DNA of 64,000 nt from Kangiella sp. (GTDB lineage Bacteria; Pseudomonadota; Gammaproteobacteria; Enterobacterales; Kangiellaceae): assembly GCA_028284185.1 (NCBI GenBank), contig JANQSG010000024.1, positions 1 to 64,000 on the forward strand, in the 5' to 3' direction. Below the pieces are notes generated by a model. It was not told where the DNA came from. It searched no databases and saw only the letters and a list, made by a program, of their open reading frames with translations. Below, piece by piece: positions 1 to 64,000 of the stretch (position 1 is the stretch's first letter; each line of letters begins with the position of its first letter). The position numbers and the translations under genes were made by a program.

Positions 1-1203
1 AGTTTGTGGATGTTGCATGATGCGCTCTACATCACCTTCATCCATAGCGTGAAAAACACAGGAGGCACCACCATTTAGCTGGGCTTCGATAACCAAATCC
101 GCACCATTTTCTACCGTCGGTTCCAGCCCTTTTTGTTCAGACCAGTATTTTAAGGTTTTTCCTTCCAGCTCAGGCATCCATTTTACTTTGGCAAATTGTA
201 CTCTATCTAAATCACTGCCTCCCCGATCATTCAAAATATTAAAAACGATGCCTTCTTTTATCTTTTTTCTTTGTTGCGGATTTGCCACCCTTTCTTTGAA
301 GGCTTCGCTGCCTCCGGCCCTGGCCCAGCTGGGGATCAGCACCGATATTCCGGTATAGCTGGCATTATATGGATATTGGTCCATTTTGATATCGAGACCT
401 GCTGCCCGGGCAGAATCTACCATAGCCAATGTTCTGGTACTTTTCCCCCACATGGGTTTGCCAATAACCTTATGGTGAGTGAGTATTACCGGAATGTCTG
501 CTTCTTTGGAAATAACGATGGCTTCCTGAACCGCGTCAAACAATCCCAGTCCTTCTTCACGCAAATGTGAGGTATAGATACCTCCCGCGTCTGACGCTAC
601 CTTTGATAGTGCTATTACTTCATCGACTTTTGAAAAAGCTCCGGGCAAATATTTAAGCCCTGTTGAAATACCATAAGCACCTTCCTGCATGGCCTGCCGA
701 ACTTGTTCTTTCATTTGGGTTAGTTCGCTTGCGGTGGGTGCTCGGTTTTCCAAATTCATTACATTCTTTCTTACTCTGTTATGTCCTACCAGGTAGGCCA
801 CGTTCATCCCTACTCCTATCTGCTCGAGCGTATCCAGATATTGGCCAATGGGCCAGGGGCCTCCACCGTCAGGGCCGCCGAGAGCTGTAGTTACCCCTTG
901 CCTGATATGGCTTTCACAATCAGAAAGTTTAAGAATGGGGTCTAAATGTGCGTGCATATCAATAAAACCGGGCGCAACAGCCAAACCTTTCGCATTAATA
1001 GTGTGGGTTGCTTTGGCTTTTGAGAGATCGCCTATTTTTTCGATGGCTCCGTTCTTGATGCCAATATCTGCAGCAAAAGAGTCATTTCCTGAGCCGTCAT
1101 AGACTGTTCCATTTAAAATAACAGTGTCGTATTTTGCATGGTAACTGCAACCCCATAAGGCAAAAACTGCTAATAAGACACAAAAAGTATTTCTAATATT
1201 CAT
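1..1203 (-). CDS. N-acyl-D-amino-acid deacylase-type amidohydrolase, lipoprotein (3' end cut by window edge)
   Basis: The frame is open from the ATG at 1203 to the window edge, giving the first 401 residues. The N-terminus is a lipoprotein signal with lipobox ALWGC, so the enzyme should sit on a membrane outside the cytoplasm. Metal-dependent amidohydrolase motifs follow in order: DMHAHLD (HxH site), TSHLRE, ILTHHK and the late HAMDEGD. These fit the D-aminoacylase branch, which removes N-acyl groups from D-amino acids; the exact substrate is not visible. It is the last gene of a minus-strand operon, 26 bp after the M20 peptidase. The bases before the start (CCTTAAAAAG) hold no Shine-Dalgarno sequence, unlike genes right of 4900. 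A general dihydroorotase-like amidohydrolase is the alternative. Confidence 0.82.
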   Translation of the reverse strand, partial: MNIRNTFCVLLAVFALWGCSYHAKYDTVILNGTVYDGSGNDSFAADIGIKNGAIEKIGDLSKAKATHTINAKGLAVAPGFIDMHAHLDPILKLSDCESHIRQGVTTALGGPDGGGPWPIGQYLDTLEQIGVGMNVAYLVGHNRVRKNVMNLENRAPTASELTQMKEQVRQAMQEGAYGISTGLKYLPGAFSKVDEVIALSKVASDAGGIYTSHLREEGLGLFDAVQEAIVISKEADIPVILTHHKVIGKPMWGKSTRTLAMVDSARAAGLDIKMDQYPYNASYTGISVLIPSWARAGGSEAFKERVANPQQRKKIKEGIVFNILNDRGGSDLDRVQFAKVKWMPELEGKTLKYWSEQKGLEPTVENGADLVIEAQLNGGASCVFHAMDEGDVERIMQHPQT

Positions 1204-1229
1204 CTTTTTAAGGTTTTATAGTACTCGAT

Positions 1230-2537
1230 TTATTTGACAAATCCTGCTTCTGCAACGGTTAACAATAGAGCCAACTTAATGGCATCGGCACCATCTTTAT
1301 TAAGCCACCACTCTCCTAGAGAGTGGGCACCGCCTCCTTTGCCGCCACGTCCGATGGTAACGGCAGGAATTCCCATAGAAATAGGAATATTGGCGTTGGT
1401 CGAGCCTCTTGTAAGTTTTGTTTTGGCTCCGAAGAAATTGGAAACAGCAACCGCCCGTTGAATTAATGGCGTTTCAATCGGTAATTCTCCTGAAGGTCTG
1501 TCGCCAATAGGTACAAGCTCCAGCGTAACTTTATCCCTGACACCCGCAGCATTGTATTTTTTTACCGCTTGCTGCATGGAAGTTCTAAAGATCTGATCGA
1601 TTTGTTTTAGCCTTTCAGCACTAGCCGAGCGCATATCAACTTCCATCCATGACTCGAAGGGAATGGCATTTACCGAGGTTCCTCCACCAATTCTACCAAT
1701 GTTAAAACTTGTTCTTGGCCCTTGTGCCGTGAATGCTGTAGCATTTTTTGTGAACTCTGTAATGGCCATACCTAATGCGTGATGTGGATTTGCCAAACCA
1801 AAAGCTCCCCAGGAATGCCCGCCTTTTCCTTTGAAGACGGCTTTATAGCGTTTAGAGCCTAATCCGGCATTGTTTACTCGTCCAATGCTTCCGCCATCTA
1901 TGGATATCCAGGAGTCGATATTGAGTTCGTTATTTTTAAAGATATGCCTTACACCCCGCAGGTCTCCAAGCCCTTCTTCGCCTACCGTACCTATAAACAA
2001 GAGGTCTGCTTTTGTTTGTACATTGGCTCTTTTGATGGCTTTTAGTATTGCAATAATCATGGACAAACCACGGGTGTCATCCCCGATTCCCGGGGCATAG
2101 AGGGTATCTCCTTTTTGAGTTACGGTAACGTCTGTGCCTTCTGGAAAAACGGTATCCATGTGTGCATCGAGGGCTACTACCTTGCTTCCTTCGGTGCCTT
2201 TTTTAAGCGCAATGACATTACCTTCTGTATCTATCCATACTTTTTCGGCACCGGCTTCTTTTAACATCTCGCTAAATTTTTCGGCCCTTACCTTTTCCTT
2301 AAAAGGAGGGGCCGGAATTTCGGTAAGCGTAATCAGGTCTTTTATAGTTTGAGGCTCAAGTTCATCAATAATAGCCAGCGCTTTTGTGATTGATTTTTGC
2401 TTGCTGAGCTTCTTTATTTCTTTGTTATAAACCTTTGCTGCAACCGGTAAATCTTTTCCGTAAAGCAGAGTATTACCGAATAAAAGGGTTATAAGAATGA
2501 AAAAAACAGGTTTTTGGAAAGAGGTTCTTTTTATCAT
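1230..2537 (-). CDS. Secreted M20 family metallopeptidase (peptidase T / carboxypeptidase-like)
   Basis: A 435-residue zinc peptidase with an N-terminal hydrophobic signal segment (about residues 9-27), so probably exported. The M20 metal and catalytic motifs are present in order: DAHMDT (first His and Asp), GIGDDTRG (bridging Asp), GTVGEEGLGD (catalytic Glu pair), SIDGG and the late GGGAHSLGEWW (last His). A lid/dimerisation domain lies between (GKGGHSWGAFGLANPHHA). Members trim di- and tripeptides or N-acylated amino acids. It sits 41 bp after the aminotransferase and 26 bp before the deacylase, which suggests a common peptide or D-amino-acid degradation job. No Shine-Dalgarno sequence is seen before the ATG. 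Confidence 0.88.
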   Translation of the reverse strand: MIKRTSFQKPVFFILITLLFGNTLLYGKDLPVAAKVYNKEIKKLSKQKSITKALAIIDELEPQTIKDLITLTEIPAPPFKEKVRAEKFSEMLKEAGAEKVWIDTEGNVIALKKGTEGSKVVALDAHMDTVFPEGTDVTVTQKGDTLYAPGIGDDTRGLSMIIAILKAIKRANVQTKADLLFIGTVGEEGLGDLRGVRHIFKNNELNIDSWISIDGGSIGRVNNAGLGSKRYKAVFKGKGGHSWGAFGLANPHHALGMAITEFTKNATAFTAQGPRTSFNIGRIGGGTSVNAIPFESWMEVDMRSASAERLKQIDQIFRTSMQQAVKKYNAAGVRDKVTLELVPIGDRPSGELPIETPLIQRAVAVSNFFGAKTKLTRGSTNANIPISMGIPAVTIGRGGKGGGAHSLGEWWLNKDGADAIKLALLLTVAEAGFVK

Positions 2538-2578
2538 AATTTAGAGTTAAGGTTACTAGTTATAAGGTATTATTTATT

Positions 2579-3442
2579 TTATAAAGCAAGTCCTTTTTTG
2601 TTCTTTAGATCAGAAAAGGCCTGTTGCAATTTTTGGGTAATAAATCCAGATTCATTGTCTTTATAAAGAATATGGTTGTCAATTTGTTGGATCGCTGCTA
2701 TTTGTGTTGTTGTTCCGGTCAAAAAAGCTTCATCCATATTTGCAATATCTTTTTTGGAAATTGCTCTTTCAATCACTTCAATAGTTAGCTCGTTACAAAG
2801 TTGTATTACAATTTGCCGGGTGATTCCATTTAGAATATGCTCATTGGCAGGGTGTGTATATACAACTCCATCTTTTACAAAAAAGATGTTGCTGTGCGAG
2901 CCTTCGGTTACACGGCCATCTCTGATAAACACCGCTTCATGGGTTGCTTGTTTTGCAGCATGGTCATTGGCCATTACATTACCTAATAAAGAAGTCATCT
3001 TAATATCGCAGCGATGCCAGCGGTAATCCGGTAAGGTTGTAATACGGATGTTATTTTTGTTGATATCAGGCAGCTTAAAAGGCAATGCATACATCATAAA
3101 TGTAGGTGGAGTATTGGCTGGAAAGCTATGTTTTCTGGGTGCGACCCCTCTGGTCACCTGAATATAAATAAGACTGTCTTGTTTACTTAAATCGGAAGCT
3201 TTAAGCAGATCTTCTATTTTAGTGGGAAGCGTTGTGGTATCAAAATCGATATAAACTTTTTTAAGACATTCAGATAAACGGTCGAAGTGTTCTTTACCAT
3301 AAAAGAAGTGACCGTTTGTCTGGACCATCACTTCATAAACCCCATCACCAAATAAAAAGCCTCTGTCAAATACGGATATTTTAGCATCTGCATAGTCTAA
3401 AATATCACCATTAAGATATACTTTTTTGGGGTAATTGTTCAT
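2579..3442 (-). CDS. dat: D-amino acid aminotransferase, class IV PLP fold
   Basis: This 287-residue protein matches the class IV aminotransferase family in length and layout: VYLNGDILDYADAKISVFDRG near the start (GFLFGDGVYE follows), the PLP lysine in DIKMTSLLGN, the EGSHSNIFFV phosphate-site segment and the GTTTQI motif near the C-terminus. Such enzymes move the amino group between D-amino acids and 2-oxoacids in the cytoplasm. Family members also include branched-chain aminotransferases and ADC lyases. I prefer D-amino acid transaminase because of the N-terminal pattern and the neighbouring deacylase. No Shine-Dalgarno sequence precedes the ATG (TTAATATTAAAACA). A MITE-like insert lies just upstream. 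Confidence 0.8.
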   Translation of the reverse strand: MNNYPKKVYLNGDILDYADAKISVFDRGFLFGDGVYEVMVQTNGHFFYGKEHFDRLSECLKKVYIDFDTTTLPTKIEDLLKASDLSKQDSLIYIQVTRGVAPRKHSFPANTPPTFMMYALPFKLPDINKNNIRITTLPDYRWHRCDIKMTSLLGNVMANDHAAKQATHEAVFIRDGRVTEGSHSNIFFVKDGVVYTHPANEHILNGITRQIVIQLCNELTIEVIERAISKKDIANMDEAFLTGTTTQIAAIQQIDNHILYKDNESGFITQKLQQAFSDLKNKKGLAL

Positions 3443-3472
3443 TGTTTTAATATTAAAAATAACATTAAGTTA

Positions 3473-3614
3473 GTGTCTGTCCATAAAGTAAGGAGTTTGA
3501 TTCATAATGTTTGAGTTCGAGGCCTGCAAAGTTGAAAAAAAACGGAGTTTACTGAGGTAAATGAGTATTTTTTCAACAAGTATAACGAAGAAATCGGACA
3601 TTATGGACAAACTC
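3473..3614. mobile_element. MITE-like insert, 142 bp, with imperfect terminal inverted repeats and TA target duplication
   Basis: The left end (3471-3486, TAGTGTCTGTCCATAA) and the reverse complement of the right end (3601-3616, TAGAGTTTGTCCATAA) agree at 14 of 16 positions. TA dinucleotides flank both sides (3471-3472 and 3615-3616). No transposase is encoded. GAGTTTGTCCATAA-like ends are a style I associate with IS5-type and related elements of Bacteroidetes, but no family search was done. Removing the insert and one TA leaves a 27-bp spacer, matching the 41- and 26-bp spacers elsewhere in the operon. That supports a recent insertion between the reductase and aminotransferase genes. Confidence 0.7.
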
Positions 3615-4609
3615 TAATTAATGTAACCAGGCACCGGTATGGTTGCCATAGTATGCAAGCCTGGAGCTACTTTTAAAATACTTTTAACGCTGTTAATAGT
3701 AATGGCACAGGTAGCCACGTCCCCATTGATACCAGTATCTATTTCTGAAACAAATGAAGGTTCTCCTTTTATGGTAACCCTATCAAAAGATCTGGGTTCT
3801 CCGATGGCCGCTTTAAAGTGCATTTTAATTTTACAATCTCCATTAATATAGCCGTGGGAAATCTGTTCTACACCACGGGCATTGCCTTTTTTAATGTCCA
3901 TAGATGGAGCGCTAATGTCGTCTTCCGCAATTACAGCTTGAAGGTGTTCAGTCACGCTATCCAGCTTGAAGCCAACACTGTTTGCCAGAAAATAAACAGA
4001 CTCTTTTAATCCAACATGTCGTAATGTGCCGGTCTGCTCTTTGGCTTTGAATGCCTCGAGGTCAAGGCCGGCACCAATTTTTTGTTGAAAAGGAATTCTT
4101 CGTGGAGTGGCATCCTGAAATCGCTCTACGATAATACTCTTTACGTCCTTGCACACTGAACTCAACACCGATGGAAGATAGTCCATCAAAAAACCGGGGT
4201 TTACTCCTGTTCCTAAGCAAGCCACATTGTATTTTTTGCAAATGGTATCGATTCTGGTGCTCGATTCTGGGTTTTCTTCCCAGGGATAAGACAATTCTTC
4301 ACAGGTAGATACAATCGGAATACCATGTTTGGCTATATTTTCTACTTGTGATTCTAATTTTTGAACACTGGACACGGTAGTTAGTATGGCTACATCCGGT
4401 TTTTCTGAAAGGCTTTGCAGAGCTTCTTCGATTGAATTTTTAATGAGTACATTAGAAGGGGAGCCGCCAATGATTTGCCCAAAATCCTGATTTCTTAAAT
4501 TTTCGTTAATATCGACAGCGGCAACGGTTTTCACTTCATTTTTGCCGGCAATGTACCTGCCTATCTGTTGACCCAAAGGGCCAAGACCTATTTGAATTAC
4601 ATTGATCAT
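3614..4609 (-). CDS. NAD(P)-dependent DapB-like / 2,4-diaminopentanoate dehydrogenase-like reductase
   Basis: A 331-residue oxidoreductase with an N-terminal Rossmann motif (GLGPLGQQIGRYI), the acidic AAVDIN strand end, and a DapB-family middle part (VSTCEELSYPW, GTGVNPGFLMDYLP). The whole protein resembles the dihydrodipicolinate-reductase-like group that includes 2,4-diaminopentanoate dehydrogenase, rather than true DapB, which is shorter. It is probably cytoplasmic and first in a four-gene minus-strand operon with the D-amino-acid enzymes. The substrate is unknown; a reductive or oxidative step on a product of the transaminase is an inference. The TAG stop straddles the boundary of the MITE-like insert. 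The ATG is preceded by an AT-rich stretch without Shine-Dalgarno. Confidence 0.75.
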   Translation of the reverse strand: MINVIQIGLGPLGQQIGRYIAGKNEVKTVAAVDINENLRNQDFGQIIGGSPSNVLIKNSIEEALQSLSEKPDVAILTTVSSVQKLESQVENIAKHGIPIVSTCEELSYPWEENPESSTRIDTICKKYNVACLGTGVNPGFLMDYLPSVLSSVCKDVKSIIVERFQDATPRRIPFQQKIGAGLDLEAFKAKEQTGTLRHVGLKESVYFLANSVGFKLDSVTEHLQAVIAEDDISAPSMDIKKGNARGVEQISHGYINGDCKIKMHFKAAIGEPRSFDRVTIKGEPSFVSEIDTGINGDVATCAITINSVKSILKVAPGLHTMATIPVPGYIN

Positions 4610-4751
4610 AATTATAATTTTTAGTTATGTGTTGTTTAGATAATTTTTTATTTAATTATATTAGCAATGTATAACATATTTTACAGTGCGGGGTATAATA
4701 ATTTTTCAGCATAACAACCGAAAGCAAGTTTGAGTACATGAGTTGTTATAA

Positions 4752-4874
4752 GTTAGGTATTTTATCAATTATGCACCTGTAGTTGGGAAAAAACGTGGTA
4801 TTATTGCATTAATTGATAATCGAACAGGTTATGTGATTGATTATCGTTTAAAAGACCCCTGGGCTAAGGAATAA
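4752..4874 (+). pseudogene. 3' remnant of an unknown gene at the junction with the foreign-looking cluster
   Basis: An open frame without a usable start codon encodes about 40 residues containing GKKRGIIALIDNRTGYVIDY and ending in RLKDPWAKE before TAA at 4872. The composition is protein-like and the end lies 25 bp before the next start. I do not recognise the family. The simplest reading is the C-terminal tail of a native gene whose 5' part was lost when the left cluster was joined here. It could also be chance coding potential. Confidence 0.4.
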
Positions 4875-4899
4875 AAAATATGGAATTTAGGGAGGAGTA

Positions 4900-5658
4900 T
4901 TGGATCAGGTTGAATCAACAAATACAAATATAGAATATAGAATCTGTTCGCCATCAGGTGTTTATCCTGACCAGTCCTGTGTGACTAATTCTGCTGGTTT
5001 AGTTGTTAATGAACAATTGATAGCTGTTTTTTGGGATGCTGCTGTTCCAAATATCGAATCACAATTGATGAGTACTTTGTTATTGGCGACAGACTTCCAA
5101 AAAGGTTTTTTGAAGTTGTACCTTTTTCCTTTTTATCACCAAGTCGCGGTTCCGATAGAGCAAATTTCCAGCGATTATTTGGCAAGTGAAATTAGAGAGA
5201 AAGTAAATAGTCAGTTTAAACTACCCAGCGATCCTTTGCCGGAGTTCGATCATTATCGAAATGCAAAAGGTGCTTCTTTGCCACTTTTATTGGATGGTAT
5301 GCCTTATCATAAAACTGAGCAATTAATTGATGAAGAGTTATTTTTACGACTTTTTTCATTGTTAGATGACAATTCCTTTACTGATTTATTTAAAGTAATA
5401 GAATTATTGGTTAGCAGCTCGCAATTAAGTTGTCATTTTCAATTTCAACATCAAGCTAACTATTATTTATTACTGGCTATAGAGTGCTGCGAACAATTAG
5501 ACTGGATAAAAACACACCCTTTAATAAAAGAGTGGAAACAAAAAATAGCAGCTTCATCCAGTTTGGAAGTGGCTGATAATATGAGTCCTATTGAGTTTAT
5601 AAAACTGTATAAAATTGTTATAACCATAATAAGAAACAGTCTTTTGGAGGTAGGATGA
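4900..5658 (+). CDS. Hypothetical protein, 252 aa
   Basis: I do not recognise this protein. It has no signal peptide or membrane span. It is acidic and leucine/phenylalanine-rich, with an N-terminal part of about 120 residues (VFWDAAVPNIESQLMSTLLL) and a helical-looking C-terminal part (FTDLFKVIELLVSSSQL). The start is TTG at 4900, chosen because a strong GGAGGAG lies at 4891-4897; the ATG at 4880 meets a stop after 17 codons. It overlaps the phosphatase gene by an ATGA (5655-5658), so the two are probably co-translated and may act together. Confidence 0.7.
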   Translation: MDQVESTNTNIEYRICSPSGVYPDQSCVTNSAGLVVNEQLIAVFWDAAVPNIESQLMSTLLLATDFQKGFLKLYLFPFYHQVAVPIEQISSDYLASEIREKVNSQFKLPSDPLPEFDHYRNAKGASLPLLLDGMPYHKTEQLIDEELFLRLFSLLDDNSFTDLFKVIELLVSSSQLSCHFQFQHQANYYLLLAIECCEQLDWIKTHPLIKEWKQKIAASSSLEVADNMSPIEFIKLYKIVITIIRNSLLEVG

Positions 5659-6221
5659 AAAGAATTATTCCATTATGTGTTTTGTTATTGGCATTAAACT
5701 TTTCCAATTTTATTAGTGCCAAAGAGGTAATAGTCAGGCCATTAACGTGGGCTCAACCGTTACTTTCTAAAGAACTGGACAATTGCTTTAAAGTATCTGA
5801 AAAATTATATCGTTGTGGTCAACCCGATAAAAAAGCATTCAAGATCCTTAATCAACTAGGTATTAAGGAAGTGTTAAACTTGCGTGAGTTTCATTCGGAT
5901 AAAGGCAAAACTAACGACTTGGTTTTGCATCGCCTGAAGTGGGATACGGGTGAAGTTAGTCAAACAGATTTGGTTGAAGGTTTGAAAATAATTCAAGCCG
6001 CAAAAGAGCCATTAGTGGTACATTGTTGGCACGGTGCTGATCGCACTGGAACTTTAGTTGCTGCTTATCGAATTTTGTTTGAAGGTTGGACGAAACAAGA
6101 AGCGATAGCTGAAATGAAACAAGGTGGTTTTGGTTATCACAGTTTTTATGACAACCTTATTGAGTTGCTGAAAGGCATGGATTTGAAAACTATGCAAAAG
6201 CAATTAGGGTTAAACCCTTGA
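5655..6221 (+). CDS. Exported dual-specificity / tyrosine phosphatase-like protein
   Basis: A 188-residue protein with a signal peptide (hydrophobic residues 5-20, cleavage near SA-KEV). The active-site loop HCWHGADRTG (His123, Cys124, Arg130) fits the HCxxGxxR signature of cysteine phosphatases. Upstream residues YRCGQP and LGIKEVLNLRE are typical of the bacterial DUF442/DSP-like group. A likely general acid is in the WDTGEVS region. It would act in the periplasm; the substrate (phosphoprotein, inositol phosphate or other ester) is unknown. It is translationally coupled to the unknown gene upstream. Confidence 0.85.
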   Translation: MKRIIPLCVLLLALNFSNFISAKEVIVRPLTWAQPLLSKELDNCFKVSEKLYRCGQPDKKAFKILNQLGIKEVLNLREFHSDKGKTNDLVLHRLKWDTGEVSQTDLVEGLKIIQAAKEPLVVHCWHGADRTGTLVAAYRILFEGWTKQEAIAEMKQGGFGYHSFYDNLIELLKGMDLKTMQKQLGLNP

Positions 6222-6228
6222 CAGTTAA

Positions 6229-6666
6229 CTAAACTACGGCAAATTGTCCGATAAATTTTGCCTTGATTTTTTCTTCTTCAGTCACTGCAATCTCTAAAGT
6301 TAAACGGCCTCTTTTTTTCTTGGTTAATTGCTGATGAAATTGACTAAGCTCATCAGTATTAGGCAATTGACAGCTGGCAATAATGTCACCATTGACCGGT
6401 TTTTGATATTTAATTTCGGCAGAAGCTAAAACCACCGAGCCGGGCAAATCATTAATTTTCAGATAGTTGGTTAGCAATGACCAGCCCGCTAAGGTAGCGG
6501 TGGTATAAATGCTACCAGCAAAGGCGGTATTGTGAATATTTTTATTTTGATCAAAAGGGGCCTTAACCAGAATATTTTTCTGTTCAAGTTCTAACACCTC
6601 TATTGCCAGGGCTTGAGTAATGGGAATTTCTTGGTGTAGTAATTGTTCGAGTTGTTTGGCTTGCAT
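6229..6666 (-). CDS. YiiD C-terminal-type thioesterase (hot-dog fold)
   Basis: About 145 residues of hot-dog type. Motifs NIHNTAFAGSIYTTATLAGW (central helix) and VVLASAEIKYQKPVNGDI fit the putative thioesterase domain found at the C-terminus of YiiD and as a stand-alone protein. It would hydrolyse an acyl-CoA or acyl-ACP thioester in the cytoplasm; the substrate is unknown. I place the start at the ATG at 6666 (MQAKQ), not the TTG at 6705, because the extra 13 residues are not expected in the family. It is convergent with the phosphatase gene, 7 bp apart. Confidence 0.8.
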   Translation of the reverse strand: MQAKQLEQLLHQEIPITQALAIEVLELEQKNILVKAPFDQNKNIHNTAFAGSIYTTATLAGWSLLTNYLKINDLPGSVVLASAEIKYQKPVNGDIIASCQLPNTDELSQFHQQLTKKKRGRLTLEIAVTEEEKIKAKFIGQFAVV

Positions 6667-6709
6667 AGTATTTTGAATTTTTCTTAATGACCTTAAGGAT
6701 AACAATATA

Positions 6710-6737
6710 TTGCATAAAATTAACCCTTTTTTATAAG
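6710..6737 (+). promoter_or_regulatory. Putative sigma-70 promoter for the VWA operon
   Basis: TTGCAT at 6710-6715 and TATAAG at 6732-6737 are 16 bp apart, upstream of the VWA gene at 6782. The match is fair, and the placement fits a leader of about 40 nt. Inferred only from sequence. Confidence 0.4.
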
Positions 6738-6781
6738 TCAGGCGTTTATAGAGTTACATCAAACCAATCCAGGATGAAACT

Positions 6782-8620
6782 ATGAAAACGCTAAAACTTC
6801 AATCAAATTTAAAGCGCTCGGCCATTGCTTTGGCCGTTGCTACCGCATTAATGGCCTGCCAGAATTTAGAACAAGATCAAAAAGCCAAGTCAGATAAGAA
6901 TAAGCAAGTTGACGAAGTGATAACCGTTGAAAAAAAAGAAGCTATTGAATTAGAAGATTTACTGACTGAAGTGAGAAATCAGGAGCAAATTCAACGACTT
7001 AATTTACAAAAAGAAGAGAAGGTTAAGTTTAGTAAGGTATTACAAAGTCCTGTCAAAGCTCCTCCACAGCCTATAACAGTGACAGGTTCACGGATTATGT
7101 CGGAATCTGATGGGGTTTATGCTCATCCTGGAATGATCGCTCCAATAGTTAATAATAATCGTGAAAATTATAATCACTTTGAAGATAATGGCATTTTTGT
7201 TACCAGTGAAACTCCCGTTTCAACTTTTAGTATTGATGTAGATACTGCTTCTTATAGCAATGTTCGCCGTATGCTTAATGATGGTTATTTGCCACCAAAA
7301 GATGCTGTACGTTTAGAAGAGTTTATTAATTACTTTGATTACCAGTTCGCAGCTTCAAGCGATCAGGATATGCCTTTTTCAGTATCCACCGAAACCATGC
7401 CTGCACCCTGGAACAAGGATGCACAGCTAGTACAAATTGGCATCAAAGGTTTTGAACCAGAGCAAACATCATTAGCTCCTTCAAATCTGGTATTTCTGGT
7501 AGACGTTTCAGGTTCCATGCAAAGTCCGAACAAATTGGGTTTAGTGAAAAAATCATTGAAATTATTAACTAAGCAATTGCGGCCTGAAGATAAAGTATCT
7601 TTGGTCGTTTATGCTGGTGCCTCGGGGGTGGTGCTGGAGCCAACATCGGGAAAAGAAATTTTAAAAATAGAGCGTGCCATCGATAGATTGCAAGCGGGTG
7701 GCTCTACTAATGGTGCTGCTGGTATTGCGTTAGCGTATCAAATGGCAGAAAAGGCTTTTATTAAGGATGGTATTAATCGGGTAATTTTAGCTACTGATGG
7801 TGATTTTAATGTGGGCGTGACTAACCATCATCAGTTAATGGACTTGATTGAGTCCAAGCGTAAAACCAATATCTTTTTTAGTAGTTTAGGCTTTGGTAGT
7901 GGCAACTATAATGATCATTTAATGGAGCAGCTGGCCAATAAAGGTAATGGTAATGCAGCCTATATTGATAGTCTCAAGGAAGCTAAAAAGGTGCTAGTGG
8001 ATGAACGAGCTGGAACCTTAATGACCATTGCTAAAGACGTTAAAATCCAGGTGGAGTTTAATCCTGATGTGGTGAGCGAATATCGTTTACTGGGTTATGA
8101 AAATCGTTTATTAAATCGTGAAGACTTTAATAATGATAAAGTTGATGCGGGTGAAATTGGCGCAGGCCATACTGTTACCGCTTTGTATGAAGTAGTGTTG
8201 ACGGATTCGAATGCTAAGCGCGTCGATCCTTTACGCTATTCGAATGAGCAAGGCAAAAGTAAACAAGCTTCTTTATTATCAGAAGCAGCAATGATAAAGC
8301 TACGTTATAAGTTGCCCGATCAAGATAAAAGTCGATTGATTAGTCAGGTGATTCCAACCAGCGATCTAAAAGAGCATCAAATTGGCAAGAATATTCGGTT
8401 TGCTGCTAGTGCTGCTGGTTTTGCACAACTATTACGTGGTGGTCGCTACCTTGAAAGTTGGAGTTGGAATGATGCGATTGCCTCGGCCAAAGCCGCTAAA
8501 GGTAAAGATAACCAGGGTTATCGCTCGGAAATGATTCAACTGATGGAGATGGCAAAATTGTTAGCGGATGAAAATTCTGGGAACGAAGACCGAGTAGGCT
8601 TGCTTGAACGTAAGAACTAG
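6782..8620 (+). CDS. YfbK-like von Willebrand factor A domain lipoprotein
   Basis: A 612-residue protein with a lipoprotein signal (lipobox LMAC, Cys26). The order is: a charged linker, an ITVTGSRI motif at 98-105, an N-terminal vWF_A region (STFSIDVDTASYSNVRRML), the VWA domain with MIDAS DVSGS (Asp241, Ser243, Ser245), and a C-terminal DUF3520-like part. This matches the YfbK family. VWA domains bind partner proteins through a metal; the partner is unknown. Downstream genes for an ECF sigma factor and a membrane protein follow closely (24 and 30 bp), suggesting an envelope-signalling operon. The TonB-plug-like VTGSRI motif is odd for this family and recurs in the third gene. Confidence 0.87.
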   Translation: MKTLKLQSNLKRSAIALAVATALMACQNLEQDQKAKSDKNKQVDEVITVEKKEAIELEDLLTEVRNQEQIQRLNLQKEEKVKFSKVLQSPVKAPPQPITVTGSRIMSESDGVYAHPGMIAPIVNNNRENYNHFEDNGIFVTSETPVSTFSIDVDTASYSNVRRMLNDGYLPPKDAVRLEEFINYFDYQFAASSDQDMPFSVSTETMPAPWNKDAQLVQIGIKGFEPEQTSLAPSNLVFLVDVSGSMQSPNKLGLVKKSLKLLTKQLRPEDKVSLVVYAGASGVVLEPTSGKEILKIERAIDRLQAGGSTNGAAGIALAYQMAEKAFIKDGINRVILATDGDFNVGVTNHHQLMDLIESKRKTNIFFSSLGFGSGNYNDHLMEQLANKGNGNAAYIDSLKEAKKVLVDERAGTLMTIAKDVKIQVEFNPDVVSEYRLLGYENRLLNREDFNNDKVDAGEIGAGHTVTALYEVVLTDSNAKRVDPLRYSNEQGKSKQASLLSEAAMIKLRYKLPDQDKSRLISQVIPTSDLKEHQIGKNIRFAASAAGFAQLLRGGRYLESWSWNDAIASAKAAKGKDNQGYRSEMIQLMEMAKLLADENSGNEDRVGLLERKN

Positions 8621-8644
8621 CGAGCGATTAAAAGGTAATGATAA

Positions 8645-9328
8645 GTGCTTGAAAGCTTAAGGTTAAATCGTCATGATGGAGTTAAATCAATTAGCCAATT
8701 TAAGGTTTTGGATCTAACTTCTTTAAACCAAGACAAAGTTATTAGCAGGCGTGAATCTCAAAAGGTCGAGTTTAGTGATGAAGCCTTAATGGCGGCTTAT
8801 GCTAATGGTAACCTAGTGGCTTTTGAGCAGCTTTATGGCCGCCATAAAGATCCTTTATTGCGTTATTTTTTGCGGCAAGTCAGCCAAAAAGCGATTGCCG
8901 AAGAGCTGTTTCAAGAAACCTGGCAGAGCCTGATTAAAAATAGCAAGAATTATAAGAGCTCGGCTAAGTTTTCTACCTATTTATATACTATTGCCCATAG
9001 CCGACTGGTGGATTTTTATCGTAAGCACAGTCGCCAGGATTGGCAATCTTATGATGATGAGAATAATCATTTGGAGTTAGAGGCTGAGGTTGAAACTCAG
9101 CCAGAGCGGCAATTAGATGTTGCCGAGCTTGAGCAGCATTTATTGCAAAGTTTGCAGATTTTGCCGGCTGCACAACAAGAAGTATTTATATTAAAGTTTG
9201 AAGCAGGTATGAGTGTGCCTGAAATTGCTGAAGCTTTGGGTGAAAACCCTGAAGCAATCAAAAGTCGATTGCGTTATGGTATTGCCAAACTCAAAGGTTG
9301 TTTCAAACGTAGTGAGTTAAAGCGCTGA
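8645..9328 (+). CDS. ECF-type RNA polymerase sigma factor
   Basis: The 227-residue protein has a sigma-70 region 2 (ALMAAYANGNLVAFEQLYGR to STYLYTIAHSRLVDFYRKH) at about residues 48-130 and a region 4 helix-turn-helix (LPAAQQEVFILKFEAGMSVP, then EIAEALGENPEAIKSRLR) at about 165-220. Regions 1.1 and 3 are missing, as in ECF sigmas. It should direct transcription of a small regulon, perhaps including its own operon. The GTG start at 8645 gives a 40-residue N-terminal extension. An internal start such as ATG 8789 would cut into region 2, so the GTG or another start near it is likely. The gene after it encodes a membrane protein that may be the regulator. Confidence 0.88.
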   Translation: MLESLRLNRHDGVKSISQFKVLDLTSLNQDKVISRRESQKVEFSDEALMAAYANGNLVAFEQLYGRHKDPLLRYFLRQVSQKAIAEELFQETWQSLIKNSKNYKSSAKFSTYLYTIAHSRLVDFYRKHSRQDWQSYDDENNHLELEAEVETQPERQLDVAELEQHLLQSLQILPAAQQEVFILKFEAGMSVPEIAEALGENPEAIKSRLRYGIAKLKGCFKRSELKR

Positions 9329-9358
9329 TTAGCGATTAGATCAGCAGGAATTTAAGTT

Positions 9359-10231
9359 ATGAGTCATTCAGACAAAACCACCGACAAACAATTTGAGCAG
9401 GCTATTAAAGATAGCTATAGCAAAGTGTCGCAAGAAACCAGTAGCCCGGAGTTGGATGCCTCCATTATGGCTATGGCAAAAGATCATTTGCAACAAGCAG
9501 AGTCATCAAAACCTGGTTGGCTGACACATATTTTTAACTCTAAGAAAGCCAAGTATGCCTTTTCTGTAGCCACTGCGATGGTAATGACAGTAGGAATTGC
9601 GCGTTTTATGGTCTATTTAAGTCAAACCGATCAAAGTGCAGCGCAAAATGTGCAAACTTATAGTGCTAAGCAAACTGCGCCCAGTGATATGGTGGCTTTT
9701 GAGGTGACTGAAACTGCGGCACGAGCACCGACTTATACAACAGAGAAAAAAGAAGCTAAAGAAGTCCCCAATCTGGTGACTAATGCAGAAATGGAGAAAA
9801 TTTTAGCTTCTAGTCCTGAGGTAGCGAGAGTTGACAGTCTTGAAGATACTGTTCTTGAAGAGATTGGTTCTGAGCAGGATTCCAGGGAAAAGATTGTTGT
9901 GACCGGTTCTCGAATTAAAGCTAATGAGCATGAGTTGAATGAAGCTCAAATTGCGAAATCAAAAGTTCTGGCTGTTGAATCTAAAGCAGTAAAATCTAAA
10001 ACTTTGGATTCATTTAATGCTGGAGTGTTGGATGAGGCAGTTTTGGGCTATCCTTTACCAGAAGTTTGGCTGGAGGAGATCCAGCTGTATTTAGCTGCCG
10101 GTGATCAAGTGAAGGTTTTGGAAGAGTGGCAGCAGTTTAAAAATACTTATCCTGATTATCAGGTTTCTGCGGCTTTGCTGGAACACATTCAAAAGATTAA
10201 AAAAATTGGTCAAAAAAACAACAAAAATTAG
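9359..10231 (+). CDS. Single-span membrane protein, candidate anti-sigma partner, with VTGSRI motif
   Basis: A 290-residue protein: cytoplasmic N-terminus of about 62 residues, one membrane span at about 67-87 (YAFSVATAMVMTVGIARFMV), then a periplasmic region. The position after an ECF sigma gene and the topology fit an anti-sigma factor, but no zinc-binding anti-sigma motif is seen. Residues 180-186 (VVTGSRI) repeat the motif of the VWA lipoprotein. The C-terminal 70 residues (YPLPEVWLEEIQLYLAAGDQ) resemble the short helical C-terminal region common to proteins of such operons. Function is inferred from context only. Confidence 0.65.
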   Translation: MSHSDKTTDKQFEQAIKDSYSKVSQETSSPELDASIMAMAKDHLQQAESSKPGWLTHIFNSKKAKYAFSVATAMVMTVGIARFMVYLSQTDQSAAQNVQTYSAKQTAPSDMVAFEVTETAARAPTYTTEKKEAKEVPNLVTNAEMEKILASSPEVARVDSLEDTVLEEIGSEQDSREKIVVTGSRIKANEHELNEAQIAKSKVLAVESKAVKSKTLDSFNAGVLDEAVLGYPLPEVWLEEIQLYLAAGDQVKVLEEWQQFKNTYPDYQVSAALLEHIQKIKKIGQKNNKN

Positions 10232-10338
10232 TTTGGTTTATTACCTAAACCTTTCATTATAAGGGACTTTTCTTCACTTATTTAATGAATTGGATCTAGC
10301 TTAAAACCAGTATCTACAGTAAAATACCGTTCCTAAAA

Positions 10339-10378
10339 TTGACCTAGATCATGGCCAAGCATTATTCGGGGGTATTAG
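10339..10378 (+). promoter_or_regulatory. FNR/Anr-like box with candidate -10 for the cox operon
   Basis: TTGACCTAGATCAT at 10339-10352 matches the FNR consensus TTGAT-N4-ATCAA at 8 of 10 specified positions. A TATTAG hexamer lies at 10373-10378. If it is the -10 element, the box is centred near -41, the usual position for activation by FNR-type proteins. The leader to coxB would be about 90 nt. It implies oxygen-responsive control of the oxidase; this is an inference. Confidence 0.45.
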
Positions 10379-10475
10379 TCCTGTTGGATTATAAAAAATA
10401 GTTTGGTTAGTCTAAGTTTTTGATAAATTTATAATTTTCCCTTCTTTTTGGGGTTTCTAACTAGTGGAGAGAAGC

Positions 10476-11648
10476 ATGTCATTGTTCCGCAAAATCGCTG
10501 TGGCTGTTGCGGCTCTATCAGTGCTGTTACTGATGGGTTGTTCAGATCAGGCGTACAATATGCGCGAAGGTGTGACTGAGATCAGTAAAGAGGTTTACAA
10601 ACTGCATATGATCGTAATTTGGGTCTGTGTGGGGATCGGTATTGTCACATTTGGCGCCATGTTTTACTCAATGTGGGCCCACCGCAAGAGTAAAAATCCA
10701 AATCCAGCCAAATTTTCACACAGCACTACAGTAGAAATTATTTGGACTATCATTCCTTTTATCATTCTGATTTGCCTTGCTTGGCCTGCGGCTAAGTTAC
10801 TGACTCATATGGAAGTCGCCGAAGGTGATGAATTTGATATGGAAATTATGGTGACTGGTTATCAGTGGAAATGGCAATATAGTTATCAAGACGAAGATGA
10901 TAATCCTCGCAATGACGTTAGCTTCTTCTCTAATTTGGAACAAAATTCGCGTGATTTAAGCTTAAATTCTCAAAAGAATACCTTCACTGCTGAAAAAATT
11001 GATGATCCTAACTTCTTATTAGAAGTGGATAATCCATTGGTGATTCCGGTTAATAAGAAGGTTAAATTCCTGGTGACTTCTGAGGACGTTATACACTCTT
11101 TTTGGGTACCTGATTTCTCGGTGAAAAAGGATGCGGTTCCAGGTTTGGTCAATGACGTTTGGACGATGGTTCCTGAAACCGGTACTTATCGCGGCGTTTG
11201 CGCCGAGCTTTGTGGTAAAGATCACGGCTTTATGCCAATTGTGGTAAAGGTAGTCGAGCAAGCGGAATTTGATGAGTGGTATGCAGCTAAAGTGGCTGAA
11301 GCCGAAGCTGGCCCTGACCTGAACGAACGCACTATGACTCAGTTAATGACTGAAGGTGAGGCGGCTTACAATAAGTATTGTGCTGCTTGTCATATGCCTA
11401 ATGGTCAAGGTACAGGACCTTTCCCATCGTTAGTAGGCACAGAAATTGTTAAGGGCGATATTAAGAAGCATGTAGATATTGTATTAAATGGTGTTTCTGG
11501 TACTGCAATGCAAGCCTTTGGACCTCAATTAACGGAAGCTGAAATTGCCGCTATTGTAACTTATGAGCGTAATGCTTGGGGGAATGATATGGGTGATAAA
11601 GTCCAGCCTCAAGAAGTTTATGACCAGAAAAATGGCGGGGGAGAATAA
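10476..11648 (+). CDS. coxB: Cytochrome c oxidase subunit II with fused cytochrome c domain
   Basis: A 390-residue subunit of a caa3-type oxidase. It has a lipoprotein-like signal (LLMGC, Cys22), two spans (about 45-67 and 86-109), the CuA site (His207, Cys242, Cys246, His250, Met253 in [13 protein letters not shown]) and a C-terminal cytochrome c domain with CAACH (302-306). Electrons pass from cytochrome c through CuA to subunit I. I chose ATG 10476 over GTG 10464 because GGAGAGAAG lies just before it and the signal peptide starts there. It is first in coxB-coxA-ctaG-coxC. Confidence 0.96.
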
Positions 11649-11650
11649 TT

Positions 11651-13210
11651 ATGGGCGATCATAAACCAACCGGCATTTCACGCTGGTTATTTACAACCAA
11701 CCACAAAGACATCGGTACTATGTACCTGGTCTTTTCGTTCATCATGTTCTTGATTGGTGGTGGCATGGCAATGGTTATCCGTGCTGAACTTTTCCAGCCA
11801 GGTTTGCAATTTGTTGAACCAAATTTCTTTAACCAAATGACTACTTTACATGGCCTTATCATGGTCTTCGGTGCTGTGATGCCGGCAACGGTTGGTCTTG
11901 CTAACTGGTTAATTCCAATGATGATTGGTGCGCCTGATATGGCCTTGCCAAGAATGAATAACTGGAGTTTCTGGATCCTACCGTTTGCCTTTACATTGCT
12001 ATTATTGTCTTTGTTTATGGAAGGCGGTGCGCCAAACTTCGGCTGGACTTTCTATGCACCATTATCAACCACCTACGCACCACCTAGCACCACCTTCTTT
12101 ATCTTTGGTGTGCATATGATGGGTATTTCATCGATTATGGGTGCGATCAACGTGATTGTAACTGTGTTCAATATGCGTGCTCCGGGCATGACATTGATGA
12201 AAATGCCACTGTTCGTTTGGACCTGGTTAATCACTGCATTCTTATTGGTTATGGTTATGCCAGTATTAGCAGGCGCAGTAACCATGATGCTAACGGACAT
12301 TCACTTTGGCACTTCATTTTTTGATACCGCTGGTGGTGGTGATCCGGTGTTGTTCCAGCACGTGTTCTGGTTCTTTGGTCACCCTGAAGTTTACATCATG
12401 ATCTTGCCAGCCTTCGGTATTGCTTCTGCAATTATCCCGACTTTCTCGCGCAAGAAATTGTTTGGTTATGCTTCCATGGTTTACGCCACCGGTTCAATTG
12501 CCTTCCTATCGTTTATCGTATGGGCGCACCATATGTTTACTGTAGGTATGCCAGTTAAAGCTGAACTATTCTTCATGTTTGCGACCATGTTAATCGCAGT
12601 TCCAACAGGGGTGAAAGTCTTTAACTGGATAGCGACCATGTGGCGAGGTTCGATTACCTATGAAACTCCAATGCTTTACGCTTTGGCCTTCGTTATCCTG
12701 TTCACCATCGGTGGTTTCTCAGGTGTTATGCTGGCGATCACGCCAGTGGATTGGCAGTATCACGACACTTATTTCGTGGTAGCCCACTTCCACTATGTAT
12801 TATTCCCAGGTGCGATCTTCGGTACTATGGCGGCGGTTTACTATTGGTTACCTAAGTGGACAGGTCGTATGTATGACGAGAAGTTGGCCAAAATCCATTT
12901 CTGGTTATCGATTGTATTCGTCAATCTGACTTTCTTCCCGATGCATTTCTCAGGTTTAGCAGGTATGCAACGTCGTGTTCCTGATTATTCCATTATGTAC
13001 TCGGACTTCAATATGTGGTCAAGTATCGGTGCATTCGGTTTAGGCTTGATGCAGTTATTATTCGCCTGGATCCTTATCAAGGTTTGTATCCTGAAAAAAG
13101 GTGAAAAGGCTACTGATCAGGTTTGGGAAGCCGCTGAAGGCCTTGAGTTTACTCATTTGCCATCGCCAGCGCCTTATCACTCTTTCTCTACTCCACCAAA
13201 AGTAGATTAA
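11651..13210 (+). CDS. coxA: Cytochrome c oxidase subunit I
   Basis: A 519-residue heme-copper oxidase subunit with about 12 spans. Visible signatures are [15 protein letters not shown], the heme a ligand in [11 protein letters not shown], the CuB His and cross-linked Tyr in [14 protein letters not shown], the CuB His pair WAHHMFTVG, and the heme ligands in [15 protein letters not shown]. It reduces oxygen to water and pumps protons across the inner membrane. The glutamate of GHPE marks an A-type proton channel. It begins 2 bp after the coxB stop codon. Confidence 0.97.
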
Positions 13211-13249
13211 GTGAATTGAAGTAAAGACGGTTTAGGAAAGTAACTAGTT

Positions 13250-13849
13250 ATGAGCCAAGAGCCAAAGTCAGTAGAGACGCCACAGCAAGAAGGCGTCTCG
13301 AAAACGACTAAACAGGAAAATCGCATTATGACCAAAAAGTTGGTTACAGTTGCGTTTATCATGTTGGCTTTTGGTTTTGCGTTAGTGCCTTTATACGATG
13401 TATTTTGTGAAGTCACTGGCTGGAATAGCTCTTTAAATAAAGGCTTAGCGGTTTATCAAGAGCAAGAAGCTGATATCAGTCGTGAGATAAAGGTGCGTTT
13501 TGTCACCAGAACTAAAGGTAATATGCCGTGGGATTTTAGACCACTGCAAACTACTATCAGAGTGCATCCTGGCAAAGAGTATGAAGTTGCTTTCCGAGTA
13601 AAAAATCGAGCAAAAACCAATATTGTTGGGCAAGCAACCCCCAGTTTCTCACCAACCAAAGCGAGTCAGTATTTTAACAAGACAGAATGTTTTTGTTTTA
13701 ATCAACAGACTTTGTTAGCGGGTGAAACTGAAGATATGCCAATGCGATTCTTTATTGATAAGGATCTGCCAAAAGAGTATAAATCTATTACACTGGTTTA
13801 TACTTTAGAGCGCGCCAGCCCAAAAGAGCAAAAAGTTGCAGCGAAATAA
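13250..13849 (+). CDS. ctaG: Cytochrome c oxidase assembly protein CtaG/Cox11 (CuB copper chaperone)
   Basis: A 199-residue protein with a hydrophilic N-terminus, one span (about 30-50, KLVTVAFIMLAFGFALVPLY) and a periplasmic beta domain with the copper site ECFCFNQQ. Cox11 delivers copper to CuB of subunit I. Position between coxA and coxC is the normal arrangement in proteobacteria. The start at 13250 gives an N-terminal tail of 26 residues; an internal ATG at 13328 would begin right at the membrane segment and cannot be excluded. Confidence 0.94.
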   Translation: MSQEPKSVETPQQEGVSKTTKQENRIMTKKLVTVAFIMLAFGFALVPLYDVFCEVTGWNSSLNKGLAVYQEQEADISREIKVRFVTRTKGNMPWDFRPLQTTIRVHPGKEYEVAFRVKNRAKTNIVGQATPSFSPTKASQYFNKTECFCFNQQTLLAGETEDMPMRFFIDKDLPKEYKSITLVYTLERASPKEQKVAAK

Positions 13850-13872
13850 GCTGCTACTAATGGAGAAAAATA

Positions 13873-14805
13873 ATGAGTGAACAATCAACCAATAGTGAAT
13901 ATGAAAGCTATTATGTTCCTGAAACGAGTAAGCTGCCTTTTGTAGGTTCTATCGGCTTATTTTTAACAGCAGTTGGTGCTGGTAGCAGCATCAACGGTAG
14001 TAGCTTTTTGGGACTGCCAGGTCAATTATGGTTAATTGCTGGTATTTTAACTTTGATCGGTATGTTAACCACCTGGTGGCGTAGCACTATCAAAGAGTCA
14101 ATGAGTGGTTTATATAGCGCTCAAATGAGCCGTTCTTTCCGTCAGGGTATGATGTGGTTCATCACCTCGGAAGTGATGTTCTTCTTCGCTTTCTTTGGCG
14201 CACTCTTCTATATTCGAGCTTTTGTCTTGCCATTATTAGGCGGCGATTTCAACGGTCAAACAACTCATGATCAATTATTCCCGGGTTATACACCGCAATG
14301 GCCAATGACCGAAACGCCGGATAGGTTTGAACCGAACCTGGGCTTTGGTGAAAAAGGTGAAGCCGTTGGCAGCTGGAGTATTATTGGCGCTTGGGGATTA
14401 CCGGCCATCAACACCGCAATTCTTTTGACTTCATCCTGGACTTTAACCATTGCTCATCACGCTTTGTTAGAGAAGAATCGCCAAACTCTGATCCTGTTTA
14501 CTTCAATTACTGCAATATTAGGTGCAATTTTCTTAGGTTTACAGGCTTTCGAATACTATGAAGCTTATGCCCATTATGGCTTAACCCTGAAAAGTGGTAT
14601 CTATGGTTCCACCTTCTTTATGCTGACTGGTTTCCACGGTCTGCACGTGTTAGTAGGAACTATCTTTTTGATTGTATTATCAGTCCGTTGTGCTAAGGGA
14701 CATTTTACCCCCAAAGATCACTTTGCGTTTGAAGCGGGTGCCTGGTATTGGCACTTTGTTGACGTAGTTTGGGTATTCCTGTTTATTTTTGTTTATATGA
14801 TGTAA
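13873..14805 (+). CDS. coxC: Cytochrome c oxidase subunit III
   Basis: A 310-residue protein with seven predicted spans. Subunit III signatures include GMMWFITSEVMFFFAFFGAL, a long loop between early spans, TGFHGLHVLVGT and FEAGAWYWHFVDVVWVFLF at the C-terminus. It stabilises subunit I and proton uptake in the oxidase. GGAGAAAAATA before the ATG is a good ribosome binding site. A strong terminator follows at 14833, which ends the first cox block; the remaining assembly genes begin only near 21000. Confidence 0.95.
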   Translation: MSEQSTNSEYESYYVPETSKLPFVGSIGLFLTAVGAGSSINGSSFLGLPGQLWLIAGILTLIGMLTTWWRSTIKESMSGLYSAQMSRSFRQGMMWFITSEVMFFFAFFGALFYIRAFVLPLLGGDFNGQTTHDQLFPGYTPQWPMTETPDRFEPNLGFGEKGEAVGSWSIIGAWGLPAINTAILLTSSWTLTIAHHALLEKNRQTLILFTSITAILGAIFLGLQAFEYYEAYAHYGLTLKSGIYGSTFFMLTGFHGLHVLVGTIFLIVLSVRCAKGHFTPKDHFAFEAGAWYWHFVDVVWVFLFIFVYMM

Positions 14806-14832
14806 TCAAAATTAAATAGATTAATTAGTTTA

Positions 14833-14857
14833 AAAACCGCCATCAGGCGGTTTTTTT
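14833..14857 (+). terminator. Rho-independent terminator after coxC
   Basis: The stem AAAACCGCC / GGCGGTTTT (14833-14841 and 14846-14854) with loop ATCA is followed by a T run. It lies 28 bp after the coxC stop. Confidence 0.9.
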
Positions 14858-14908
14858 ATACTCGAAAAAAAAGGTATAGTGTGTAGGGAAGCAGGATAAA
14901 GTAAAGGA

Positions 14909-16540
14909 ATGATTAGATCAGTGATAAAAACAAAATATCCACTAGCTTATATACTTACTGGGTTATGGCTTTGCACCATGACGCAGCCAGTATTAGCTGA
15001 AAAGCTGGATAAAATAGTTTTATGGGAGCCTGCTCAAAAGTCTTATGCTATAGAGTCGATAGAATTTAGTATCAATCCCATTTTTGACCCCGAGCAATCG
15101 CATGGCTGGCTTTATCAAGTGGCCAATAAGCTGCATTTGAATACCAAGCCCTATGTAATCGAACGATTGCTTCCTTTTAAAGTTGGCGACACTATTAAGC
15201 GAGATGATATTTTAGAAGCAGAACGGATCTTAAGAAGCCATAAATATTTGCGCGAAGCCAAGATTGTCACTCGACCAGGAGCTAACAATGAAAAGATCCG
15301 GTTGCAGGTACAAACTTGGGAGAACTGGACGCTTTTTCCCACGGTAAGTTTTAGTAGTGAAGGTGGGGAAAGCAAATACAGCTATGGAATTAAGGATGAT
15401 AACTTGCTGGGTTTAGGTATCGGTACCAATATGGCTTTTTTTTCTGAGCGCGATCGTTCCGGCTATATTCTAAGTTTTCTCTCTAATACCTTAACGGATC
15501 AGCATTTTAGAACTGCTTTGAGTTTAGCTAATAACTCGGATGGTGAGCAATATGTGCTATCTGTCGATAAACCTTTTTATGTTTTGGATGATCGTTATGC
15601 TGCTGGCATCAAATTCAACAGCCAGCAGCGAGAAATAAGTATTGATTCTAATGAAATCCTGGTCAATCGTTTCGAGAGTGAGCGCCAATTTACAGAGGCT
15701 TATTACGGCTATTCAAGTGGCAAAACCCCCGATGGTATTTTTCGTTATTACTTTGGGATAACCCATGATAAAAACGAATTTAATCTTAATCCGCTAACCA
15801 GTATTTTGCCACAAAGTCGTGATCTGACTTATCCGTGGATAGAATTTAGTTACCAACGAAATAGATTTGTGACCACGCGAAATCTGTATTTATTAAGTAA
15901 GACTGAGGATGTGCAACTAGGTTGGCGTTATACATTTAAACTGGGTTATAACCTGGAAACTAGCTATGCAAAAAAGGGTTGGATATGGCAGCTTAGCAGT
16001 GACTATTTCGATCATTACAATGATAAACACTGGTATCGTTATGGTTTAAAAGGCGATGGGGTGTACACTGCCGATAAGCCGCCAACTGCCTATTTTTCTG
16101 CATTCTACGAGTATTTTTATCGGGCAAGTAACGCTCATACCTGGTATTTAAAAGCGACCTATCAAGGCGCTGATAATCCATATTTGGATCAACCTTTGGT
16201 GTTAGGCGGTGAAACTGGATTAAGAGGTTATCCCAGTGAATATCAACATGGCAAAAAACGCTGGTTGCTTAATTTGGAAAAACGCTTTTACCCGGATATT
16301 AACCTGTGGCGGCTAATTGATGTTGGATTCGTTGCTTTTGCGGATGTTGGTCGAAATTTTGGTGAGAGTCCTTATCAGAATCAGGAAATTCAGGCGCTAG
16401 CCAGTGTGGGACTGGGTTTACGTTTGTTCTTAAGCCGTTCAAGTGGCCGTAATGTGATTAATATTAATTTTGCACAACCGGTAAATTCCGATTTTGTAAA
16501 AGACTTTGACGTTAGTGTGATTGTTAAAAGCAGTTTTTAA
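14909..16540 (+). CDS. BamA/TamA-type outer-membrane beta-barrel protein with POTRA domain
   Basis: A 543-residue protein with a signal peptide (cleavage near VLA-EKL). A POTRA-like region at about 50-140 (ERLLPFKVGDTIKRDDILEA, then ERILRSHKYLREAKI) is followed by a C-terminal barrel of about 390 residues with a family signature GGETGLRGYPSEY and a final beta strand ending SVIVKSSF (aromatic last residue). It is shorter than BamA and TamA, with a single clear POTRA. It may assist assembly or transport of a surface component; the substrate is unknown. It is alone between the cox terminator and a small membrane-protein gene. Confidence 0.8.
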   Translation: MIRSVIKTKYPLAYILTGLWLCTMTQPVLAEKLDKIVLWEPAQKSYAIESIEFSINPIFDPEQSHGWLYQVANKLHLNTKPYVIERLLPFKVGDTIKRDDILEAERILRSHKYLREAKIVTRPGANNEKIRLQVQTWENWTLFPTVSFSSEGGESKYSYGIKDDNLLGLGIGTNMAFFSERDRSGYILSFLSNTLTDQHFRTALSLANNSDGEQYVLSVDKPFYVLDDRYAAGIKFNSQQREISIDSNEILVNRFESERQFTEAYYGYSSGKTPDGIFRYYFGITHDKNEFNLNPLTSILPQSRDLTYPWIEFSYQRNRFVTTRNLYLLSKTEDVQLGWRYTFKLGYNLETSYAKKGWIWQLSSDYFDHYNDKHWYRYGLKGDGVYTADKPPTAYFSAFYEYFYRASNAHTWYLKATYQGADNPYLDQPLVLGGETGLRGYPSEYQHGKKRWLLNLEKRFYPDINLWRLIDVGFVAFADVGRNFGESPYQNQEIQALASVGLGLRLFLSRSSGRNVININFAQPVNSDFVKDFDVSVIVKSSF

Positions 16541-16740
16541 AATAATTGCATTAGCAAGTGTGATCGCCATTTACAAATCTTCACAAAACCAGCTCAATAG
16601 CATTCATTTTTAAACAAAAGTTAAAACTGACACAGTTGCTTACATCCACTGACAGCAAAATTTTTAAAAAGAGCATCTAATAACTATTAATAGGTTTTAA
16701 AGCAAATGAACACAACCAATTTTTAGTTAAGGAGCTGGTT

Positions 16741-16902
16741 ATGGCTGTTATCGATAATGATTCTAAAGCACGTTTGGAAAAATTTGTTAGGCATCAAGAA
16801 CGGGATGAAGTAGATGCTGAGGATATCTTTTTAGACTTATGTCGGGTATTGATTTTAATGTTGGTGGTTTTTGCTATTATTTATGGTATCGGCTTTAACT
16901 AG
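16741..16902 (+). CDS. Small single-span membrane protein, 53 aa
   Basis: An ATG with AAGGAGCTGGTT before it opens a 53-residue frame. Residues 1-30 are charged (SKARLEKFVRHQERDEVDAE), and residues 33-51 form a membrane span (LCRVLILMLVVFAIIYGIG). The strong Shine-Dalgarno sequence, spacing and the charged-then-hydrophobic pattern support a real gene. It overlaps the 3' end of the convergent heptosyltransferase gene by 8 bp. I do not recognise a family. Confidence 0.75.
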   Translation: MAVIDNDSKARLEKFVRHQERDEVDAEDIFLDLCRVLILMLVVFAIIYGIGFN

Positions 16903-17944
16903 CCGAGTGGACTAGCTTCTCTACAAGCGCTTCGACTTGGGCAAGACTAATGGCTTGCATTAAGTCATCGCCCTTTAAACGAAGCCCCCAGTCAAGCTGC
17001 TCGGCAGCTGCCCCAAAAGTTTGCTCGGCTAAGGGCGAATAAGCATCGGCAACCAGCTCGGGATAAAGATAAGGTCCGGTTCTTCTAGGATTGCTATGGG
17101 CATAGAGTCCTATTACAGGCGTTCCTTGAGTAACTGCCATATGGGCAGGACCAGAATCAGGGGCAATAACAAATTGTGCTTCCTTTAGTGTTAATAAAAG
17201 TTGCTGTAGGTTGGTTTTTCCCACTAAATTTATTGGTTGATGTTGGCAGTAACCTGTAATTTTATTAGCTAATGTTTTTTCTCTTGGACTAGCGCTGCCA
17301 GTGATAATGACCTTGAGTCCTTGAGTATGGCAAAAGTCATTTATAGCAGCATAATGCTCCACCAGCCAATCACGTTCGGCTTTACTGGCCGCTGGTGAAA
17401 TTACCGCATAAGGCTCTTTAGGTAGCTGCTGTTCAGCCCATTCTTTTATTTGATCTTCTATCGGAATATGCCATTGTGGTTTTGAATCGGCTACTCCAAT
17501 TGCGCGAGCAAAATCACGAAAACCATCTAAAACATGGAAGCCTTGTTCATGGCTAATATGTTTGTTGACGGACAAGGAATGCAGTTCTTTGCTGCGCTTC
17601 TTTGAAAAACCTAATTTGATTTTGGCAGGAATAAAAAAAGCTGCCAGGTTAGCTCGAAAAGCCAGTTGCATTTGCAAAAGAATATCAAAATGGCGATTTT
17701 TTAAGTGCTGTTTTAGATCTTTATAGGCCTGCCAACCTTGTGACTTATCAAAAACTACAAACTCTATATTCGGCAGATTTTTTAATAACTGATATTCAAG
17801 CTTGCCGATAATCCAGGTGATTTTAGCTGTTGGGTAGTGGCGCTGGATAGCTTGCACACTGGAAACTGCATGACAAACATCACCAATAGCAGAAAGGCGC
17901 ATGATGCAAATAGAAGCATGCTCAGCGAGCTTGATAAATTCCAT
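16895..17944 (-). CDS. Glycosyltransferase family 9 protein, heptosyltransferase-like
   Basis: A 349-residue GT9 (GT-B fold) enzyme. The N-terminal motif IMRLSAIGDVCHAV and the C-terminal donor-site motif VIAPDSGPAHMAVTQGTPVIGLY are diagnostic of ADP-heptose:LPS heptosyltransferases. It should add heptose to the inner core on the cytoplasmic face. It is divergent from the Kdo kinase gene, which acts on the same core region. A paralogue is found at 26889. WaaC and WaaF cannot be told apart by eye. Confidence 0.88.
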   Translation of the reverse strand: MEFIKLAEHASICIMRLSAIGDVCHAVSSVQAIQRHYPTAKITWIIGKLEYQLLKNLPNIEFVVFDKSQGWQAYKDLKQHLKNRHFDILLQMQLAFRANLAAFFIPAKIKLGFSKKRSKELHSLSVNKHISHEQGFHVLDGFRDFARAIGVADSKPQWHIPIEDQIKEWAEQQLPKEPYAVISPAASKAERDWLVEHYAAINDFCHTQGLKVIITGSASPREKTLANKITGYCQHQPINLVGKTNLQQLLLTLKEAQFVIAPDSGPAHMAVTQGTPVIGLYAHSNPRRTGPYLYPELVADAYSPLAEQTFGAAAEQLDWGLRLKGDDLMQAISLAQVEALVEKLVHSAS

Positions 17945-17957
17945 AGGAAATCATAAT

Positions 17958-17987
17958 TTGAGTCTTGTTTGAAGTTTAATGTATAGT
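17958..17987 (+). promoter_or_regulatory. Putative promoter for the Kdo kinase gene
   Basis: TTGAGT at 17958-17963 and TATAGT at 17982-17987 with an 18-bp spacer precede the GTG start at 18021. The site lies in the 76-bp divergent region with the heptosyltransferase gene. Confidence 0.4.
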
Positions 17988-18020
17988 GAGCAATAAACCA
18001 AACGCAAATCACCCATTCTT

Positions 18021-18740
18021 GTGAAGCTGAAAAAGATAAACTCACGGCAATGGTTGGTAATGGATAAAAAATACCAACAGATTGTTTCCAGGGATTGGTT
18101 TGATATTGATTATTGGCACCAACAGCAAGCCGTTGATGGCGAATCTGTTGGGCGTGGTGTCACCTATTTTTTTCATCAGCAAAAAAAGCGATTCGTTTTA
18201 CGTCAGTACCGACGTGGCGGCTTTTTGGGTAAATTAGTTAAGAACAGTTATCTCTATAATGGTATTAAAAATACCCGAGCCTACCAGGAACTAAAGCTGT
18301 TAAAAAAGCTTAGAAAAGCGGCTTTGCCGGTGCCTAAACCGGTGGCAGCCTTGATTCAAGTTGAGGGTTGGTATTATCGGGCTTCAATTATTATTGGCTT
18401 AATAAAAAATGCAGAAGATCTTTTCCATTACTTGAAAAAGTCAGCCCTTAGTGACGAACAGTGGCAGCAGGTAGGTTTTATGATTCGTCAATTTCATAAT
18501 CAAGGTTTGTATCATTCCGATCTCAATATTCATAACATTATGTTGAATAAAAAAGGTAAGTTTTGGTTAATTGATTTCGATAAAGGCAAATTTATTAAGC
18601 CTAATCATCCGCAGTTAGAAGATAATTTGCGGCGCTTGTTGCGTTCTTTGAGAAAAGAAAAAGGCAAGTGTCCGGATTTCCAGTGGCAAGAATCAGATTG
18701 GGCCTGGCTACTTCAAGGTTACGCCTCTAGTTCAAAATAA
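18021..18740 (+). CDS. kdkA: 3-deoxy-D-manno-octulosonic acid (Kdo) kinase
   Basis: A 239-residue kinase-fold protein of the KdkA/WaaP family. It has VLRQYRRGGFLGKL near the N-terminus, the catalytic loop YHSDLNIHNIML (Asp, Asn) and the metal-binding IDFDKGK. KdkA phosphorylates Kdo on lipid A, as in single-Kdo LPS types such as Haemophilus. The start is GTG at 18021, since no ATG fits the family start. Its neighbour is a heptosyltransferase-like gene, which fits inner-core assembly. Confidence 0.88.
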   Translation: MKLKKINSRQWLVMDKKYQQIVSRDWFDIDYWHQQQAVDGESVGRGVTYFFHQQKKRFVLRQYRRGGFLGKLVKNSYLYNGIKNTRAYQELKLLKKLRKAALPVPKPVAALIQVEGWYYRASIIIGLIKNAEDLFHYLKKSALSDEQWQQVGFMIRQFHNQGLYHSDLNIHNIMLNKKGKFWLIDFDKGKFIKPNHPQLEDNLRRLLRSLRKEKGKCPDFQWQESDWAWLLQGYASSSK

Positions 18741-18822
18741 GCATCAAGTCTTTGATAAGCTTTGTAACATTCTAATAGCCTTTCTTGACGGTAATTTTTA
18801 TTATTTAGGCTAAGCTCATAGT

Positions 18823-19758
18823 ATGGGCTTGCCAAAAATTCTGTTTATTTTTTTACTTCTCTGGTTGCTGATTCAGTCAGAAGCTACGAATGCTGATTCA
18901 GATAGTTTGATTGATATAGGTGAGAGTCAAATTCATCTTAGCTATCAGGGAAAATTCAGCCATAAACAAAAGCTGATGTTAAACGGCTGGATCGAGGAAA
19001 TGGCACAAGCTGTGGCAACTATCTATGGAGAGTTTCCTTTAGACAAGGCTAAAGTCAAGTTAGTTAGAAGTTATTCCTGGCGTGAGCCAGTACCCTGGGG
19101 TGAAGTGGTGCGTTGGAATAGTAGCCAGATAGTACTGCATGTCAATCCGAGTTTTTCTTACCAACGTATTCGAGCTGACTGGACGGCAGTCCATGAATTA
19201 AGCCATTTGCTTTTGCCTTATGTGGGTAGTAAAAACAGTTGGTTTTCAGAAGGCTTGGCAAGCTACTACCAAAACATTGCGCGGGGTAAAGTAGGCTTAT
19301 TAAGCGAACGGGAAACTTTCCAAAAACTATTCCATGGTTTTCGACGTGGTGAACGCAATGCGCAACGGCGACCAATAAAGCTTTCCGAGGCCTCAAGTCG
19401 TCGTGGTAATAATATGCGAGTCTATTGGTCGGGAGCGGCTTATTTTTTAAATGTGGACTTAAAGTTACGACAAGAATCCAATGGTCAACAAAGTTTAGCG
19501 AGTGTTCTAAAGCAGTATAAAAAATGCTGTCTGCCGAATCATAGCGTAACCGCAGTTTGGAAAGTGATTGATAGATTGGATGATTTATCTGGCAGTCGAA
19601 TATTTTCTCGGGAGTATGAGAAAATTATTAACAGCAAGCGTTTTCCTGATTATGAGAAAAGCTTTGAACAGTTGGGCATCAAAACTGGATGGGGTGGAAT
19701 TTCTTTTGAGAGGGATGAAAAAAAAGCCAAATTTCGCCGTCAGTTTTTTGAGATCTAG
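18823..19758 (+). CDS. Exported HExxH metallopeptidase-like protein
   Basis: A 311-residue protein with a signal peptide (about 1-23). The zinc motif HELSH (in WTAVHELSHLLLPY) is followed about 20 residues later by SEGLASYY, whose Glu is placed as in gluzincins (third zinc ligand). The C-terminal half has no recognised domain. It would act in the periplasm or outside; substrate unknown. It stands alone between kdkA and a convergent DUF3667 gene. Confidence 0.75.
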   Translation: MGLPKILFIFLLLWLLIQSEATNADSDSLIDIGESQIHLSYQGKFSHKQKLMLNGWIEEMAQAVATIYGEFPLDKAKVKLVRSYSWREPVPWGEVVRWNSSQIVLHVNPSFSYQRIRADWTAVHELSHLLLPYVGSKNSWFSEGLASYYQNIARGKVGLLSERETFQKLFHGFRRGERNAQRRPIKLSEASSRRGNNMRVYWSGAAYFLNVDLKLRQESNGQQSLASVLKQYKKCCLPNHSVTAVWKVIDRLDDLSGSRIFSREYEKIINSKRFPDYEKSFEQLGIKTGWGGISFERDEKKAKFRRQFFEI

Positions 19759-19774
19759 AAAGACTTAAAACCAA

Positions 19775-20980
19775 TTAATTAGCTCCAATAATGACTCCAA
19801 ACATAATGCCCATAGATGTCAATATGGAGATTAGTATGAAGTACAGGAATCCAAAGATTAGGAACCTCCAAAGAGTAGCCCACCAACCACGTTTATAGAA
19901 CCATTTTTGCGATAGGTATAAATATACAATAATAGCAATAGAGAGAAGCTCTTCCATCCAAATGGAGCCTAATGGTGCCCATAACTTGGTTAATTTATAC
20001 CAACCAAGATATAAAAGAACGATACCGAATATAAAACTATGGCTATGCATCAACAAAACAAGATGCTCAACATATAAGCGCTTTGATAGAAAATAAAATA
20101 TAGCAAGCACTAAGGCTAATATTGGGAGCGATAGAAAAAATACCTGAGGTACCATTTCTATTGCTTTTTGTCCTAAAGATAGTCCCCAATTTCTTTTTGC
20201 AACTTGGCGTTCAAACTCGGGTAAGGCTAGAATGGCTGTATAAGAGTCACAAAGTTCTTTGACACCATTATCGATCTTATTATCTAGCCATTGAGGCCAG
20301 ATTTCGAATATTTCATTAGGGGCTTTCTTACAACCAGTTTTGGTATTAAAGGCGCCTTCACCAGTTATAGAGATATCACCAGCATTGCTTTTGGGTGAGG
20401 GTTGTTTGGTGGAGACTTCTTGAGTTTCTTTTTCATTGATGGTTGCTTTGAGTTCTTTAGACTGTTCTTGCTCGGTTTTGGTTGATTCATGGTTATTCCA
20501 ACCTTCCATGAAGTCATTAGCAAACTCTGAGTTGGTTGGATTCACTTTCTGCTTCTTAGTGTCGGCTTTTACACTGCCAGTAAAGCCATCAACAAAACCT
20601 TCTGTAAAGCTCCCTTTATCTTGCTTTTCTGTTTGGTTACTAGAGTTAGTCTGAACGTCATTGAACTCAATTTCAGTAAGACTTAACCCACCAAAGTTGG
20701 TCATTAAGAAAAAGATAATAGACAGTAATAAATAAAGTCTAATAGGTGTAATGTAATGACTTTTGTGATGAGAATTATTGAAATAATCTAAGCTAAGTGC
20801 TGCTGGCTTGGCTAACTTAGCTGCGGTTTTGTAGATTTTGGAGTCATAGCCTAACCAGTCTTCGAGAAATTCCGTAAAAAGCTCTTTAAGGCTACGGTTA
20901 GGACGGAAGTTTTTCTGCCCGCATTGACCGCAAAACTTATCCGCTGTAAAGCGTTCTAATTCACCTTTTTCAGATGTCAT
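19775..20980 (-). CDS. DUF3667-type membrane protein with zinc-ribbon-like N-terminus
   Basis: A 401-residue protein. The start has a CGQCGQKN zinc-ribbon-like pair and RSLKELFTEFLEDWLGYDSK, with KPAALSLDYFNNSHHKSHYI and TPIRLYLLLS; these match the DUF3667 pattern (zinc knuckle, lipid-adjacent helix, YxxPxxxYL). A first span at about 88-104 is followed by a long charged linker (about 110-230) and three to four spans in the C-terminal half. Function is unknown; an inner-membrane location is likely. The inserted linker of over 100 residues is longer than I would expect for the family. Confidence 0.75.
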   Translation of the reverse strand: MTSEKGELERFTADKFCGQCGQKNFRPNRSLKELFTEFLEDWLGYDSKIYKTAAKLAKPAALSLDYFNNSHHKSHYITPIRLYLLLSIIFFLMTNFGGLSLTEIEFNDVQTNSSNQTEKQDKGSFTEGFVDGFTGSVKADTKKQKVNPTNSEFANDFMEGWNNHESTKTEQEQSKELKATINEKETQEVSTKQPSPKSNAGDISITGEGAFNTKTGCKKAPNEIFEIWPQWLDNKIDNGVKELCDSYTAILALPEFERQVAKRNWGLSLGQKAIEMVPQVFFLSLPILALVLAIFYFLSKRLYVEHLVLLMHSHSFIFGIVLLYLGWYKLTKLWAPLGSIWMEELLSIAIIVYLYLSQKWFYKRGWWATLWRFLIFGFLYFILISILTSMGIMFGVIIGAN

Positions 20981-21025
20981 AAGTTATTGATGATTATGAT
21001 TTTATTGCATCATAAAGCAATGGAT

Positions 21026-21253
21026 CTAGTTAGGCAAAATTTGGCTGCGTAAATTAATAATATCGAAATAGTGCAACAACATAATGCCAATGAATAACAA
21101 GCTGCTTAAGGCGATTCGCCATTGTAGCGACTTTAGCAGCTGCTTGCTGGATTCAGGATCGCCTTTGCTTAAAAAGAAAAGTCCGCGAAAAAGGCTGAAT
21201 AAAATAGCCAGCATGAATATAATTATGACTAGTTTTAACCAGGTTAAGCCCAT
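21026..21253 (-). CDS. DUF2909 family twin-span membrane protein
   Basis: A 75-residue protein with two spans (about 5-25 and 48-67) separated by a KGDPESSKQLLKSLQWRIALS loop, as in the DUF2909 family. The family usually sits between coxC and SURF1 genes, so an accessory role in oxidase assembly is likely but unproven. I chose the ATG at 21253, with AAGGA eight bases ahead, over the GTG at 21268. Here it is on the minus strand, divergent from SURF1. Confidence 0.8.
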   Translation of the reverse strand: MGLTWLKLVIIIFMLAILFSLFRGLFFLSKGDPESSKQLLKSLQWRIALSSLLFIGIMLLHYFDIINLRSQILPN

Positions 21254-21370
21254 TACTGTTTCCTTCACATTAAAGTTGGTTAGATTATACGATAATTAGC
21301 GGCTTAATCCGAAACTTTATCTGATGTTGGATATAAAAAGATGTTGAGTATAAAAAGAGGCTGATTTTTT

Positions 21371-22150
21371 ATGGCACATTCTGTTTGGCAGAAAATTTTG
21401 CAACAGCCTGTTTTTCAACTGCCGCTGGGAACTCGGGTATTTGCACCTAAATTGGTTCCTACCTTGGTATTTTTAGTCTTGTTGCCCGTGTTACTGCGTT
21501 TAGGGGTATGGCAGCTGGATAGGGCTCAGGAGAAAAGGGATATTCAAACCAATCTAATGCTTAAATCACAGCAAGAGGCTATTTCGTTACAACAAGCTTT
21601 GAGCCAAGAGAATCCCGATCAAGCAGCTGTGGTGATTTTAGGACAGGCTGTCAGCCAGCAGTTTTTAGTGATTGATAATCAAAAGCAGGGTAAACGTCTA
21701 GGCTACGAAATATTAGCTTTATTTCAGCCGGAAGACTCGAAACAGCCAGTTTTGGTGAGTCGTGGTTGGCTGCCGCGTAAAGATTTTTATGAAAAGGTGC
21801 CTGAAATACCCGAATTTAGTGATTCGATCATTAAAGGTAACCTTTATTTCTCCAAAGGTGCTAATCAAGTAGTGGCTAATAATGCTCAATGGGAACAATT
21901 TGATAATGCTCACCTAATTGGTCAATTTGATATGCAAACAGTTGCGGAAAAAGTTCGGCAAATGGGGTATCATATCGCGCCTTTTGTGGTTAGGCAGCAG
22001 CCGGAGTTGAACTCAATCTTTGTCCGCGAGTGGCCTTTGCTTGCCAGTCCACCACAAAAACATACCGCCTATGCTTTGCAATGGTTTGCGATGGCCTTGG
22101 CTTTGTGCATTATCTATGTGGTGGTGAATGTAAAACGCCGTGTGAATTAA
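21371..22150 (+). CDS. SURF1 family cytochrome oxidase assembly protein
   Basis: A 259-residue protein with two spans, one near the N-terminus (LVPTLVFLVLLPVLLRLGVW, then QLDRAQEKR) and one at the C-terminus (YALQWFAMALALCIIYVVV), enclosing a periplasmic domain with VLVSRGWLP. This is the Surf1 layout. Surf1 helps heme a insertion into subunit I. It opens the second cox block: SURF1, Sco-like protein, ctaA, ctaB, SCO1. Confidence 0.92.
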   Translation: MAHSVWQKILQQPVFQLPLGTRVFAPKLVPTLVFLVLLPVLLRLGVWQLDRAQEKRDIQTNLMLKSQQEAISLQQALSQENPDQAAVVILGQAVSQQFLVIDNQKQGKRLGYEILALFQPEDSKQPVLVSRGWLPRKDFYEKVPEIPEFSDSIIKGNLYFSKGANQVVANNAQWEQFDNAHLIGQFDMQTVAEKVRQMGYHIAPFVVRQQPELNSIFVREWPLLASPPQKHTAYALQWFAMALALCIIYVVVNVKRRVN

Positions 22151-22177
22151 CTTGAATAAATGGGTAAGAGATGAACG

Positions 22178-22798
22178 ATGAGTGATAATTCCAGCTCAAC
22201 AGAACAACAAAGGATCAGGAGTCAAAATCGCCGCGTGGTTTCTGGTTTGATCTTCTTGTTTGTAGTACCAGTGATTCTGGCGTATGTGGCTTTTTATCAG
22301 GGTTGGTTTACTCAGCCAACTCGTAATCATGGCACCTTATTGGAGTCACCATACCCACGTTTTGAACAGTTTTCCTGGTTTAATGCCGAAGGTGAGCCCT
22401 TGCATTTTCGTGATTTTGAGACTCAATGGTGGTGGCTCTATTTCCCAGCATCAAATGAGTGTGATGAGGTGTGTGAGCTTAATATGGAATTTTTGGCTCG
22501 TACCCATCAAGGTATGGGCAAGCGAGTGGAAAAATTAACTCGTTTAGCGATTTTCCCAAGTGAAATTTTATATGCGGAGCGTATTGAAAAGTTTGAGCAG
22601 TTGCAATTAGCAAAAGGTAATGGTCAGCCACATATTGGCGATAAGGTCAAATTAAAGCCTGGTAAGATTTATGCAATGGATGTGCATGGCAATATTTTTA
22701 TGCAGTATGAAGCAGTGAAAACTCAAGATGAAGCGCGTATGCGAGCGAAGGATTTGCGTGATGATATAGTGCGCGCTATGCGTAACACTGGCCTATAA
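22178..22798 (+). CDS. Sco-like membrane-anchored protein with CxxxC
   Basis: A 206-residue protein: a hydrophilic N-terminus, one span (about 21-41), and a periplasmic domain. Residues 85-102 (WWLYFPASNECDEVCELN) look like a thioredoxin/Sco strand followed by the metal motif Cys95-x3-Cys99. The usual distal Sco histidine is not obvious; a His occurs in MDVHGNIFM. It may assist copper delivery to the oxidase, by context between SURF1 and ctaA. Such proteins are common in gammaproteobacterial cox clusters and usually annotated as hypothetical. Confidence 0.7.
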   Translation: MSDNSSSTEQQRIRSQNRRVVSGLIFLFVVPVILAYVAFYQGWFTQPTRNHGTLLESPYPRFEQFSWFNAEGEPLHFRDFETQWWWLYFPASNECDEVCELNMEFLARTHQGMGKRVEKLTRLAIFPSEILYAERIEKFEQLQLAKGNGQPHIGDKVKLKPGKIYAMDVHGNIFMQYEAVKTQDEARMRAKDLRDDIVRAMRNTGL

Positions 22799-22813
22799 AA
22801 AGTAGAACTGATC

Positions 22814-23911
22814 ATGAGCAAAAAAACCTTACGAAATTTAGTGGCATTAGCGATTTTACTGGCTTTGACCGTTATTCTATTAGGGGCTTGGACCCGACTG
22901 AAAGATGCTGGACTTGGTTGTCCTGACTGGCCGGGTTGTTATGGTCATTTTACGGTGCCGCAAGATGCCGAATATATAGCTAAAGCTGAAATTGAGTACA
23001 ACCAAATCTTTGAAGCCGAAAAGGCCTGGCCAGAGATGATCCATCGTCACTTTGCCAAGGGTATTGGCCTGGTCATCATTCTAATTTTTGTGGGAGCATT
23101 TTTAGGCCGCAAAAAAGATCCCTCTATTCCAGTTGTCTTGCCCTGTATTTTGCTACCTTTGGTGATTTTTCAGGGTTTATTAGGGATGTGGACAGTCACT
23201 TTAAAAGTCCATCCTTTTATTGTGATGAGTCATTTGCTCGGTGGCTTTACAGTTCTATCTTTATTGTTTTTGTATTACTTACAGCTACGACCAAAGATTG
23301 TTTCCTTGTCGCAAGTAGTAGCCAAGAAGTTTAAAAATTTAGCTTTGGCTGGGCTGGTTTTAGTGGCTATGCAAATTGCTCTAGGCGGTTGGACTGCTGC
23401 TAACTATGCGGCAACTGTGTGTAAAGATCTGCCGGTTTGTAATTCGGGCTGGACGCAACATGTGAATTTTAAAGCAGGTTTTGATTTGTGGCAAAAAGGT
23501 TTTGAATTTGATGAATTTAAGGCGCATGAGCAAGAAAAATTTGTAGCCGATCTCAACAAATCTCAAGGCAAGCCTTTTAAAAATTACGAAGGTGGAGTCC
23601 TTTCTCATGAAGCCAAAGTTGCTATCCATGTGACCCACCGAATTGGTGCTTATATTATTTTTGCAGTGATTGGTTTATTGGCCATTGTATTGATGCGCGA
23701 AAAGGACAGTATTTTATTGCGTCAATTTGGGCGTGCCATTGCCTTTATGTTATTGCTGCAAATGGCTTTAGGTATTTCCAACGTGGTTTTTGGTCTGCCG
23801 TTGTATGTGGCGGTGGCGCATAATGGTGGTGGCGCTTTATTGTTGCTGACCATGATTGCAACTAACTATTTAGTGAATTGGCAGTTTAAATTAAAAGGCC
23901 AGCGTTCATGA
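22814..23911 (+). CDS. ctaA: Heme A synthase (COX15/CtaA)
   Basis: A 365-residue membrane protein with about eight spans. The family signatures are GAWTRLKDAGLGCPDWPGCYG and the heme-binding histidines in MIHRHFAKG, MSHLLGG, HVTHRIGAY and AHNGGGA. It oxidises heme O to heme A. The stop overlaps the start of ctaB by 4 bp (ATGA at 23908), so translation is coupled. Confidence 0.95.
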   Translation: MSKKTLRNLVALAILLALTVILLGAWTRLKDAGLGCPDWPGCYGHFTVPQDAEYIAKAEIEYNQIFEAEKAWPEMIHRHFAKGIGLVIILIFVGAFLGRKKDPSIPVVLPCILLPLVIFQGLLGMWTVTLKVHPFIVMSHLLGGFTVLSLLFLYYLQLRPKIVSLSQVVAKKFKNLALAGLVLVAMQIALGGWTAANYAATVCKDLPVCNSGWTQHVNFKAGFDLWQKGFEFDEFKAHEQEKFVADLNKSQGKPFKNYEGGVLSHEAKVAIHVTHRIGAYIIFAVIGLLAIVLMREKDSILLRQFGRAIAFMLLLQMALGISNVVFGLPLYVAVAHNGGGALLLLTMIATNYLVNWQFKLKGQRS

Positions 23912-24825
23912 TAGAAAAGAGTTACAAAATCAATCGTCCGGTAACCTGGCGCGACTATTATGAACTGACTAAACCGAAAGTGGTTTACCTATTGGTCTTT
24001 ACTGCCATTGTCGGTATGTTTTTAGCCAATGATGTCAGAACCAGCTGGTTGCCACCCTTAAGTGCCTTGCTTTGGGGTACTATTGGTATTGCTTTTGCGG
24101 CGGGTGCGGCGGCGGTAGTTAACCATGTGGTGGATGCGCGGATTGATACCATCATGGCCAGAACCATGCAAAGGCCAGTTGCCCAGGGGCGGGTCGAACC
24201 CAAAAAAGCGGTACTATTTGCTATTGTGTTGGCTTTAATTGCTATGGGTTTGTTATGGTTCTTAGTGAATCCTTTAACGGCAGTTTTAACTTTAGGTGGC
24301 TTAGTGGGTTATGCCTTTATTTACACTATGTTTTTAAAGCGTGCCACACCACAAAATATCGTAATCGGCGGTTTATCTGGGGCGATTCCACCACTGCTTG
24401 GCTGGACTTCTGTAACTGGTTCAGCGGATCCTTATGCCTGGTTATTAGTCTTGATTATTTTCACCTGGACGCCACCACACTTTTGGGCGCTTTCAATTCA
24501 TCGCATTGAAGATTATGCCAAAGCCGAAATTCCCATGCTGCCAGTTACTCATGGTGAGGAATTTACTAAAACTTCAATTTTGCTCTATTGCATCTTATTG
24601 ATTTTATCGACGTTATTACCTTATTTAACCGGTATGAGCGGTCTGATTTATTTAATTGGTGCCATAGGCTTGGGTTTATGGTTTCTCTATTATTGTATGG
24701 TCCTAAAATATAAAGAAACCGAAGGTGTTGCCATGAAAACTTTTGGTGTTTCGATTGGCTATTTAACTTTCTTGTTCCTGTTTTTACTGGTGGATCACTA
24801 TTTAAAACCTTTTGTGAGCTTTTAA
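23908..24825 (+). CDS. ctaB: Protoheme IX farnesyltransferase (heme O synthase)
   Basis: A 305-residue UbiA-type prenyltransferase with about nine spans. The Asp-rich motif NHVVDARIDTIMARTMQRP and the second motif FTWTPPHFWALSIHRIEDY with AEIPMLPV are diagnostic of CyoE/CtaB. It farnesylates heme B to heme O, the substrate for CtaA encoded just before. Confidence 0.96.
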   Translation: MIEKSYKINRPVTWRDYYELTKPKVVYLLVFTAIVGMFLANDVRTSWLPPLSALLWGTIGIAFAAGAAAVVNHVVDARIDTIMARTMQRPVAQGRVEPKKAVLFAIVLALIAMGLLWFLVNPLTAVLTLGGLVGYAFIYTMFLKRATPQNIVIGGLSGAIPPLLGWTSVTGSADPYAWLLVLIIFTWTPPHFWALSIHRIEDYAKAEIPMLPVTHGEEFTKTSILLYCILLILSTLLPYLTGMSGLIYLIGAIGLGLWFLYYCMVLKYKETEGVAMKTFGVSIGYLTFLFLFLLVDHYLKPFVSF

Positions 24826-24846
24826 CCTTTACTTTTGGGAAAATAT

Positions 24847-25515
24847 ATGCAACAAGCTATGCAAAAAATTCTACAAAAAAATCATGCTCATGTTTTGCTT
24901 TATCTTTTAGTGGCAATAGTCGCGTTGGTGATTGGTTTTCTAAGTTATCGTTTTTTATTAGCACCAAAGTCGCTTGAGTTAATTAATACTTTTCCTAAAT
25001 TGAATCCATTGGTGAGTTTTCAAGGGCAGGATCATAAAGGCCAGACTTTCACTGAAAAAGATTTTATTGGCAATTGGAGTATTGTGTTTTTTGGCTTTAC
25101 TAGCTGTCCTGATATTTGTCCGACTACCATGATGGATATGAATCAAGTGGAAAAAGGGTTGGATGAAAAGTGGAAAAAAGATACACAATTTGTTTTTATC
25201 AGTGTTGATCCGGAAAGAGATACAGTTGAAACCTTGGCTAATTATGTTCCTGCATTCAATAAAACATTTATTGGTATTAATCTGGAGTTAAGCCAATTAC
25301 GTCAACTGACTAAAAATTTAGGTGTGAGTTTTATGAAAACACCGGCACACGATAATAATCCTGATAATTATATGGTTGATCATACTGCGCGTTGGTTTAT
25401 TATCGATCCACTAGGTCGCCGTTATGCTTTGATTAATCCCAGCGATGCTTATGGTAAAGATCTGGTGTCATTGGTGATTTCGGATTATCAATCTCTGCGT
25501 CAACAAGCCCAATAA
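24847..25515 (+). CDS. SCO1/SenC copper chaperone
   Basis: A 222-residue protein with an N-terminal anchor (about 15-38) and a periplasmic thioredoxin-like domain. The copper site is Cys87-x3-Cys91 in FTSCPDICPTTM plus His179 in MVDHTARWFIIDP. Sco1 supplies copper to CuA of subunit II. I use the ATG at 24847; the in-frame TTG at 24835 would add four residues. It ends the second cox block. Confidence 0.93.
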   Translation: MQQAMQKILQKNHAHVLLYLLVAIVALVIGFLSYRFLLAPKSLELINTFPKLNPLVSFQGQDHKGQTFTEKDFIGNWSIVFFGFTSCPDICPTTMMDMNQVEKGLDEKWKKDTQFVFISVDPERDTVETLANYVPAFNKTFIGINLELSQLRQLTKNLGVSFMKTPAHDNNPDNYMVDHTARWFIIDPLGRRYALINPSDAYGKDLVSLVISDYQSLRQQAQ

Positions 25516-25521
25516 TTTTCC

Positions 25522-26892
25522 ATGTTTATCTGGTCGCGGACAGCGATTAAACAAGATCTAAAAAATAAGAAAAGCCATTCTGAAATTTGGCGGATTGCCG
25601 CGCCAATGGTTTTATCTAATCTGACCATACCATTGGTTGGCTTGGTGGATTCAGCAGTTATGGGGCACCTGGATGAAGTGCACTATCTGGCTGCGGTGGG
25701 TTTAGGCTCTGCGCTTTTTACCTTTATTATCTGGACCATGGGTTTTTTGCGCATGATTACCACGGGGCTGGTGGCGCAGGCTTTTGGGGCTCAGGATCAT
25801 CAACAAATTAGACAATGGCTTTATCTACCCATTATTTTGGCGGTGGCAATTGCGGCCATAATTTTAGTATTCAACCCCTGGCTAATTGATCTGATTTTGT
25901 GGTGGATTGATGGCTCCAAGCAAGTTGAAAGCAAGGTGATTGAATACTGGAATATTCGTATTTATGGTTTGCCCATTAGCCTGCTTAACGCGGTACTTAT
26001 TGGTTGGTATTTAGGCATGCAAAATGCCCGTATTCCTTTTTTGATGCTGATTACTACCAATATTAGTAACGCCATTTTAGACTGGGTTTTGGTTACACTG
26101 GGCATGGATGTGGATGGTGTGGCTATTGCCAGTGTGATTGCAGAAGCTTTAGGTCTGAGTATTGCCTTAAGCGCGTTACCAAAATTGCTTAAGCAGCACC
26201 CAATTTCGGAAAAAATAAAATTGGCATGGCACAAACTGGGTTATTTATTAAATTTGAATAAAGATTTATTACTAAGAACCTTGGCTTTGGAAACGGTATT
26301 TTTTACCATTCATGCGCGTGGTTCGGAGCTGGGCGATCAGGCGATGGCGATTAATGCAATTTTGTTGAATTTTTTACTGTTGGTCTCCAATGGTCTTGAC
26401 GGTATAGCTAATGCGGTTGAAGCACTGGTTGGCAAAGCCATTGGTCGGCAAAACTGGCTAGAGTTTCGGCGCTCAGTAGTTGTTGGTGGTTTTTGGTCAC
26501 TGTTGGTTAGTTTAATACTAAGTTTGCTTTTTTTGTTATTTGGATTCTGGTTTATTGGTTGGTTAACGGATATTGAAAGCTTGCGACAAGCGATCCAGCC
26601 TTACCTGATATATAGTATTTTGGTGCCACTGGTTTGTGTGGCAAGCTTTTGGCTAGATGGTATTTTTGTTGGTGCTTCAGCGATAAATACCATGCGTAAT
26701 TCGATGCTGGTAGCACTGCTTATTGGTTTTATTCCACTATATTATTTGACCAAGCCATTAGCTAATCACGGCATCTGGATTGCCTTCTTTGGCTTTATGA
26801 TCATGCGAGCGTTGGCTTCCTGGTACTGGCTTAATCGCGGTTTAAAGCAAGGGCGTTATATTGATAATGAGAAGATAACCAGGCAAGTATGA
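25522..26892 (+). CDS. MATE family efflux transporter (DinF-like)
   Basis: A 456-residue protein with about 12 spans. The N-terminal IWRIAAPMVLSNLTIPLVGL, VDSAVMGHL and AQAFGAQDHQQIRQWLY segments are typical of DinF-type MATE transporters, which exchange drugs or metabolites for Na+ or H+. The stop overlaps the next gene, a GT9 enzyme, by 4 bp (ATGA at 26889), an unusual pairing that may be only operon order. Confidence 0.9.
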   Translation: MFIWSRTAIKQDLKNKKSHSEIWRIAAPMVLSNLTIPLVGLVDSAVMGHLDEVHYLAAVGLGSALFTFIIWTMGFLRMITTGLVAQAFGAQDHQQIRQWLYLPIILAVAIAAIILVFNPWLIDLILWWIDGSKQVESKVIEYWNIRIYGLPISLLNAVLIGWYLGMQNARIPFLMLITTNISNAILDWVLVTLGMDVDGVAIASVIAEALGLSIALSALPKLLKQHPISEKIKLAWHKLGYLLNLNKDLLLRTLALETVFFTIHARGSELGDQAMAINAILLNFLLLVSNGLDGIANAVEALVGKAIGRQNWLEFRRSVVVGGFWSLLVSLILSLLFLLFGFWFIGWLTDIESLRQAIQPYLIYSILVPLVCVASFWLDGIFVGASAINTMRNSMLVALLIGFIPLYYLTKPLANHGIWIAFFGFMIMRALASWYWLNRGLKQGRYIDNEKITRQV

Positions 26893-27917
26893 ATATAGCT
26901 TTAATTCGATTATCAGCGATTGGTGACTGTTGTTTAGTATTACCAGTCGTGCGAGCAATTTTGCAACAAAAACCTGAAGCACATATCCATTGGCTGATTG
27001 GCAAAGCTGCTTACGAATTATTGCAATATTCAACCCATCCAAGATTAACCTTTAAGGTTATTGAGAAACCAAAATCTTTATCTGATTACAAAAGCATTAG
27101 GAATTATTTCAATAATAAAGAAATTGATACGGTTTTGGCGATGCAGGCGTCTACTCGAGCTAACCTTATTTATCCCATGATTAGGGCTAAGACAAAAATA
27201 GGCTTTGATAGAGTGAGAGCGCGAGAGTTGCAATGGCTTTTTACTAATAAAAAGATACCTTTTGCCAATGAACATTTACATGATAGTTTTTGCCAGTTTG
27301 CTAAGCAGCTGGGGGTTAATACCGAGCAGTTAGACTGGAGTATTCAATTGCAACCAGATCTGGAAAAAAACTTAGTAGAAAGATTTGCAATTGGTGAAGA
27401 TTATATTGTTATCAATCCGGCTGCCAGTAAGTTGGAACGTTCATGGCAAGAAGAAAAATATGCAATGCTAATAGATTGGTTGACGGTAAAACACAAGTTG
27501 AAAGTGATATTAACCGGAGGTGTTGCGGACTTTGAGCTAAAAATGGCAAAGCATATTTGTGATTTAACTCAGAATAAGCCACTTAATCTTGTGGGGAAAA
27601 CCAGTCTTTCAGAGCTGGCGGTTGTTCTGAAAAGCGCTCAATTAGTGGTTGCACCAGATACAGGTCCCGCGCATATTGCTAATGCGGTTGGTACACCAGT
27701 AATAGGTTTATATGCAGTGGCGCCAGGTCGCTTATCTGCTCCTTATAAGCATAAAGATCTACTTATTGATAAGTTTGAAGATGCTGTTAAAAATATTCTA
27801 GGAAAAGATCCAAAAACAGTGCCCTGGAAAACACGAGTTCATGATCGAGCAGCAATGGATTTGATCAGCTTTGAAGAAGTTGCGGAAAAAATCAATCAAG
27901 CATTATCAATAAATTGA
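26889..27917 (+). CDS. Glycosyltransferase family 9 protein, heptosyltransferase-like (paralogue)
   Basis: A 342-residue GT9 enzyme with ALIRLSAIGDCCLVLPVVRA and the donor-site motif VVAPDTGPAHIANAVGTPVI. It is a diverged relative of the protein encoded at 16895. Together they could add heptose I and II, or one could use another donor. The 3' end overlaps the convergent acyltransferase gene by 12 bp. Translation is coupled to the MATE gene. Confidence 0.87.
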   Translation: MNIALIRLSAIGDCCLVLPVVRAILQQKPEAHIHWLIGKAAYELLQYSTHPRLTFKVIEKPKSLSDYKSIRNYFNNKEIDTVLAMQASTRANLIYPMIRAKTKIGFDRVRARELQWLFTNKKIPFANEHLHDSFCQFAKQLGVNTEQLDWSIQLQPDLEKNLVERFAIGEDYIVINPAASKLERSWQEEKYAMLIDWLTVKHKLKVILTGGVADFELKMAKHICDLTQNKPLNLVGKTSLSELAVVLKSAQLVVAPDTGPAHIANAVGTPVIGLYAVAPGRLSAPYKHKDLLIDKFEDAVKNILGKDPKTVPWKTRVHDRAAMDLISFEEVAEKINQALSIN

Positions 27918-28814
27918 TTGCATGCCTTCTGGTAAGGTTTTAAAACGGCGGTGTACCCAATAGTACTGTTCTCGTCCCTTATTGACACAATTTTCCAGTA
28001 CCTGATTCATTAAGGTGCAATCTGCAATATCATCCCCGCTAAATTCTATTTCAGGTAAAACTTCCACAATCATTTTGCCATTTTCTTTATGATAGCTCAC
28101 GGGTAATACAATGGCATTGCCGAGTTTGGCAATGCGGATAGGTGAGTTGAGCGTTGCCATTGGTTTACCATAAAAAGGTGCAAAGACAGTGCTTTTAGTG
28201 CCCATATCCTGATCGGGCATAAACCAGATGTTATTACCAGATTTAAGCCACTTACCGATGGTACGAATATCATTGCGGCCAAGAGTTTGTGTACGGTTAT
28301 TGCGGCCTTTTTGGATATGGTAATCCAGCGCTTGATTTTTATTAGGGCGGTAAAAGGCTGCAAAATCCAAATATTTTGACATTAAGGCACCAGCTAATTC
28401 CAGACTGGTAATATGGTAGCCAAGAAATAGAATGCCACGATCTGTGGCTTTGGCTTTTTCATAGTGCTCCAGGCCGCGGATCTCATGATATTTTTCTAAA
28501 TCCTTAAAAGGTTTGTACCAGGCAACCGTAAGTTCAATAAAACCAATGCCTAAGCTTTTAAAGTGAGCACGACATAACTTTGCTTGCTCACTTTCTGACA
28601 TATTGGGAAAACAATAGTGCAGATTAGCTTCAACAATTTTACGGCGGCTTTTTACCAGATAGAGCAGTTGACCGATACCTGAACCGAGAAAATTGATAAC
28701 TGGATAGGGCAGTCTGCCAATTAACTTTAAACAGCCAAATAAAACCGCATAGAAATGCACCGATAAGCCAGAGGGCTTTTTCGTAATAGTGGCTGTAGGT
28801 TCTGCTGACGACAT
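27906..28814 (-). CDS. LpxL/HtrB-type lipid A acyltransferase
   Basis: A 302-residue protein of the lysophospholipid acyltransferase superfamily. The H-x4-E motif is in LFLGYHITSLELAGALM, and FMPDQDMGTKSTVFAPFYGK and IVLPVSYHKENGK are family segments. A membrane anchor lies near residues 18-45. It adds a secondary acyl chain to the lipid A precursor on the inner membrane. LpxL, LpxM and LpxP types are not separable by eye. Its neighbour is an LPS-core GT9 gene. Confidence 0.88.
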   Translation of the reverse strand: MSSAEPTATITKKPSGLSVHFYAVLFGCLKLIGRLPYPVINFLGSGIGQLLYLVKSRRKIVEANLHYCFPNMSESEQAKLCRAHFKSLGIGFIELTVAWYKPFKDLEKYHEIRGLEHYEKAKATDRGILFLGYHITSLELAGALMSKYLDFAAFYRPNKNQALDYHIQKGRNNRTQTLGRNDIRTIGKWLKSGNNIWFMPDQDMGTKSTVFAPFYGKPMATLNSPIRIAKLGNAIVLPVSYHKENGKMIVEVLPEIEFSGDDIADCTLMNQVLENCVNKGREQYYWVHRRFKTLPEGMQSIY

Positions 28815-28922
28815 AAAGTTGAGGGCTTTTTGTATTGCGAACTATTGTAACGAGAAATGGATTAATTACAAAGCTAGGGTTTTTTGCCATAATGAATATT
28901 GAATCAGTTAATTGTGTTATTA

Positions 28923-29327
28923 ATGAAGAAGCATTTTATTTTACACGGTGCCATGTTTATGGCACTGGCCGTAGCCTTAGGCGCTATGGCTTCTCATGGC
29001 TTGAGTTCTTTGTCCGAACATGCGCTACATCTGTTTCGTTTAGGGGTTCAGTATCAGATTTATCATGCCATCGGTCTATTGGCGATTGGAATTATGATAG
29101 GACAGTTGGCTAATAGACCGCTGTTTTTAGCCGGCCGCTTAATGTTTTTTGGTATTATTTTATTTAGTGGCGGTTTGTATTTTTATGCCATTACAGAAAT
29201 TAGCGCGATTAAATTTATTATTCCGATTGGTGGTGTTTGTTTAATTTTGAGTTGGCTGTGTATTGTCTGGTCAATTTTCTCAAAAGCCGAACCTCAAGCT
29301 CCAGAGGATAAAAATGCAGACTCTTAA
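28923..29327 (+). CDS. DUF423 family membrane protein
   Basis: A 134-residue protein with four predicted spans. The N-terminal HGAMFMALAVALGAMASHGL is the family signature. Function unknown. I chose the ATG at 28923, where the family usually starts; the TTG at 28899 would add eight residues. Neither has a clear Shine-Dalgarno sequence. Its 3' end overlaps the next gene by 14 bp. Confidence 0.82.
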   Translation: MKKHFILHGAMFMALAVALGAMASHGLSSLSEHALHLFRLGVQYQIYHAIGLLAIGIMIGQLANRPLFLAGRLMFFGIILFSGGLYFYAITEISAIKFIIPIGGVCLILSWLCIVWSIFSKAEPQAPEDKNADS

Positions 29328-29835
29328 AGTTGATCATTCGCAATTATTTGAGCCTGCCCAATCCGAGAAAATGATCGAGGAGTTTTGGCAATGGTCATGT
29401 CATATTTATCAAAACAAGGAAGTGGCTAATTTGTGCCTGGCGGTGCAGGATACTTTGGACTTAAATGTTAATCATTTATTATTGGCTTTATGGTCCCAAC
29501 AAAAAGGCCTGCTGATAGACGAATCTTTGTGGCAAAACATTGAACAAGAGTCGCAACAGGCTATGGATGCAGTGTTATATATTCGACAAAAGCGTTTGCA
29601 GTTAAAACAAAAATCGCCAGATGCCTATCAACAGGCTTTATTGATTGAGTTGAAAGCCGAACAGCAGCACCAGCGTCAGGCTTTGCAGACTATTTGTAAG
29701 CAACAATCGCTATTTATTGATAAAAATCAACCGCTTAATAATTTATCCCATTATTTGCAAGTTAAGGGAATCAGTGCAAGAGATCAGGATACCTTGCAAC
29801 AGCTAGGCCAATTGGTTCAAAACATCAGCTTATAG
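29314..29835 (+). CDS. TIGR02444-type hypothetical protein
   Basis: About 173 residues, helical and glutamine-rich, with no signal or span. FWQWSCHIYQNKEVANLCLAV and LNVNHLLLALWSQQKGL resemble the TIGR02444/DUF2390 family. The start is ATG 29314 with AGAGGA six bases ahead. The frame runs farther upstream to 29263, but that part lies inside the DUF423 gene. Function is unknown. Confidence 0.78.
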   Translation: MQTLKVDHSQLFEPAQSEKMIEEFWQWSCHIYQNKEVANLCLAVQDTLDLNVNHLLLALWSQQKGLLIDESLWQNIEQESQQAMDAVLYIRQKRLQLKQKSPDAYQQALLIELKAEQQHQRQALQTICKQQSLFIDKNQPLNNLSHYLQVKGISARDQDTLQQLGQLVQNISL

Positions 29836-29899
29836 AACTTGATTTTGCGACTAACTCCTGCAAAATGCACCTTTGTTCGTACAACACTAAGGTAAAATC

Positions 29900-30694
29900 A
29901 TGAAAAAAATAACAGTAGCAGTAGTAGCTGCTTTGGCATTAAGCGCATGTCAGCAAGACAAACCTGCAAAGCCGGTAACTCCAACGGAACAGGCAGCTCA
30001 AGCTGAAGCCAAGTTTGACTTAAATGATCTTAATCAAAAAGCGGCTTACTCTATTGGCCAGAATTTCTCCAAGCAAATGCAGCACAATTTTGATTCCTTA
30101 AAGGAATATGGCATGGAAATTGATACCGCTTTGGTGGTGCAGGGCATTAAAGACGGTTTTGAAGGTAAAGGTCAATTTGATGAGGCTCAATTGGCGGCTA
30201 ATATGCAGGAGTTCCAAACTAGCCTGCAAGCCAAGATGAAAGAGCAACAAGATAAATTAGCTGCTGAGGCCAAGAAAAAAGCTGAAGAAAGCAAAGCCGC
30301 AGGTGATAGCTTTCGTGCAGAATATGCAAAAAAAGAAGACGTTAAGACTACTGATTCTGGTTTGATGTATAAAGTATTAAGTAAAGGTAAAGGCGGGGAT
30401 AAGCCAAAAGTTGAAGATACAGTGAAGGTTCATTACAAGGGTACTTTAATTGATGGCCAGCAATTTGATAGCTCTTATGATCGTGATGAGCCAACCAGCT
30501 TTCCTTTAAGTGGTGTGATTAAAGGTTGGACGGAAGGTTTGCAATTGATGGAAGTGGGCGATAAGTTTGAGTTTGTGATTCCGCCTGAAATTGCTTATGG
30601 TGAACATGGTAGCTCGCGCATTCCTGGTAATTCGACCTTGATTTTTGAAGTTGAGCTATTGGAGATTAATCCTAAAGCCAACGCAGAACAGTAA
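29900..30694 (+). CDS. fkpA: FKBP-type peptidyl-prolyl isomerase, lipoprotein (FkpA/Mip-like)
   Basis: A 264-residue protein: lipoprotein signal with LSAC (Cys17), an N-terminal helical dimerisation part with a long Lys/Glu/Ala helix (about 100-150), and a C-terminal FKBP domain with VKVHYKGTLIDGQQFDSSYD, IKGWTEGLQLM and PPEIAYGEHG. It is a periplasmic proline isomerase and chaperone. It differs from E. coli FkpA in being a lipoprotein, as in the Mip group. AAGGTAAAATC precedes the ATG. Confidence 0.93.
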   Translation: MKKITVAVVAALALSACQQDKPAKPVTPTEQAAQAEAKFDLNDLNQKAAYSIGQNFSKQMQHNFDSLKEYGMEIDTALVVQGIKDGFEGKGQFDEAQLAANMQEFQTSLQAKMKEQQDKLAAEAKKKAEESKAAGDSFRAEYAKKEDVKTTDSGLMYKVLSKGKGGDKPKVEDTVKVHYKGTLIDGQQFDSSYDRDEPTSFPLSGVIKGWTEGLQLMEVGDKFEFVIPPEIAYGEHGSSRIPGNSTLIFEVELLEINPKANAEQ

Positions 30695-30701
30695 ACTATT
30701 G

Positions 30702-31031
30702 ATGATGAGCGAACAAAAGATTTCCAGCTTTCAGGATTTTTGGCCTTATTACTTGGCCGAACATCGTTTGCCAAGTAATCGTTTGCTCCATTATATCGGT
30801 ACTGCTTTATCTTTAGCCTTGCTGATTTATTTATTGATAAATCAGCAATGGCTTTATATTCCTTTATGTTTTGTCATAGGCTATGGTTTTGCCTGGGCAG
30901 GGCATTTTTTAGTGGAAAAAAATAAACCTGCAACTTTTAAATATCCTGTATGGTCTTTATTGGCAGATTATAAAATGTTTGGCATGGCACTTACTTGTCA
31001 GCTTAAAAAGGAATGGCCTAAATATTTTTGA
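30702..31031 (+). CDS. DUF962 / Mpo1-like membrane protein
   Basis: A 109-residue protein with two spans and the motif YYLAEHRLPSNRLLHYIGT plus FAWAGHFLVEKNKPATFKYP. The His pattern matches the Mpo1/DUF962 family; the yeast member is a dioxygenase of 2-hydroxy fatty acids. Function here is inferred from the family only. The ATGs at 30702 and 30705 are both possible. Confidence 0.85.
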   Translation: MMSEQKISSFQDFWPYYLAEHRLPSNRLLHYIGTALSLALLIYLLINQQWLYIPLCFVIGYGFAWAGHFLVEKNKPATFKYPVWSLLADYKMFGMALTCQLKKEWPKYF

Positions 31032-31036
31032 AAATA

Positions 31037-31261
31037 TCAATCAGCTTTATATTGAAAGACTTCTTCTAATCCTATCGCAAAAACTATTGCTATTTTAAAA
31101 GCTACCTCAAGAGAAGGTGAGTATTTATTTTGCTCAATTGCAGCGATAGTCTGACGAGTGACTCCAATCTTATCGGCTAATTGTTGCTGAGTCATTTCAC
31201 CGTGCATAAAGCGTAGAGTGCGGACCTTATTGGTAATAGCGCCTTTTGCTCGAGTCACCAT
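31037..31261 (-). CDS. XRE/Cro-C1 family transcriptional regulator
   Basis: A 74-residue protein, mostly one helix-turn-helix: [20 protein letters not shown] and [20 protein letters not shown]. This is the short YozG-like form with no effector domain. It is translated from a TAATG overlap with the DUF2178 gene, with GAGG before it. It likely represses its own operon; two perfect palindromes upstream of the operon are candidate operators. Confidence 0.9.
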
Positions 31262-31677
31262 TAAAATCCTCGACGGTAAAATAAAAACTGCAATCCGTAG
31301 TGCAAAATCTCGGCGATTACTAAAATGGATAAGACATTGACTAGGTTTAGAATAGGGATCCCAAGCAACATATTGGCAGCCATATAGCCGATGATTAAAA
31401 AAGATAGCAAGAAACCTGAAAAGTGAGAGGCTTTGTATTCGATTAACTTATCCCTTTCGTCGGGTTTTTCATTGGCCTCTTTACGATCCCGGATCGCCAA
31501 TAAGCTGTGTCCAATAATTTCGATAAGAATAAAACTTATGATGGCAATCCATAGATGCTTGATGGGCGTTGCGGCTGGATCTAAAGCCGGCCATACGCTT
31601 GAGCTAGTGATGATATAAATCAGTAGGAATACAAGAGCTGCTATGTGCATAAGAGCACTTTTTTCTTTATAAGACAT
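31261..31677 (-). CDS. DUF2178-like four-span membrane protein
   Basis: A 138-residue membrane protein with spans near 8-28, 42-62, 87-105 and 110-130, and a cytoplasmic [14 protein letters not shown] loop. This motif, and linkage to a short XRE regulator, are typical of DUF2178 pairs. Function unknown. It is first in the two-gene operon. Confidence 0.78.
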
Positions 31678-31692
31678 AATAAGTTCTCTAGT

Positions 31693-31712
31693 AACAATAT
31701 ACAGGTATTGTT
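31693..31712. promoter_or_regulatory. Inverted repeat upstream of the DUF2178-XRE operon
   Basis: AACAATA (31693-31699) and TATTGTT (31706-31712) are perfect 7-bp arms around TACAGG, 16 bp before the DUF2178 start. A candidate operator for the XRE protein. Confidence 0.4.
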
Positions 31713-31737
31713 GTATTTATTTTACTTAATGTCAAAT

Positions 31738-31760
31738 ATTTTTAACTTAAAGTTAAAAAT
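31738..31760. promoter_or_regulatory. Perfect 11-bp-arm palindrome
   Basis: ATTTTTAACTT and AAGTTAAAAAT around a single central A. On the minus strand it sits just upstream of a TTGACA hexamer (near 31730) that could be the operon's -35. A second candidate operator. Confidence 0.45.
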
Positions 31761-31777
31761 GTTATGCTCTTCAAAAA

Positions 31778-31803
31778 ATAAAAAAAGCTAGAAAATCTAG
31801 CTT
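31778..31803 (-). terminator. Terminator after the ABM-domain gene
   Basis: Read on the minus strand, the stem AAGCTAGA / TCTAGCTT (31785-31803) with a 3-nt loop is followed by seven T residues. It ends the gene at 31838-32131. Confidence 0.85.
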
Positions 31804-31837
31804 CTTTAGTAAGTTAGGTAAGAAATCAGGTTATAGT

Positions 31838-32131
31838 CTATTTGAGGCTGGTGGACTCTAAAATAGTGACTTTTTCATCAGTTTCTAATAAAGGTCTCAT
31901 GGCTTCTAATAGATCTAAGCGCTGTTCAGAATCAGCCCAGACTTCCCAGGCTTCGAGCGAGTCCCAACAAGACATCACTATTACGTGATTATTATTTTCC
32001 ATCACATGAAATAACTCACCGGATAAAAAGCCTGGAACATTGCTGGCTTTGTTTTTGGCTTTACGAATTAAGCCATGATACTCATCAATTTGGCTTGATT
32101 TGATTTTGCGTTCAATAATAATGCGAATCAT
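31838..32131 (-). CDS. Antibiotic biosynthesis monooxygenase (ABM) domain protein
   Basis: A 97-residue single-domain ferredoxin-like protein. RIIIERKIKSSQIDEYHGLI, VPGFLSGELFHVMENNNHVI and SCWDSLEAWEVWADSEQRLD fit the ABM fold. Members include heme-degrading and quinol-oxidising enzymes, but many have no known role. AGGA precedes the ATG. A strong terminator follows. Confidence 0.85.
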   Translation of the reverse strand: MIRIIIERKIKSSQIDEYHGLIRKAKNKASNVPGFLSGELFHVMENNNHVIVMSCWDSLEAWEVWADSEQRLDLLEAMRPLLETDEKVTILESTSLK

Positions 32132-32153
32132 ATAAATCCTAGTTCTATGGTAA

Positions 32154-32666
32154 CTACAGGTATTTTGGTGCTTTGAATGCCTGAATCAAGCGGTAGAGCA
32201 TGATCAGAGCGGTAACACTAAAAATTACTAACATCCAGCCAGGCATAGTTAAGCCTAACCATTGAAAATTCACTTCGGCACATTTGCCATCACCTGCCAA
32301 GACTTCTTTGATCACATCAAATAATGGCATTACATTCATTAAAACATCTAGTGGTGCGCCACAGTCCATGATTTGATCTTTAGGTAAGTTTTGAATATAG
32401 ACGTGCTTGGCGGAAATCCAAATCCCCAAAATAGCACTTAAAAGGCCCAATATTTGAAAAACTTTATTCCAAATCGATTCATGGCGCGGCTGAAAAATAG
32501 CATTTAATAAAAGTATCACGCCTAAGCTGAAAATTGCCACTCTGGAGAAAATGCACAAAGGACAAGGATCCATAAATTGGACGTATTGGAAATAGTAGGC
32601 CGTGACTAATAGTTGATAGCAGATAAAAGCGCCTAGAAAATTGAGTGGCCTGGTGTTTAAATTCAT
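32154..32666 (-). CDS. dsbB: Disulfide bond formation protein B
   Basis: A 170-residue inner-membrane protein with four spans. The first cysteine pair is CPLC (in FMDPCPLCIFSR); the second pair lies in the large periplasmic loop (MDCGAPLD and GDGKCAEV). DsbB reoxidises DsbA using quinone. I chose ATG 32666, with AAAGG seven bases ahead, over the TTG at 32672. Confidence 0.94.
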   Translation of the reverse strand: MNLNTRPLNFLGAFICYQLLVTAYYFQYVQFMDPCPLCIFSRVAIFSLGVILLLNAIFQPRHESIWNKVFQILGLLSAILGIWISAKHVYIQNLPKDQIMDCGAPLDVLMNVMPLFDVIKEVLAGDGKCAEVNFQWLGLTMPGWMLVIFSVTALIMLYRLIQAFKAPKYL

Positions 32667-32814
32667 TGTCAAACCTTTTTCAGGGCTTACGACTGCCCCT
32701 GTAGTGGAAACTGACCTGATTGTTACAGTTAGTTGTTACAGATTTAGCGCACACTACCTTCCCTTAGGCAAAAGTTCAAGTAGTAGTGCTTAAATTTTAA
32801 TCGATTATAGGCTT

Positions 32815-35145
32815 TTAACCTTTTTTCAAGGCGTTAGCTAAAGCATCTGCAAAGGCGCCCTGAGGTTTTGCTGGTTTTTGTGAGTTTTTGCGATGCGATG
32901 GGGCGCGATGCTTTTTGCTTTTTGGTTTCTTATCTTCAGGCTTGCTGTGTTCAACTTTAGCTGTTGTAGCTTGTGGTCCTATCATCGAAAGGCCGATACG
33001 TTTACGCTGCAAGTCCACATCCATCACCCAAACTTTAACAATATCGCCAGCTTTAACCACTTGTGCTGGGTCTTTAATAAATTCATTGGCCATATTGGAA
33101 AGATGAACCAGGCCATCTTGATGCACTCCAATATCCACAAAAGCACCAAAGGCGGTGACATTGGTGATCGCACCTTCCAGTGCCATGTTAGGTTTTAAAT
33201 CATTTAAAGATTCTATTCCCTCTTTATAACGTACCATTTTAAATTCAGGACGTGGATCGCGACCAGGTTTATCCAGCTCTTTTAAGACATCCTTAACTGT
33301 ATGCTCACCATAAGTACCATCAATATAGTCTGCTGCATTAATGGCTTGCAGTCTCTCGCCATTGCCAATCAGTTGCGCTACATCTTGTAACTGTAAATCG
33401 GCCATAATCTGTTGCACCAGGGGATAAGACTCAGGATGCACTGCTGAAGCATCCAGCGCATTGGAACCACCACTAATGCGCAGGAAACCGGCGGCTTGTT
33501 GGTAGGTTTTAGGGCCCATGCGCTCAACTTCTAACAATTGCTCGCGCGACTTAAAATGGCCATGTTGGTCGCGCCAATTAACAATATTCTGCGCTATGGT
33601 TTTGCTTAAGCCGGAAACCCGTGTCAATAATGGTACTGAAGCCATATTCAGATTGACGCCAACTGCATTCACACAATCTTCCACCACTCCATTAAGACTG
33701 CGTGCTAACTGGCTTTGGCTAACGTCATGTTGATATTGGCCCACGCCAATGGATTTAGGTTCGATTTTGACTAATTCTGGCAATGGATCCTGTAAACGGC
33801 GGGCAATGGATACCGAACCACGATAACTGACATCCAGTTCCGGAAATTCTTGTGAAGCCAAAGCTGAAGCTGAATAAACCGAGGCGCCAGCTTCACTGAT
33901 CATAATTTTCTGCATTTTCAGTTCTGGGTTAGCTTTGATCAGTTCTGCAACTAATTTATCGGTTTCGCGCGAGGCAGTGCCATTACCAATACTGATCAAT
34001 TCTACCTTGTGCATTTCACACAGAGTTTTCAGCTTACGGATTGACTGGTTCCATTGATTTTGTGGTGCATGCGGGAAAATGGTGCTGTGGGCCATCAGTT
34101 TGCCCGTTTTATCCACAATCACCGCTTTACAGCCAGTGCGTAAACCTGGGTCAATACCCATAGTCACTTTGGCACCAGCGGGCGCAGCCATTAACAGATC
34201 TTTCAGGTTTTTGGCAAAAATACGAATGGCTTCTGTTTCAGCTTGTTCGCGAACTTTGCCCAACAGTTCAGTTTCAAGGTAAAGACTCAGTTTTATTTTC
34301 CAGGTCCATAGTACCACTTGTTGCAACCAACCATCAGCCGCACGTTTTTGATCACGAATATTAAAATGTTCGGCAATCATGCCAAGACAAGGATCGATTG
34401 CCTGTTCGTCTTTAATCAACTCCAGATTGGAAACCATTTGCAGGTTCAAAAAGCCCTCATTACGGCCTCTTAGTAAGGCCAAAGTGCGGTGTGATGGGAT
34501 CGAGTTAAAAGCTTCATGATGATCAAAATAATCTGAAAATTTGATGCCTGCTTTTTCTTTGCCAGGTAGTACTGAAGCTTTGAGATAAGCATGGCGCCAT
34601 AAATAATCGCGCAGGATCTTTAATAAATCGGCATTTTCCGCGAATTGCTCCATCAGGATTTGCTTGGCGCCGTCCAGCGCATCTTTATTGCTCAGGATTT
34701 TATGCTCTTCGTTATGATATTTAGCGGCCTCTGTTTCAGGATCGAGCTCAGGGTTCTGCCATAAAGCCATTGCCAATGGTTGTAGGCCCGCTTCGCGCGC
34801 AATTTGCGCTTTGCTGCGCCTTTTTGGCTTATAGGGCAGGTAAAGATCTTCCAACTCACTTTTGGTGGCTGCCTGCTGAATGGATTTTGCCAATTCAGGA
34901 GTCAATTTTTCTTGTTCTTCAATACTTTTTAAAATTGCTGCACGGCGCTCTTCCAATTCACGTAAATAAGTCAGTCTTTGTTTAATATCGCGTAATTGGG
35001 CATCATCCAGCGCGCCCGTAGCTTCTTTACGATAACGGGCGATAAAGGGCACGGTAGCACCTTCGTCCAGCAGTTTAACCGCGGATTCGACTTGCTGCGA
35101 ACGCACTTGAAGCTCTTGGGCAATTTGCTGATTAATTTGTAACAT
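32815..35145 (-). CDS. tex: Transcription accessory protein Tex
   Basis: A 776-residue RNA-binding protein with the full Tex layout: N-terminal helical region (EGATVPFIARYRKEATGALD), YqgF/RNase H-like domain (MGIDPGLRTGCKAVIVD), helix-hairpin-helix region (VGVNLNMASVPLLTRVSGLS, LLEVERMGPKTYQQAAGFLR) and a C-terminal S1 domain (GAITNVTAFGAFVDIGVHQD). A Lys/Pro-rich basic tail follows. It is cytoplasmic, affecting transcription and RNA handling. The length is normal. Confidence 0.96.
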   Translation of the reverse strand: MLQINQQIAQELQVRSQQVESAVKLLDEGATVPFIARYRKEATGALDDAQLRDIKQRLTYLRELEERRAAILKSIEEQEKLTPELAKSIQQAATKSELEDLYLPYKPKRRSKAQIAREAGLQPLAMALWQNPELDPETEAAKYHNEEHKILSNKDALDGAKQILMEQFAENADLLKILRDYLWRHAYLKASVLPGKEKAGIKFSDYFDHHEAFNSIPSHRTLALLRGRNEGFLNLQMVSNLELIKDEQAIDPCLGMIAEHFNIRDQKRAADGWLQQVVLWTWKIKLSLYLETELLGKVREQAETEAIRIFAKNLKDLLMAAPAGAKVTMGIDPGLRTGCKAVIVDKTGKLMAHSTIFPHAPQNQWNQSIRKLKTLCEMHKVELISIGNGTASRETDKLVAELIKANPELKMQKIMISEAGASVYSASALASQEFPELDVSYRGSVSIARRLQDPLPELVKIEPKSIGVGQYQHDVSQSQLARSLNGVVEDCVNAVGVNLNMASVPLLTRVSGLSKTIAQNIVNWRDQHGHFKSREQLLEVERMGPKTYQQAAGFLRISGGSNALDASAVHPESYPLVQQIMADLQLQDVAQLIGNGERLQAINAADYIDGTYGEHTVKDVLKELDKPGRDPRPEFKMVRYKEGIESLNDLKPNMALEGAITNVTAFGAFVDIGVHQDGLVHLSNMANEFIKDPAQVVKAGDIVKVWVMDVDLQRKRIGLSMIGPQATTAKVEHSKPEDKKPKSKKHRAPSHRKNSQKPAKPQGAFADALANALKKG

Positions 35146-35376
35146 CTTGTAATTGAATCATTGGGAAAAATAAAGCGGCATAGTATAGTAGCTATTGAAG
35201 TTTGAAAAGAGGGCGTGATCAAGTTACGCAAAAAAAGAGCTTATAAAATAAAAGCCGTATGACCTCTTTCTGATAAATACATGAATAATGCATTGAATAA
35301 CAAATACTTGGGTGATTAACTAAGAAACTGGCAGCTAGCTAGAGTGATGCAAACTAGTTAAGAGAAGGATAAGAAT

Positions 35377-36099
35377 ATGACTGAAGAAACTCCCAAAATT
35401 TTAGTGGTAGATGATGATGTCAGACTGCGCAGTCTGCTCGAACGCTATTTGAAAGAGCAGGATTTTATCGTGCGCACGGTGGAAAATGCCGAGCAGATGG
35501 ATCGATTTTTGGAACGTGAAAATTATCATTTGATGGTACTGGATTTAATGTTACCAGGTGAAGATGGGCTTTCGATTTGTCGCCGTTTACGCGCCGATAA
35601 TAATGCTTTGCCGATCATTATGTTGACCGCCAAAGGTGATGAAGTGGATCGCATTGTGGGTTTGGAAGTGGGAGCTGATGATTATCTGGCCAAGCCCTTT
35701 AATCCACGTGAACTATTGGCGCGGATCCGTGCCGTGTTACGTCGTCAGGCCAAGCATATTCCGGGTGCGCCGAGTAATTCAGAAACCATCGTTTCTTTTG
35801 GTCGCTTTACCTTGAATTTGGCAACCCGTGAAATGACTGATGATGGTAAAGCTATTTCATTAACTAGCGGTGAATTTGCAGTATTAAAATCTTTGGTGGA
35901 ACATGCCCGCCAGCCATTATCACGCGATAAATTAATGAATCTGGCGCGTGGCCGTGATTATTCAGCCTTAGAACGCAGTATTGACGTACAGGTCTCGCGT
36001 TTGCGGCGCCTGATCGAAGCTGATCCTGCTCAGCCGCGCTATATCCAAACCGTGTGGGGCGTAGGTTATGTGTTTGTGCCTGATGGCGGAGCTGCCTGA
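35377..36099 (+). CDS. ompR: Response regulator OmpR
   Basis: A 240-residue regulator: receiver domain with phospho-acceptor Asp56 (MVLDLMLPGEDG), Thr84 and Lys106, and a C-terminal winged helix (ALERSIDVQVSRLRRLIEAD). The near identity of pattern to OmpR and the envZ neighbour support the name. It controls porins and osmotic responses in relatives. AAGGATAAGA precedes the ATG. Confidence 0.93.
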   Translation: MTEETPKILVVDDDVRLRSLLERYLKEQDFIVRTVENAEQMDRFLERENYHLMVLDLMLPGEDGLSICRRLRADNNALPIIMLTAKGDEVDRIVGLEVGADDYLAKPFNPRELLARIRAVLRRQAKHIPGAPSNSETIVSFGRFTLNLATREMTDDGKAISLTSGEFAVLKSLVEHARQPLSRDKLMNLARGRDYSALERSIDVQVSRLRRLIEADPAQPRYIQTVWGVGYVFVPDGGAA

Positions 36100-36109
36100 C
36101 TAGTCATTG

Positions 36110-37402
36110 ATGCGTATCCTGCCTAAAACTGCCTTTGGTCGAATTGCCTTATTGGTGGGTTTTCTGCTGGTGATTAACCAGCTGGTATCTTATTTCACTA
36201 TTTCCTGGTACGTTACTCAGCCCTCAGTAAAACAGTTAGTGCAATTGCTGGCGGCTGATGTGAACACCGCTATCTATATTCAACATAAGGATTTCCCGGC
36301 AGAAGTACGTCAGGAAATTATGGCCAAGCAGAATATGGAATTAGTCTCGACCCGTAATGGCGAACCAACGGCTTTGCGTAATGCACAGCCTTATGTAGTA
36401 CTAACCCAGCGTTTGGCCGAGTATTTGCAAATTCCGATTGAGCGTACCGAAATGCGGGTGGAAGAGTCGGATAAAATCTATTACTGGATTAAATCGCCAC
36501 GTCATACCAATGTGTGGCTGAGAGTAGCAATGGAACCGTTTGAAGGTTTTAATATTCATCCGCCAGTGGTCTATTTTACTGCTATTTTATTGTTGAGTTT
36601 ATTGGGCGGTTGGATTTTTACCCGCCAAATCTCAAGACCATTAAGGCGGTTAGAATTTGCCGCGCGTGAGATTGGACGTGGTGATAATCCAGGTCAATTA
36701 CAGGAAAAAGGTCTTGAAGAAATGGTCACAGTGACTCGAGCCTTTAATCAGATGGCGCGCAATGTTCAGCAATTAGAGGAAGATAGAACTTTGTTATTGG
36801 CGGGCGTTTCCCATGATTTACGTACGCCACTCACTCGAATTCGTTTGGCGACTGAGTTTATGGGTGATGCGGAAGCGGAAACTAGGGAAGGCATTATTCG
36901 TGATACCGAAGATATGGATCAGATCATTAATCAATTTATCTCTTTTGTACGTGATGGGCGTGATGAGCGAGCCAAGCAGGGCGATTTGAATGCTTTAGTC
37001 GAAGAGTGTGTACTGGCCAATCGTATTCAGGATGAAGATATCAGTTTTGAGCTCGGTGAAATGCCGGCAACAGTGGCTTTTAAACCATTGGCCATGAAAC
37101 GTCTGGTGACCAATTTGATCCAAAATGGCCTCAAATATGCTGGTGCCCCATTGCACGTGATGACAGGTCTTTATGGCGATAAAATTCGCATATCGGTTTT
37201 TGATCAAGGTAATGGTATTGATGATAAAGAGATTGAACGTTTGTTCCAACCTTTCTCACGTGGTAACACTGCCCGTTCCGGCGGTGGTTCAGGTTTAGGT
37301 CTTGCCATTGTTAGACGGATTGCTGAAATGCACAGAGGTAAAGTGAGTTTAATTAATCGACCTGAAGGTGGTTTGGAAGCCAGGTTTGAAATGCCGAGAT
37401 AG
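36110..37402 (+). CDS. envZ: Sensor histidine kinase EnvZ
   Basis: A 430-residue kinase with spans near 10-32 and 153-172, a periplasmic region, a HAMP domain, the phospho-acceptor His235 in [14 protein letters not shown], the N box [13 protein letters not shown] and the G box [11 protein letters not shown]. It controls OmpR, encoded 10 bp upstream. I use ATG 36110 rather than the adjoining TTG 36107. A large repeat pair follows. Confidence 0.92.
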
Positions 37403-37445
37403 TCTTGTTTTTTTGTCTAATATAAAGTAAGTACTATTTTTTCTT

Positions 37446-37623
37446 GTTCGTTTCTTTGTACACACAAAGAAACGAACCAAAGAAAAGCGCCCCGATCACT
37501 GCTGCCTACGGCTCCCCTCTAAAATAATTTTCATTAACGCGTCGTTACAATGGGACATCCCTGTCCCTTGTAACTCAATTTGCCGTCCAGCAAATTGCCG
37601 CTATTCAAATCATTTTTTCGGCT
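37446..37623 (-). repeat. Structured intergenic repeat, unit B (inverted)
   Basis: On the plus strand it reads, in order: a 14-bp hairpin with loop ACAC (37446-37477, arms GTTCGTTTCTTTGT), a small GCC/GGC hairpin (37504-37512), a hairpin with loop TCCC (37544-37574, arms GTTACAA-GGGACA), an 8-bp hairpin with loop CGTCCA (37576-37597), and TTTTTTCGGCT. Read in reverse this is the same order and the same loops as units A and C. It is head-on with unit A. Confidence 0.75.
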
Positions 37624-37658
37624 TGTGATAAGGGGTTTAGGTGGGCTCTTAGGTCTCC

Positions 37659-37858
37659 CATATATTTAGCTGAAAATTACTTTTTGTTGTAGCAATTCAA
37701 GTCATGGATGACTTGAATAATGAAATTCAGCATAGGACGTGCTGTATTTCATGGTGCGTTAAGCAGCAAAAGTAATTTGAAGGAAGTCGCGAAGCGACCT
37801 AAATATCGGGTGTCCTTTCTTTTGGTTCGTTTTCTTTGGACAAGTAAAGAAAATGAAC
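37659..37858 (+). repeat. Structured intergenic repeat, unit A
   Basis: Starts with TTTAGCTGAAAATTA. Hairpin 1 (37695-37718) has 10-bp arms around loop TGGA. Hairpin 2 (37722-37750) has arms GAAAT-CAGCA around a loop containing AGGAC. Then GGTGCGTTAAG, hairpin 3 (37786-37798, GTCGC-gaa-GCGAC), CTAAATATCGGG, TTTGGTTCG, and hairpin 4 (37825-37858). Together with unit B it fills the 523-bp gap between envZ and hslO; I see no protein gene in that gap. Confidence 0.75.
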
Positions 37859-37925
37859 AAGAAAAACAGTAAATACTTTTTTAACATGAAGTTCTGATTA
37901 ACTCATGCTTGTTTTATTAGAACTA

Positions 37926-38831
37926 CTAATTCACTGAACCCTGATCGGCTTCTGCCATAATAAGTTTCATGATTTCATCGCGGTTAAAAACTTCTTTATT
38001 ACTGCAAAAATCGCAGACCATTTCTAAAGCGCCTTGTTCTTCGACAATGCCCATTAATTCCGCTGGATCGAGCGTGGTTAAGGCGGCCATATTGCGTTCG
38101 CGTGAGCAGCTGCATTGAAATTGAATGGCTTTTTCGGGATACAGGCTGACTTCGTCCTGATGGAATAAACGATAAAGCAGATCTTGATGTTCCAGCGCAA
38201 AGGCTTCTTGCGATTTAATGGTGTTGCTTAAAGCAACCACGTGATCGAATGCCTGCTGACTTGGCTCATTACCAATACTGGAATCAGCTTCCTGTGGTAG
38301 GGTTTGCACAAACATGCCAAATGCCTGGTTTTGATCCGCGAAGATTTTGATATGAGTGGGCAATTGCTCAGACAGGTTAAAATAATCTTCCAGGCATTCC
38401 GCAAGAGAAGTTTTGTCCAGTGGTACTATGCCCTGATAACGCTGGCCTTTTTTAGGTTCGATGGTAATGGCTAACTGACCTTTGTCAGTCCACTCTTTGA
38501 AATCAAACAGCTCTTCTCTAATCAGATGTTCCAAAGCTTCATTGGTTTGCAATAAGCCACGAATATGGCCTAAGTGATTACATTCAACCAGCAATAATTT
38601 CACCAACGATGGACTTTGTAGTTGCAGAGATACGCGACCTTCGATCTTGATAATATCGGCTAACAAAGTACAGGCAGTCAGTGCTTCGGCCAATAGGTGG
38701 CGTACCTCGTTGGGATAATCATGCTGATCGCAAATAATGCCAATCGAGTCTTTTAAACTGACAATTTCGCCACGAACCGGCAGTTGGGCAAAGCTGAAGC
38801 GTTGGATTTTATCGAGTATTTGATCGGACAT
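37926..38831 (-). CDS. hslO: Redox-regulated chaperone Hsp33
   Basis: A 301-residue protein of normal length. The zinc/redox switch cysteines are Cys240 and Cys242 (FQCSCSRE) and Cys273 and Cys276 (VCDFCSNKE). Oxidation releases zinc and activates holdase function in the cytoplasm. Next to hslR, as in many gammaproteobacteria. Confidence 0.95.
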   Translation of the reverse strand: MSDQILDKIQRFSFAQLPVRGEIVSLKDSIGIICDQHDYPNEVRHLLAEALTACTLLADIIKIEGRVSLQLQSPSLVKLLLVECNHLGHIRGLLQTNEALEHLIREELFDFKEWTDKGQLAITIEPKKGQRYQGIVPLDKTSLAECLEDYFNLSEQLPTHIKIFADQNQAFGMFVQTLPQEADSSIGNEPSQQAFDHVVALSNTIKSQEAFALEHQDLLYRLFHQDEVSLYPEKAIQFQCSCSRERNMAALTTLDPAELMGIVEEQGALEMVCDFCSNKEVFNRDEIMKLIMAEADQGSVN

Positions 38832-38882
38832 GGAGACTTAAAATGACGCCTGATTTAAATGTTAGCGCAATTATATAAGACT

Positions 38883-39263
38883 TTACTCATGCTCGCGACG
38901 AAATTTATGGATTTGGCGGCGTTGCTTTTTATCCGGTTTGGTATTGGAGACTGGCATGGATTTGCGTTGTAATTGCAGCGCTTCTCGTTTTTCAATGCTC
39001 TCTTGAGTCTCTTCATACAAAGTTTGTGCAACAGGAGCTGGCCCGCGATTAGCAGAAAGAGCTTTAACGAGCACGGTTTTTTGCTGATGGCCCTGCATTA
39101 GACGAATTTCCATACCAATAACCACTAGCCGATTAGCTTTGCCCCTAACGCCATTACAATGCACTTTGCCACCATCGATGGCTTTTTTGGCAATACTGCG
39201 GGTTTTATAAAATCGAGCAGCCCATAACCACTTATCCAAGCGTATATTTTTGTCAGTTGACAC
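38883..39263 (-). CDS. hslR: Heat shock protein 15 (S4-domain ribosome-associated protein)
   Basis: A 126-residue protein with an S4 RNA-binding domain: RLDKWLWAARFYKTRSIAKK and AIDGGKVHCNG. The basic C-terminus (KPDKKQRRQIHKFRREHE) is usual. Hsp15 binds free 50S subunits carrying nascent chains and aids their rescue. The start is GTG at 39263. It is divergent from the gsp operon. Confidence 0.93.
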   Translation of the reverse strand: MSTDKNIRLDKWLWAARFYKTRSIAKKAIDGGKVHCNGVRGKANRLVVIGMEIRLMQGHQQKTVLVKALSANRGPAPVAQTLYEETQESIEKREALQLQRKSMPVSNTKPDKKQRRQIHKFRREHE

Positions 39264-39499
39264 CTTGAACCTTACCTATCTTTACAGTATCGTGGCTTGC
39301 TAAACGCGATTTCGCGTGGGAAACTTTGATTATAAATCAATTTAATCTGAAGTGTTGGACATTAAGGTATAAGAAAGGCGAAGAATAACCATTAATAGAG
39401 CCTTTTAAAACAAACTGTTGGTGAAAATTAAGGGATATAAAGGTTTTATACCACTGAGGCTTATCATTCACCAATAGAATTTTATTATAAATATTACTA

Positions 39500-40474
39500 A
39501 TGAGCAGTTCGAATTTAAACTTTTCTTTATTATGGCAAAAATATGCGCAACTGGTGGCTAAGGTTTTAGCAGCCCTATTAGCACTGCTTGCCCTGTATTT
39601 TATCGCCAAGATGATTTGGTTATGGGTCGATTATGCTCAGCCAAAAACCATCCTGGCGACCAGTAATCCTAATTCAGTCAATTCTTCGGTACAAACAATA
39701 AATGCCAATAAAATAGCCCAGATGCACCTGTTTGGTGCTGCTAATCAAACTGCCGAGCCGGTTGAGGAAGTTGTGGGTGAAACCCACCTTAACCTGAAAT
39801 TACTGGGTGTTTACGTGGATTCTGATGAATTGCAAAGTAGCGCCATTATCAAAACCGGTGGTAACAAGGAAAAAGTCTATTGGATTGGCGACAAACTGGA
39901 AGGTGTGGGTGCTAGTCAAGTCAGTCTAAAACGGGTAGAGCCATTAAAGGTTATTATTAATAATAATGGTAGAAATGAAACCTTGACGTTATTGGAAAAG
40001 CTGAATGAACAGGTTATTGCTTCGGTGGATAGCAATAAAAAAGAGGCGGATAATAATACTAATGGTAAAACCATTGATAAGCGGCGCGATAGCCGTTTGA
40101 CCAAAGATTTAACCGATATGCGCAATAAGTTAGCTCAAAGCCCCCAGTCCTATGCAGGTTTAGCACGATTTGAGCCAGTGGTGGATAACGCTGGTCAGAT
40201 TGCTGGCTTTAAGGTGGCGCCAGGCAAAGATCCTCGAATGTTTAGTCGTTTGGGTTTGCGTCGAAATGATGTAGTCAAATCTATCAATGGGCAAGGGTTA
40301 AGTAATGACGCCTATTGGACTGCGCTTAAACAGCTACGGACGGCTGAAACTTTAGAAATTAGTATAGAACGCAATGGGCAACCAGTGACCTTGTTATTGA
40401 ATTTAGGAGCGAATAATAGTTCGCAAAAGCAAAATATTCAGCCTGAAGTTAGACAAGAAATAAAAATTCAATAG
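39500..40474 (+). CDS. gspC: Type II secretion system protein C
   Basis: A 324-residue inner-membrane protein: cytoplasmic N-terminus, one span (about 18-37), a homology region (HLNLKLLGVYVDSDELQSSA, at about 94-115) that contacts the secretin, and a C-terminal PDZ domain (MFSRLGLRRNDVVKSINGQG). It links the inner-membrane platform to GspD and selects substrates. First gene of gspCDEFGHIJKLMN; its promoter should lie in 39264-39499. Confidence 0.92.
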   Translation: MSSSNLNFSLLWQKYAQLVAKVLAALLALLALYFIAKMIWLWVDYAQPKTILATSNPNSVNSSVQTINANKIAQMHLFGAANQTAEPVEEVVGETHLNLKLLGVYVDSDELQSSAIIKTGGNKEKVYWIGDKLEGVGASQVSLKRVEPLKVIINNNGRNETLTLLEKLNEQVIASVDSNKKEADNNTNGKTIDKRRDSRLTKDLTDMRNKLAQSPQSYAGLARFEPVVDNAGQIAGFKVAPGKDPRMFSRLGLRRNDVVKSINGQGLSNDAYWTALKQLRTAETLEISIERNGQPVTLLLNLGANNSSQKQNIQPEVRQEIKIQ

Positions 40475-40509
40475 ATTTCAGGGAAGATATTTTTAATAGA
40501 GAAGATAGT

Positions 40510-42582
40510 ATGAAAACAAAGATAAAATTATTAACCACCGCAATAGCTCTTGGATTATTAATTGGCTCTTTTGCCGCTGATGCTGAGCGCTTGAATGTAC
40601 GTGATGCGGATATCCGTGAAGTGGTGGAAACGGTTGCTCGGATCACCGATAAAAACATGATTGTGGATCCGCGGGTGTCGCAAAAGAAAATTACTATTAT
40701 CTCGAATCAGGATAGTAGCAAGGACGATATTTATCGTATGTTCTTAGCAACTTTAAAAATTCATGGCTTTCAGGCCATTCGAGTTGATAAAAACACTATC
40801 AAGATTATTCAAGAAGCGAAAGCACGCTCTGAACCTGGTCCTGTTAATGTGCGCAATCATGCCGAGCTTGGGGATACTTATGTCACTCAAGTGATTCCAG
40901 TTAACAATGTCAATGCACAACAATTGGTCAATGTATTAAGACCAATGGTTTCACCAACCTCAGGGCAAATGTTAGCAGTACAGGGCACCAATACTATTAT
41001 CCTGCACGATTCAGCAACTAACGTAAAACGTATTCAGGAAATTGTGGCACGTACTGATAAGGCCAATGACGAGGAAATTGAGGTGATTCCATTACAGCAT
41101 GCTTCGGCCTCGGAAATAGTACGTATTTTGGAATCTATCAGTAAAAATCAAGGTGGTCAGCAACAGGTGAATCAAACGCGTGAGCCGAAGTTTGTGGCTG
41201 ATGAGCGTATGAATAGTATTTTATTAAGTGCTACGGATAAAACGCGTATTCGCTTGCGTGCTTTAATTGCCAGTCTCGATCGTCCGCAAAACTCTGCGGG
41301 TAACACCAAAACCATTTTTTTGAAATATGCTAAAGCTGAAGAGGTTAAAGAAGTTTTATCGGGTATTGGCGAATACAAACAAAAAGAAGAGTCTGGTGCT
41401 GCTGGTCAGGGTGGAGCTGCAGCTAGATCGAATAAATCGCTTTATAGTATTCAGTCCCATGAAGAAACCAATGCGTTAGTGTTGACTGCACCGCCGGATA
41501 TGATGCGTGAGTTTGAGTCAGTGGTTCGTAGTCTGGATATTCGCCGCAGACAGGTGCATGTAGAAGCGATTATTGTTGAAATTTCTGATCGCAAAGCACG
41601 AGAATTGGGTATTCAGTGGTTATTCTCACCATCTGGTGATGGCACTCAGCCAGCAGGTATTATTAATTTTGGTTCGATTGGGCAAGTGGCTGGAGGTGCT
41701 ATTGCAGCTCGTGGAACGGAAGAAGAAGTTTTTACGCGTGATCCACAGACAGGTGTGATAACTGGTACAGAGACTATACGTAACCCAGGTGATGGTGGTG
41801 TCGCATTAGCTCAAGTTTTAGCTGGCTTATCTGGCGCTGGCATTGGTTTGGCGCGTACCTCTGATTCAGGTTTAAGCTGGGGTGCTTTTATTAATGCATT
41901 GGAAGGCGTGACCGATTCCAATACTTTAGCTCGCCCCAGCATCACCACTTTGGATAATACTGAAGCTGAGTTTAGTGCTGGACAGGAAATTCCGATTATT
42001 ACTGGCTCAACTTTAGGCAATAACAATTCGAATCCATTCCAGAATGTGGATCGTAAGGATGTAGGTGTTTCGCTAAAAATCAAACCACAGATTAATGAAG
42101 GCAACCATGTGCGTCTGGATATTGAACAGGAGGTTTCTTCATTGGCTGGCGCTACTTCGGTAGATGTGGTGACCAATAAACGTAAAGTCAAAACTTCGGT
42201 GTTGGTTCCCGATGGTGGTATGGTGGTGTTGGGCGGTTTAATTGATGACACTATTAATGAAAGTGAACAAAAAGTGCCTTTATTGGGCGATGTCCCTATT
42301 ATTGGCAACCTTTTTAAATCACGTGGCACCACTAAGGAAAAACGTAATTTGATGGTCTTTATTCATCCGCGAGTGCTTAAAGATGATTTGGAGCTGAGAA
42401 AAGTAAGTTCTGCTAAATACAGTTATATGCGGGCGCAACAAATCGAAAAGGCCAATCGAGGTATTAGTTTAATGCCGGATGAAGATGTGCATGTGATGCC
42501 AACTTATGATGAGGCTTTGGTATTGCCGCCGAGTTTTGAAGAATATATGGACGAAGAAGCAAAAAAAGACGGTAAGGAATAG
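40510..42582 (+). CDS. gspD: Type II secretion system secretin
   Basis: A 690-residue outer-membrane secretin. Signal peptide (about 1-25), N0 domain (LNVRDADIREVVETVARITD), N1-N3 domains (VIPVNNVNAQQLVNVLRPMV; IPLQHASASEIVRILESISK; IFLKYAKAEEVKEVLSGIGE), then the secretin core with VPDGGMVVLGGLIDD and VPLLGDVPIIGNLFKSR. It forms the exit channel for folded exoproteins. The length is normal. A GspS-type pilotin is not encoded in this window. Confidence 0.96.
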   Translation: MKTKIKLLTTAIALGLLIGSFAADAERLNVRDADIREVVETVARITDKNMIVDPRVSQKKITIISNQDSSKDDIYRMFLATLKIHGFQAIRVDKNTIKIIQEAKARSEPGPVNVRNHAELGDTYVTQVIPVNNVNAQQLVNVLRPMVSPTSGQMLAVQGTNTIILHDSATNVKRIQEIVARTDKANDEEIEVIPLQHASASEIVRILESISKNQGGQQQVNQTREPKFVADERMNSILLSATDKTRIRLRALIASLDRPQNSAGNTKTIFLKYAKAEEVKEVLSGIGEYKQKEESGAAGQGGAAARSNKSLYSIQSHEETNALVLTAPPDMMREFESVVRSLDIRRRQVHVEAIIVEISDRKARELGIQWLFSPSGDGTQPAGIINFGSIGQVAGGAIAARGTEEEVFTRDPQTGVITGTETIRNPGDGGVALAQVLAGLSGAGIGLARTSDSGLSWGAFINALEGVTDSNTLARPSITTLDNTEAEFSAGQEIPIITGSTLGNNNSNPFQNVDRKDVGVSLKIKPQINEGNHVRLDIEQEVSSLAGATSVDVVTNKRKVKTSVLVPDGGMVVLGGLIDDTINESEQKVPLLGDVPIIGNLFKSRGTTKEKRNLMVFIHPRVLKDDLELRKVSSAKYSYMRAQQIEKANRGISLMPDEDVHVMPTYDEALVLPPSFEEYMDEEAKKDGKE

Positions 42583-42585
42583 TTA

Positions 42586-44103
42586 ATGGCAGAGCAAGTG
42601 TCTTCAGAAACCATAAGCTCAGAAGCGGTTATCGACAGTTTCCGTCCTTTGCCTTTTAGTTTTGCCAAGCGTCACGGTGTTTTTCTTACCAAAGGTGAAG
42701 AGGGTTTAAATTGCTTTATGCGAGAAGGCACTTCACCAGCGGCTTTGTTAGAAGTAAAGCGCCATTATAGTGACCATTTTAGTGTGCAGAAGTTGGATGA
42801 AGAAGCTTTTGAAGCAGAATTAAGTGCCTATTATCAATCAGGCACTGGCGGTGCACAGCAGGCGATGGATGATTTGGGCGAGGAAATGGATCTGTTCAAA
42901 TTGGCTGAAGAGCTGCCAGAAACTGAAGATCTGTTGGAAGCTGAAGATGATGCGCCGATCATTAAATTGATCAATGCGTTATTGACTGAAGCGATTAAGG
43001 AAAATGCTTCGGATATTCATATTGAAACTTTTGAGAAAACTTTGTCAGTGCGTTTTCGGGTAGATGGAGTTTTACGTGAAGTTTTGCAACCGAGTCGTAA
43101 ATTAGCACCCTTATTGGTTTCCCGTATCAAAGTTATGGCCAAACTGGATATTGCCGAAAAGCGTGTACCACAAGATGGTCGTATTGCTCTGCGAATTGCC
43201 AATCGTGCAGTGGATGTGCGTGTTTCTACTATGCCATCAAGTCACGGTGAGCGAGTGGTGTTGCGTTTATTAGATAAAGAAGCGGGCCGTTTGGAATTTT
43301 CCCGCTTGGGTATGCAGCAAGATACGATGGATCTGATGAGTGGTTTGCTGCATAAACCGCATGGCATTATTTTGGTGACGGGTCCTACCGGCTCGGGTAA
43401 AACCACTACCCTTTATGCTGGCTTATCGCTGCTGAATAATTCCAGTCGCAATATTCTGACGGTAGAAGATCCGATTGAATATCTGATCGATGGTATTGGC
43501 CAAACTCAGGTTAATCCCAAAGTGGATATGACCTTTGCGCGTGGCTTGCGCGCTATTTTGCGTCAAGATCCGGATGTGGTGATGGTGGGTGAGATCCGTG
43601 ATTTGGAAACAGCACAGATTGCAGTACAAGCCAGTTTGACTGGCCACTTGGTGCTTTCGACCTTGCATACCAATACTGCGGTGGGTGCGGTAACTCGTAT
43701 GCAAGATATGGGGGTTGAGCCGTTTTTATTATCCTCAAGTATTTTAGGGGTTTTAGCGCAACGTTTGGTGCGTCGCCTGTGTTCTGAATGTAAAACTTCA
43801 GCACCTGCTAATGAAAAAGAATGTGAATTGATGGGTTTTGATGCGTCCAATCCGCCAATGATATACCACCCTAATGGCTGCGAAGCTTGTAGTTATCGTG
43901 GTTATTATGGTCGTCAAGGCATCTATGAATTGGTGGTGATTGATGAAGAGATGCGCACCATGGTCCACAATAATGCCAGTGAACAGGAAATGGAACGTCA
44001 TGCACGTAAAGCCACGCCAAGTATTCGTGCTGACGGCCGTGCCAGAATTCTTCAAGGTATTACTACTGTGGAAGAAGTCTTAAGAGTGACTCGCGAAGAT
44101 TAA
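42586..44103 (+). CDS. gspE: Type II secretion system ATPase
   Basis: A 505-residue ATPase. The N-terminal part binds GspL. The Walker A motif GPTGSGKT is at 266-273, and [13 protein letters not shown] holds the Walker B/Asp region. A zinc motif of two CxxC pairs (RLCSECKTS and [10 protein letters not shown]) follows near residues 403-435, as in other GspE proteins. It powers pseudopilus assembly from the cytoplasm. Begins 3 bp after gspD. Confidence 0.96.
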
Positions 44104-44126
44104 TGCAATAGAAGATTGGTATTGTT

Positions 44127-45347
44127 ATGGCTGCTTTTGAATATATTGCATTAAACCCAAAAGGCAAAGAAAAAAAAGGGGTACTGGAAGGCGATACACC
44201 ACGCCAGATCCGACAACAGCTGCGTGAAAAAGGCTTTACCCCATTAGAAGTGCTGCATATTGGCGACTCTGCTAAAGCCAAAGATAAATCCAAAGGTGGT
44301 ATTGGTGGCGGGATTAAAGTTGCCGATTTAGCTTTGATTACCCGTCAGTTAGCAACTTTGGTGAAAGCTGCTTTGCCGATTGAAGAAGCTTTAAAGGCAG
44401 TGGCTGAACAAACCGAAAAATCTAAAGTCAAAACTATTATCCTCGGTGTTCGAGCTAAAGTGATGGAAGGTCATACTTTAGCCGATGGTATGGCGGAATT
44501 TCCCAAAGTTTTTAATGAGTTATACCGCTCGATGGTGGCTGCTGGTGAAAGAGCCGGCCATTTGGATACGGTACTTAACCGTTTGGCCGATTACACTGAA
44601 AGACGTCATAAGATCCAGGGTAAGATTTCAGCGGCTATGGTTTATCCGATTGTTTTGATATTGGTGGCGATAGGTGTGGTTTCAGGTTTGATGGTGTATG
44701 CAGTGCCCAAGGTGGTGGGACAGTTTCAGGCTTCAGGTCAGGAATTGCCTTTTATTACACAGATCTTAATTGGAATCAGCAATTTTATTAGTGGTTATGG
44801 GCTTTATTTGCTGATAGCCATTATTTTGCTGGTGATAGGCGCTAAATATTGGTTAAGGAATCCTGAGCATAAAGAAAAATGGCATAACAAAATTTTAAAG
44901 ATGCCAGTGTTTGGTCGTTTATCGCGGAACCTGAATACGTCTCAGTTTACCAGCACTCTAAGTATCTTACATTCCAGTGGGGTGCCCTTGTTAGAGGCTA
45001 TGAAAATAGGTGGTAAAGTTCTGACCAATTTAAAGATGCGCACTGCAGTTAATGAAGCAGCAGTTAAGGTGCGCGAAGGTGCCAGTCTAAAAAATGCTTT
45101 GCAACAAACCAAACTGTTTCCACCCATGATGATCCATATGATAGGTAGCGGTGAGGCTAGTGGTGAGCTGGAGGATATGTTAAAGCAGGTTTCTGATAAT
45201 CAGGAGTCACAGTTTGAAAACAGCGTGGATGTGGCACTTAATATTATGGGGCCAACCATTATTTTATTTTTAGGTGGTGTGGTCTTCTTTATTGTGTTGG
45301 CCATGATGTCGCCAATTTATGAATTAACTAAATCGATTACCAGTTAG
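44127..45347 (+). CDS. gspF: Type II secretion system inner-membrane protein F
   Basis: A 406-residue platform protein. Two repeated GspF domains (LALITRQLATLVKAALPIEE; FTSTLSILHSSGVPLLEAMK) and three spans (about 170-190, 220-240, 375-395) are typical. GSGEASGELEDMLKQVSDNQ is conserved. It couples GspE to the pseudopilus. Confidence 0.95.
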   Translation: MAAFEYIALNPKGKEKKGVLEGDTPRQIRQQLREKGFTPLEVLHIGDSAKAKDKSKGGIGGGIKVADLALITRQLATLVKAALPIEEALKAVAEQTEKSKVKTIILGVRAKVMEGHTLADGMAEFPKVFNELYRSMVAAGERAGHLDTVLNRLADYTERRHKIQGKISAAMVYPIVLILVAIGVVSGLMVYAVPKVVGQFQASGQELPFITQILIGISNFISGYGLYLLIAIILLVIGAKYWLRNPEHKEKWHNKILKMPVFGRLSRNLNTSQFTSTLSILHSSGVPLLEAMKIGGKVLTNLKMRTAVNEAAVKVREGASLKNALQQTKLFPPMMIHMIGSGEASGELEDMLKQVSDNQESQFENSVDVALNIMGPTIILFLGGVVFFIVLAMMSPIYELTKSITS

Positions 45348-45370
45348 TAATCAAAAAGTGAGAGTTTGAA

Positions 45371-45850
45371 ATGCAAAAGATGATGAAAAAAATTGATAAA
45401 AAACAAAAAGGTTTTACCTTAACGGAAATTTTGATTGCGATTGCTATTGTGGCCATTATGTCAACGGTAGTTGCGTTAAACTTTTTAGGCGAGACCGATA
45501 AAGCGCGTTTAATCCGGGTTAAAAATGATTTAACCTCCCTGCAAGCTGCACTGAATAGTTATTATTCGGATAATGGTTTTTTCCCAACCACCGATCAAGG
45601 TTTGCAGGCCTTAGTACAAAAACCAAGTCAGGAGCCAGTGCCAGGAAACTATCGTCGTGGTGGCTATATTTCTGGCGGTTCTATCGTTAAAGATCCCTGG
45701 GATTCCAGTTATCAATATATTTCTCCTGGTCAGAATGGAGAATATGATTTGTTTTCGATGGGTGCTGATAAACGTCCTGGCGGTGAAGGTAAATTCCAGG
45801 ATATTGGTACCTGGAATATGAACACCGTTAAGTTTAATGACGAGAATTAA
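45371..45850 (+). CDS. gspG: Type II secretion major pseudopilin
   Basis: A 159-residue prepilin-like protein. The leader ends in KQKG before FTLTEILIAIAIVAI, with the Glu at +5; cleavage by the prepilin peptidase (not in this window) follows Gly14. The C-terminal GYISGGSIVKDPWDSSYQYI and DLFSMGADKRPGGEG hold the calcium-binding loop of GspG. It forms the body of the pseudopilus. Confidence 0.96.
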   Translation: MQKMMKKIDKKQKGFTLTEILIAIAIVAIMSTVVALNFLGETDKARLIRVKNDLTSLQAALNSYYSDNGFFPTTDQGLQALVQKPSQEPVPGNYRRGGYISGGSIVKDPWDSSYQYISPGQNGEYDLFSMGADKRPGGEGKFQDIGTWNMNTVKFNDEN

Positions 45851-46481
45851 TTCAAAATATGTAGCCTTGAATAAACCTCAAGCCGCTTTTACTTTGCTTG
45901 AGGTCTTAATTGCGGTTGCCATTATGGCAATTGTAGTTACGGGAGCCTATCTTGCGTTTGGTGATAGCCGTTCTGGCGAATTAAAAAATCATGCTTATAA
46001 ACTGCTTGGGCAACTGCAAATTGCACAAGAGGAGTCCATTATTCGCGGCGTTGAGTTTGGTTTGCGAGTAGAAGAAGATGGCTATCACTTTATGATTTAT
46101 AACAATGAAAAGTGGCAGCCATTAGAAGATCATCAAGTGTTGACTGAACAGAAATTTGATAAACCTTTTGCCTTGTATGTGAATGTGCAAGGGCAGGAGT
46201 CTTTGTTAAAAAATGCAGAGCCAGATCAAACTGACTCTAAAGAGACTTTGGATAATAATCAGCAGATTGCTGAAACAGAAAAGAAAAAATTAAAAACACC
46301 ACAAGTGTTTATGCTTTCCAGCGGTGAAATAAATGAATTTCAATTGACTGTGGGATTGGATTTATCGGAAGGCAGGTTCTATCGTATCGTGGGTAATTAT
46401 CTTGGTGAGCTAAAAATCAGTCGAATACCAATTGAGGGTCATTATCGTAGTGATTGGGATAAAGATCTCGAAGAAAACTAA
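45837..46481 (+). CDS. gspH: Type II secretion minor pseudopilin H
   Basis: A 214-residue pseudopilin overlapping gspG by 14 bp. The processing site reads KPQAA before FTLLEVLIAVAIMAI, so the residue before cleavage is Ala17 instead of the usual Gly. Glu at +5 is kept. An insert rich in Glu/Lys (about 115-150) makes it longer than typical GspH. It belongs to the pseudopilus tip or side. Confidence 0.88.
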   Translation: MTRINSKYVALNKPQAAFTLLEVLIAVAIMAIVVTGAYLAFGDSRSGELKNHAYKLLGQLQIAQEESIIRGVEFGLRVEEDGYHFMIYNNEKWQPLEDHQVLTEQKFDKPFALYVNVQGQESLLKNAEPDQTDSKETLDNNQQIAETEKKKLKTPQVFMLSSGEINEFQLTVGLDLSEGRFYRIVGNYLGELKISRIPIEGHYRSDWDKDLEEN

Positions 46482-46493
46482 GGATAATAGAAA

Positions 46494-46874
46494 GTGATAA
46501 ATAAGTCGAAACAGTTAGGCTTGAGTATTTTGGAGGTATTGGTGGCTACCGCTATTATTGCCATATTAATTGCGCCGATGGTTTCGAATTTATTTAATGC
46601 CACTAGTCAGAATTTAAGCGCTAATCGTGAAATGACTTTAGCCAGTTATATTGCAAAAAATCATATTGCAGAGTTACAGCTGGAAGATAAATGGCCATCG
46701 ACTGGCACCAAAGATGGTGAAGTTGAGTTTGCCAATCGTACTTGGAAGTGGCAACAGCAAGTAGTGGATACCAGCGATCCCAATATGCGCCGAGTTGTGG
46801 TGACTATTTTGTTTGGCAAAGATGGTAGTTTTGCCATGACAGGCTTTGTGGGAAAAAAGGATAGCAAAGGCTGA
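46494..46874 (+). CDS. gspI: Type II secretion minor pseudopilin I
   Basis: A 126-residue pseudopilin with processing site KQLG before LSILEVLVATAIIAI. The start is GTG at 46494 with AGGATAATAGAAA ahead. GspI nucleates the tip complex with J and K. Its TGA overlaps the gspJ ATG (TGATG). Confidence 0.92.
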   Translation: MINKSKQLGLSILEVLVATAIIAILIAPMVSNLFNATSQNLSANREMTLASYIAKNHIAELQLEDKWPSTGTKDGEVEFANRTWKWQQQVVDTSDPNMRRVVVTILFGKDGSFAMTGFVGKKDSKG

Positions 46875-47551
46875 TGCTAAGCATGAAGAACAATCAGGGC
46901 TTCAGTTTAACCGAAGTATTAATTGCTTTAGCTATTTTGGGCTTAATCATGGTGGCGGTATTGGGTTTGTTTAATGCAGTACAGATCAATATGGAGGTAT
47001 CTGAGAAACAAGGCCATCGTTTACGTGAGGTGCAGCTGGCCGTGCGTCAGATTGAAGATGACATTAATCACTTGGTCTTTCGTGAAAGGCGTAATGAGTA
47101 TGGCGATAAAGTGGCTTTGCTTAGAGGTGATTCAGCCAGTGCTAATAGCTTTATGGAATTTACTAGAACCAATTGGCGCAATCCGGCAAAATTAGCACGT
47201 AGCAATTTGCAGCATTTGGTTTATCAGCTTGAGGATGAAACATTAGTCCGTAATCATTGGTTGTATGTGGATAATGCGCAAGAAGGTCAGGAATTAAAAC
47301 GATCTTTATTAACGGGTATTAAAGAAATCACTTTTGAATTTCTGAAAGATGATGATTGGAAAAAAGAATGGGAAACCGAACAAGATAGTCTGACGGATAT
47401 GCCAAGAGCAATTAAAGTGACTTTGAAATTAACCGATTTGGGTGAAGTTTATCGTCTGTTTCCAATAGCTTCTTTTAAAGGCGTTAAGGCTTCATCCCAA
47501 AATGAAACCGCAAGAGCTCTTACTGAAGAAGCCACAAAACCACAGAATTAA
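46874..47551 (+). CDS. gspJ: Type II secretion minor pseudopilin J
   Basis: A 225-residue pseudopilin with NNQG before FSLTEVLIALAILGL and the GspJ segment QLAVRQIEDDINHLVFRERR. It sits at the pseudopilus tip with I and K. Translation is coupled to gspI. Confidence 0.93.
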   Translation: MLSMKNNQGFSLTEVLIALAILGLIMVAVLGLFNAVQINMEVSEKQGHRLREVQLAVRQIEDDINHLVFRERRNEYGDKVALLRGDSASANSFMEFTRTNWRNPAKLARSNLQHLVYQLEDETLVRNHWLYVDNAQEGQELKRSLLTGIKEITFEFLKDDDWKKEWETEQDSLTDMPRAIKVTLKLTDLGEVYRLFPIASFKGVKASSQNETARALTEEATKPQN

Positions 47552-47560
47552 GTTTAAAAA

Positions 47561-48619
47561 ATGATCAAGTCACAGCAGCAACAATCAGGTATCGCCTTAA
47601 TCACCGTTTTAGTGATTGCTGCAGTATTGATCATTTATGCGACCTTTATTCTAAACGATCGGCAGATCGGTGATCGCCGAACTTTTAACATCATCAATGC
47701 TTCACGTGCGCAGCAATATATGGTTGGTGCTGAAGCTTTTGGCAAAAGTTTGCTGGAACAATACTTTGAACAAAGTAAAGCCAAACGCGTGGTACGTACT
47801 CAGCCCTGGGCGACAATACCAATGCAATTTCCTATTGAAAATAATTTAGGTAATTTGGAAGGTAGCGTCAAAGATATGCATAGCTGCTTTAATCTCAACT
47901 CCATTTTATCTGAAGGTGCGCCAGCGAGCACAGGCACTTCCGGATCAACTCAGACAGAATTGCAGGCTCCTTCAAGCCAAGCTGTCAGTCAGGGTGCTGG
48001 CAGACAATTTGGCGAGCAATTAGCTGGCGAGAAAATTTTTGTCAAAATCATTGAACCGTTAATGCCTGAGTCAGAGGCTACTCCAACAGCACTGGCGGCA
48101 GCGCTGCGTGATTGGGTGGACGATGACCAGGAAGTTTCCGGTGCTGATGGTGCTGAGGACTATACTTATACCGGTTATCAGATCCCTTATCGTACTGGCG
48201 ATACCTTGCTGGCACACACTAGCGAGTTATTGGTCATCAAGGGTTTTACCCCTGAAATTTATGATGCCATTAAAGATTATCTTTGTGTGTTGCCGATTAA
48301 AGAAGGCACCATTAATGTGAATACGGTTAAGCCGGAACAGGCAGAATTGGTGTGGGCTTTACTTGACGATGTGGATTTAACAACTGTGCGCCAGGTGTTG
48401 CAGGATATGCCGGAAGAGGGCTATAGTGAGAGTGATTTTTTTACTGCACTTGGTACTGGCAAAGTATCAAAAGAAGCTGCCGGGCGATTAGTGTTTGATA
48501 GCAAATATTTATTGATGACGGCGACTGCTAATATCAAGACTGGGCGAGCACAAACACATTCGTTACTACTAAAAAATAACAATCAATTTCATGTGGTTTC
48601 GCGCCACATTGGAGAATAA
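47561..48619 (+). CDS. gspK: Type II secretion minor pseudopilin K
   Basis: A 352-residue pseudopilin with QQQSG before IALITVLVIAAVLII. There is Thr rather than Glu at +5, which is normal for GspK. The large alpha domain (ALRDWVDDDQEVSGADGAED) caps the tip. The last bases lie 1 bp before gspL. Confidence 0.93.
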   Translation: MIKSQQQQSGIALITVLVIAAVLIIYATFILNDRQIGDRRTFNIINASRAQQYMVGAEAFGKSLLEQYFEQSKAKRVVRTQPWATIPMQFPIENNLGNLEGSVKDMHSCFNLNSILSEGAPASTGTSGSTQTELQAPSSQAVSQGAGRQFGEQLAGEKIFVKIIEPLMPESEATPTALAAALRDWVDDDQEVSGADGAEDYTYTGYQIPYRTGDTLLAHTSELLVIKGFTPEIYDAIKDYLCVLPIKEGTINVNTVKPEQAELVWALLDDVDLTTVRQVLQDMPEEGYSESDFFTALGTGKVSKEAAGRLVFDSKYLLMTATANIKTGRAQTHSLLLKNNNQFHVVSRHIGE

Positions 48620-48620
48620 T

Positions 48621-49856
48621 ATGAAAGGTCGATTATTGATTCGATTATTAGCCGATCAGGAAGCGGTGCAGTGGGGTTTGCTCAATGAGCAGGAGGCAAC
48701 GCCGAGTTTTTTAGAACGAGGTGATTTGCTGCTAAATGATATTGTCGCTTTGGCAGAAATGGCAGTGACTTCGCCAGTCACTGTGTTGATTCCGGCAGAA
48801 AAGATTCGCAGCTTTGTAATAGATGCACCGACCAAAAATAGTAAGCACTTGGAAAAAGCCATTCCTTATTTATTGGAAGAACAAATTATTGAATCGGTTG
48901 ATAGCCAGCACTTTGCTTTTGGCGAGGTAGATAGCAATAGTAAAGTCACGGTTAATGTTATTGCCAAAGACTATTTAGAGTCATTATTGGCAAAGTTGCA
49001 AGAAGCTGATATTGAGCCTGATGTTATGCTGGCAGATGCTGCTTGTTTGCCAGTATTTGATGATGCTTGGAGTCTATTGGATGGCAATCCGGTGTTGGTG
49101 CGTCAGGATCTAAATAACTTTTGGTCGGCACAATCTGAGTTAGTGGCAGATTTATTGAATTGGAACCTTAATGAAAGTTTTGAAGAAACTCAGGCCATTA
49201 GTCAGGCGGTCAGATTGTTTTCGGCCCAAGAGGTACCATTGAACCTGGAATCCATGCCCGGTCTTGCGGTGCAACAAGTGCCATTGGATGATGAACTGTT
49301 ATGGTTAGCCGGCCAGCCGCTTGATAAAACCATTAATTTATTGCAACAACAATATACTCCCAGTAAGAAAACTTCTGTTAGCGCCACTACCTGGAAACTG
49401 CCTTTAATTGCAGCGTCGGTGGCAGCTGTTTTGGGTTTGATCTATTTTACAAGTAATCTATTTATTCTGAATCAAGAGCGCAACCATTACCGCCAATTGG
49501 CCTTAACTGAAGTGCGCAAGCTTAGTCCAAACTTGGATGAAGAGCGTCTCGATTCAAAGATGATAGAGATCGCTAATAATTACCGTAAAGTGGCGGCTGG
49601 TTCTGGTCAGACTGGTGGTTTTATGAACTTGTTGGATCAGGTTTATAACCAACTGAATCCACGGCAAGTGCAACTGGAGCAGATGGAATATATTGCCAAG
49701 CAAAGTGTGCTCAATCTGGATGTTGCGGCTAAGGACTATCAAATTTTAACGGCGGTTCAGCAAAAACTGGAGCAAGCAGGTTTGAAAGTGGATATGCGCA
49801 ATGCACGTGATAATCAGGGCAGTTGGACAACTCGTTTAGTGGTGAAGGCAAAATAA
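48621..49856 (+). CDS. gspL: Type II secretion system protein L
   Basis: A 411-residue protein: a cytoplasmic actin-like domain that recruits GspE, one span (about 264-283, LPLIAASVAAVLGLIYFTSN) and a periplasmic ferredoxin-like domain. I chose ATG 48621 with GGAGAATAAT ahead. The stop overlaps gspM (TAATG). Confidence 0.93.
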   Translation: MKGRLLIRLLADQEAVQWGLLNEQEATPSFLERGDLLLNDIVALAEMAVTSPVTVLIPAEKIRSFVIDAPTKNSKHLEKAIPYLLEEQIIESVDSQHFAFGEVDSNSKVTVNVIAKDYLESLLAKLQEADIEPDVMLADAACLPVFDDAWSLLDGNPVLVRQDLNNFWSAQSELVADLLNWNLNESFEETQAISQAVRLFSAQEVPLNLESMPGLAVQQVPLDDELLWLAGQPLDKTINLLQQQYTPSKKTSVSATTWKLPLIAASVAAVLGLIYFTSNLFILNQERNHYRQLALTEVRKLSPNLDEERLDSKMIEIANNYRKVAAGSGQTGGFMNLLDQVYNQLNPRQVQLEQMEYIAKQSVLNLDVAAKDYQILTAVQQKLEQAGLKVDMRNARDNQGSWTTRLVVKAK

Positions 49857-50329
49857 TGAATGGAATTAAAAACTGGTATGCTGGCCTCAATCAGCGCGAA
49901 AAAACTATGGTATTGGCATTAGCTATTGCTTCGCTTTTACTCTTGCTGACGCTGTTAGTGGTAACACCATTAAAAAGATATCAAGCTAATCTAAAAGCTG
50001 ATCGTGATGCCATTGCAAGTCAGGTTGGAAGTTTAAAACAGCAGGTTGCAGTTTTACAAGGTGGCAGTCGTCCTGTTAGTAAGCAACCTTTAAACCAATT
50101 AGTAAATCAAACCGCCAGTCAATTTGGTTTGAAGTTATCCAACATTCAAGAGCGAAAGCGTAACCAGGAAATAATTTTACGCTTGGATGATGTTGAATTT
50201 GATAATTTGATTCGCTGGGTTTCCGATCTGGAGCAGGCAAAAGGATTGTTCATAGAAAATATTCGTGTTTCTAATACTGATGCTATAGGAAAAGTTGATG
50301 TTTCTTTGAAAGTATTAAAAACAGGATAA
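49856..50329 (+). CDS. gspM: Type II secretion system protein M
   Basis: A 157-residue protein with short N-terminal cytoplasmic part (WYAGLNQREKTMVLALAIAS), one span (about 17-38) and a periplasmic ferredoxin-like domain. It stabilises GspL. The start ATG 49856 overlaps the gspL stop. Confidence 0.92.
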   Translation: MNGIKNWYAGLNQREKTMVLALAIASLLLLLTLLVVTPLKRYQANLKADRDAIASQVGSLKQQVAVLQGGSRPVSKQPLNQLVNQTASQFGLKLSNIQERKRNQEIILRLDDVEFDNLIRWVSDLEQAKGLFIENIRVSNTDAIGKVDVSLKVLKTG

Positions 50330-50333
50330 ATTC

Positions 50334-51095
50334 ATGAAAAAAATCATCCTCGGCATTTTGCTGGGAATAGTGGTGTTATTGCTAATGCTGGTAGCAATGG
50401 CACCAGCCAGCACAATTTTACCCATGCTTAAGAGTGCCTTACCACAGCAGGTAAAAGCGTTGCAGTTTGGTCAGGTGGATGGTTCGATTTGGTCTCCTTC
50501 AATCAACAATGTGTCATATCAAAATTTTTCTCTGAAAAAAGTTGATATTGAATTAAACCCACTGAGTTTATTTATCGGGAAACTAAAAGGGGATATCTCT
50601 ATACAAGACCCTAAATTGCATTGGCAAAGTCAATTGAGTGTTGATCAAAAACAAGTTGCAGTTAAAGCTGCCAGTTATCAGCTGCAAGCCAGTCAATTTG
50701 ATCCTTTGATGAAATTTCCGGTAAAAGGTTTAGCTGGTGAATTATCTGGAAGCCTTAAGCAATTTATCCTAACGCCACAAAATAAAACTATCCAGGCTCT
50801 GGACGGTGAAGGGACTTGGCAAAATGCTGTGATTTATTATTTAGAGCAACGGCTGGCTTTGGGTGATTTAAATTATCAGTTAACCACTAATGAGCAGGGT
50901 GATGCTATAGTACAAATCATGGAAAATAGGGGGCTACTGGATCTTAAAGGCAATTTACGCTTAAGTCAGTCCAAAGAATATTTTTTAGAATTAAGCACCC
51001 AACAGACTTTGCCAGCTGAGCTTGAACAATGGATCAAGCGGTTGGCACAATTACAGAATAACCGTTATCACATCAAATGGAACGGCAGACTATAA
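50334..51095 (+). CDS. gspN: Type II secretion system protein N
   Basis: A 253-residue protein with an N-terminal span and a beta-rich periplasmic domain. MAPASTILPMLKSALPQQVK and GELSGSLKQFILTPQNK fit GspN, which is present in only some T2SS operons. Its 3' end overlaps yrfG by 19 bp. Confidence 0.88.
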   Translation: MKKIILGILLGIVVLLLMLVAMAPASTILPMLKSALPQQVKALQFGQVDGSIWSPSINNVSYQNFSLKKVDIELNPLSLFIGKLKGDISIQDPKLHWQSQLSVDQKQVAVKAASYQLQASQFDPLMKFPVKGLAGELSGSLKQFILTPQNKTIQALDGEGTWQNAVIYYLEQRLALGDLNYQLTTNEQGDAIVQIMENRGLLDLKGNLRLSQSKEYFLELSTQQTLPAELEQWIKRLAQLQNNRYHIKWNGRL

Positions 51096-51751
51096 TTACT
51101 TCCACTCAGTGGCAGTCCATAGATACGATTCTGCTCGATATGGATGGTACCCTGCTTGATTTGGCTTTCGATAATTATTTTTGGCTGGACCTAATTCCAA
51201 AAGAATATGCCAAAAAACATGGTGTCACAGAAAATGAGTCGCACCAGTTCCTTAGGCAGCTTTATCAGACTCATCATGGTACTCTTGATTGGTATTGCAT
51301 CGATTTTTGGAGTGAACAAATGCAACTTGATATTGCTGCTATCAAAACCAGAGTTGCTGAAAAAGTGGAATATCGCAAAGGTACTCCAGAGTTTTTGCAG
51401 CAAGCAAAAGCTGCCGGAAAAAAGCTTTATCTGGTAACTAATGCTCATCCGGATACTTTGCGAATTAAATTAGCACAAAAAGATTTTTCTATCTATTTTG
51501 ATGAAATACTGTCGAGCCACGACACAGGCTATCCTAAGGAAGATGATGGATTCTGGCAGGTCATAAAAATGAAATGGAACTTTAATCCCGCTAATACATT
51601 ATTTGTGGACGACAGTGCTAACATACTAGAAACCGCTCAGAATTTTGGCATCGGTTATCTTGTGGGGGTAAATTATCCTGACTCTACTAAAGCTGCTAAT
51701 CATTTCAAGGCATTTGCAGCGGTTAATGAACTAACGGAACTTTTGGTATAA
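51077..51751 (+). CDS. yrfG: HAD hydrolase, GMP/IMP nucleotidase YrfG-like
   Basis: A 224-residue HAD phosphatase. The catalytic DMDGTLLDL, the Lys-containing loop and the late LFVDDSANILETAQNFG motif are visible. HHGTLDWYCIDFWSEQMQLD resembles YrfG of E. coli, which removes phosphate from IMP and GMP. The gene overlaps gspN and is followed by nudE, like the nudE-yrfG linkage in enterobacteria. Confidence 0.88.
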   Translation: MERQTIITSTQWQSIDTILLDMDGTLLDLAFDNYFWLDLIPKEYAKKHGVTENESHQFLRQLYQTHHGTLDWYCIDFWSEQMQLDIAAIKTRVAEKVEYRKGTPEFLQQAKAAGKKLYLVTNAHPDTLRIKLAQKDFSIYFDEILSSHDTGYPKEDDGFWQVIKMKWNFNPANTLFVDDSANILETAQNFGIGYLVGVNYPDSTKAANHFKAFAAVNELTELLV

Positions 51752-51757
51752 AAACTC

Positions 51758-52303
51758 ATGAGTAAACTGCCTGAAATCAAGCGTACTAAATTGATTGCAA
51801 AAACCCGAATTTTTGCAGTGGAAGAATTGGCAATGGAATTTGCAAATGGTGAGCAACGAATTTATGAACGTTTAAAAGCCGGTAGTCATGGTGCAGTGAT
51901 GATTATTCCTGTTTTGGATAGTGAACACTTTCTACTGATTAAAGAATATGCGGCAGGTGTGGAGTCTTATGAGCTGGCTTTCCCAAAAGGATTAATTGAA
52001 GCAGGAGAGGCGCCTGAAGTAGCAGCTAATCGTGAATTGCAGGAAGAGGCTGGCTATGCAGCGAGCAACTTATCACTATTAAAGCAGATTAGTCTGGCTC
52101 CTGGTTATTTAAGTCATAGGATGCACCTGGTTTTGGCGCAAGATTTATATCCTTCAAAACTTGAGGGCGATGAACCGGAGCCGATTGAGGTGATTCCCTG
52201 GAAATTTTCAGAAATCGATCAGTTATTGGAAAGGAACGATTTTACCGAAGCAAGAAGCATTGCTGCACTTTATTTGATGCAGCAACATTTTTCAAAACGC
52301 TGA
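51758..52303 (+). CDS. nudE: ADP-sugar/nucleotide diphosphatase NudE
   Basis: A 181-residue Nudix hydrolase. The Nudix box is complete: GLIEAGEAPEVAANRELQEE followed by AGY. ELAFPKGLIEAG and ISLAPGYLSHRMHLVLA are NudE features. It hydrolyses ADP-ribose, NADH and Ap3A-type compounds. It ends the gsp-yrfG-nudE row. Confidence 0.92.
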   Translation: MSKLPEIKRTKLIAKTRIFAVEELAMEFANGEQRIYERLKAGSHGAVMIIPVLDSEHFLLIKEYAAGVESYELAFPKGLIEAGEAPEVAANRELQEEAGYAASNLSLLKQISLAPGYLSHRMHLVLAQDLYPSKLEGDEPEPIEVIPWKFSEIDQLLERNDFTEARSIAALYLMQQHFSKR

Positions 52304-52352
52304 AATTTAAAAAAATAATCTGCTATTTACAGGTTAGATGCCCTGTTGTCGG

Positions 52353-53573
52353 TTATTGTGCTTTTAATAGCTGCTGTTTTGGTGACAACTCATTAACGGC
52401 GGCTACCAGCTGATTATCAGTTTTATAGGCTTTTTCATCTGCTACTAATTCACCTGCAAACTCTTGATAATCGACCACTAGATCCGGCGTGATACCTGAA
52501 TCCTGGATCGAACGATCATTGGGGGTATAATAAAGTGCGGTGGTTAATTTGATACCACCGCCACCATGAATTGGATAAATGGTTTGCACAGAGCCTTTGC
52601 CGTAAGATTGGGTGCCAATCACTTTTGCTCGCTTATGATCCTGCAAAGCACCAGCAACAATTTCAGATGCCGAGGCTGAAACACCATTAATTAAAATGAT
52701 CATAGGGCGGTTACGTAAAATATCGCCAGAAGTGGCATTATACTCTTGATTGGTATCCGGCAAACGGCCTTTGGTGGCGACAATTAGGCCTTCATGTAAA
52801 AACAGATCACTAACATCAACCGCCGTATCCAAAAGTCCACCGGGATTATTTCTTAAGTCCAGAATGAATCCCTTTAAGGCAGCCTTGTTTTGTTTTTCCA
52901 TTTTAGTGATGGCCTGAGTTAAATCTTTAGCGGTTCTGGTTTGAAATTCACCAATGCGAGCATAGCCGATATGGGGTTCAAGCAGCTCGTAATTAACGCT
53001 GGTAAATTGGATGATTTTGCGGGTTAATGTAATTTCTTTTATTTCATCGGAGTCTGCTGAAATAACGCTGAGCAAGACTTTGCTATTGGGAATACCACGC
53101 AGTAACTCACTACCACCATCAACCGATAAACCTTCGGTGCTTTTTCCATCAATCGCCATAATGCGATCATTGAGCTTTAAGCCAGCTTTTTGAGCAGGGG
53201 AGTTGTTAAAAATAAAACGTACATGAATGGCATCTGCTAAATGTTCTGCGCGAATACCAATACCAGCATATTCACCACGAGCAGACTCTTCCAATTGCTC
53301 AAAACCATCACTATTTAAAAAGCGTGAATGAGGATCGAGATTACTTAACATGCCTTTAATGGCATTTTCCAGAATTTCTTTATCCGATAGCTCTTTGACA
53401 TAGACCTTTTTAATTTGTGCATAAACGTCGGTTAAAGTAACCAACTCGTCTAAAGGCAATTCTTCAATCGGCTTGTCTTGGTTAGCTTCTGACTTAGCGG
53501 TTGCTGCTTGGTGCTCTGCATTGGCAGAAAAGCTAATGAATAAACTTAGAATGAGTAAAAAAAGTGTACGCAT
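52353..53573 (-). CDS. ctpA: Carboxy-terminal processing protease (S41)
   Basis: A 406-residue periplasmic protease with signal peptide, a PDZ domain (YAGIGIRAEHLADAIHVRFI, GLKLNDRIMAIDG) and the S41 domain. The catalytic Ser is in NGVSASASEIVAGAL and the Lys in GTQSYGKGSVQTIYP. It cleaves protein tails in the envelope. The gene follows envC in the order gpmI-envC-ctpA, as is common. Confidence 0.94.
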   Translation of the reverse strand: MRTLFLLILSLFISFSANAEHQAATAKSEANQDKPIEELPLDELVTLTDVYAQIKKVYVKELSDKEILENAIKGMLSNLDPHSRFLNSDGFEQLEESARGEYAGIGIRAEHLADAIHVRFIFNNSPAQKAGLKLNDRIMAIDGKSTEGLSVDGGSELLRGIPNSKVLLSVISADSDEIKEITLTRKIIQFTSVNYELLEPHIGYARIGEFQTRTAKDLTQAITKMEKQNKAALKGFILDLRNNPGGLLDTAVDVSDLFLHEGLIVATKGRLPDTNQEYNATSGDILRNRPMIILINGVSASASEIVAGALQDHKRAKVIGTQSYGKGSVQTIYPIHGGGGIKLTTALYYTPNDRSIQDSGITPDLVVDYQEFAGELVADEKAYKTDNQLVAAVNELSPKQQLLKAQ

Positions 53574-53594
53574 ATATTTCTGCCAATCTATATT

Positions 53595-54737
53595 TTAATT
53601 TCTAATCCAGCTAAGAGGATTTTGGGGTTTGCCTTTATAACGGATTTCAAAATAAAGGCCCGTTTGAGAAAAACCACCACTTTGGCCTATAGTAGCAACT
53701 GGCTCACCAGCTTCTACAAAGTCGCCCGCATTTTTTAATAAAGTTTGATTATGCCCATAAAGCGACAGATAGCCTTGACCATGATCGATAATCGTCATTA
53801 GGCCAAAACCACGTAACCAGTCAGAAAAAACTACCCGTCCTTGAGAAATGGCTTGCACTTGTTTACCTTCTCGACCGGAAATAATGATGCCGTTCCAACG
53901 TAATGAGTCGCCAAGTTTAGTACTTCCAAATTTATGTAACACTGAACCCTTGATTGGCCAATTGAGTTTTTTCTTAAACTTTGCCAGACCATTTAAGGAC
54001 TGTGGCGGGCTAAAGTTCTTAAGCGTTTGTTCCAGTTGTGCTAACAGCTTTTGCAGTTCCAATTCATTACGTTTTAGCTTGCTCAAGCGCTGGTTGTTAT
54101 TGGAGTATTCTTTTTTTAACGAAGCCAGAGCAATTTGCTGCTGCTGTTTTAATGCTTGTTTATTTTTTTGTTGCTGTTTTTGCTTGAGACTTAATTGTTC
54201 CAGTTGCGAAATTTTATCAGTAATTTCAATGCCAATTTGATTTAGTCTGAGCAAAGTTCGTTGCAATGATTTTATATCATTAATACGAGCTTTATTCAGG
54301 TAATCATAGTATTTGAGTATCCGTGTCACTTTGGCCGGATCTTCCTGGTTTAACAATAATTTGATGTATTCTTCATTACCGGATACATAGGCACTACGCA
54401 ATTGGCTGGCTAGCAATTTTTTTTGTACACGGCTATCTGTTCGTTTTTGTTGCTGTTCTATTTCCAGCTGCTTGAGCTTATGGCGATTAGTTTTGATGGC
54501 TTGATTGGTTTGATTTAAGGCTTTAGAGGCTCGTGCTAATGCCTTATCAGCTATGACCAGTGATTTTTCTGCTTTGGATTGCAGTTTTCGATTGTTGTTA
54601 AGTTCAGTTTGAACTGCTTGAATGGCTTTCTTAAGTTCCTGCAGTTCCTGCTCGGCTTTTTTCTTGTCGGCATAGGTACTGCTTGCCATAAGCAATAGCA
54701 GTATGCTGAGAATCAATTTGCTGATATAAAACTTCAA
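53595..54737 (-). CDS. envC: Murein hydrolase activator EnvC
   Basis: A 380-residue protein: signal peptide, a long coiled coil (about 25-240, rich in K/Q/L), and a C-terminal LytM (M23) domain. The zinc site is degenerate (NGIIISGREG; GLYFEIRYKG instead of HxH), as in EnvC, which activates AmiA/AmiB amidases rather than cutting murein itself. The start is TTG at 54737, one base after the gpmI stop; this is needed for the signal peptide and points to translational coupling. Confidence 0.93.
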   Translation of the reverse strand: MKFYISKLILSILLLLMASSTYADKKKAEQELQELKKAIQAVQTELNNNRKLQSKAEKSLVIADKALARASKALNQTNQAIKTNRHKLKQLEIEQQQKRTDSRVQKKLLASQLRSAYVSGNEEYIKLLLNQEDPAKVTRILKYYDYLNKARINDIKSLQRTLLRLNQIGIEITDKISQLEQLSLKQKQQQKNKQALKQQQQIALASLKKEYSNNNQRLSKLKRNELELQKLLAQLEQTLKNFSPPQSLNGLAKFKKKLNWPIKGSVLHKFGSTKLGDSLRWNGIIISGREGKQVQAISQGRVVFSDWLRGFGLMTIIDHGQGYLSLYGHNQTLLKNAGDFVEAGEPVATIGQSGGFSQTGLYFEIRYKGKPQNPLSWIRN

Positions 54738-54738
54738 C

Positions 54739-56277
54739 TTATTGTACTAATTCAAAAATTGGGCGTCCGGTCATTTCGGCCGGAATCGGTAAATCCATTA
54801 GTTGCAACATGGTAGGAGCCAAGTCAGATAAAACACCGTCAGTAACTATCGCTTTGGCATTACGCCCAATATAAAGTAAAGGCACCGGTTCTGAGGTATG
54901 GGCGGTATGAGCTTGTCCCGTAGTGGCATCGGCCATCTTTTCCGCATTGCCATGATCGGCGGTGATCAAGGCTTCGCCGCCAACTTTTTCCAGTGCCGTG
55001 ACGATCCGGCCCAGGCAAATATCCAGAGCTTCAATGGCTTTAACCGTTGCGGCAAAATTACCGGTATGACCCACCATATCCGGATTGGCAAAATTGCAGA
55101 TGATGACATCATGGCTTTGATTTTCAATTACCTCAACCAGTTTATCAGTAACCATTGCCGCATTCATTTCCGGTTGCAAATCATAGGTGGTAATATCGGG
55201 CGAGGGGATTAATTCGCGATCTTCACCATTAAACGGTGTTTCAATACCGCCATTAAAAAAGAAGGTTACGTGTGCATACTTTTCCGTTTCTGCGATGCGT
55301 AATTGTTTTTTACCCAGATTTTGCAGGTGTTCGCCCAACACGTTCTGCATACTGATTGGTGCATAGGCTACGGAAGTATCAATATCGGCAGCATACTGCG
55401 TTAACATCACAAAATCGGCCAGTTTCGGACAAGCTTTGCGTCCAAAACCATTAAAGTCGCTATTCACAAAAGCACGGCTTAATTGGCGAGCACGATCGGC
55501 GCGATAGTTCATAAAAATCACTGTATCACCATCTGCAATTGGTGCTTCGTCGCCAATAATAGTGGTTTTAACAAACTCATCATTTTCATCACGCGCATAA
55601 GCCGCTGCAAGCGCTTCTGTAGCAGAATCAAACTGAAATTCAGCTTTAGCCAGAGTTAACATATCATAGGCCGCTTCGACTCTTTCCCAGCGATTATCAC
55701 GATCCATCGCATAATAACGTCCGGTCATAGTAGCAATGCGGCCAACGCCTGTTTTCGCACATGCTTTCTCAAGCAGTTCAATACTGGGCTGGGCCGAGCG
55801 TGGCGGCATATCGCGACCATCCAGAAATGCGTGGATATAAAGCTTCTCGGCGCCCCGCTGTTTTGCTAATTGGATGGCTGCGTGAATATGTTCTTCATGA
55901 CTATGAACACCACCAGGCGAAAGCAAACCCAGCAGGTGAACTGCTTTATCATTGGCTACCGCCTTATCAATGGCATTAACTAAAACTGCATTTTCAAAAA
56001 AGTCACCATCAGCAATGGCTTTGCTGATGCGGGTATAGTCTTGATAAACCACCCGGCCAGCCCCTAAATTCAGGTGACCAACTTCGGAATTGCCCATTTG
56101 ACCTGCAGGCAAGCCCACGTCGGCTCCAGAGCCTGATACTAAGGTCTTGGAATATTGAGCCCAGTACTTATCCCAGTTAGGAGTATCCGCCGCCATAATA
56201 GCGTTGTCTTGCGGATCTTCCGAGTAGCCCCAGCCATCAAGGATAATAAGTGCCATAGGTTTGGGTGATTTAATCAT
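54739..56277 (-). CDS. gpmI: 2,3-bisphosphoglycerate-independent phosphoglycerate mutase
   Basis: A 512-residue glycolytic enzyme. The N-terminal [12 protein letters not shown], the catalytic Ser in [20 protein letters not shown], and the two-metal site DHGNAEKM...[10 protein letters not shown] are intact. It interconverts 3- and 2-phosphoglycerate with Mn2+. First of gpmI-envC-ctpA. Confidence 0.97.
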
Positions 56278-56355
56278 AATTCTGCCTATTAATTATTAAT
56301 GAGCGTAAGTCTCATTAGTTTATATTTTAAACCAAAGAACTTACTGCTCATAGCC

Positions 56356-58293
56356 TTATGATCCCATGTGTTTTTTCAAGAAGGCCAGCGTTTGCTGATA
56401 AAATTCTTCAACATTTTCTGGATTGGTAAAACCATGACCTTCTTTTTCTTTGAACATCCACTGGTAAGGCAAGTCCAGATCATCGAGAGCTTCTTTTAAC
56501 TGGAAAGCATGCTCATCAGGGACTCTTTTATCTTTTCCTCCGTGCACAACAAAAATAGGGGTCTTCAAATTCTTGATATGGGTTATAGGTGAGTTCTGTT
56601 TGAGTAGTTTGGGATCGCTACCGTATATTTTTTTTGCTTGTGCATTTACTGAGTCAACTTCTGTATAGTCAGCTTCACTGGCTTGTAACTCAAGATTATA
56701 AGGCCCTGCGGCGGCAATTGAACACTTAAACAAGCCAGGTTCAATTAAGGGAGCCATAGTGGCAGAGTAGCCTCCGAAGCTCCAGCCCATAATGCAAACC
56801 TTATCATTATCAATATAAGGCAATTTTAAAGCCCACTTGGTACCATCAATAATATCGTTTTGTATCAGGGTTCCTCCCTTTTGGTAAGCAATTTCCTCAA
56901 AATCAAGGCCGTAACCGCCAGAACCACGGTAATTAACCTGCAAAACGGCATATCCATTGTTGGCTAGCATTTGCACTGTATCCTCGTAGCGCCAAGTATC
57001 TTGGACTTTATAAGGACCACCATGCACATAAACCACTAAGGGGTGCTTGGTATTTTTATCATTATTGGGCAAAGTTAAGTAACCGTGAATATTGGTTTTA
57101 TCTCGAGTCTGGAATTCAATAGGCTCTTTGCTTGCCATATCCTCAGGTTTGAGCCAGGATTTTTTACTGGCTATATAATCAGCGCCATTGGTGGAAGTGT
57201 TGTATAAGTAAAAATCACCAGGATTCTTATCGCTACTGACGCGAACGATCATTAGGCTTCCATCTTTATTAGAGGAGAAGAATTCGACATTGTGTTCAGG
57301 GAAAGCTTTTAATAATCCTTTGTGTATTGCTACGAACTTATTGTTATCGTCAAAATAAGTATAAGATACCTTGCCCGACATTAGACTAACACCCAGAATA
57401 TCATTAGTGATGGGATCTATTAGGAAGTCATCAATATCAAAGGTTTTATCCTGAAATAATACTGACAGTTCATCTTGTTGGATTCGATATTTATATAAAG
57501 TTAAAGGTCCGCCTGCGCGATAAGCCTGTAAATAGAGGGTGTTATTATCTTCGCTGGTAATAATTGGCGATAGATCTGAAAGTTGGTGGTTATCTGCAAC
57601 ATCTTGCCACTCATTTTTTTCATATTTGAAAGATCTATATTCACCTTTTCTATCGATCCCAAAACCCAAAATAGGCATTCCAGTATTATTTAATGCCATC
57701 TCCATATTACCAATGGGAGTCATGGTAATCCGTTTCCGCTTTGCGGTATATACATTTAATTTATAAAGGAAAAAACCACCATCTTCATCTCTGGCATACG
57801 GATATGACAGTATCATGATATGTTTAGGATCATTGGGTAAAAGATGCACGATTTCCCCGTATGCATAAATTGCTTGGACCCCTTTACGCAATTTGCTTAT
57901 TGTCCCTGCGGCTTGCCCCTGAAAACCAAAAATAACCTCTCGTTTTGGGTTATCAATACTCATAGCATAAATCTGGCCATAGCTTACCGGCTGCTCAGCC
58001 CAGCCATGCTGAAAGCTCTTGGTAAAAATAATTCTTTCGTCATTTATCCAGTGGAAGTTTCTAACGTGCTCATTTTCTCCAAATTTCTGGCCAGTAATCA
58101 CTTTTAAATCTTTTATATTCAGAACTACTAGAATAGTGCGATCCTTGACTGGAACCGTTGCTGCCAGATGTTTGCCATCAGGAGAAATTTTGATCTGTTC
58201 AAATTGATTTTTCTTGGCAAAACTACTTAAAGGGATTGGTTTGCTATAGGTCACAAAAGGCACAAAAACTAGTAGAAAAAGCCACTTTTTCAT
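56356..58293 (-). CDS. S9 family prolyl oligopeptidase-type peptidase
   Basis: A 645-residue exported peptidase with a signal peptide. A WD-like beta-propeller (about 30-370) precedes an alpha/beta-hydrolase domain with the nucleophile Ser in MGWSFGGYSATM, the Asp in VHGGKDKRVPDEHA and the His in EGHGFTNPEN. It trims oligopeptides, likely in the periplasm. The propeller repeats (KISPDGKHLAATVPVKD) fit the dipeptidyl/acylaminoacyl peptidase type. Confidence 0.92.
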   Translation of the reverse strand: MKKWLFLLVFVPFVTYSKPIPLSSFAKKNQFEQIKISPDGKHLAATVPVKDRTILVVLNIKDLKVITGQKFGENEHVRNFHWINDERIIFTKSFQHGWAEQPVSYGQIYAMSIDNPKREVIFGFQGQAAGTISKLRKGVQAIYAYGEIVHLLPNDPKHIMILSYPYARDEDGGFFLYKLNVYTAKRKRITMTPIGNMEMALNNTGMPILGFGIDRKGEYRSFKYEKNEWQDVADNHQLSDLSPIITSEDNNTLYLQAYRAGGPLTLYKYRIQQDELSVLFQDKTFDIDDFLIDPITNDILGVSLMSGKVSYTYFDDNNKFVAIHKGLLKAFPEHNVEFFSSNKDGSLMIVRVSSDKNPGDFYLYNTSTNGADYIASKKSWLKPEDMASKEPIEFQTRDKTNIHGYLTLPNNDKNTKHPLVVYVHGGPYKVQDTWRYEDTVQMLANNGYAVLQVNYRGSGGYGLDFEEIAYQKGGTLIQNDIIDGTKWALKLPYIDNDKVCIMGWSFGGYSATMAPLIEPGLFKCSIAAAGPYNLELQASEADYTEVDSVNAQAKKIYGSDPKLLKQNSPITHIKNLKTPIFVVHGGKDKRVPDEHAFQLKEALDDLDLPYQWMFKEKEGHGFTNPENVEEFYQQTLAFLKKHMGS

Positions 58294-58428
58294 TGGGTTT
58301 CCTGATTATTAATTATGTTTTATATGATGGATTATAAAGTGGTGTTAATTAAAGTAAAACCATATGATGCATAAAGTTTGTACTGGGCTGTAAATAATTG
58401 GTAACACTAAACTTATTGAAATTGTTAG

Positions 58429-58479
58429 TATAATCCCCATATATTAGAGTAATAAGTCGCTTGGTAAGCGACGTTTTTA
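58429..58479 (+). promoter_or_regulatory. TATAAT promoter element and leader hairpin upstream of the SPFH gene
   Basis: TATAAT at 58429-58434 is a likely -10. A GTCGCTT-ggt-AAGCGAC hairpin (58456-58472) followed by GTTTTT lies in the leader, 36 bp before the SPFH start. The form is that of an intrinsic terminator, so it could attenuate the SPFH-NfeD operon. No plus-strand gene precedes it. Confidence 0.5.
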
Positions 58480-58514
58480 AAACTAATTTTTTATAACTAT
58501 AACAGGAGCTTGCT

Positions 58515-59435
58515 ATGGAAGTTGGTGTCATTGGTGCAATAGTTGCATTTGTTATCTTTTTATTATTTTCGGGGATCAAAACTGTATCTCAAGGCTATGA
58601 ATATACGGTAGAGCGTTTTGGCAAACTGCGAAAAGTGTTGCCACCAGGGTTACATATCATTATCCCTGTTTTCGATAAAATCGGCGCTAAAGTCAATATG
58701 ATGGAGCAGGTTCTGGATATTCCAGCACAACAAGTGATCTCACAAGATAACGCCACTGTGACGATTGATGCGGTCTGTTTTTATCAAGTGGTGGATCCAG
58801 TAAAAGCAACTTATGAAGTGAATCAATTGCACCGCGCTATGCAGAACTTGGTGATGACTAATATCCGTACTGTTTTGGGTTCGATGGATTTGGACGAAAT
58901 GTTATCGAAGCGTGATGAAATTAATGCGCGTATTCTAGGAATTGTGGATGAAGCTACTAATCCCTGGGGTGTGAAAGTCACGCGTATTGAGATTAAAGAT
59001 ATTTTACCGCCACGTGATTTGGTGGATGCGATGGCGCGGCAGATGAAGGCGGAGCGTGTTAAGCGTGCGCAAATCCTTGAAGCCGAAGGCTTGAAACAAT
59101 CGGAAGTATTGGAAGCGGAAGGTCAAAAGCAGGCACAAATCCTGAAAGCAGAAGGTGAGCGTGAAGCGGCATTTCGTGAAGCGGAAGCACGTGAGCGTTT
59201 GGCCGAAGCGGAAGCAAACGCAACCAGCATGGTATCGAAAGCGATTGCCGAAGGTAACGTGCAGGCGATTAACTATTTCGTAGCGCAAAAATATGTGGAC
59301 GCTTTAGGCCAAATCGCTACCTCGGATAATCAAAAAGTTTTGATGATGCCGGTGGAAGCGGCTTCGGTTATCGGTTCGGTGGCTGGTGTCGCTGAATTGG
59401 CCAAAGAAGCCTTTGGCGATAAAGCGAAATCTTAA
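58515..59435 (+). CDS. SPFH/stomatin-family membrane protein (QmcA-like)
   Basis: A 306-residue protein: N-terminal span (about 5-20), an SPFH domain (VLPPGLHIIIPVFDKIGAKV, TIDAVCFYQVVDPVKATYEV) and a long Ala/Glu coiled coil of repeated LEAEG-type units (about 175-240). It is paired with NfeD, the usual partner. Such pairs organise membrane microdomains and protect proteins. AGGAG precedes the ATG. Confidence 0.93.
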   Translation: MEVGVIGAIVAFVIFLLFSGIKTVSQGYEYTVERFGKLRKVLPPGLHIIIPVFDKIGAKVNMMEQVLDIPAQQVISQDNATVTIDAVCFYQVVDPVKATYEVNQLHRAMQNLVMTNIRTVLGSMDLDEMLSKRDEINARILGIVDEATNPWGVKVTRIEIKDILPPRDLVDAMARQMKAERVKRAQILEAEGLKQSEVLEAEGQKQAQILKAEGEREAAFREAEARERLAEAEANATSMVSKAIAEGNVQAINYFVAQKYVDALGQIATSDNQKVLMMPVEAASVIGSVAGVAELAKEAFGDKAKS

Positions 59436-59446
59436 GAGGTGTTGCT

Positions 59447-59899
59447 ATGGAATTTTTCATGAACATGGAATATTGGCACTGGCTGGTGATTGGCCTGGTG
59501 CTATTAATTCTGGAAATGTTTGCCCCGGGCGCCATTTTATTATGGTTTGGAGTAGCTGGTTTAGTGGTTGGGGTTTTGCAACTGATCTTTGGCGATTTGC
59601 TTGGCCCGCAAATGCAATGGTTGCTATTCTCGGTGTTCTCAATCGTCAGCATTGTGGCCTGGAAGTCCTATGCTAAAAAACACAAGATTGATGTGCGTGA
59701 TGAAAACGATACCTTGAATCAGCGTGGTAAAGCCTTGATTGGCAAAGAATTTGTCTTAAGTGAAGCTATTATTAATGGTGTCGGTAAAGCCAAAGTCGGT
59801 GATACTCATTGGAGGGTATTAGGACCGGATCTGGGTGTAAACTCCCGTGTTAAAGTGGTTGGATTTGAAGGTGCCAGTTTAAAAGTTGAGGCGGCTTAA
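59447..59899 (+). CDS. NfeD family protein (YbbK-like)
   Basis: A 150-residue protein with two to three spans (about 10-75) and a C-terminal OB-fold (LIGKEFVLSEAIINGVGKAK, WRVLGPDLGVNSRVKVVGFE). It is the usual partner of SPFH proteins, 11 bp downstream. A terminator follows. Confidence 0.92.
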   Translation: MEFFMNMEYWHWLVIGLVLLILEMFAPGAILLWFGVAGLVVGVLQLIFGDLLGPQMQWLLFSVFSIVSIVAWKSYAKKHKIDVRDENDTLNQRGKALIGKEFVLSEAIINGVGKAKVGDTHWRVLGPDLGVNSRVKVVGFEGASLKVEAA

Positions 59900-59924
59900 A
59901 AATTAATTCATTGATATTTGATGG

Positions 59925-59952
59925 AAAGGCAAATCGTAAGATTTGCCTTTTT
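59925..59952 (+). terminator. Terminator after the SPFH-NfeD operon
   Basis: Perfect 11-bp stem AAAGGCAAATC / GATTTGCCTTT with loop GTAA, ending in a T run. Confidence 0.92.
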
Positions 59953-60049
59953 GTGTTTTACCCCTTGAAAAACTGGGCTTAAGGGTTGATTTGTGTATAA
60001 TGCTCTATCTTATTTTGTTGGCTGAATCAGCAACAATTCCATAAAAGCA

Positions 60050-60487
60050 ATGAATTTTATTATGGATCAGTTAATCGAATTTTTTACTAATCACTATATT
60101 TTGGGTAGCGCCTGGATTTTGACGGCTTTATTAATCATTGCCAGTTATATCCAAACTGCAACCAGTGGTTCATTGGCTTTAACGCCTATGTTGGCGACAG
60201 ATCTGGTTAACCGTCAAGATGGACAGTTGGTGGACTTGCGCGCCATTGCCGATTTTAATAAAGGCCATATTCCAGGCTCTATCAATGTCCCTTTCACTAA
60301 ATTAAAAGATAGCGTTAAAGAGCTTGAAAAGTACCAAGAGATCCCAATGATTATGGTTTGTAACACTGGTGTCCAGGCGGGTGCGGCCTCAACCATTTTG
60401 CGTGGTCATGGTTTTAAGCAGGTACATAAACTTAAAGGCGGTATCCAATCCTGGGTGGCTGATAATTTGCCACTGAAAAAAGGCTAG
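60050..60487 (+). CDS. Membrane-anchored rhodanese-like protein (YibN-like)
   Basis: A 145-residue protein with one N-terminal span (about 19-36) and a rhodanese domain (LVDLRAIADFNKGHIPGSIN, active Cys in MVCNTGVQAGAA). It may transfer sulfur. It is placed before grxC-secB-gpsA as yibN is in E. coli. The ATGs at 60050 and 60062 are both possible. Confidence 0.88.
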   Translation: MNFIMDQLIEFFTNHYILGSAWILTALLIIASYIQTATSGSLALTPMLATDLVNRQDGQLVDLRAIADFNKGHIPGSINVPFTKLKDSVKELEKYQEIPMIMVCNTGVQAGAASTILRGHGFKQVHKLKGGIQSWVADNLPLKKG

Positions 60488-60516
60488 ATATTGCTGAAAT
60501 CCAGGTGTAAGCAGTG

Positions 60517-60786
60517 ATGAAAGAACAAGCAAAATTAGTGATCTATACCAAAGTGTATTGCCCTTATTGCATAAGAGCTAAACATTTGTTGAATTCACTA
60601 AATTTGAATTATCAAGAGATTTCAGTGGATGGTAAGCCACAGTTGCAAGATGAAATGGTGCGGTTAGCTGGCGTGCGTACCGTTCCACAGATTTTCATCA
60701 ACGATAAACCGATTGGTGGATGTGATGATTTACATGCTCTGCATAGAGCAAATAAATTGGAAGCCCTGATTTATCCGGCTTCTTAA
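60517..60786 (+). CDS. grxC: Glutaredoxin 3
   Basis: An 89-residue glutaredoxin with active site YCPYCIRA (Cys15, Cys18) and the glutathione-binding TVPQIFINDKPIGGCDDLHA. It reduces disulfides and mixed thiols in the cytoplasm. I use ATG 60517, with AGGTG upstream, over GTG 60514. Confidence 0.94.
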   Translation: MKEQAKLVIYTKVYCPYCIRAKHLLNSLNLNYQEISVDGKPQLQDEMVRLAGVRTVPQIFINDKPIGGCDDLHALHRANKLEALIYPAS

Positions 60787-60820
60787 ATGAATCTATTTTA
60801 AAAGATAAAGAGAGAAAATA

Positions 60821-61336
60821 ATGGCTGAGAACGATCAAATCGAAAATAACCAAGAGCAAACCGTAGAGACTCCTGAAGGCGTTCAGTTAAATATTCAGAC
60901 TATTTATGCTAAAGACGTATCTTTTGAGTCGCCTAGCTCACCAAACATCTTTTTAGAAGAATACAAGCCAGATATTAACGTTAATCTTGGTAACAATGCT
61001 AAAGATCTGGAAAATGATGCTTACGAAGTCGATTTACAAGTGACAGTAACTTCTAAAGTTGGAGAGAAAACGGCTTATATTGCGGAAGTAAAATACGGCG
61101 GTGTATTTACTATTAAAGGTTTGGATGATGAGACAAAATCCCGTGTGTTAAGAACTTTCTGCCCGGAGCAATTATTCCCATATGTGCGTGAAGCAGTTTC
61201 TGAAACCATTGCACGTGGCGGTTTCCCGCGCTTTGTATTAAATCCAATCAACTTTAATGCTTTGTATGAGCAGGCGTTACAGCAGGCTCAGCAACAACAA
61301 GCACAAGCTGGCCAACCAGCCGAAGGCCAGGCTTAA
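60821..61336 (+). CDS. secB: Protein-export chaperone SecB
   Basis: A 171-residue tetrameric chaperone. IQTIYAKDVSFESPSSPNIF, the middle CPEQLFPYVREAVSETIARG and GGFPRFVLNPINFNALYEQA are diagnostic. The Gln-rich tail is variable. It delivers pre-proteins to SecA. Between grxC and gpsA, as usual. Confidence 0.97.
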   Translation: MAENDQIENNQEQTVETPEGVQLNIQTIYAKDVSFESPSSPNIFLEEYKPDINVNLGNNAKDLENDAYEVDLQVTVTSKVGEKTAYIAEVKYGGVFTIKGLDDETKSRVLRTFCPEQLFPYVREAVSETIARGGFPRFVLNPINFNALYEQALQQAQQQQAQAGQPAEGQA

Positions 61337-61372
61337 TAGCACTTGTTTAGACGCCTATCTGTTAAAGAAAGT

Positions 61373-62377
61373 ATGTCTAATATCCAATCCATAGCGGTTC
61401 TGGGAGCAGGTTCTTACGGGACCGCTTTGGCAATTCTTTTGGCCAAAAATGGCCATCAAGTTAATCTTTGGGCACGTAATTCCGAGCAAGCTCAATTGAT
61501 GCAGGCCGCAAGGCTAAATTCGCAGTATCTGCCTGATATTGCTTTCCCCGATACGCTATCGGTGACTAGTGATATAAAAGTCGCTTTATTTAAAGTCGAT
61601 ATCATTCTCATTGCTGTTCCCAGCCATGCTTTTCATGGCTGCCTGGAGCTTTGTAAACCTTATTTGAGCGAACAGAGTCAATTGGTTTGGGCCAGCAAAG
61701 GACTTGATCCAGAAACTGGCGATTTACTCGGCAATGTACTACAGCAAGAGTTGGATTTTAAAGTGCCCCATGCCATCTTGTCAGGACCAACTTTTGCCAA
61801 AGAAATGGCGGTTGGAATGCCCACAGCAATTACCCTGGCTTCACAAAATAAAAAATTGCGTAAAAAGTTCGCCAAAGCACTACATAATGATCGTTTCAGG
61901 GTTTATCTGAGTAAAGATATTATTGGTGTGCAAATCGGTGGTGCGGTTAAAAATGTAGTTGCTATTGGTGCTGGCATTGCTGATGGCTTAGGTTTTGGTG
62001 CTAATGCCCGAACTGCTTTAATCACCCGTGGTTTAGCCGAAATGATGCGGTTGGGTAAAGCGCTGGGCGGAAAACGCAAAACCTTTACTGGGATGGCTGG
62101 AATGGGCGATCTGGTGTTAACTTGCACCGATAATCAATCGCGCAACCGTCGCTTTGGTATGGCTCTGGGACAAGGTAAGGCGCGAGCTAAGATAGAGGCT
62201 GAAATTGGCCAGGTAGTCGAAGGCGTGCGTAATGCCAAAGAAGTGAAGATGTTGTCAGAACGGCATAATGTGGAAATGCCAATTTGTGAAGCGATTTATC
62301 AGGTTATTTATCAAGGTGTTGATCCTAAGTTAGTGGCCCATCAATTGTTGACCAGGGATTTGAAAGAAGAGTCTTAG
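61373..62377 (+). CDS. gpsA: Glycerol-3-phosphate dehydrogenase [NAD(P)+]
   Basis: A 334-residue enzyme. The Rossmann motif GAGSYGTALAILLAKNGH, LSGPTFAKEMAVGMPTAITL and the catalytic Lys in GGAVKNVVAIGAGIADGLGF are present, with GMGDLVLTCTDNQSRNRRFG. It makes glycerol 3-phosphate for phospholipids. I start at ATG 61373; the TTG at 61343 would add ten residues not expected in the family. Confidence 0.96.
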   Translation: MSNIQSIAVLGAGSYGTALAILLAKNGHQVNLWARNSEQAQLMQAARLNSQYLPDIAFPDTLSVTSDIKVALFKVDIILIAVPSHAFHGCLELCKPYLSEQSQLVWASKGLDPETGDLLGNVLQQELDFKVPHAILSGPTFAKEMAVGMPTAITLASQNKKLRKKFAKALHNDRFRVYLSKDIIGVQIGGAVKNVVAIGAGIADGLGFGANARTALITRGLAEMMRLGKALGGKRKTFTGMAGMGDLVLTCTDNQSRNRRFGMALGQGKARAKIEAEIGQVVEGVRNAKEVKMLSERHNVEMPICEAIYQVIYQGVDPKLVAHQLLTRDLKEES

Positions 62378-62399
62378 GTGTCCGTCAACATAACTTGAA

Positions 62400-62419
62400 A
62401 TTCCCGCGGAAGCGGGAAT
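62400..62419. repeat. REP-like hairpin
   Basis: ATTCCCGC-ggaa-GCGGGAAT followed by CCAG, 22 bp after gpsA. This TTCCCGC...GCGGGAATCCAG type is widespread in bacterial intergenic regions. It has no T run and is a poor terminator by itself. Confidence 0.7.
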
Positions 62420-62493
62420 CCAGATTTTAACTCTTATAGCTGGATTGCTATTCATCATTCCACACTTGATGCGGAATCCAGTTTTTATTTGTC

Positions 62494-62522
62494 ATTGCGA
62501 GCTTACGCAGTAAGCGTGGCAA
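62494..62522. repeat. REP-like hairpin (GTCATTGCGAG type)
   Basis: ATTGC-ga-GCTTAC-gca-GTAAGC-gtg-GCAAT forms a two-part stem. The GTCATTGCGAG/GTGGCAATCTC type is a common proteobacterial intergenic repeat. It belongs to the 509-bp gene-free gap 62378-62886. Confidence 0.65.
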
Positions 62523-62630
62523 TCTCTTTTATTAGTAGATCTATCAATCCCTGAGTTAATCGCCATATTTGTACTATTAAATAGTCAATTAGCTGCTTAT
62601 CCTTAACTCTGTTTTTCGCTTTTCAGCGAG

Positions 62631-62843
62631 TTACTTTTCTAAACATACGACCATAGGAAGTCTCTTTAGAGAGAAAAGTAACCAAAAGATGTTTTCCCGA
62701 ATATTTAGGTCGCTTTGCGACTCCCCTTAAATTAATTAAATCACTAAACGCACCACAAACTACGGCACATCCCTGTGCCGTAGTTTGTTATTGCAATCAT
62801 CCAGATTGCAATTGCTATGATTTATTAATTTTCGGCTAAATAT
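62631..62843 (-). repeat. Structured intergenic repeat, unit C (inverted)
   Basis: The plus strand holds a 10-bp outer stem (62631-62640 with 62672-62681), CCCGAATATTTAG, a hairpin GTCGC-ttt-GCGAC (62709-62721), CGCACCA, a perfect 14-bp hairpin with loop TCCC (62756-62787), an 8-bp hairpin with loop ATCCA (62791-62811) and TTTTCGGCTAAATAT. Read in reverse, it aligns with unit A: TTTAGCCGAAAATTA, TGGAT loop, GGGA loop, GGTGCG, GTCGC hairpin and CTAAATATTCGGG. Confidence 0.75.
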
Positions 62844-62886
62844 AAAGGGGAAGAGAACTCTCTTCATAACGATACGTTAATGAAGC

Positions 62887-63348
62887 TTACTCAAAACTCT
62901 TAAAATTAAACTGTCTTAATGCCTCATAGGCCAATATAGCTACGGTATTAGATAAATTTAAACTACGACTATCCTTTTTCATGGGGATGCGTAGTAGCTG
63001 TTCAGCGATATCGTCTAAGATCCAGTCGGGCAGACCGCGGGTTTCGGGGCCGAAGATAAAGTAGTCTCCATCCTGGTAGTTTATTTGGTGGTAATAAGCT
63101 TTGCCTTTTGTGCTAAGACCGAATAAGCGCTTTGGCTGTTCTGATTTTTTAAATTCATGGTAGGATTTATGAATCTTAATATTGGCCCATTCGTGATAGT
63201 CCAACCCTGCACGGCGCATTCGTTTATCGTCGATTTCAAAACCCAGTGGTTCGATGAGATGTAGTTGAAAACCGGTGTTGGCGCAAAGACGAATAATGTT
63301 ACCCGTATTGGGAGGGATTTCTGGTTCAAATAAAACGATATGGAACAT
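62887..63348 (-). CDS. trmL: tRNA (cytidine(34)-2'-O)-methyltransferase
   Basis: A 153-residue SPOUT methyltransferase. [20 protein letters not shown], the knot residues [14 protein letters not shown] and [20 protein letters not shown] are diagnostic for TrmL. It methylates the wobble nucleotide of tRNA-Leu. It begins 3 bp after the ntrC-like gene. Confidence 0.95.
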
Positions 63349-63351
63349 TAG

Positions 63352-63978
63352 CTACCCTCCTTCATTATTATTTTGTAGTTTTTGTTCGGCGGCTTGCCAT
63401 GATTGTAATTTACGGGTTAACGTATTGCGACCCCAGCCGAGTAATTTTGCTGCTTTCTGTTTATGACCCTGACATAAATCCAGAGCTTGTTTCACCATAA
63501 ATTGTTCAAATTCGGTTTGTAAATCCGCTAGGATGCTTTGATTGCCCTGATGATATTCAGCCATCAAGGTTTTCTGAATTTGCTCCTGCCAGGGAGCTAA
63601 TTCTTGTGGATTTTCCAAAGCAATGGCTTTCTGGCAAATGGATACGGCCTGGTGCAAATCAAATGGTTTGGGTAGATAATCGAAAGCACCAATTTGATGG
63701 GATTCCACTGCCATTTGAGTGTCAGCGTTGGCAGTAATAATCACTACCGGTAAATGCGGGTAGCGATTTTTAGTCGTTTCCATCAGCTCCAAACCACTCA
63801 TACCTGGCATCTGTACATCGGTAATTAGGACTTTAGGAAGATCTTTTTCCATTAATTTTAAGGCATCCTGCCCATTATCCGCTGCTATGACCTTAAAGCC
63901 TGCATTGCTTAAGGCTTTGCTTAACACCCAGCGAATGGAGCTGTCATCATCCACCAACAAAATTAGTGGTTTATCCAT
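63352..63978 (-). CDS. NtrC-like response regulator lacking the sigma-54 AAA+ domain
   Basis: A 208-residue protein with only two of NtrC's three domains. The receiver (residues 4-118) has Asp54, Thr82 and Lys104, with NtrC-like DDDSSIRWVL and GAFDYLPKPFD. The Fis-type helix-turn-helix (160-192) reads DLCQGHKQKAAKLLGWGRNT, very close to the NtrC C-terminus. The roughly 240-residue AAA+ ATPase (GESGTGKE, GAFTGA) is absent; residues 125-155 resemble the linker that normally follows it. The frame is uninterrupted, so the domain seems to be cleanly lost. It could bind DNA but not activate sigma-54 polymerase. RegA/ActR-type regulators have similar form but different sequence. Confidence 0.88.
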   Translation of the reverse strand: MDKPLILLVDDDSSIRWVLSKALSNAGFKVIAADNGQDALKLMEKDLPKVLITDVQMPGMSGLELMETTKNRYPHLPVVIITANADTQMAVESHQIGAFDYLPKPFDLHQAVSICQKAIALENPQELAPWQEQIQKTLMAEYHQGNQSILADLQTEFEQFMVKQALDLCQGHKQKAAKLLGWGRNTLTRKLQSWQAAEQKLQNNNEGG

Positions 63979-64000
63979 TTGCAGCTTCCCGTTTAATAGA

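Follow-up and report, generated by a model that had tools for sequence, protein, structure and literature searches.

The end of the window, by which we mean the whole stretch of 64,000 nucleotides that was analyzed, is occupied by part of a nitrogen regulation locus whose minus-strand order is glnA, DUF4124, ntrB, short ntrC and trmL (Table 1). The name trmL for the gene directly downstream of the short ntrC and the DUF4124 type of the gene between glnA and ntrB are to be taken as our presumptive assignments. The ntrB gene, which the earlier note had suggested looking for upstream of position 63978, is present immediately upstream of the short ntrC and overlaps it by 8 bp, so that the latter has the place beside ntrB in a glnA-ntrB-ntrC locus that is expected of an NtrC ortholog. 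None of the 17 Kangiella loci tabulated departs from the synteny glnA-ntrB-ntrC-trmL; 16 of them have the DUF4124 gene in the interval from glnA to ntrB, the locus L159 being without a match. A gene of this type (L017:9161-9679) also occurs at that place in two of the six family outgroup loci containing glnA.

Table 1. Features of the locus and related copies in other genomes; positions beyond 64,000 continue the numbering of the window
Feature	Position	Strand	Remarks
trmL homologue (presumed)	62887..63348	-	directly downstream of short ntrC; conserved neighbour, outside the proposed mechanism
Short ntrC	63352..63978	-	208 aa; receiver (REC) and DNA-binding domain, without AAA+
C-terminal domain of NtrC type, residues 129-196	63391..63594	-	helices and Fis-type HTH; profile, alignment, 1ntc match
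Junction	63595..63612	-	AAA+ and flanking linker gone relative to Kangiellaceae NtrC
Receiver domain, residues 1-122	63613..63978	-	NtrC profile; (beta/alpha)5 fold in the model
Phosphoacceptor D54 of the receiver	63817-63819	-
ntrB, 3' end	63971..64000	-	whole gene 63971-65050, running past the window on contig C21
NtrC box at ntrB	65099-65115		beyond the window
DUF4124 gene (presumed)	65160-65678		beyond the window
glnA	65803-67224		beyond the window
NtrC box at glnA	67318-67334		beyond the window
amtB-glnK copies	G161:C1:1676728-1677900; G195:C20:308145-309317; G007:C3:31490-32665		other Kangiella genomes

Domain organization of the short NtrC

The frame of 208 residues starts with ATG, contains no internal stop and is intact over exactly the interval given in Table 1. 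Pfam matches the receiver domain (PF00072, 104 bits) at residues 6-111 and HTH_8 (PF02954, 50.6 bits) at residues 156-192, and PF00158 is absent from the five Pfam matches obtained at E values up to 1. Both Pfam and the family alignment show that the AAA+ domain with its Walker motifs and GAFTGA loop is absent, which bears out the observation of the earlier note that this domain is missing from one open frame with receiver and HTH in place. The protein was cut in two and each half scanned separately against NCBIfam. For the REC half the best family is NtrC with 138.5 bits, followed by AtoC (97.4) and ActR/PrrA/RegA (63.5). The C-terminal 82 residues are likewise best matched by NtrC (56.1 bits), at profile positions 402-464; the runners-up are Fis by bit score (25.0) and PrdR by E value (24.8 bits), and the 15 families listed for this half do not include ActR/PrrA/RegA. 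The receiver and HTH are thus of NtrC type and not of the RegA/PrrA type, and the linker preceding the HTH corresponds to the one that follows AAA+ in NtrC, both as proposed from the sequence earlier. Judging from these scores, the NtrC likeness of both halves is far beyond chance.

Residues D10-D12, T82 and K104, together with D54, are invariant across 15 aligned short forms, and the recognition region of the C-terminal domain reads GHKQKAAKLLGWGRNTLTRK. The DNA-binding domain of NtrC (1ntc) is the best solved chain for the C-terminus (E value 9.9e-11) and the only one matching it at E values up to 0.01. A structure model built from 15 Kangiella short NtrC sequences (mean pLDDT 80.5, pTM 0.58) displays a (beta/alpha)5 receiver up to about residue 120, has its lowest confidence at residues 123-127, i.e. 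at the junction, and consists of helices alone after that. A fold search with the whole model returned mainly receiver domains.

Distribution and origin of the short form

A first survey drew on 295 sampled genomes from the order, 17 of them genus members. In each of these 17, the match extends over both domains and the frame has 204-247 residues; for other genera, among the matches listed, the alignments end by query residue 141 and lie in long frames. A second survey applied the curated NtrC model with its cut-off to 40 genomes of the family (20 from the genus and 20 from other Kangiellaceae, L050 and G307 being counted once). Full-length NtrC above the curated cut-off was found in none of the 20 Kangiella genomes, this one included, as against 19 of the 20 other Kangiellaceae, the exception being a genome of another genus (G305, 73% complete) in which neither NtrC above the cut-off nor the short form was detected. 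The short form is present in 19 of the 20 Kangiella genomes, including G307, G308 and single-contig assemblies, and was not found in G306, which is 55% complete. Since the short form is common to the genus and full-length NtrC to the rest of the family, the loss of AAA+ is, as far as the sampled genomes tell, ancestral and took place in the ancestor of the marine genus Kangiella. These surveys cover the search of related genomes that the earlier note had recommended. Two other readings are rejected on the same counts, namely an assembly or frameshift error in this gene, given the short form in 19 of the 20 genomes, and a full-length NtrC elsewhere in the genome, none of the 20 having one above the cut-off.

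Alignment of the short NtrCs with 16 full-length NtrCs of the family reveals that the short forms join the end of the receiver directly to the helical region before the HTH, skipping AAA+ and its flanks. The start of the HTH motif LGWGRNT falls on residues 180-186 in 18 short forms, as against residues 446-457 in the 16 full-length proteins; the missing stretch, comprising AAA+ and the flanking linker, therefore amounts to about 260-277 residues relative to Kangiellaceae NtrC. Separate trees of the REC and HTH parts, as called for earlier, group the protein with NtrC and place the RegA-like protein of the same genome elsewhere, with uncertain deep forks in both, as the trees rest on few columns and contain long branches. 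In the REC tree the 18 short proteins are on one side of a branch among the NtrCs (96/89), and PilR and GlrR attach at an unsettled fork where long branches come together. The C-terminal tree unites the short forms (18 proteins) and the family NtrCs in one clade (96/98), which stands apart from PilR, PrsR, GlrR and the RegA-like protein and within which the short forms alone do not constitute a supported clade (33/88). The RegA/RoxR-like protein itself is a separate receiver-HTH regulator of about 177 residues (L306, G000:C10:19000-21500) and represents the layout onto which the short NtrC has converged.

For the pairs with finite dS, the remaining ones being saturated, omega is 0.025-0.047 in REC (3 of 10 pairs) and 0.016-0.13 in the DNA-binding domain (9 of 10 pairs, several of them with dS above 1). 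Such low values indicate purifying selection, so that the short NtrC is kept by selection. Profiles, alignment and trees together identify this protein as the genuine NtrC ortholog in Kangiella, from which AAA+ has been excised.

NtrC boxes and promoters

In the outgroup, all six loci that contain glnA, out of 16 fetched, have a sigma-54 site with at most one mismatch at -70 to -82 relative to the glnA start codon. At this position, no sigma-54 site is found in any of the 17 Kangiella glnA promoters scanned (in the case of L167 over 356 bp of upstream region only); stray hits with two mismatches occur at -172 in this genome and at -353 in L161. Each Kangiella glnA promoter contains instead one NtrC box with 0-2 mismatches (L167 has an additional poor, overlapping box in a looser scan) and, downstream of it, a perfect TATAAT. 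The distance from the box center to the first T of this hexamer is 60-62 bp in 18 of 19 promoters, among them G307 and G308 with 61 bp, and 50 bp in the remaining one (L159), these promoters being related by descent and not 19 independent events. A second perfect TATAAT lies at 32 bp in L159 and at 42 bp in L171 and G308. As in all Kangiella promoters described here, the -10 elements and start sites are predicted; with the -10 element starting at -12, the glnA box is centered near -72 or, at the shorter spacing, near -62, a difference of one helical turn. Both are positions from which class I activators such as CRP work. Relative to the predicted -10 element, the spacings at glnA (60-62 or 50 bp) would fit helically phased class I activation. 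In dinucleotide shuffles of 17 genomes a perfect TATAAT appeared at 50-51 or 60-62 bp in 0-1.6% of cases per genome, for windows picked after the data were seen. By eye, the glnA alignment contains no evident TTGACA-like -35 element, which fits an activator-dependent promoter. It seems, from this promoter anatomy, that glnA has exchanged its sigma-54 promoter for one of sigma-70 type in which the box occupies an activator position.

The arrangement in front of ntrB is a different one. In 18 of 19 Kangiella genomes the box center is located 25-27 bp before a -10 element (0-1 mismatch) and the box therefore covers the -35 region; the box of G307 has no clear -10 element at this distance. Among 16 outgroup loci, which code for full-length NtrC, 13 have a box before ntrB and three do not; the center is 25-28 bp from a -10 element in nine, and this spacing is absent or unclear in seven. 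Because the same spacing occurs in these nine loci, the placing of the box over -35 is probably older, within the family, than the domain loss. In six enteric and vibrio loci no -10-like hexamer was found at 25-28 bp from the ntrB boxes. With respect to the predicted -10 elements, the geometry at ntrB is that of autorepression. As a positive control, the scan of the E. coli locus (L094) recovered a pair of glnA boxes at a distance of 32 bp, together with the sigma-54 site and the box in front of ntrB.

All three Kangiella copies of amtB have an NtrC box with 0-1 mismatch upstream. At two of the three, a second box is located 40 bp further upstream. In all three, the script places the best -10-like hexamer (one mismatch) at a distance of 55 bp, out of phase with glnA; a TGnTA that is in phase, at 51 bp, can be made out by eye in each of them, with poor hexamers. 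The three promoters contain one sigma-54-like hit (two mismatches, L291), situated at the gene start.

Boxes with up to one mismatch are few, 0-5 per Kangiella genome as compared to 0-3 for the reversed control pattern. This genome has three, at glnA, at ntrB and at 39723-39739, the last one inside an ORF just upstream of a secretin-like gene, and L333 has one further non-target box. Eight non-target boxes fall within ORFs of at least 200 codons (seven in the loci scanned along with amtB, one in L295), and three are outside frames of 200 codons (L331, L334 and L335). The one in L331 (G283:C80:44553-44569), outside any such frame, is a perfect NtrC box. Among the sites inspected, only glnA, ntrB and, where present, amtB are recurrent, and the regulon of the short NtrC looks tiny on this count. 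A large remaining regulon was considered and rejected, given how close the number of boxes is to that of the reversed control.

Signalling components and sigma-54 machinery

The components upstream of NtrC are widely retained in the genus. GlnD is found in 20 and GlnE in 19 of the 20 Kangiella genomes, the two being told apart by frame length, and a PII protein with a high score is found in 19 (GlnB retained). The histidine motif LAHE[IV]K and the GLGLGIAQ motif of NtrB are intact in all 17 Kangiella loci. The amtB gene is present in three of the 20 genomes and was not found in the other 17, this genome included.

The rpoN gene, also to be sought according to the earlier note, is present in this genome, together with seven PF00158 matches of which three are strong. 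From their family features we take these three proteins to be PrsR-like, GlrR/QseF-like and a degenerate PilR; NtrC is not among them. In all seven Kangiella examined, the AAA+ domain of PilR, whose gene lies near glnB, is degenerate: in Walker A another residue stands in place of the glycine preceding the lysine, and both the GAFTGA loop and the Walker B acids are gone. The same motifs are intact in all six other Kangiellaceae examined (loci compared: G000:C16:12550-13014 (L309, L011) and L319-L324 vs. L325-L330). PilR is apparently a second sigma-54 activator without sigma-54 function in Kangiella, so that two such activators have apparently been disabled in the genus by different routes.

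Proposed mode of action

On the basis of the observed domain loss, its distribution over the clade, purifying selection, the loss of the sigma-54 promoter at glnA and the box spacings, we propose the following mode of action for the short NtrC. As the conserved parts suggest, NtrB would phosphorylate the receiver in answer to PII, and phosphorylation may tune dimerization or DNA binding of the two-domain protein, which would work at sigma-70 promoters. From its site at about -72 (or -62) ahead of glnA, and from the one preceding amtB-glnK in genomes that have these genes, it most likely activates transcription, presumably through direct contact with RNA polymerase in the manner of class I activators. 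Bound over the -35 region of the ntrBC promoter, it would repress its own synthesis; the repression of glnAp1 and glnLp by NtrC in E. coli (PMC3870243) also speaks for this reading. The ancestral NtrC may accordingly be pictured as having had two skills, sigma-54 activation by means of AAA+ and the repression of sigma-70 promoters by binding alone, of which Kangiella NtrC would have kept the second and lost the first.

We therefore favor, with somewhat more confidence than doubt, a short NtrC that is a sigma-70 regulator activating glnA and repressing ntrBC, control being re-wired and not abolished. The earlier note had anticipated re-wiring to plain binding, either as a repressor or as a sigma-70 activator, and the promoter anatomy at glnA and ntrB supports this. 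Its further suggestion that classical nitrogen control might be lost does not agree with the recurrent boxes that survive at glnA, ntrBC and, where present, amtB-glnK. For the wider proposition the scales are evenly poised: the central nitrogen regulator of the whole genus would have changed over from sigma-54 to sigma-70, NtrC now being a small class I activator and autorepressor with the glnA (and amtB) promoters rebuilt for it, and, if PilR is added, a lineage-wide retreat from sigma-54 may be in progress.

Activation of glnA is the most likely reading of its promoter, and repression at the same place is its main rival. According to the latter, which we regard as unlikely but worth serious consideration, the short NtrC is a pure repressor of both ntrBC and glnA that has retained the ancestral role at sigma-70 promoters and lost activation altogether. 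The behaviour of E. coli NtrC, which represses glnAp1 and glnLp (PMC3870243), is in line with this, as are the conserved box over -35 at ntrB and the nearer second TATAAT in L159, L171 and G308. However, the glnA box is well upstream of the main predicted core promoter, its spacing is either kept or shortened by about one helical turn, which repression does not need, and the absence of an evident -35 element suits dependence on an activator.

Much less probable is an action through another enhancer-binding protein, with the short NtrC lending its DNA binding to an AAA+ partner or interfering with it. While rpoN and two intact sigma-54 activators, the PrsR-like and the GlrR/QseF-like protein, do remain in the genome, sigma-54 sites are missing from the expected place in the target promoters, and no partner is seen co-localized. 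It is more improbable still that the gene is a decaying remnant or an assembly deletion without function. Genome reduction might point that way, as Kangiella genomes at least 90% complete measure 2.3-2.9 Mb and those of 15 among 16 relatives of like completeness 3.6-7 Mb, and so might the missing amtB; decay is nevertheless contradicted by the conservation of the short NtrC, whose presence throughout the genus extends to single-contig assemblies, whose omega is low where it can be estimated and whose predicted binding sites are conserved. Finally, a RegA/PrrA/ActR-type regulator resembling NtrC by chance would share the two-domain layout and the lack of AAA+, but such an origin is ruled out for practical purposes by the profiles, NtrC winning for both halves, and by both trees, in which the RegA-like protein of this genome is placed apart, and it does not agree with the position in an ntrB-ntrC locus; no full-length NtrC above the curated cut-off is found in the same genome.

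How RegA-like receiver-HTH regulators might have originated from AAA+ activators is hard to study because intermediates are rare, and the same rarity hampers the study of how a regulon may change its sigma factor without losing control. Here one and the same locus holds the ancestral form in the sister genera and the derived form in Kangiella, the partner kinase and the boxes have been retained, and the switch is therefore open to direct test by swapping proteins and promoters. It also follows that annotation as NtrC need not mean sigma-54 control.

Comparison with known systems

The short NtrC has in common with enterobacterial NtrC (NRI), the archetypal sigma-54 enhancer-binding protein, the receiver, the DNA-binding domain, the NtrB partner, the glnA-ntrB-ntrC locus, a box of the TGCACC-N5-GGTGCA type and the position of a box before ntrB. 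It differs by the lack of AAA+, and hence of ATPase and sigma-54 contact, and the Kangiella glnA promoter differs by its box near -72 and by having no sigma-54 site at the usual place. With the RegA/PrrA/ActR/RoxR regulators, which serve redox control, it shares a receiver joined directly to a Fis-type HTH, whereas the sequence and family of the HTH are different and a separate RegA-like gene exists in the genome.

The closest parallels are the NtrC orthologs of Rhodobacter capsulatus and Caulobacter. According to PMC10274813, both are without the GAFTGA loop and work at sigma-70 promoters, and Caulobacter NtrC activates glnA and represses itself; for Caulobacter, the action at sigma-70 promoters without GAFTGA is also described in PMC12421884. 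Kangiella would share with them an NtrC ortholog at sigma-70 promoters, but AAA+ is naturally absent in Kangiella and retained there: according to PMC10274813, ATP binding is needed in R. capsulatus and Walker A/B residues are needed in Caulobacter, and growth of Caulobacter on ammonium is not sustained by an engineered NtrC from which AAA+ was removed, from which result it follows that domain loss alone makes no activator. A literature search at the level of titles and abstracts, with few subscription journals, yielded no natural NtrC without AAA+, nor such a case under Kangiella nitrogen regulation. As the sigma-70 NtrCs in these sources keep AAA+ and the Caulobacter deletion fails, a natural NtrC without this domain would be a step beyond the known cases.
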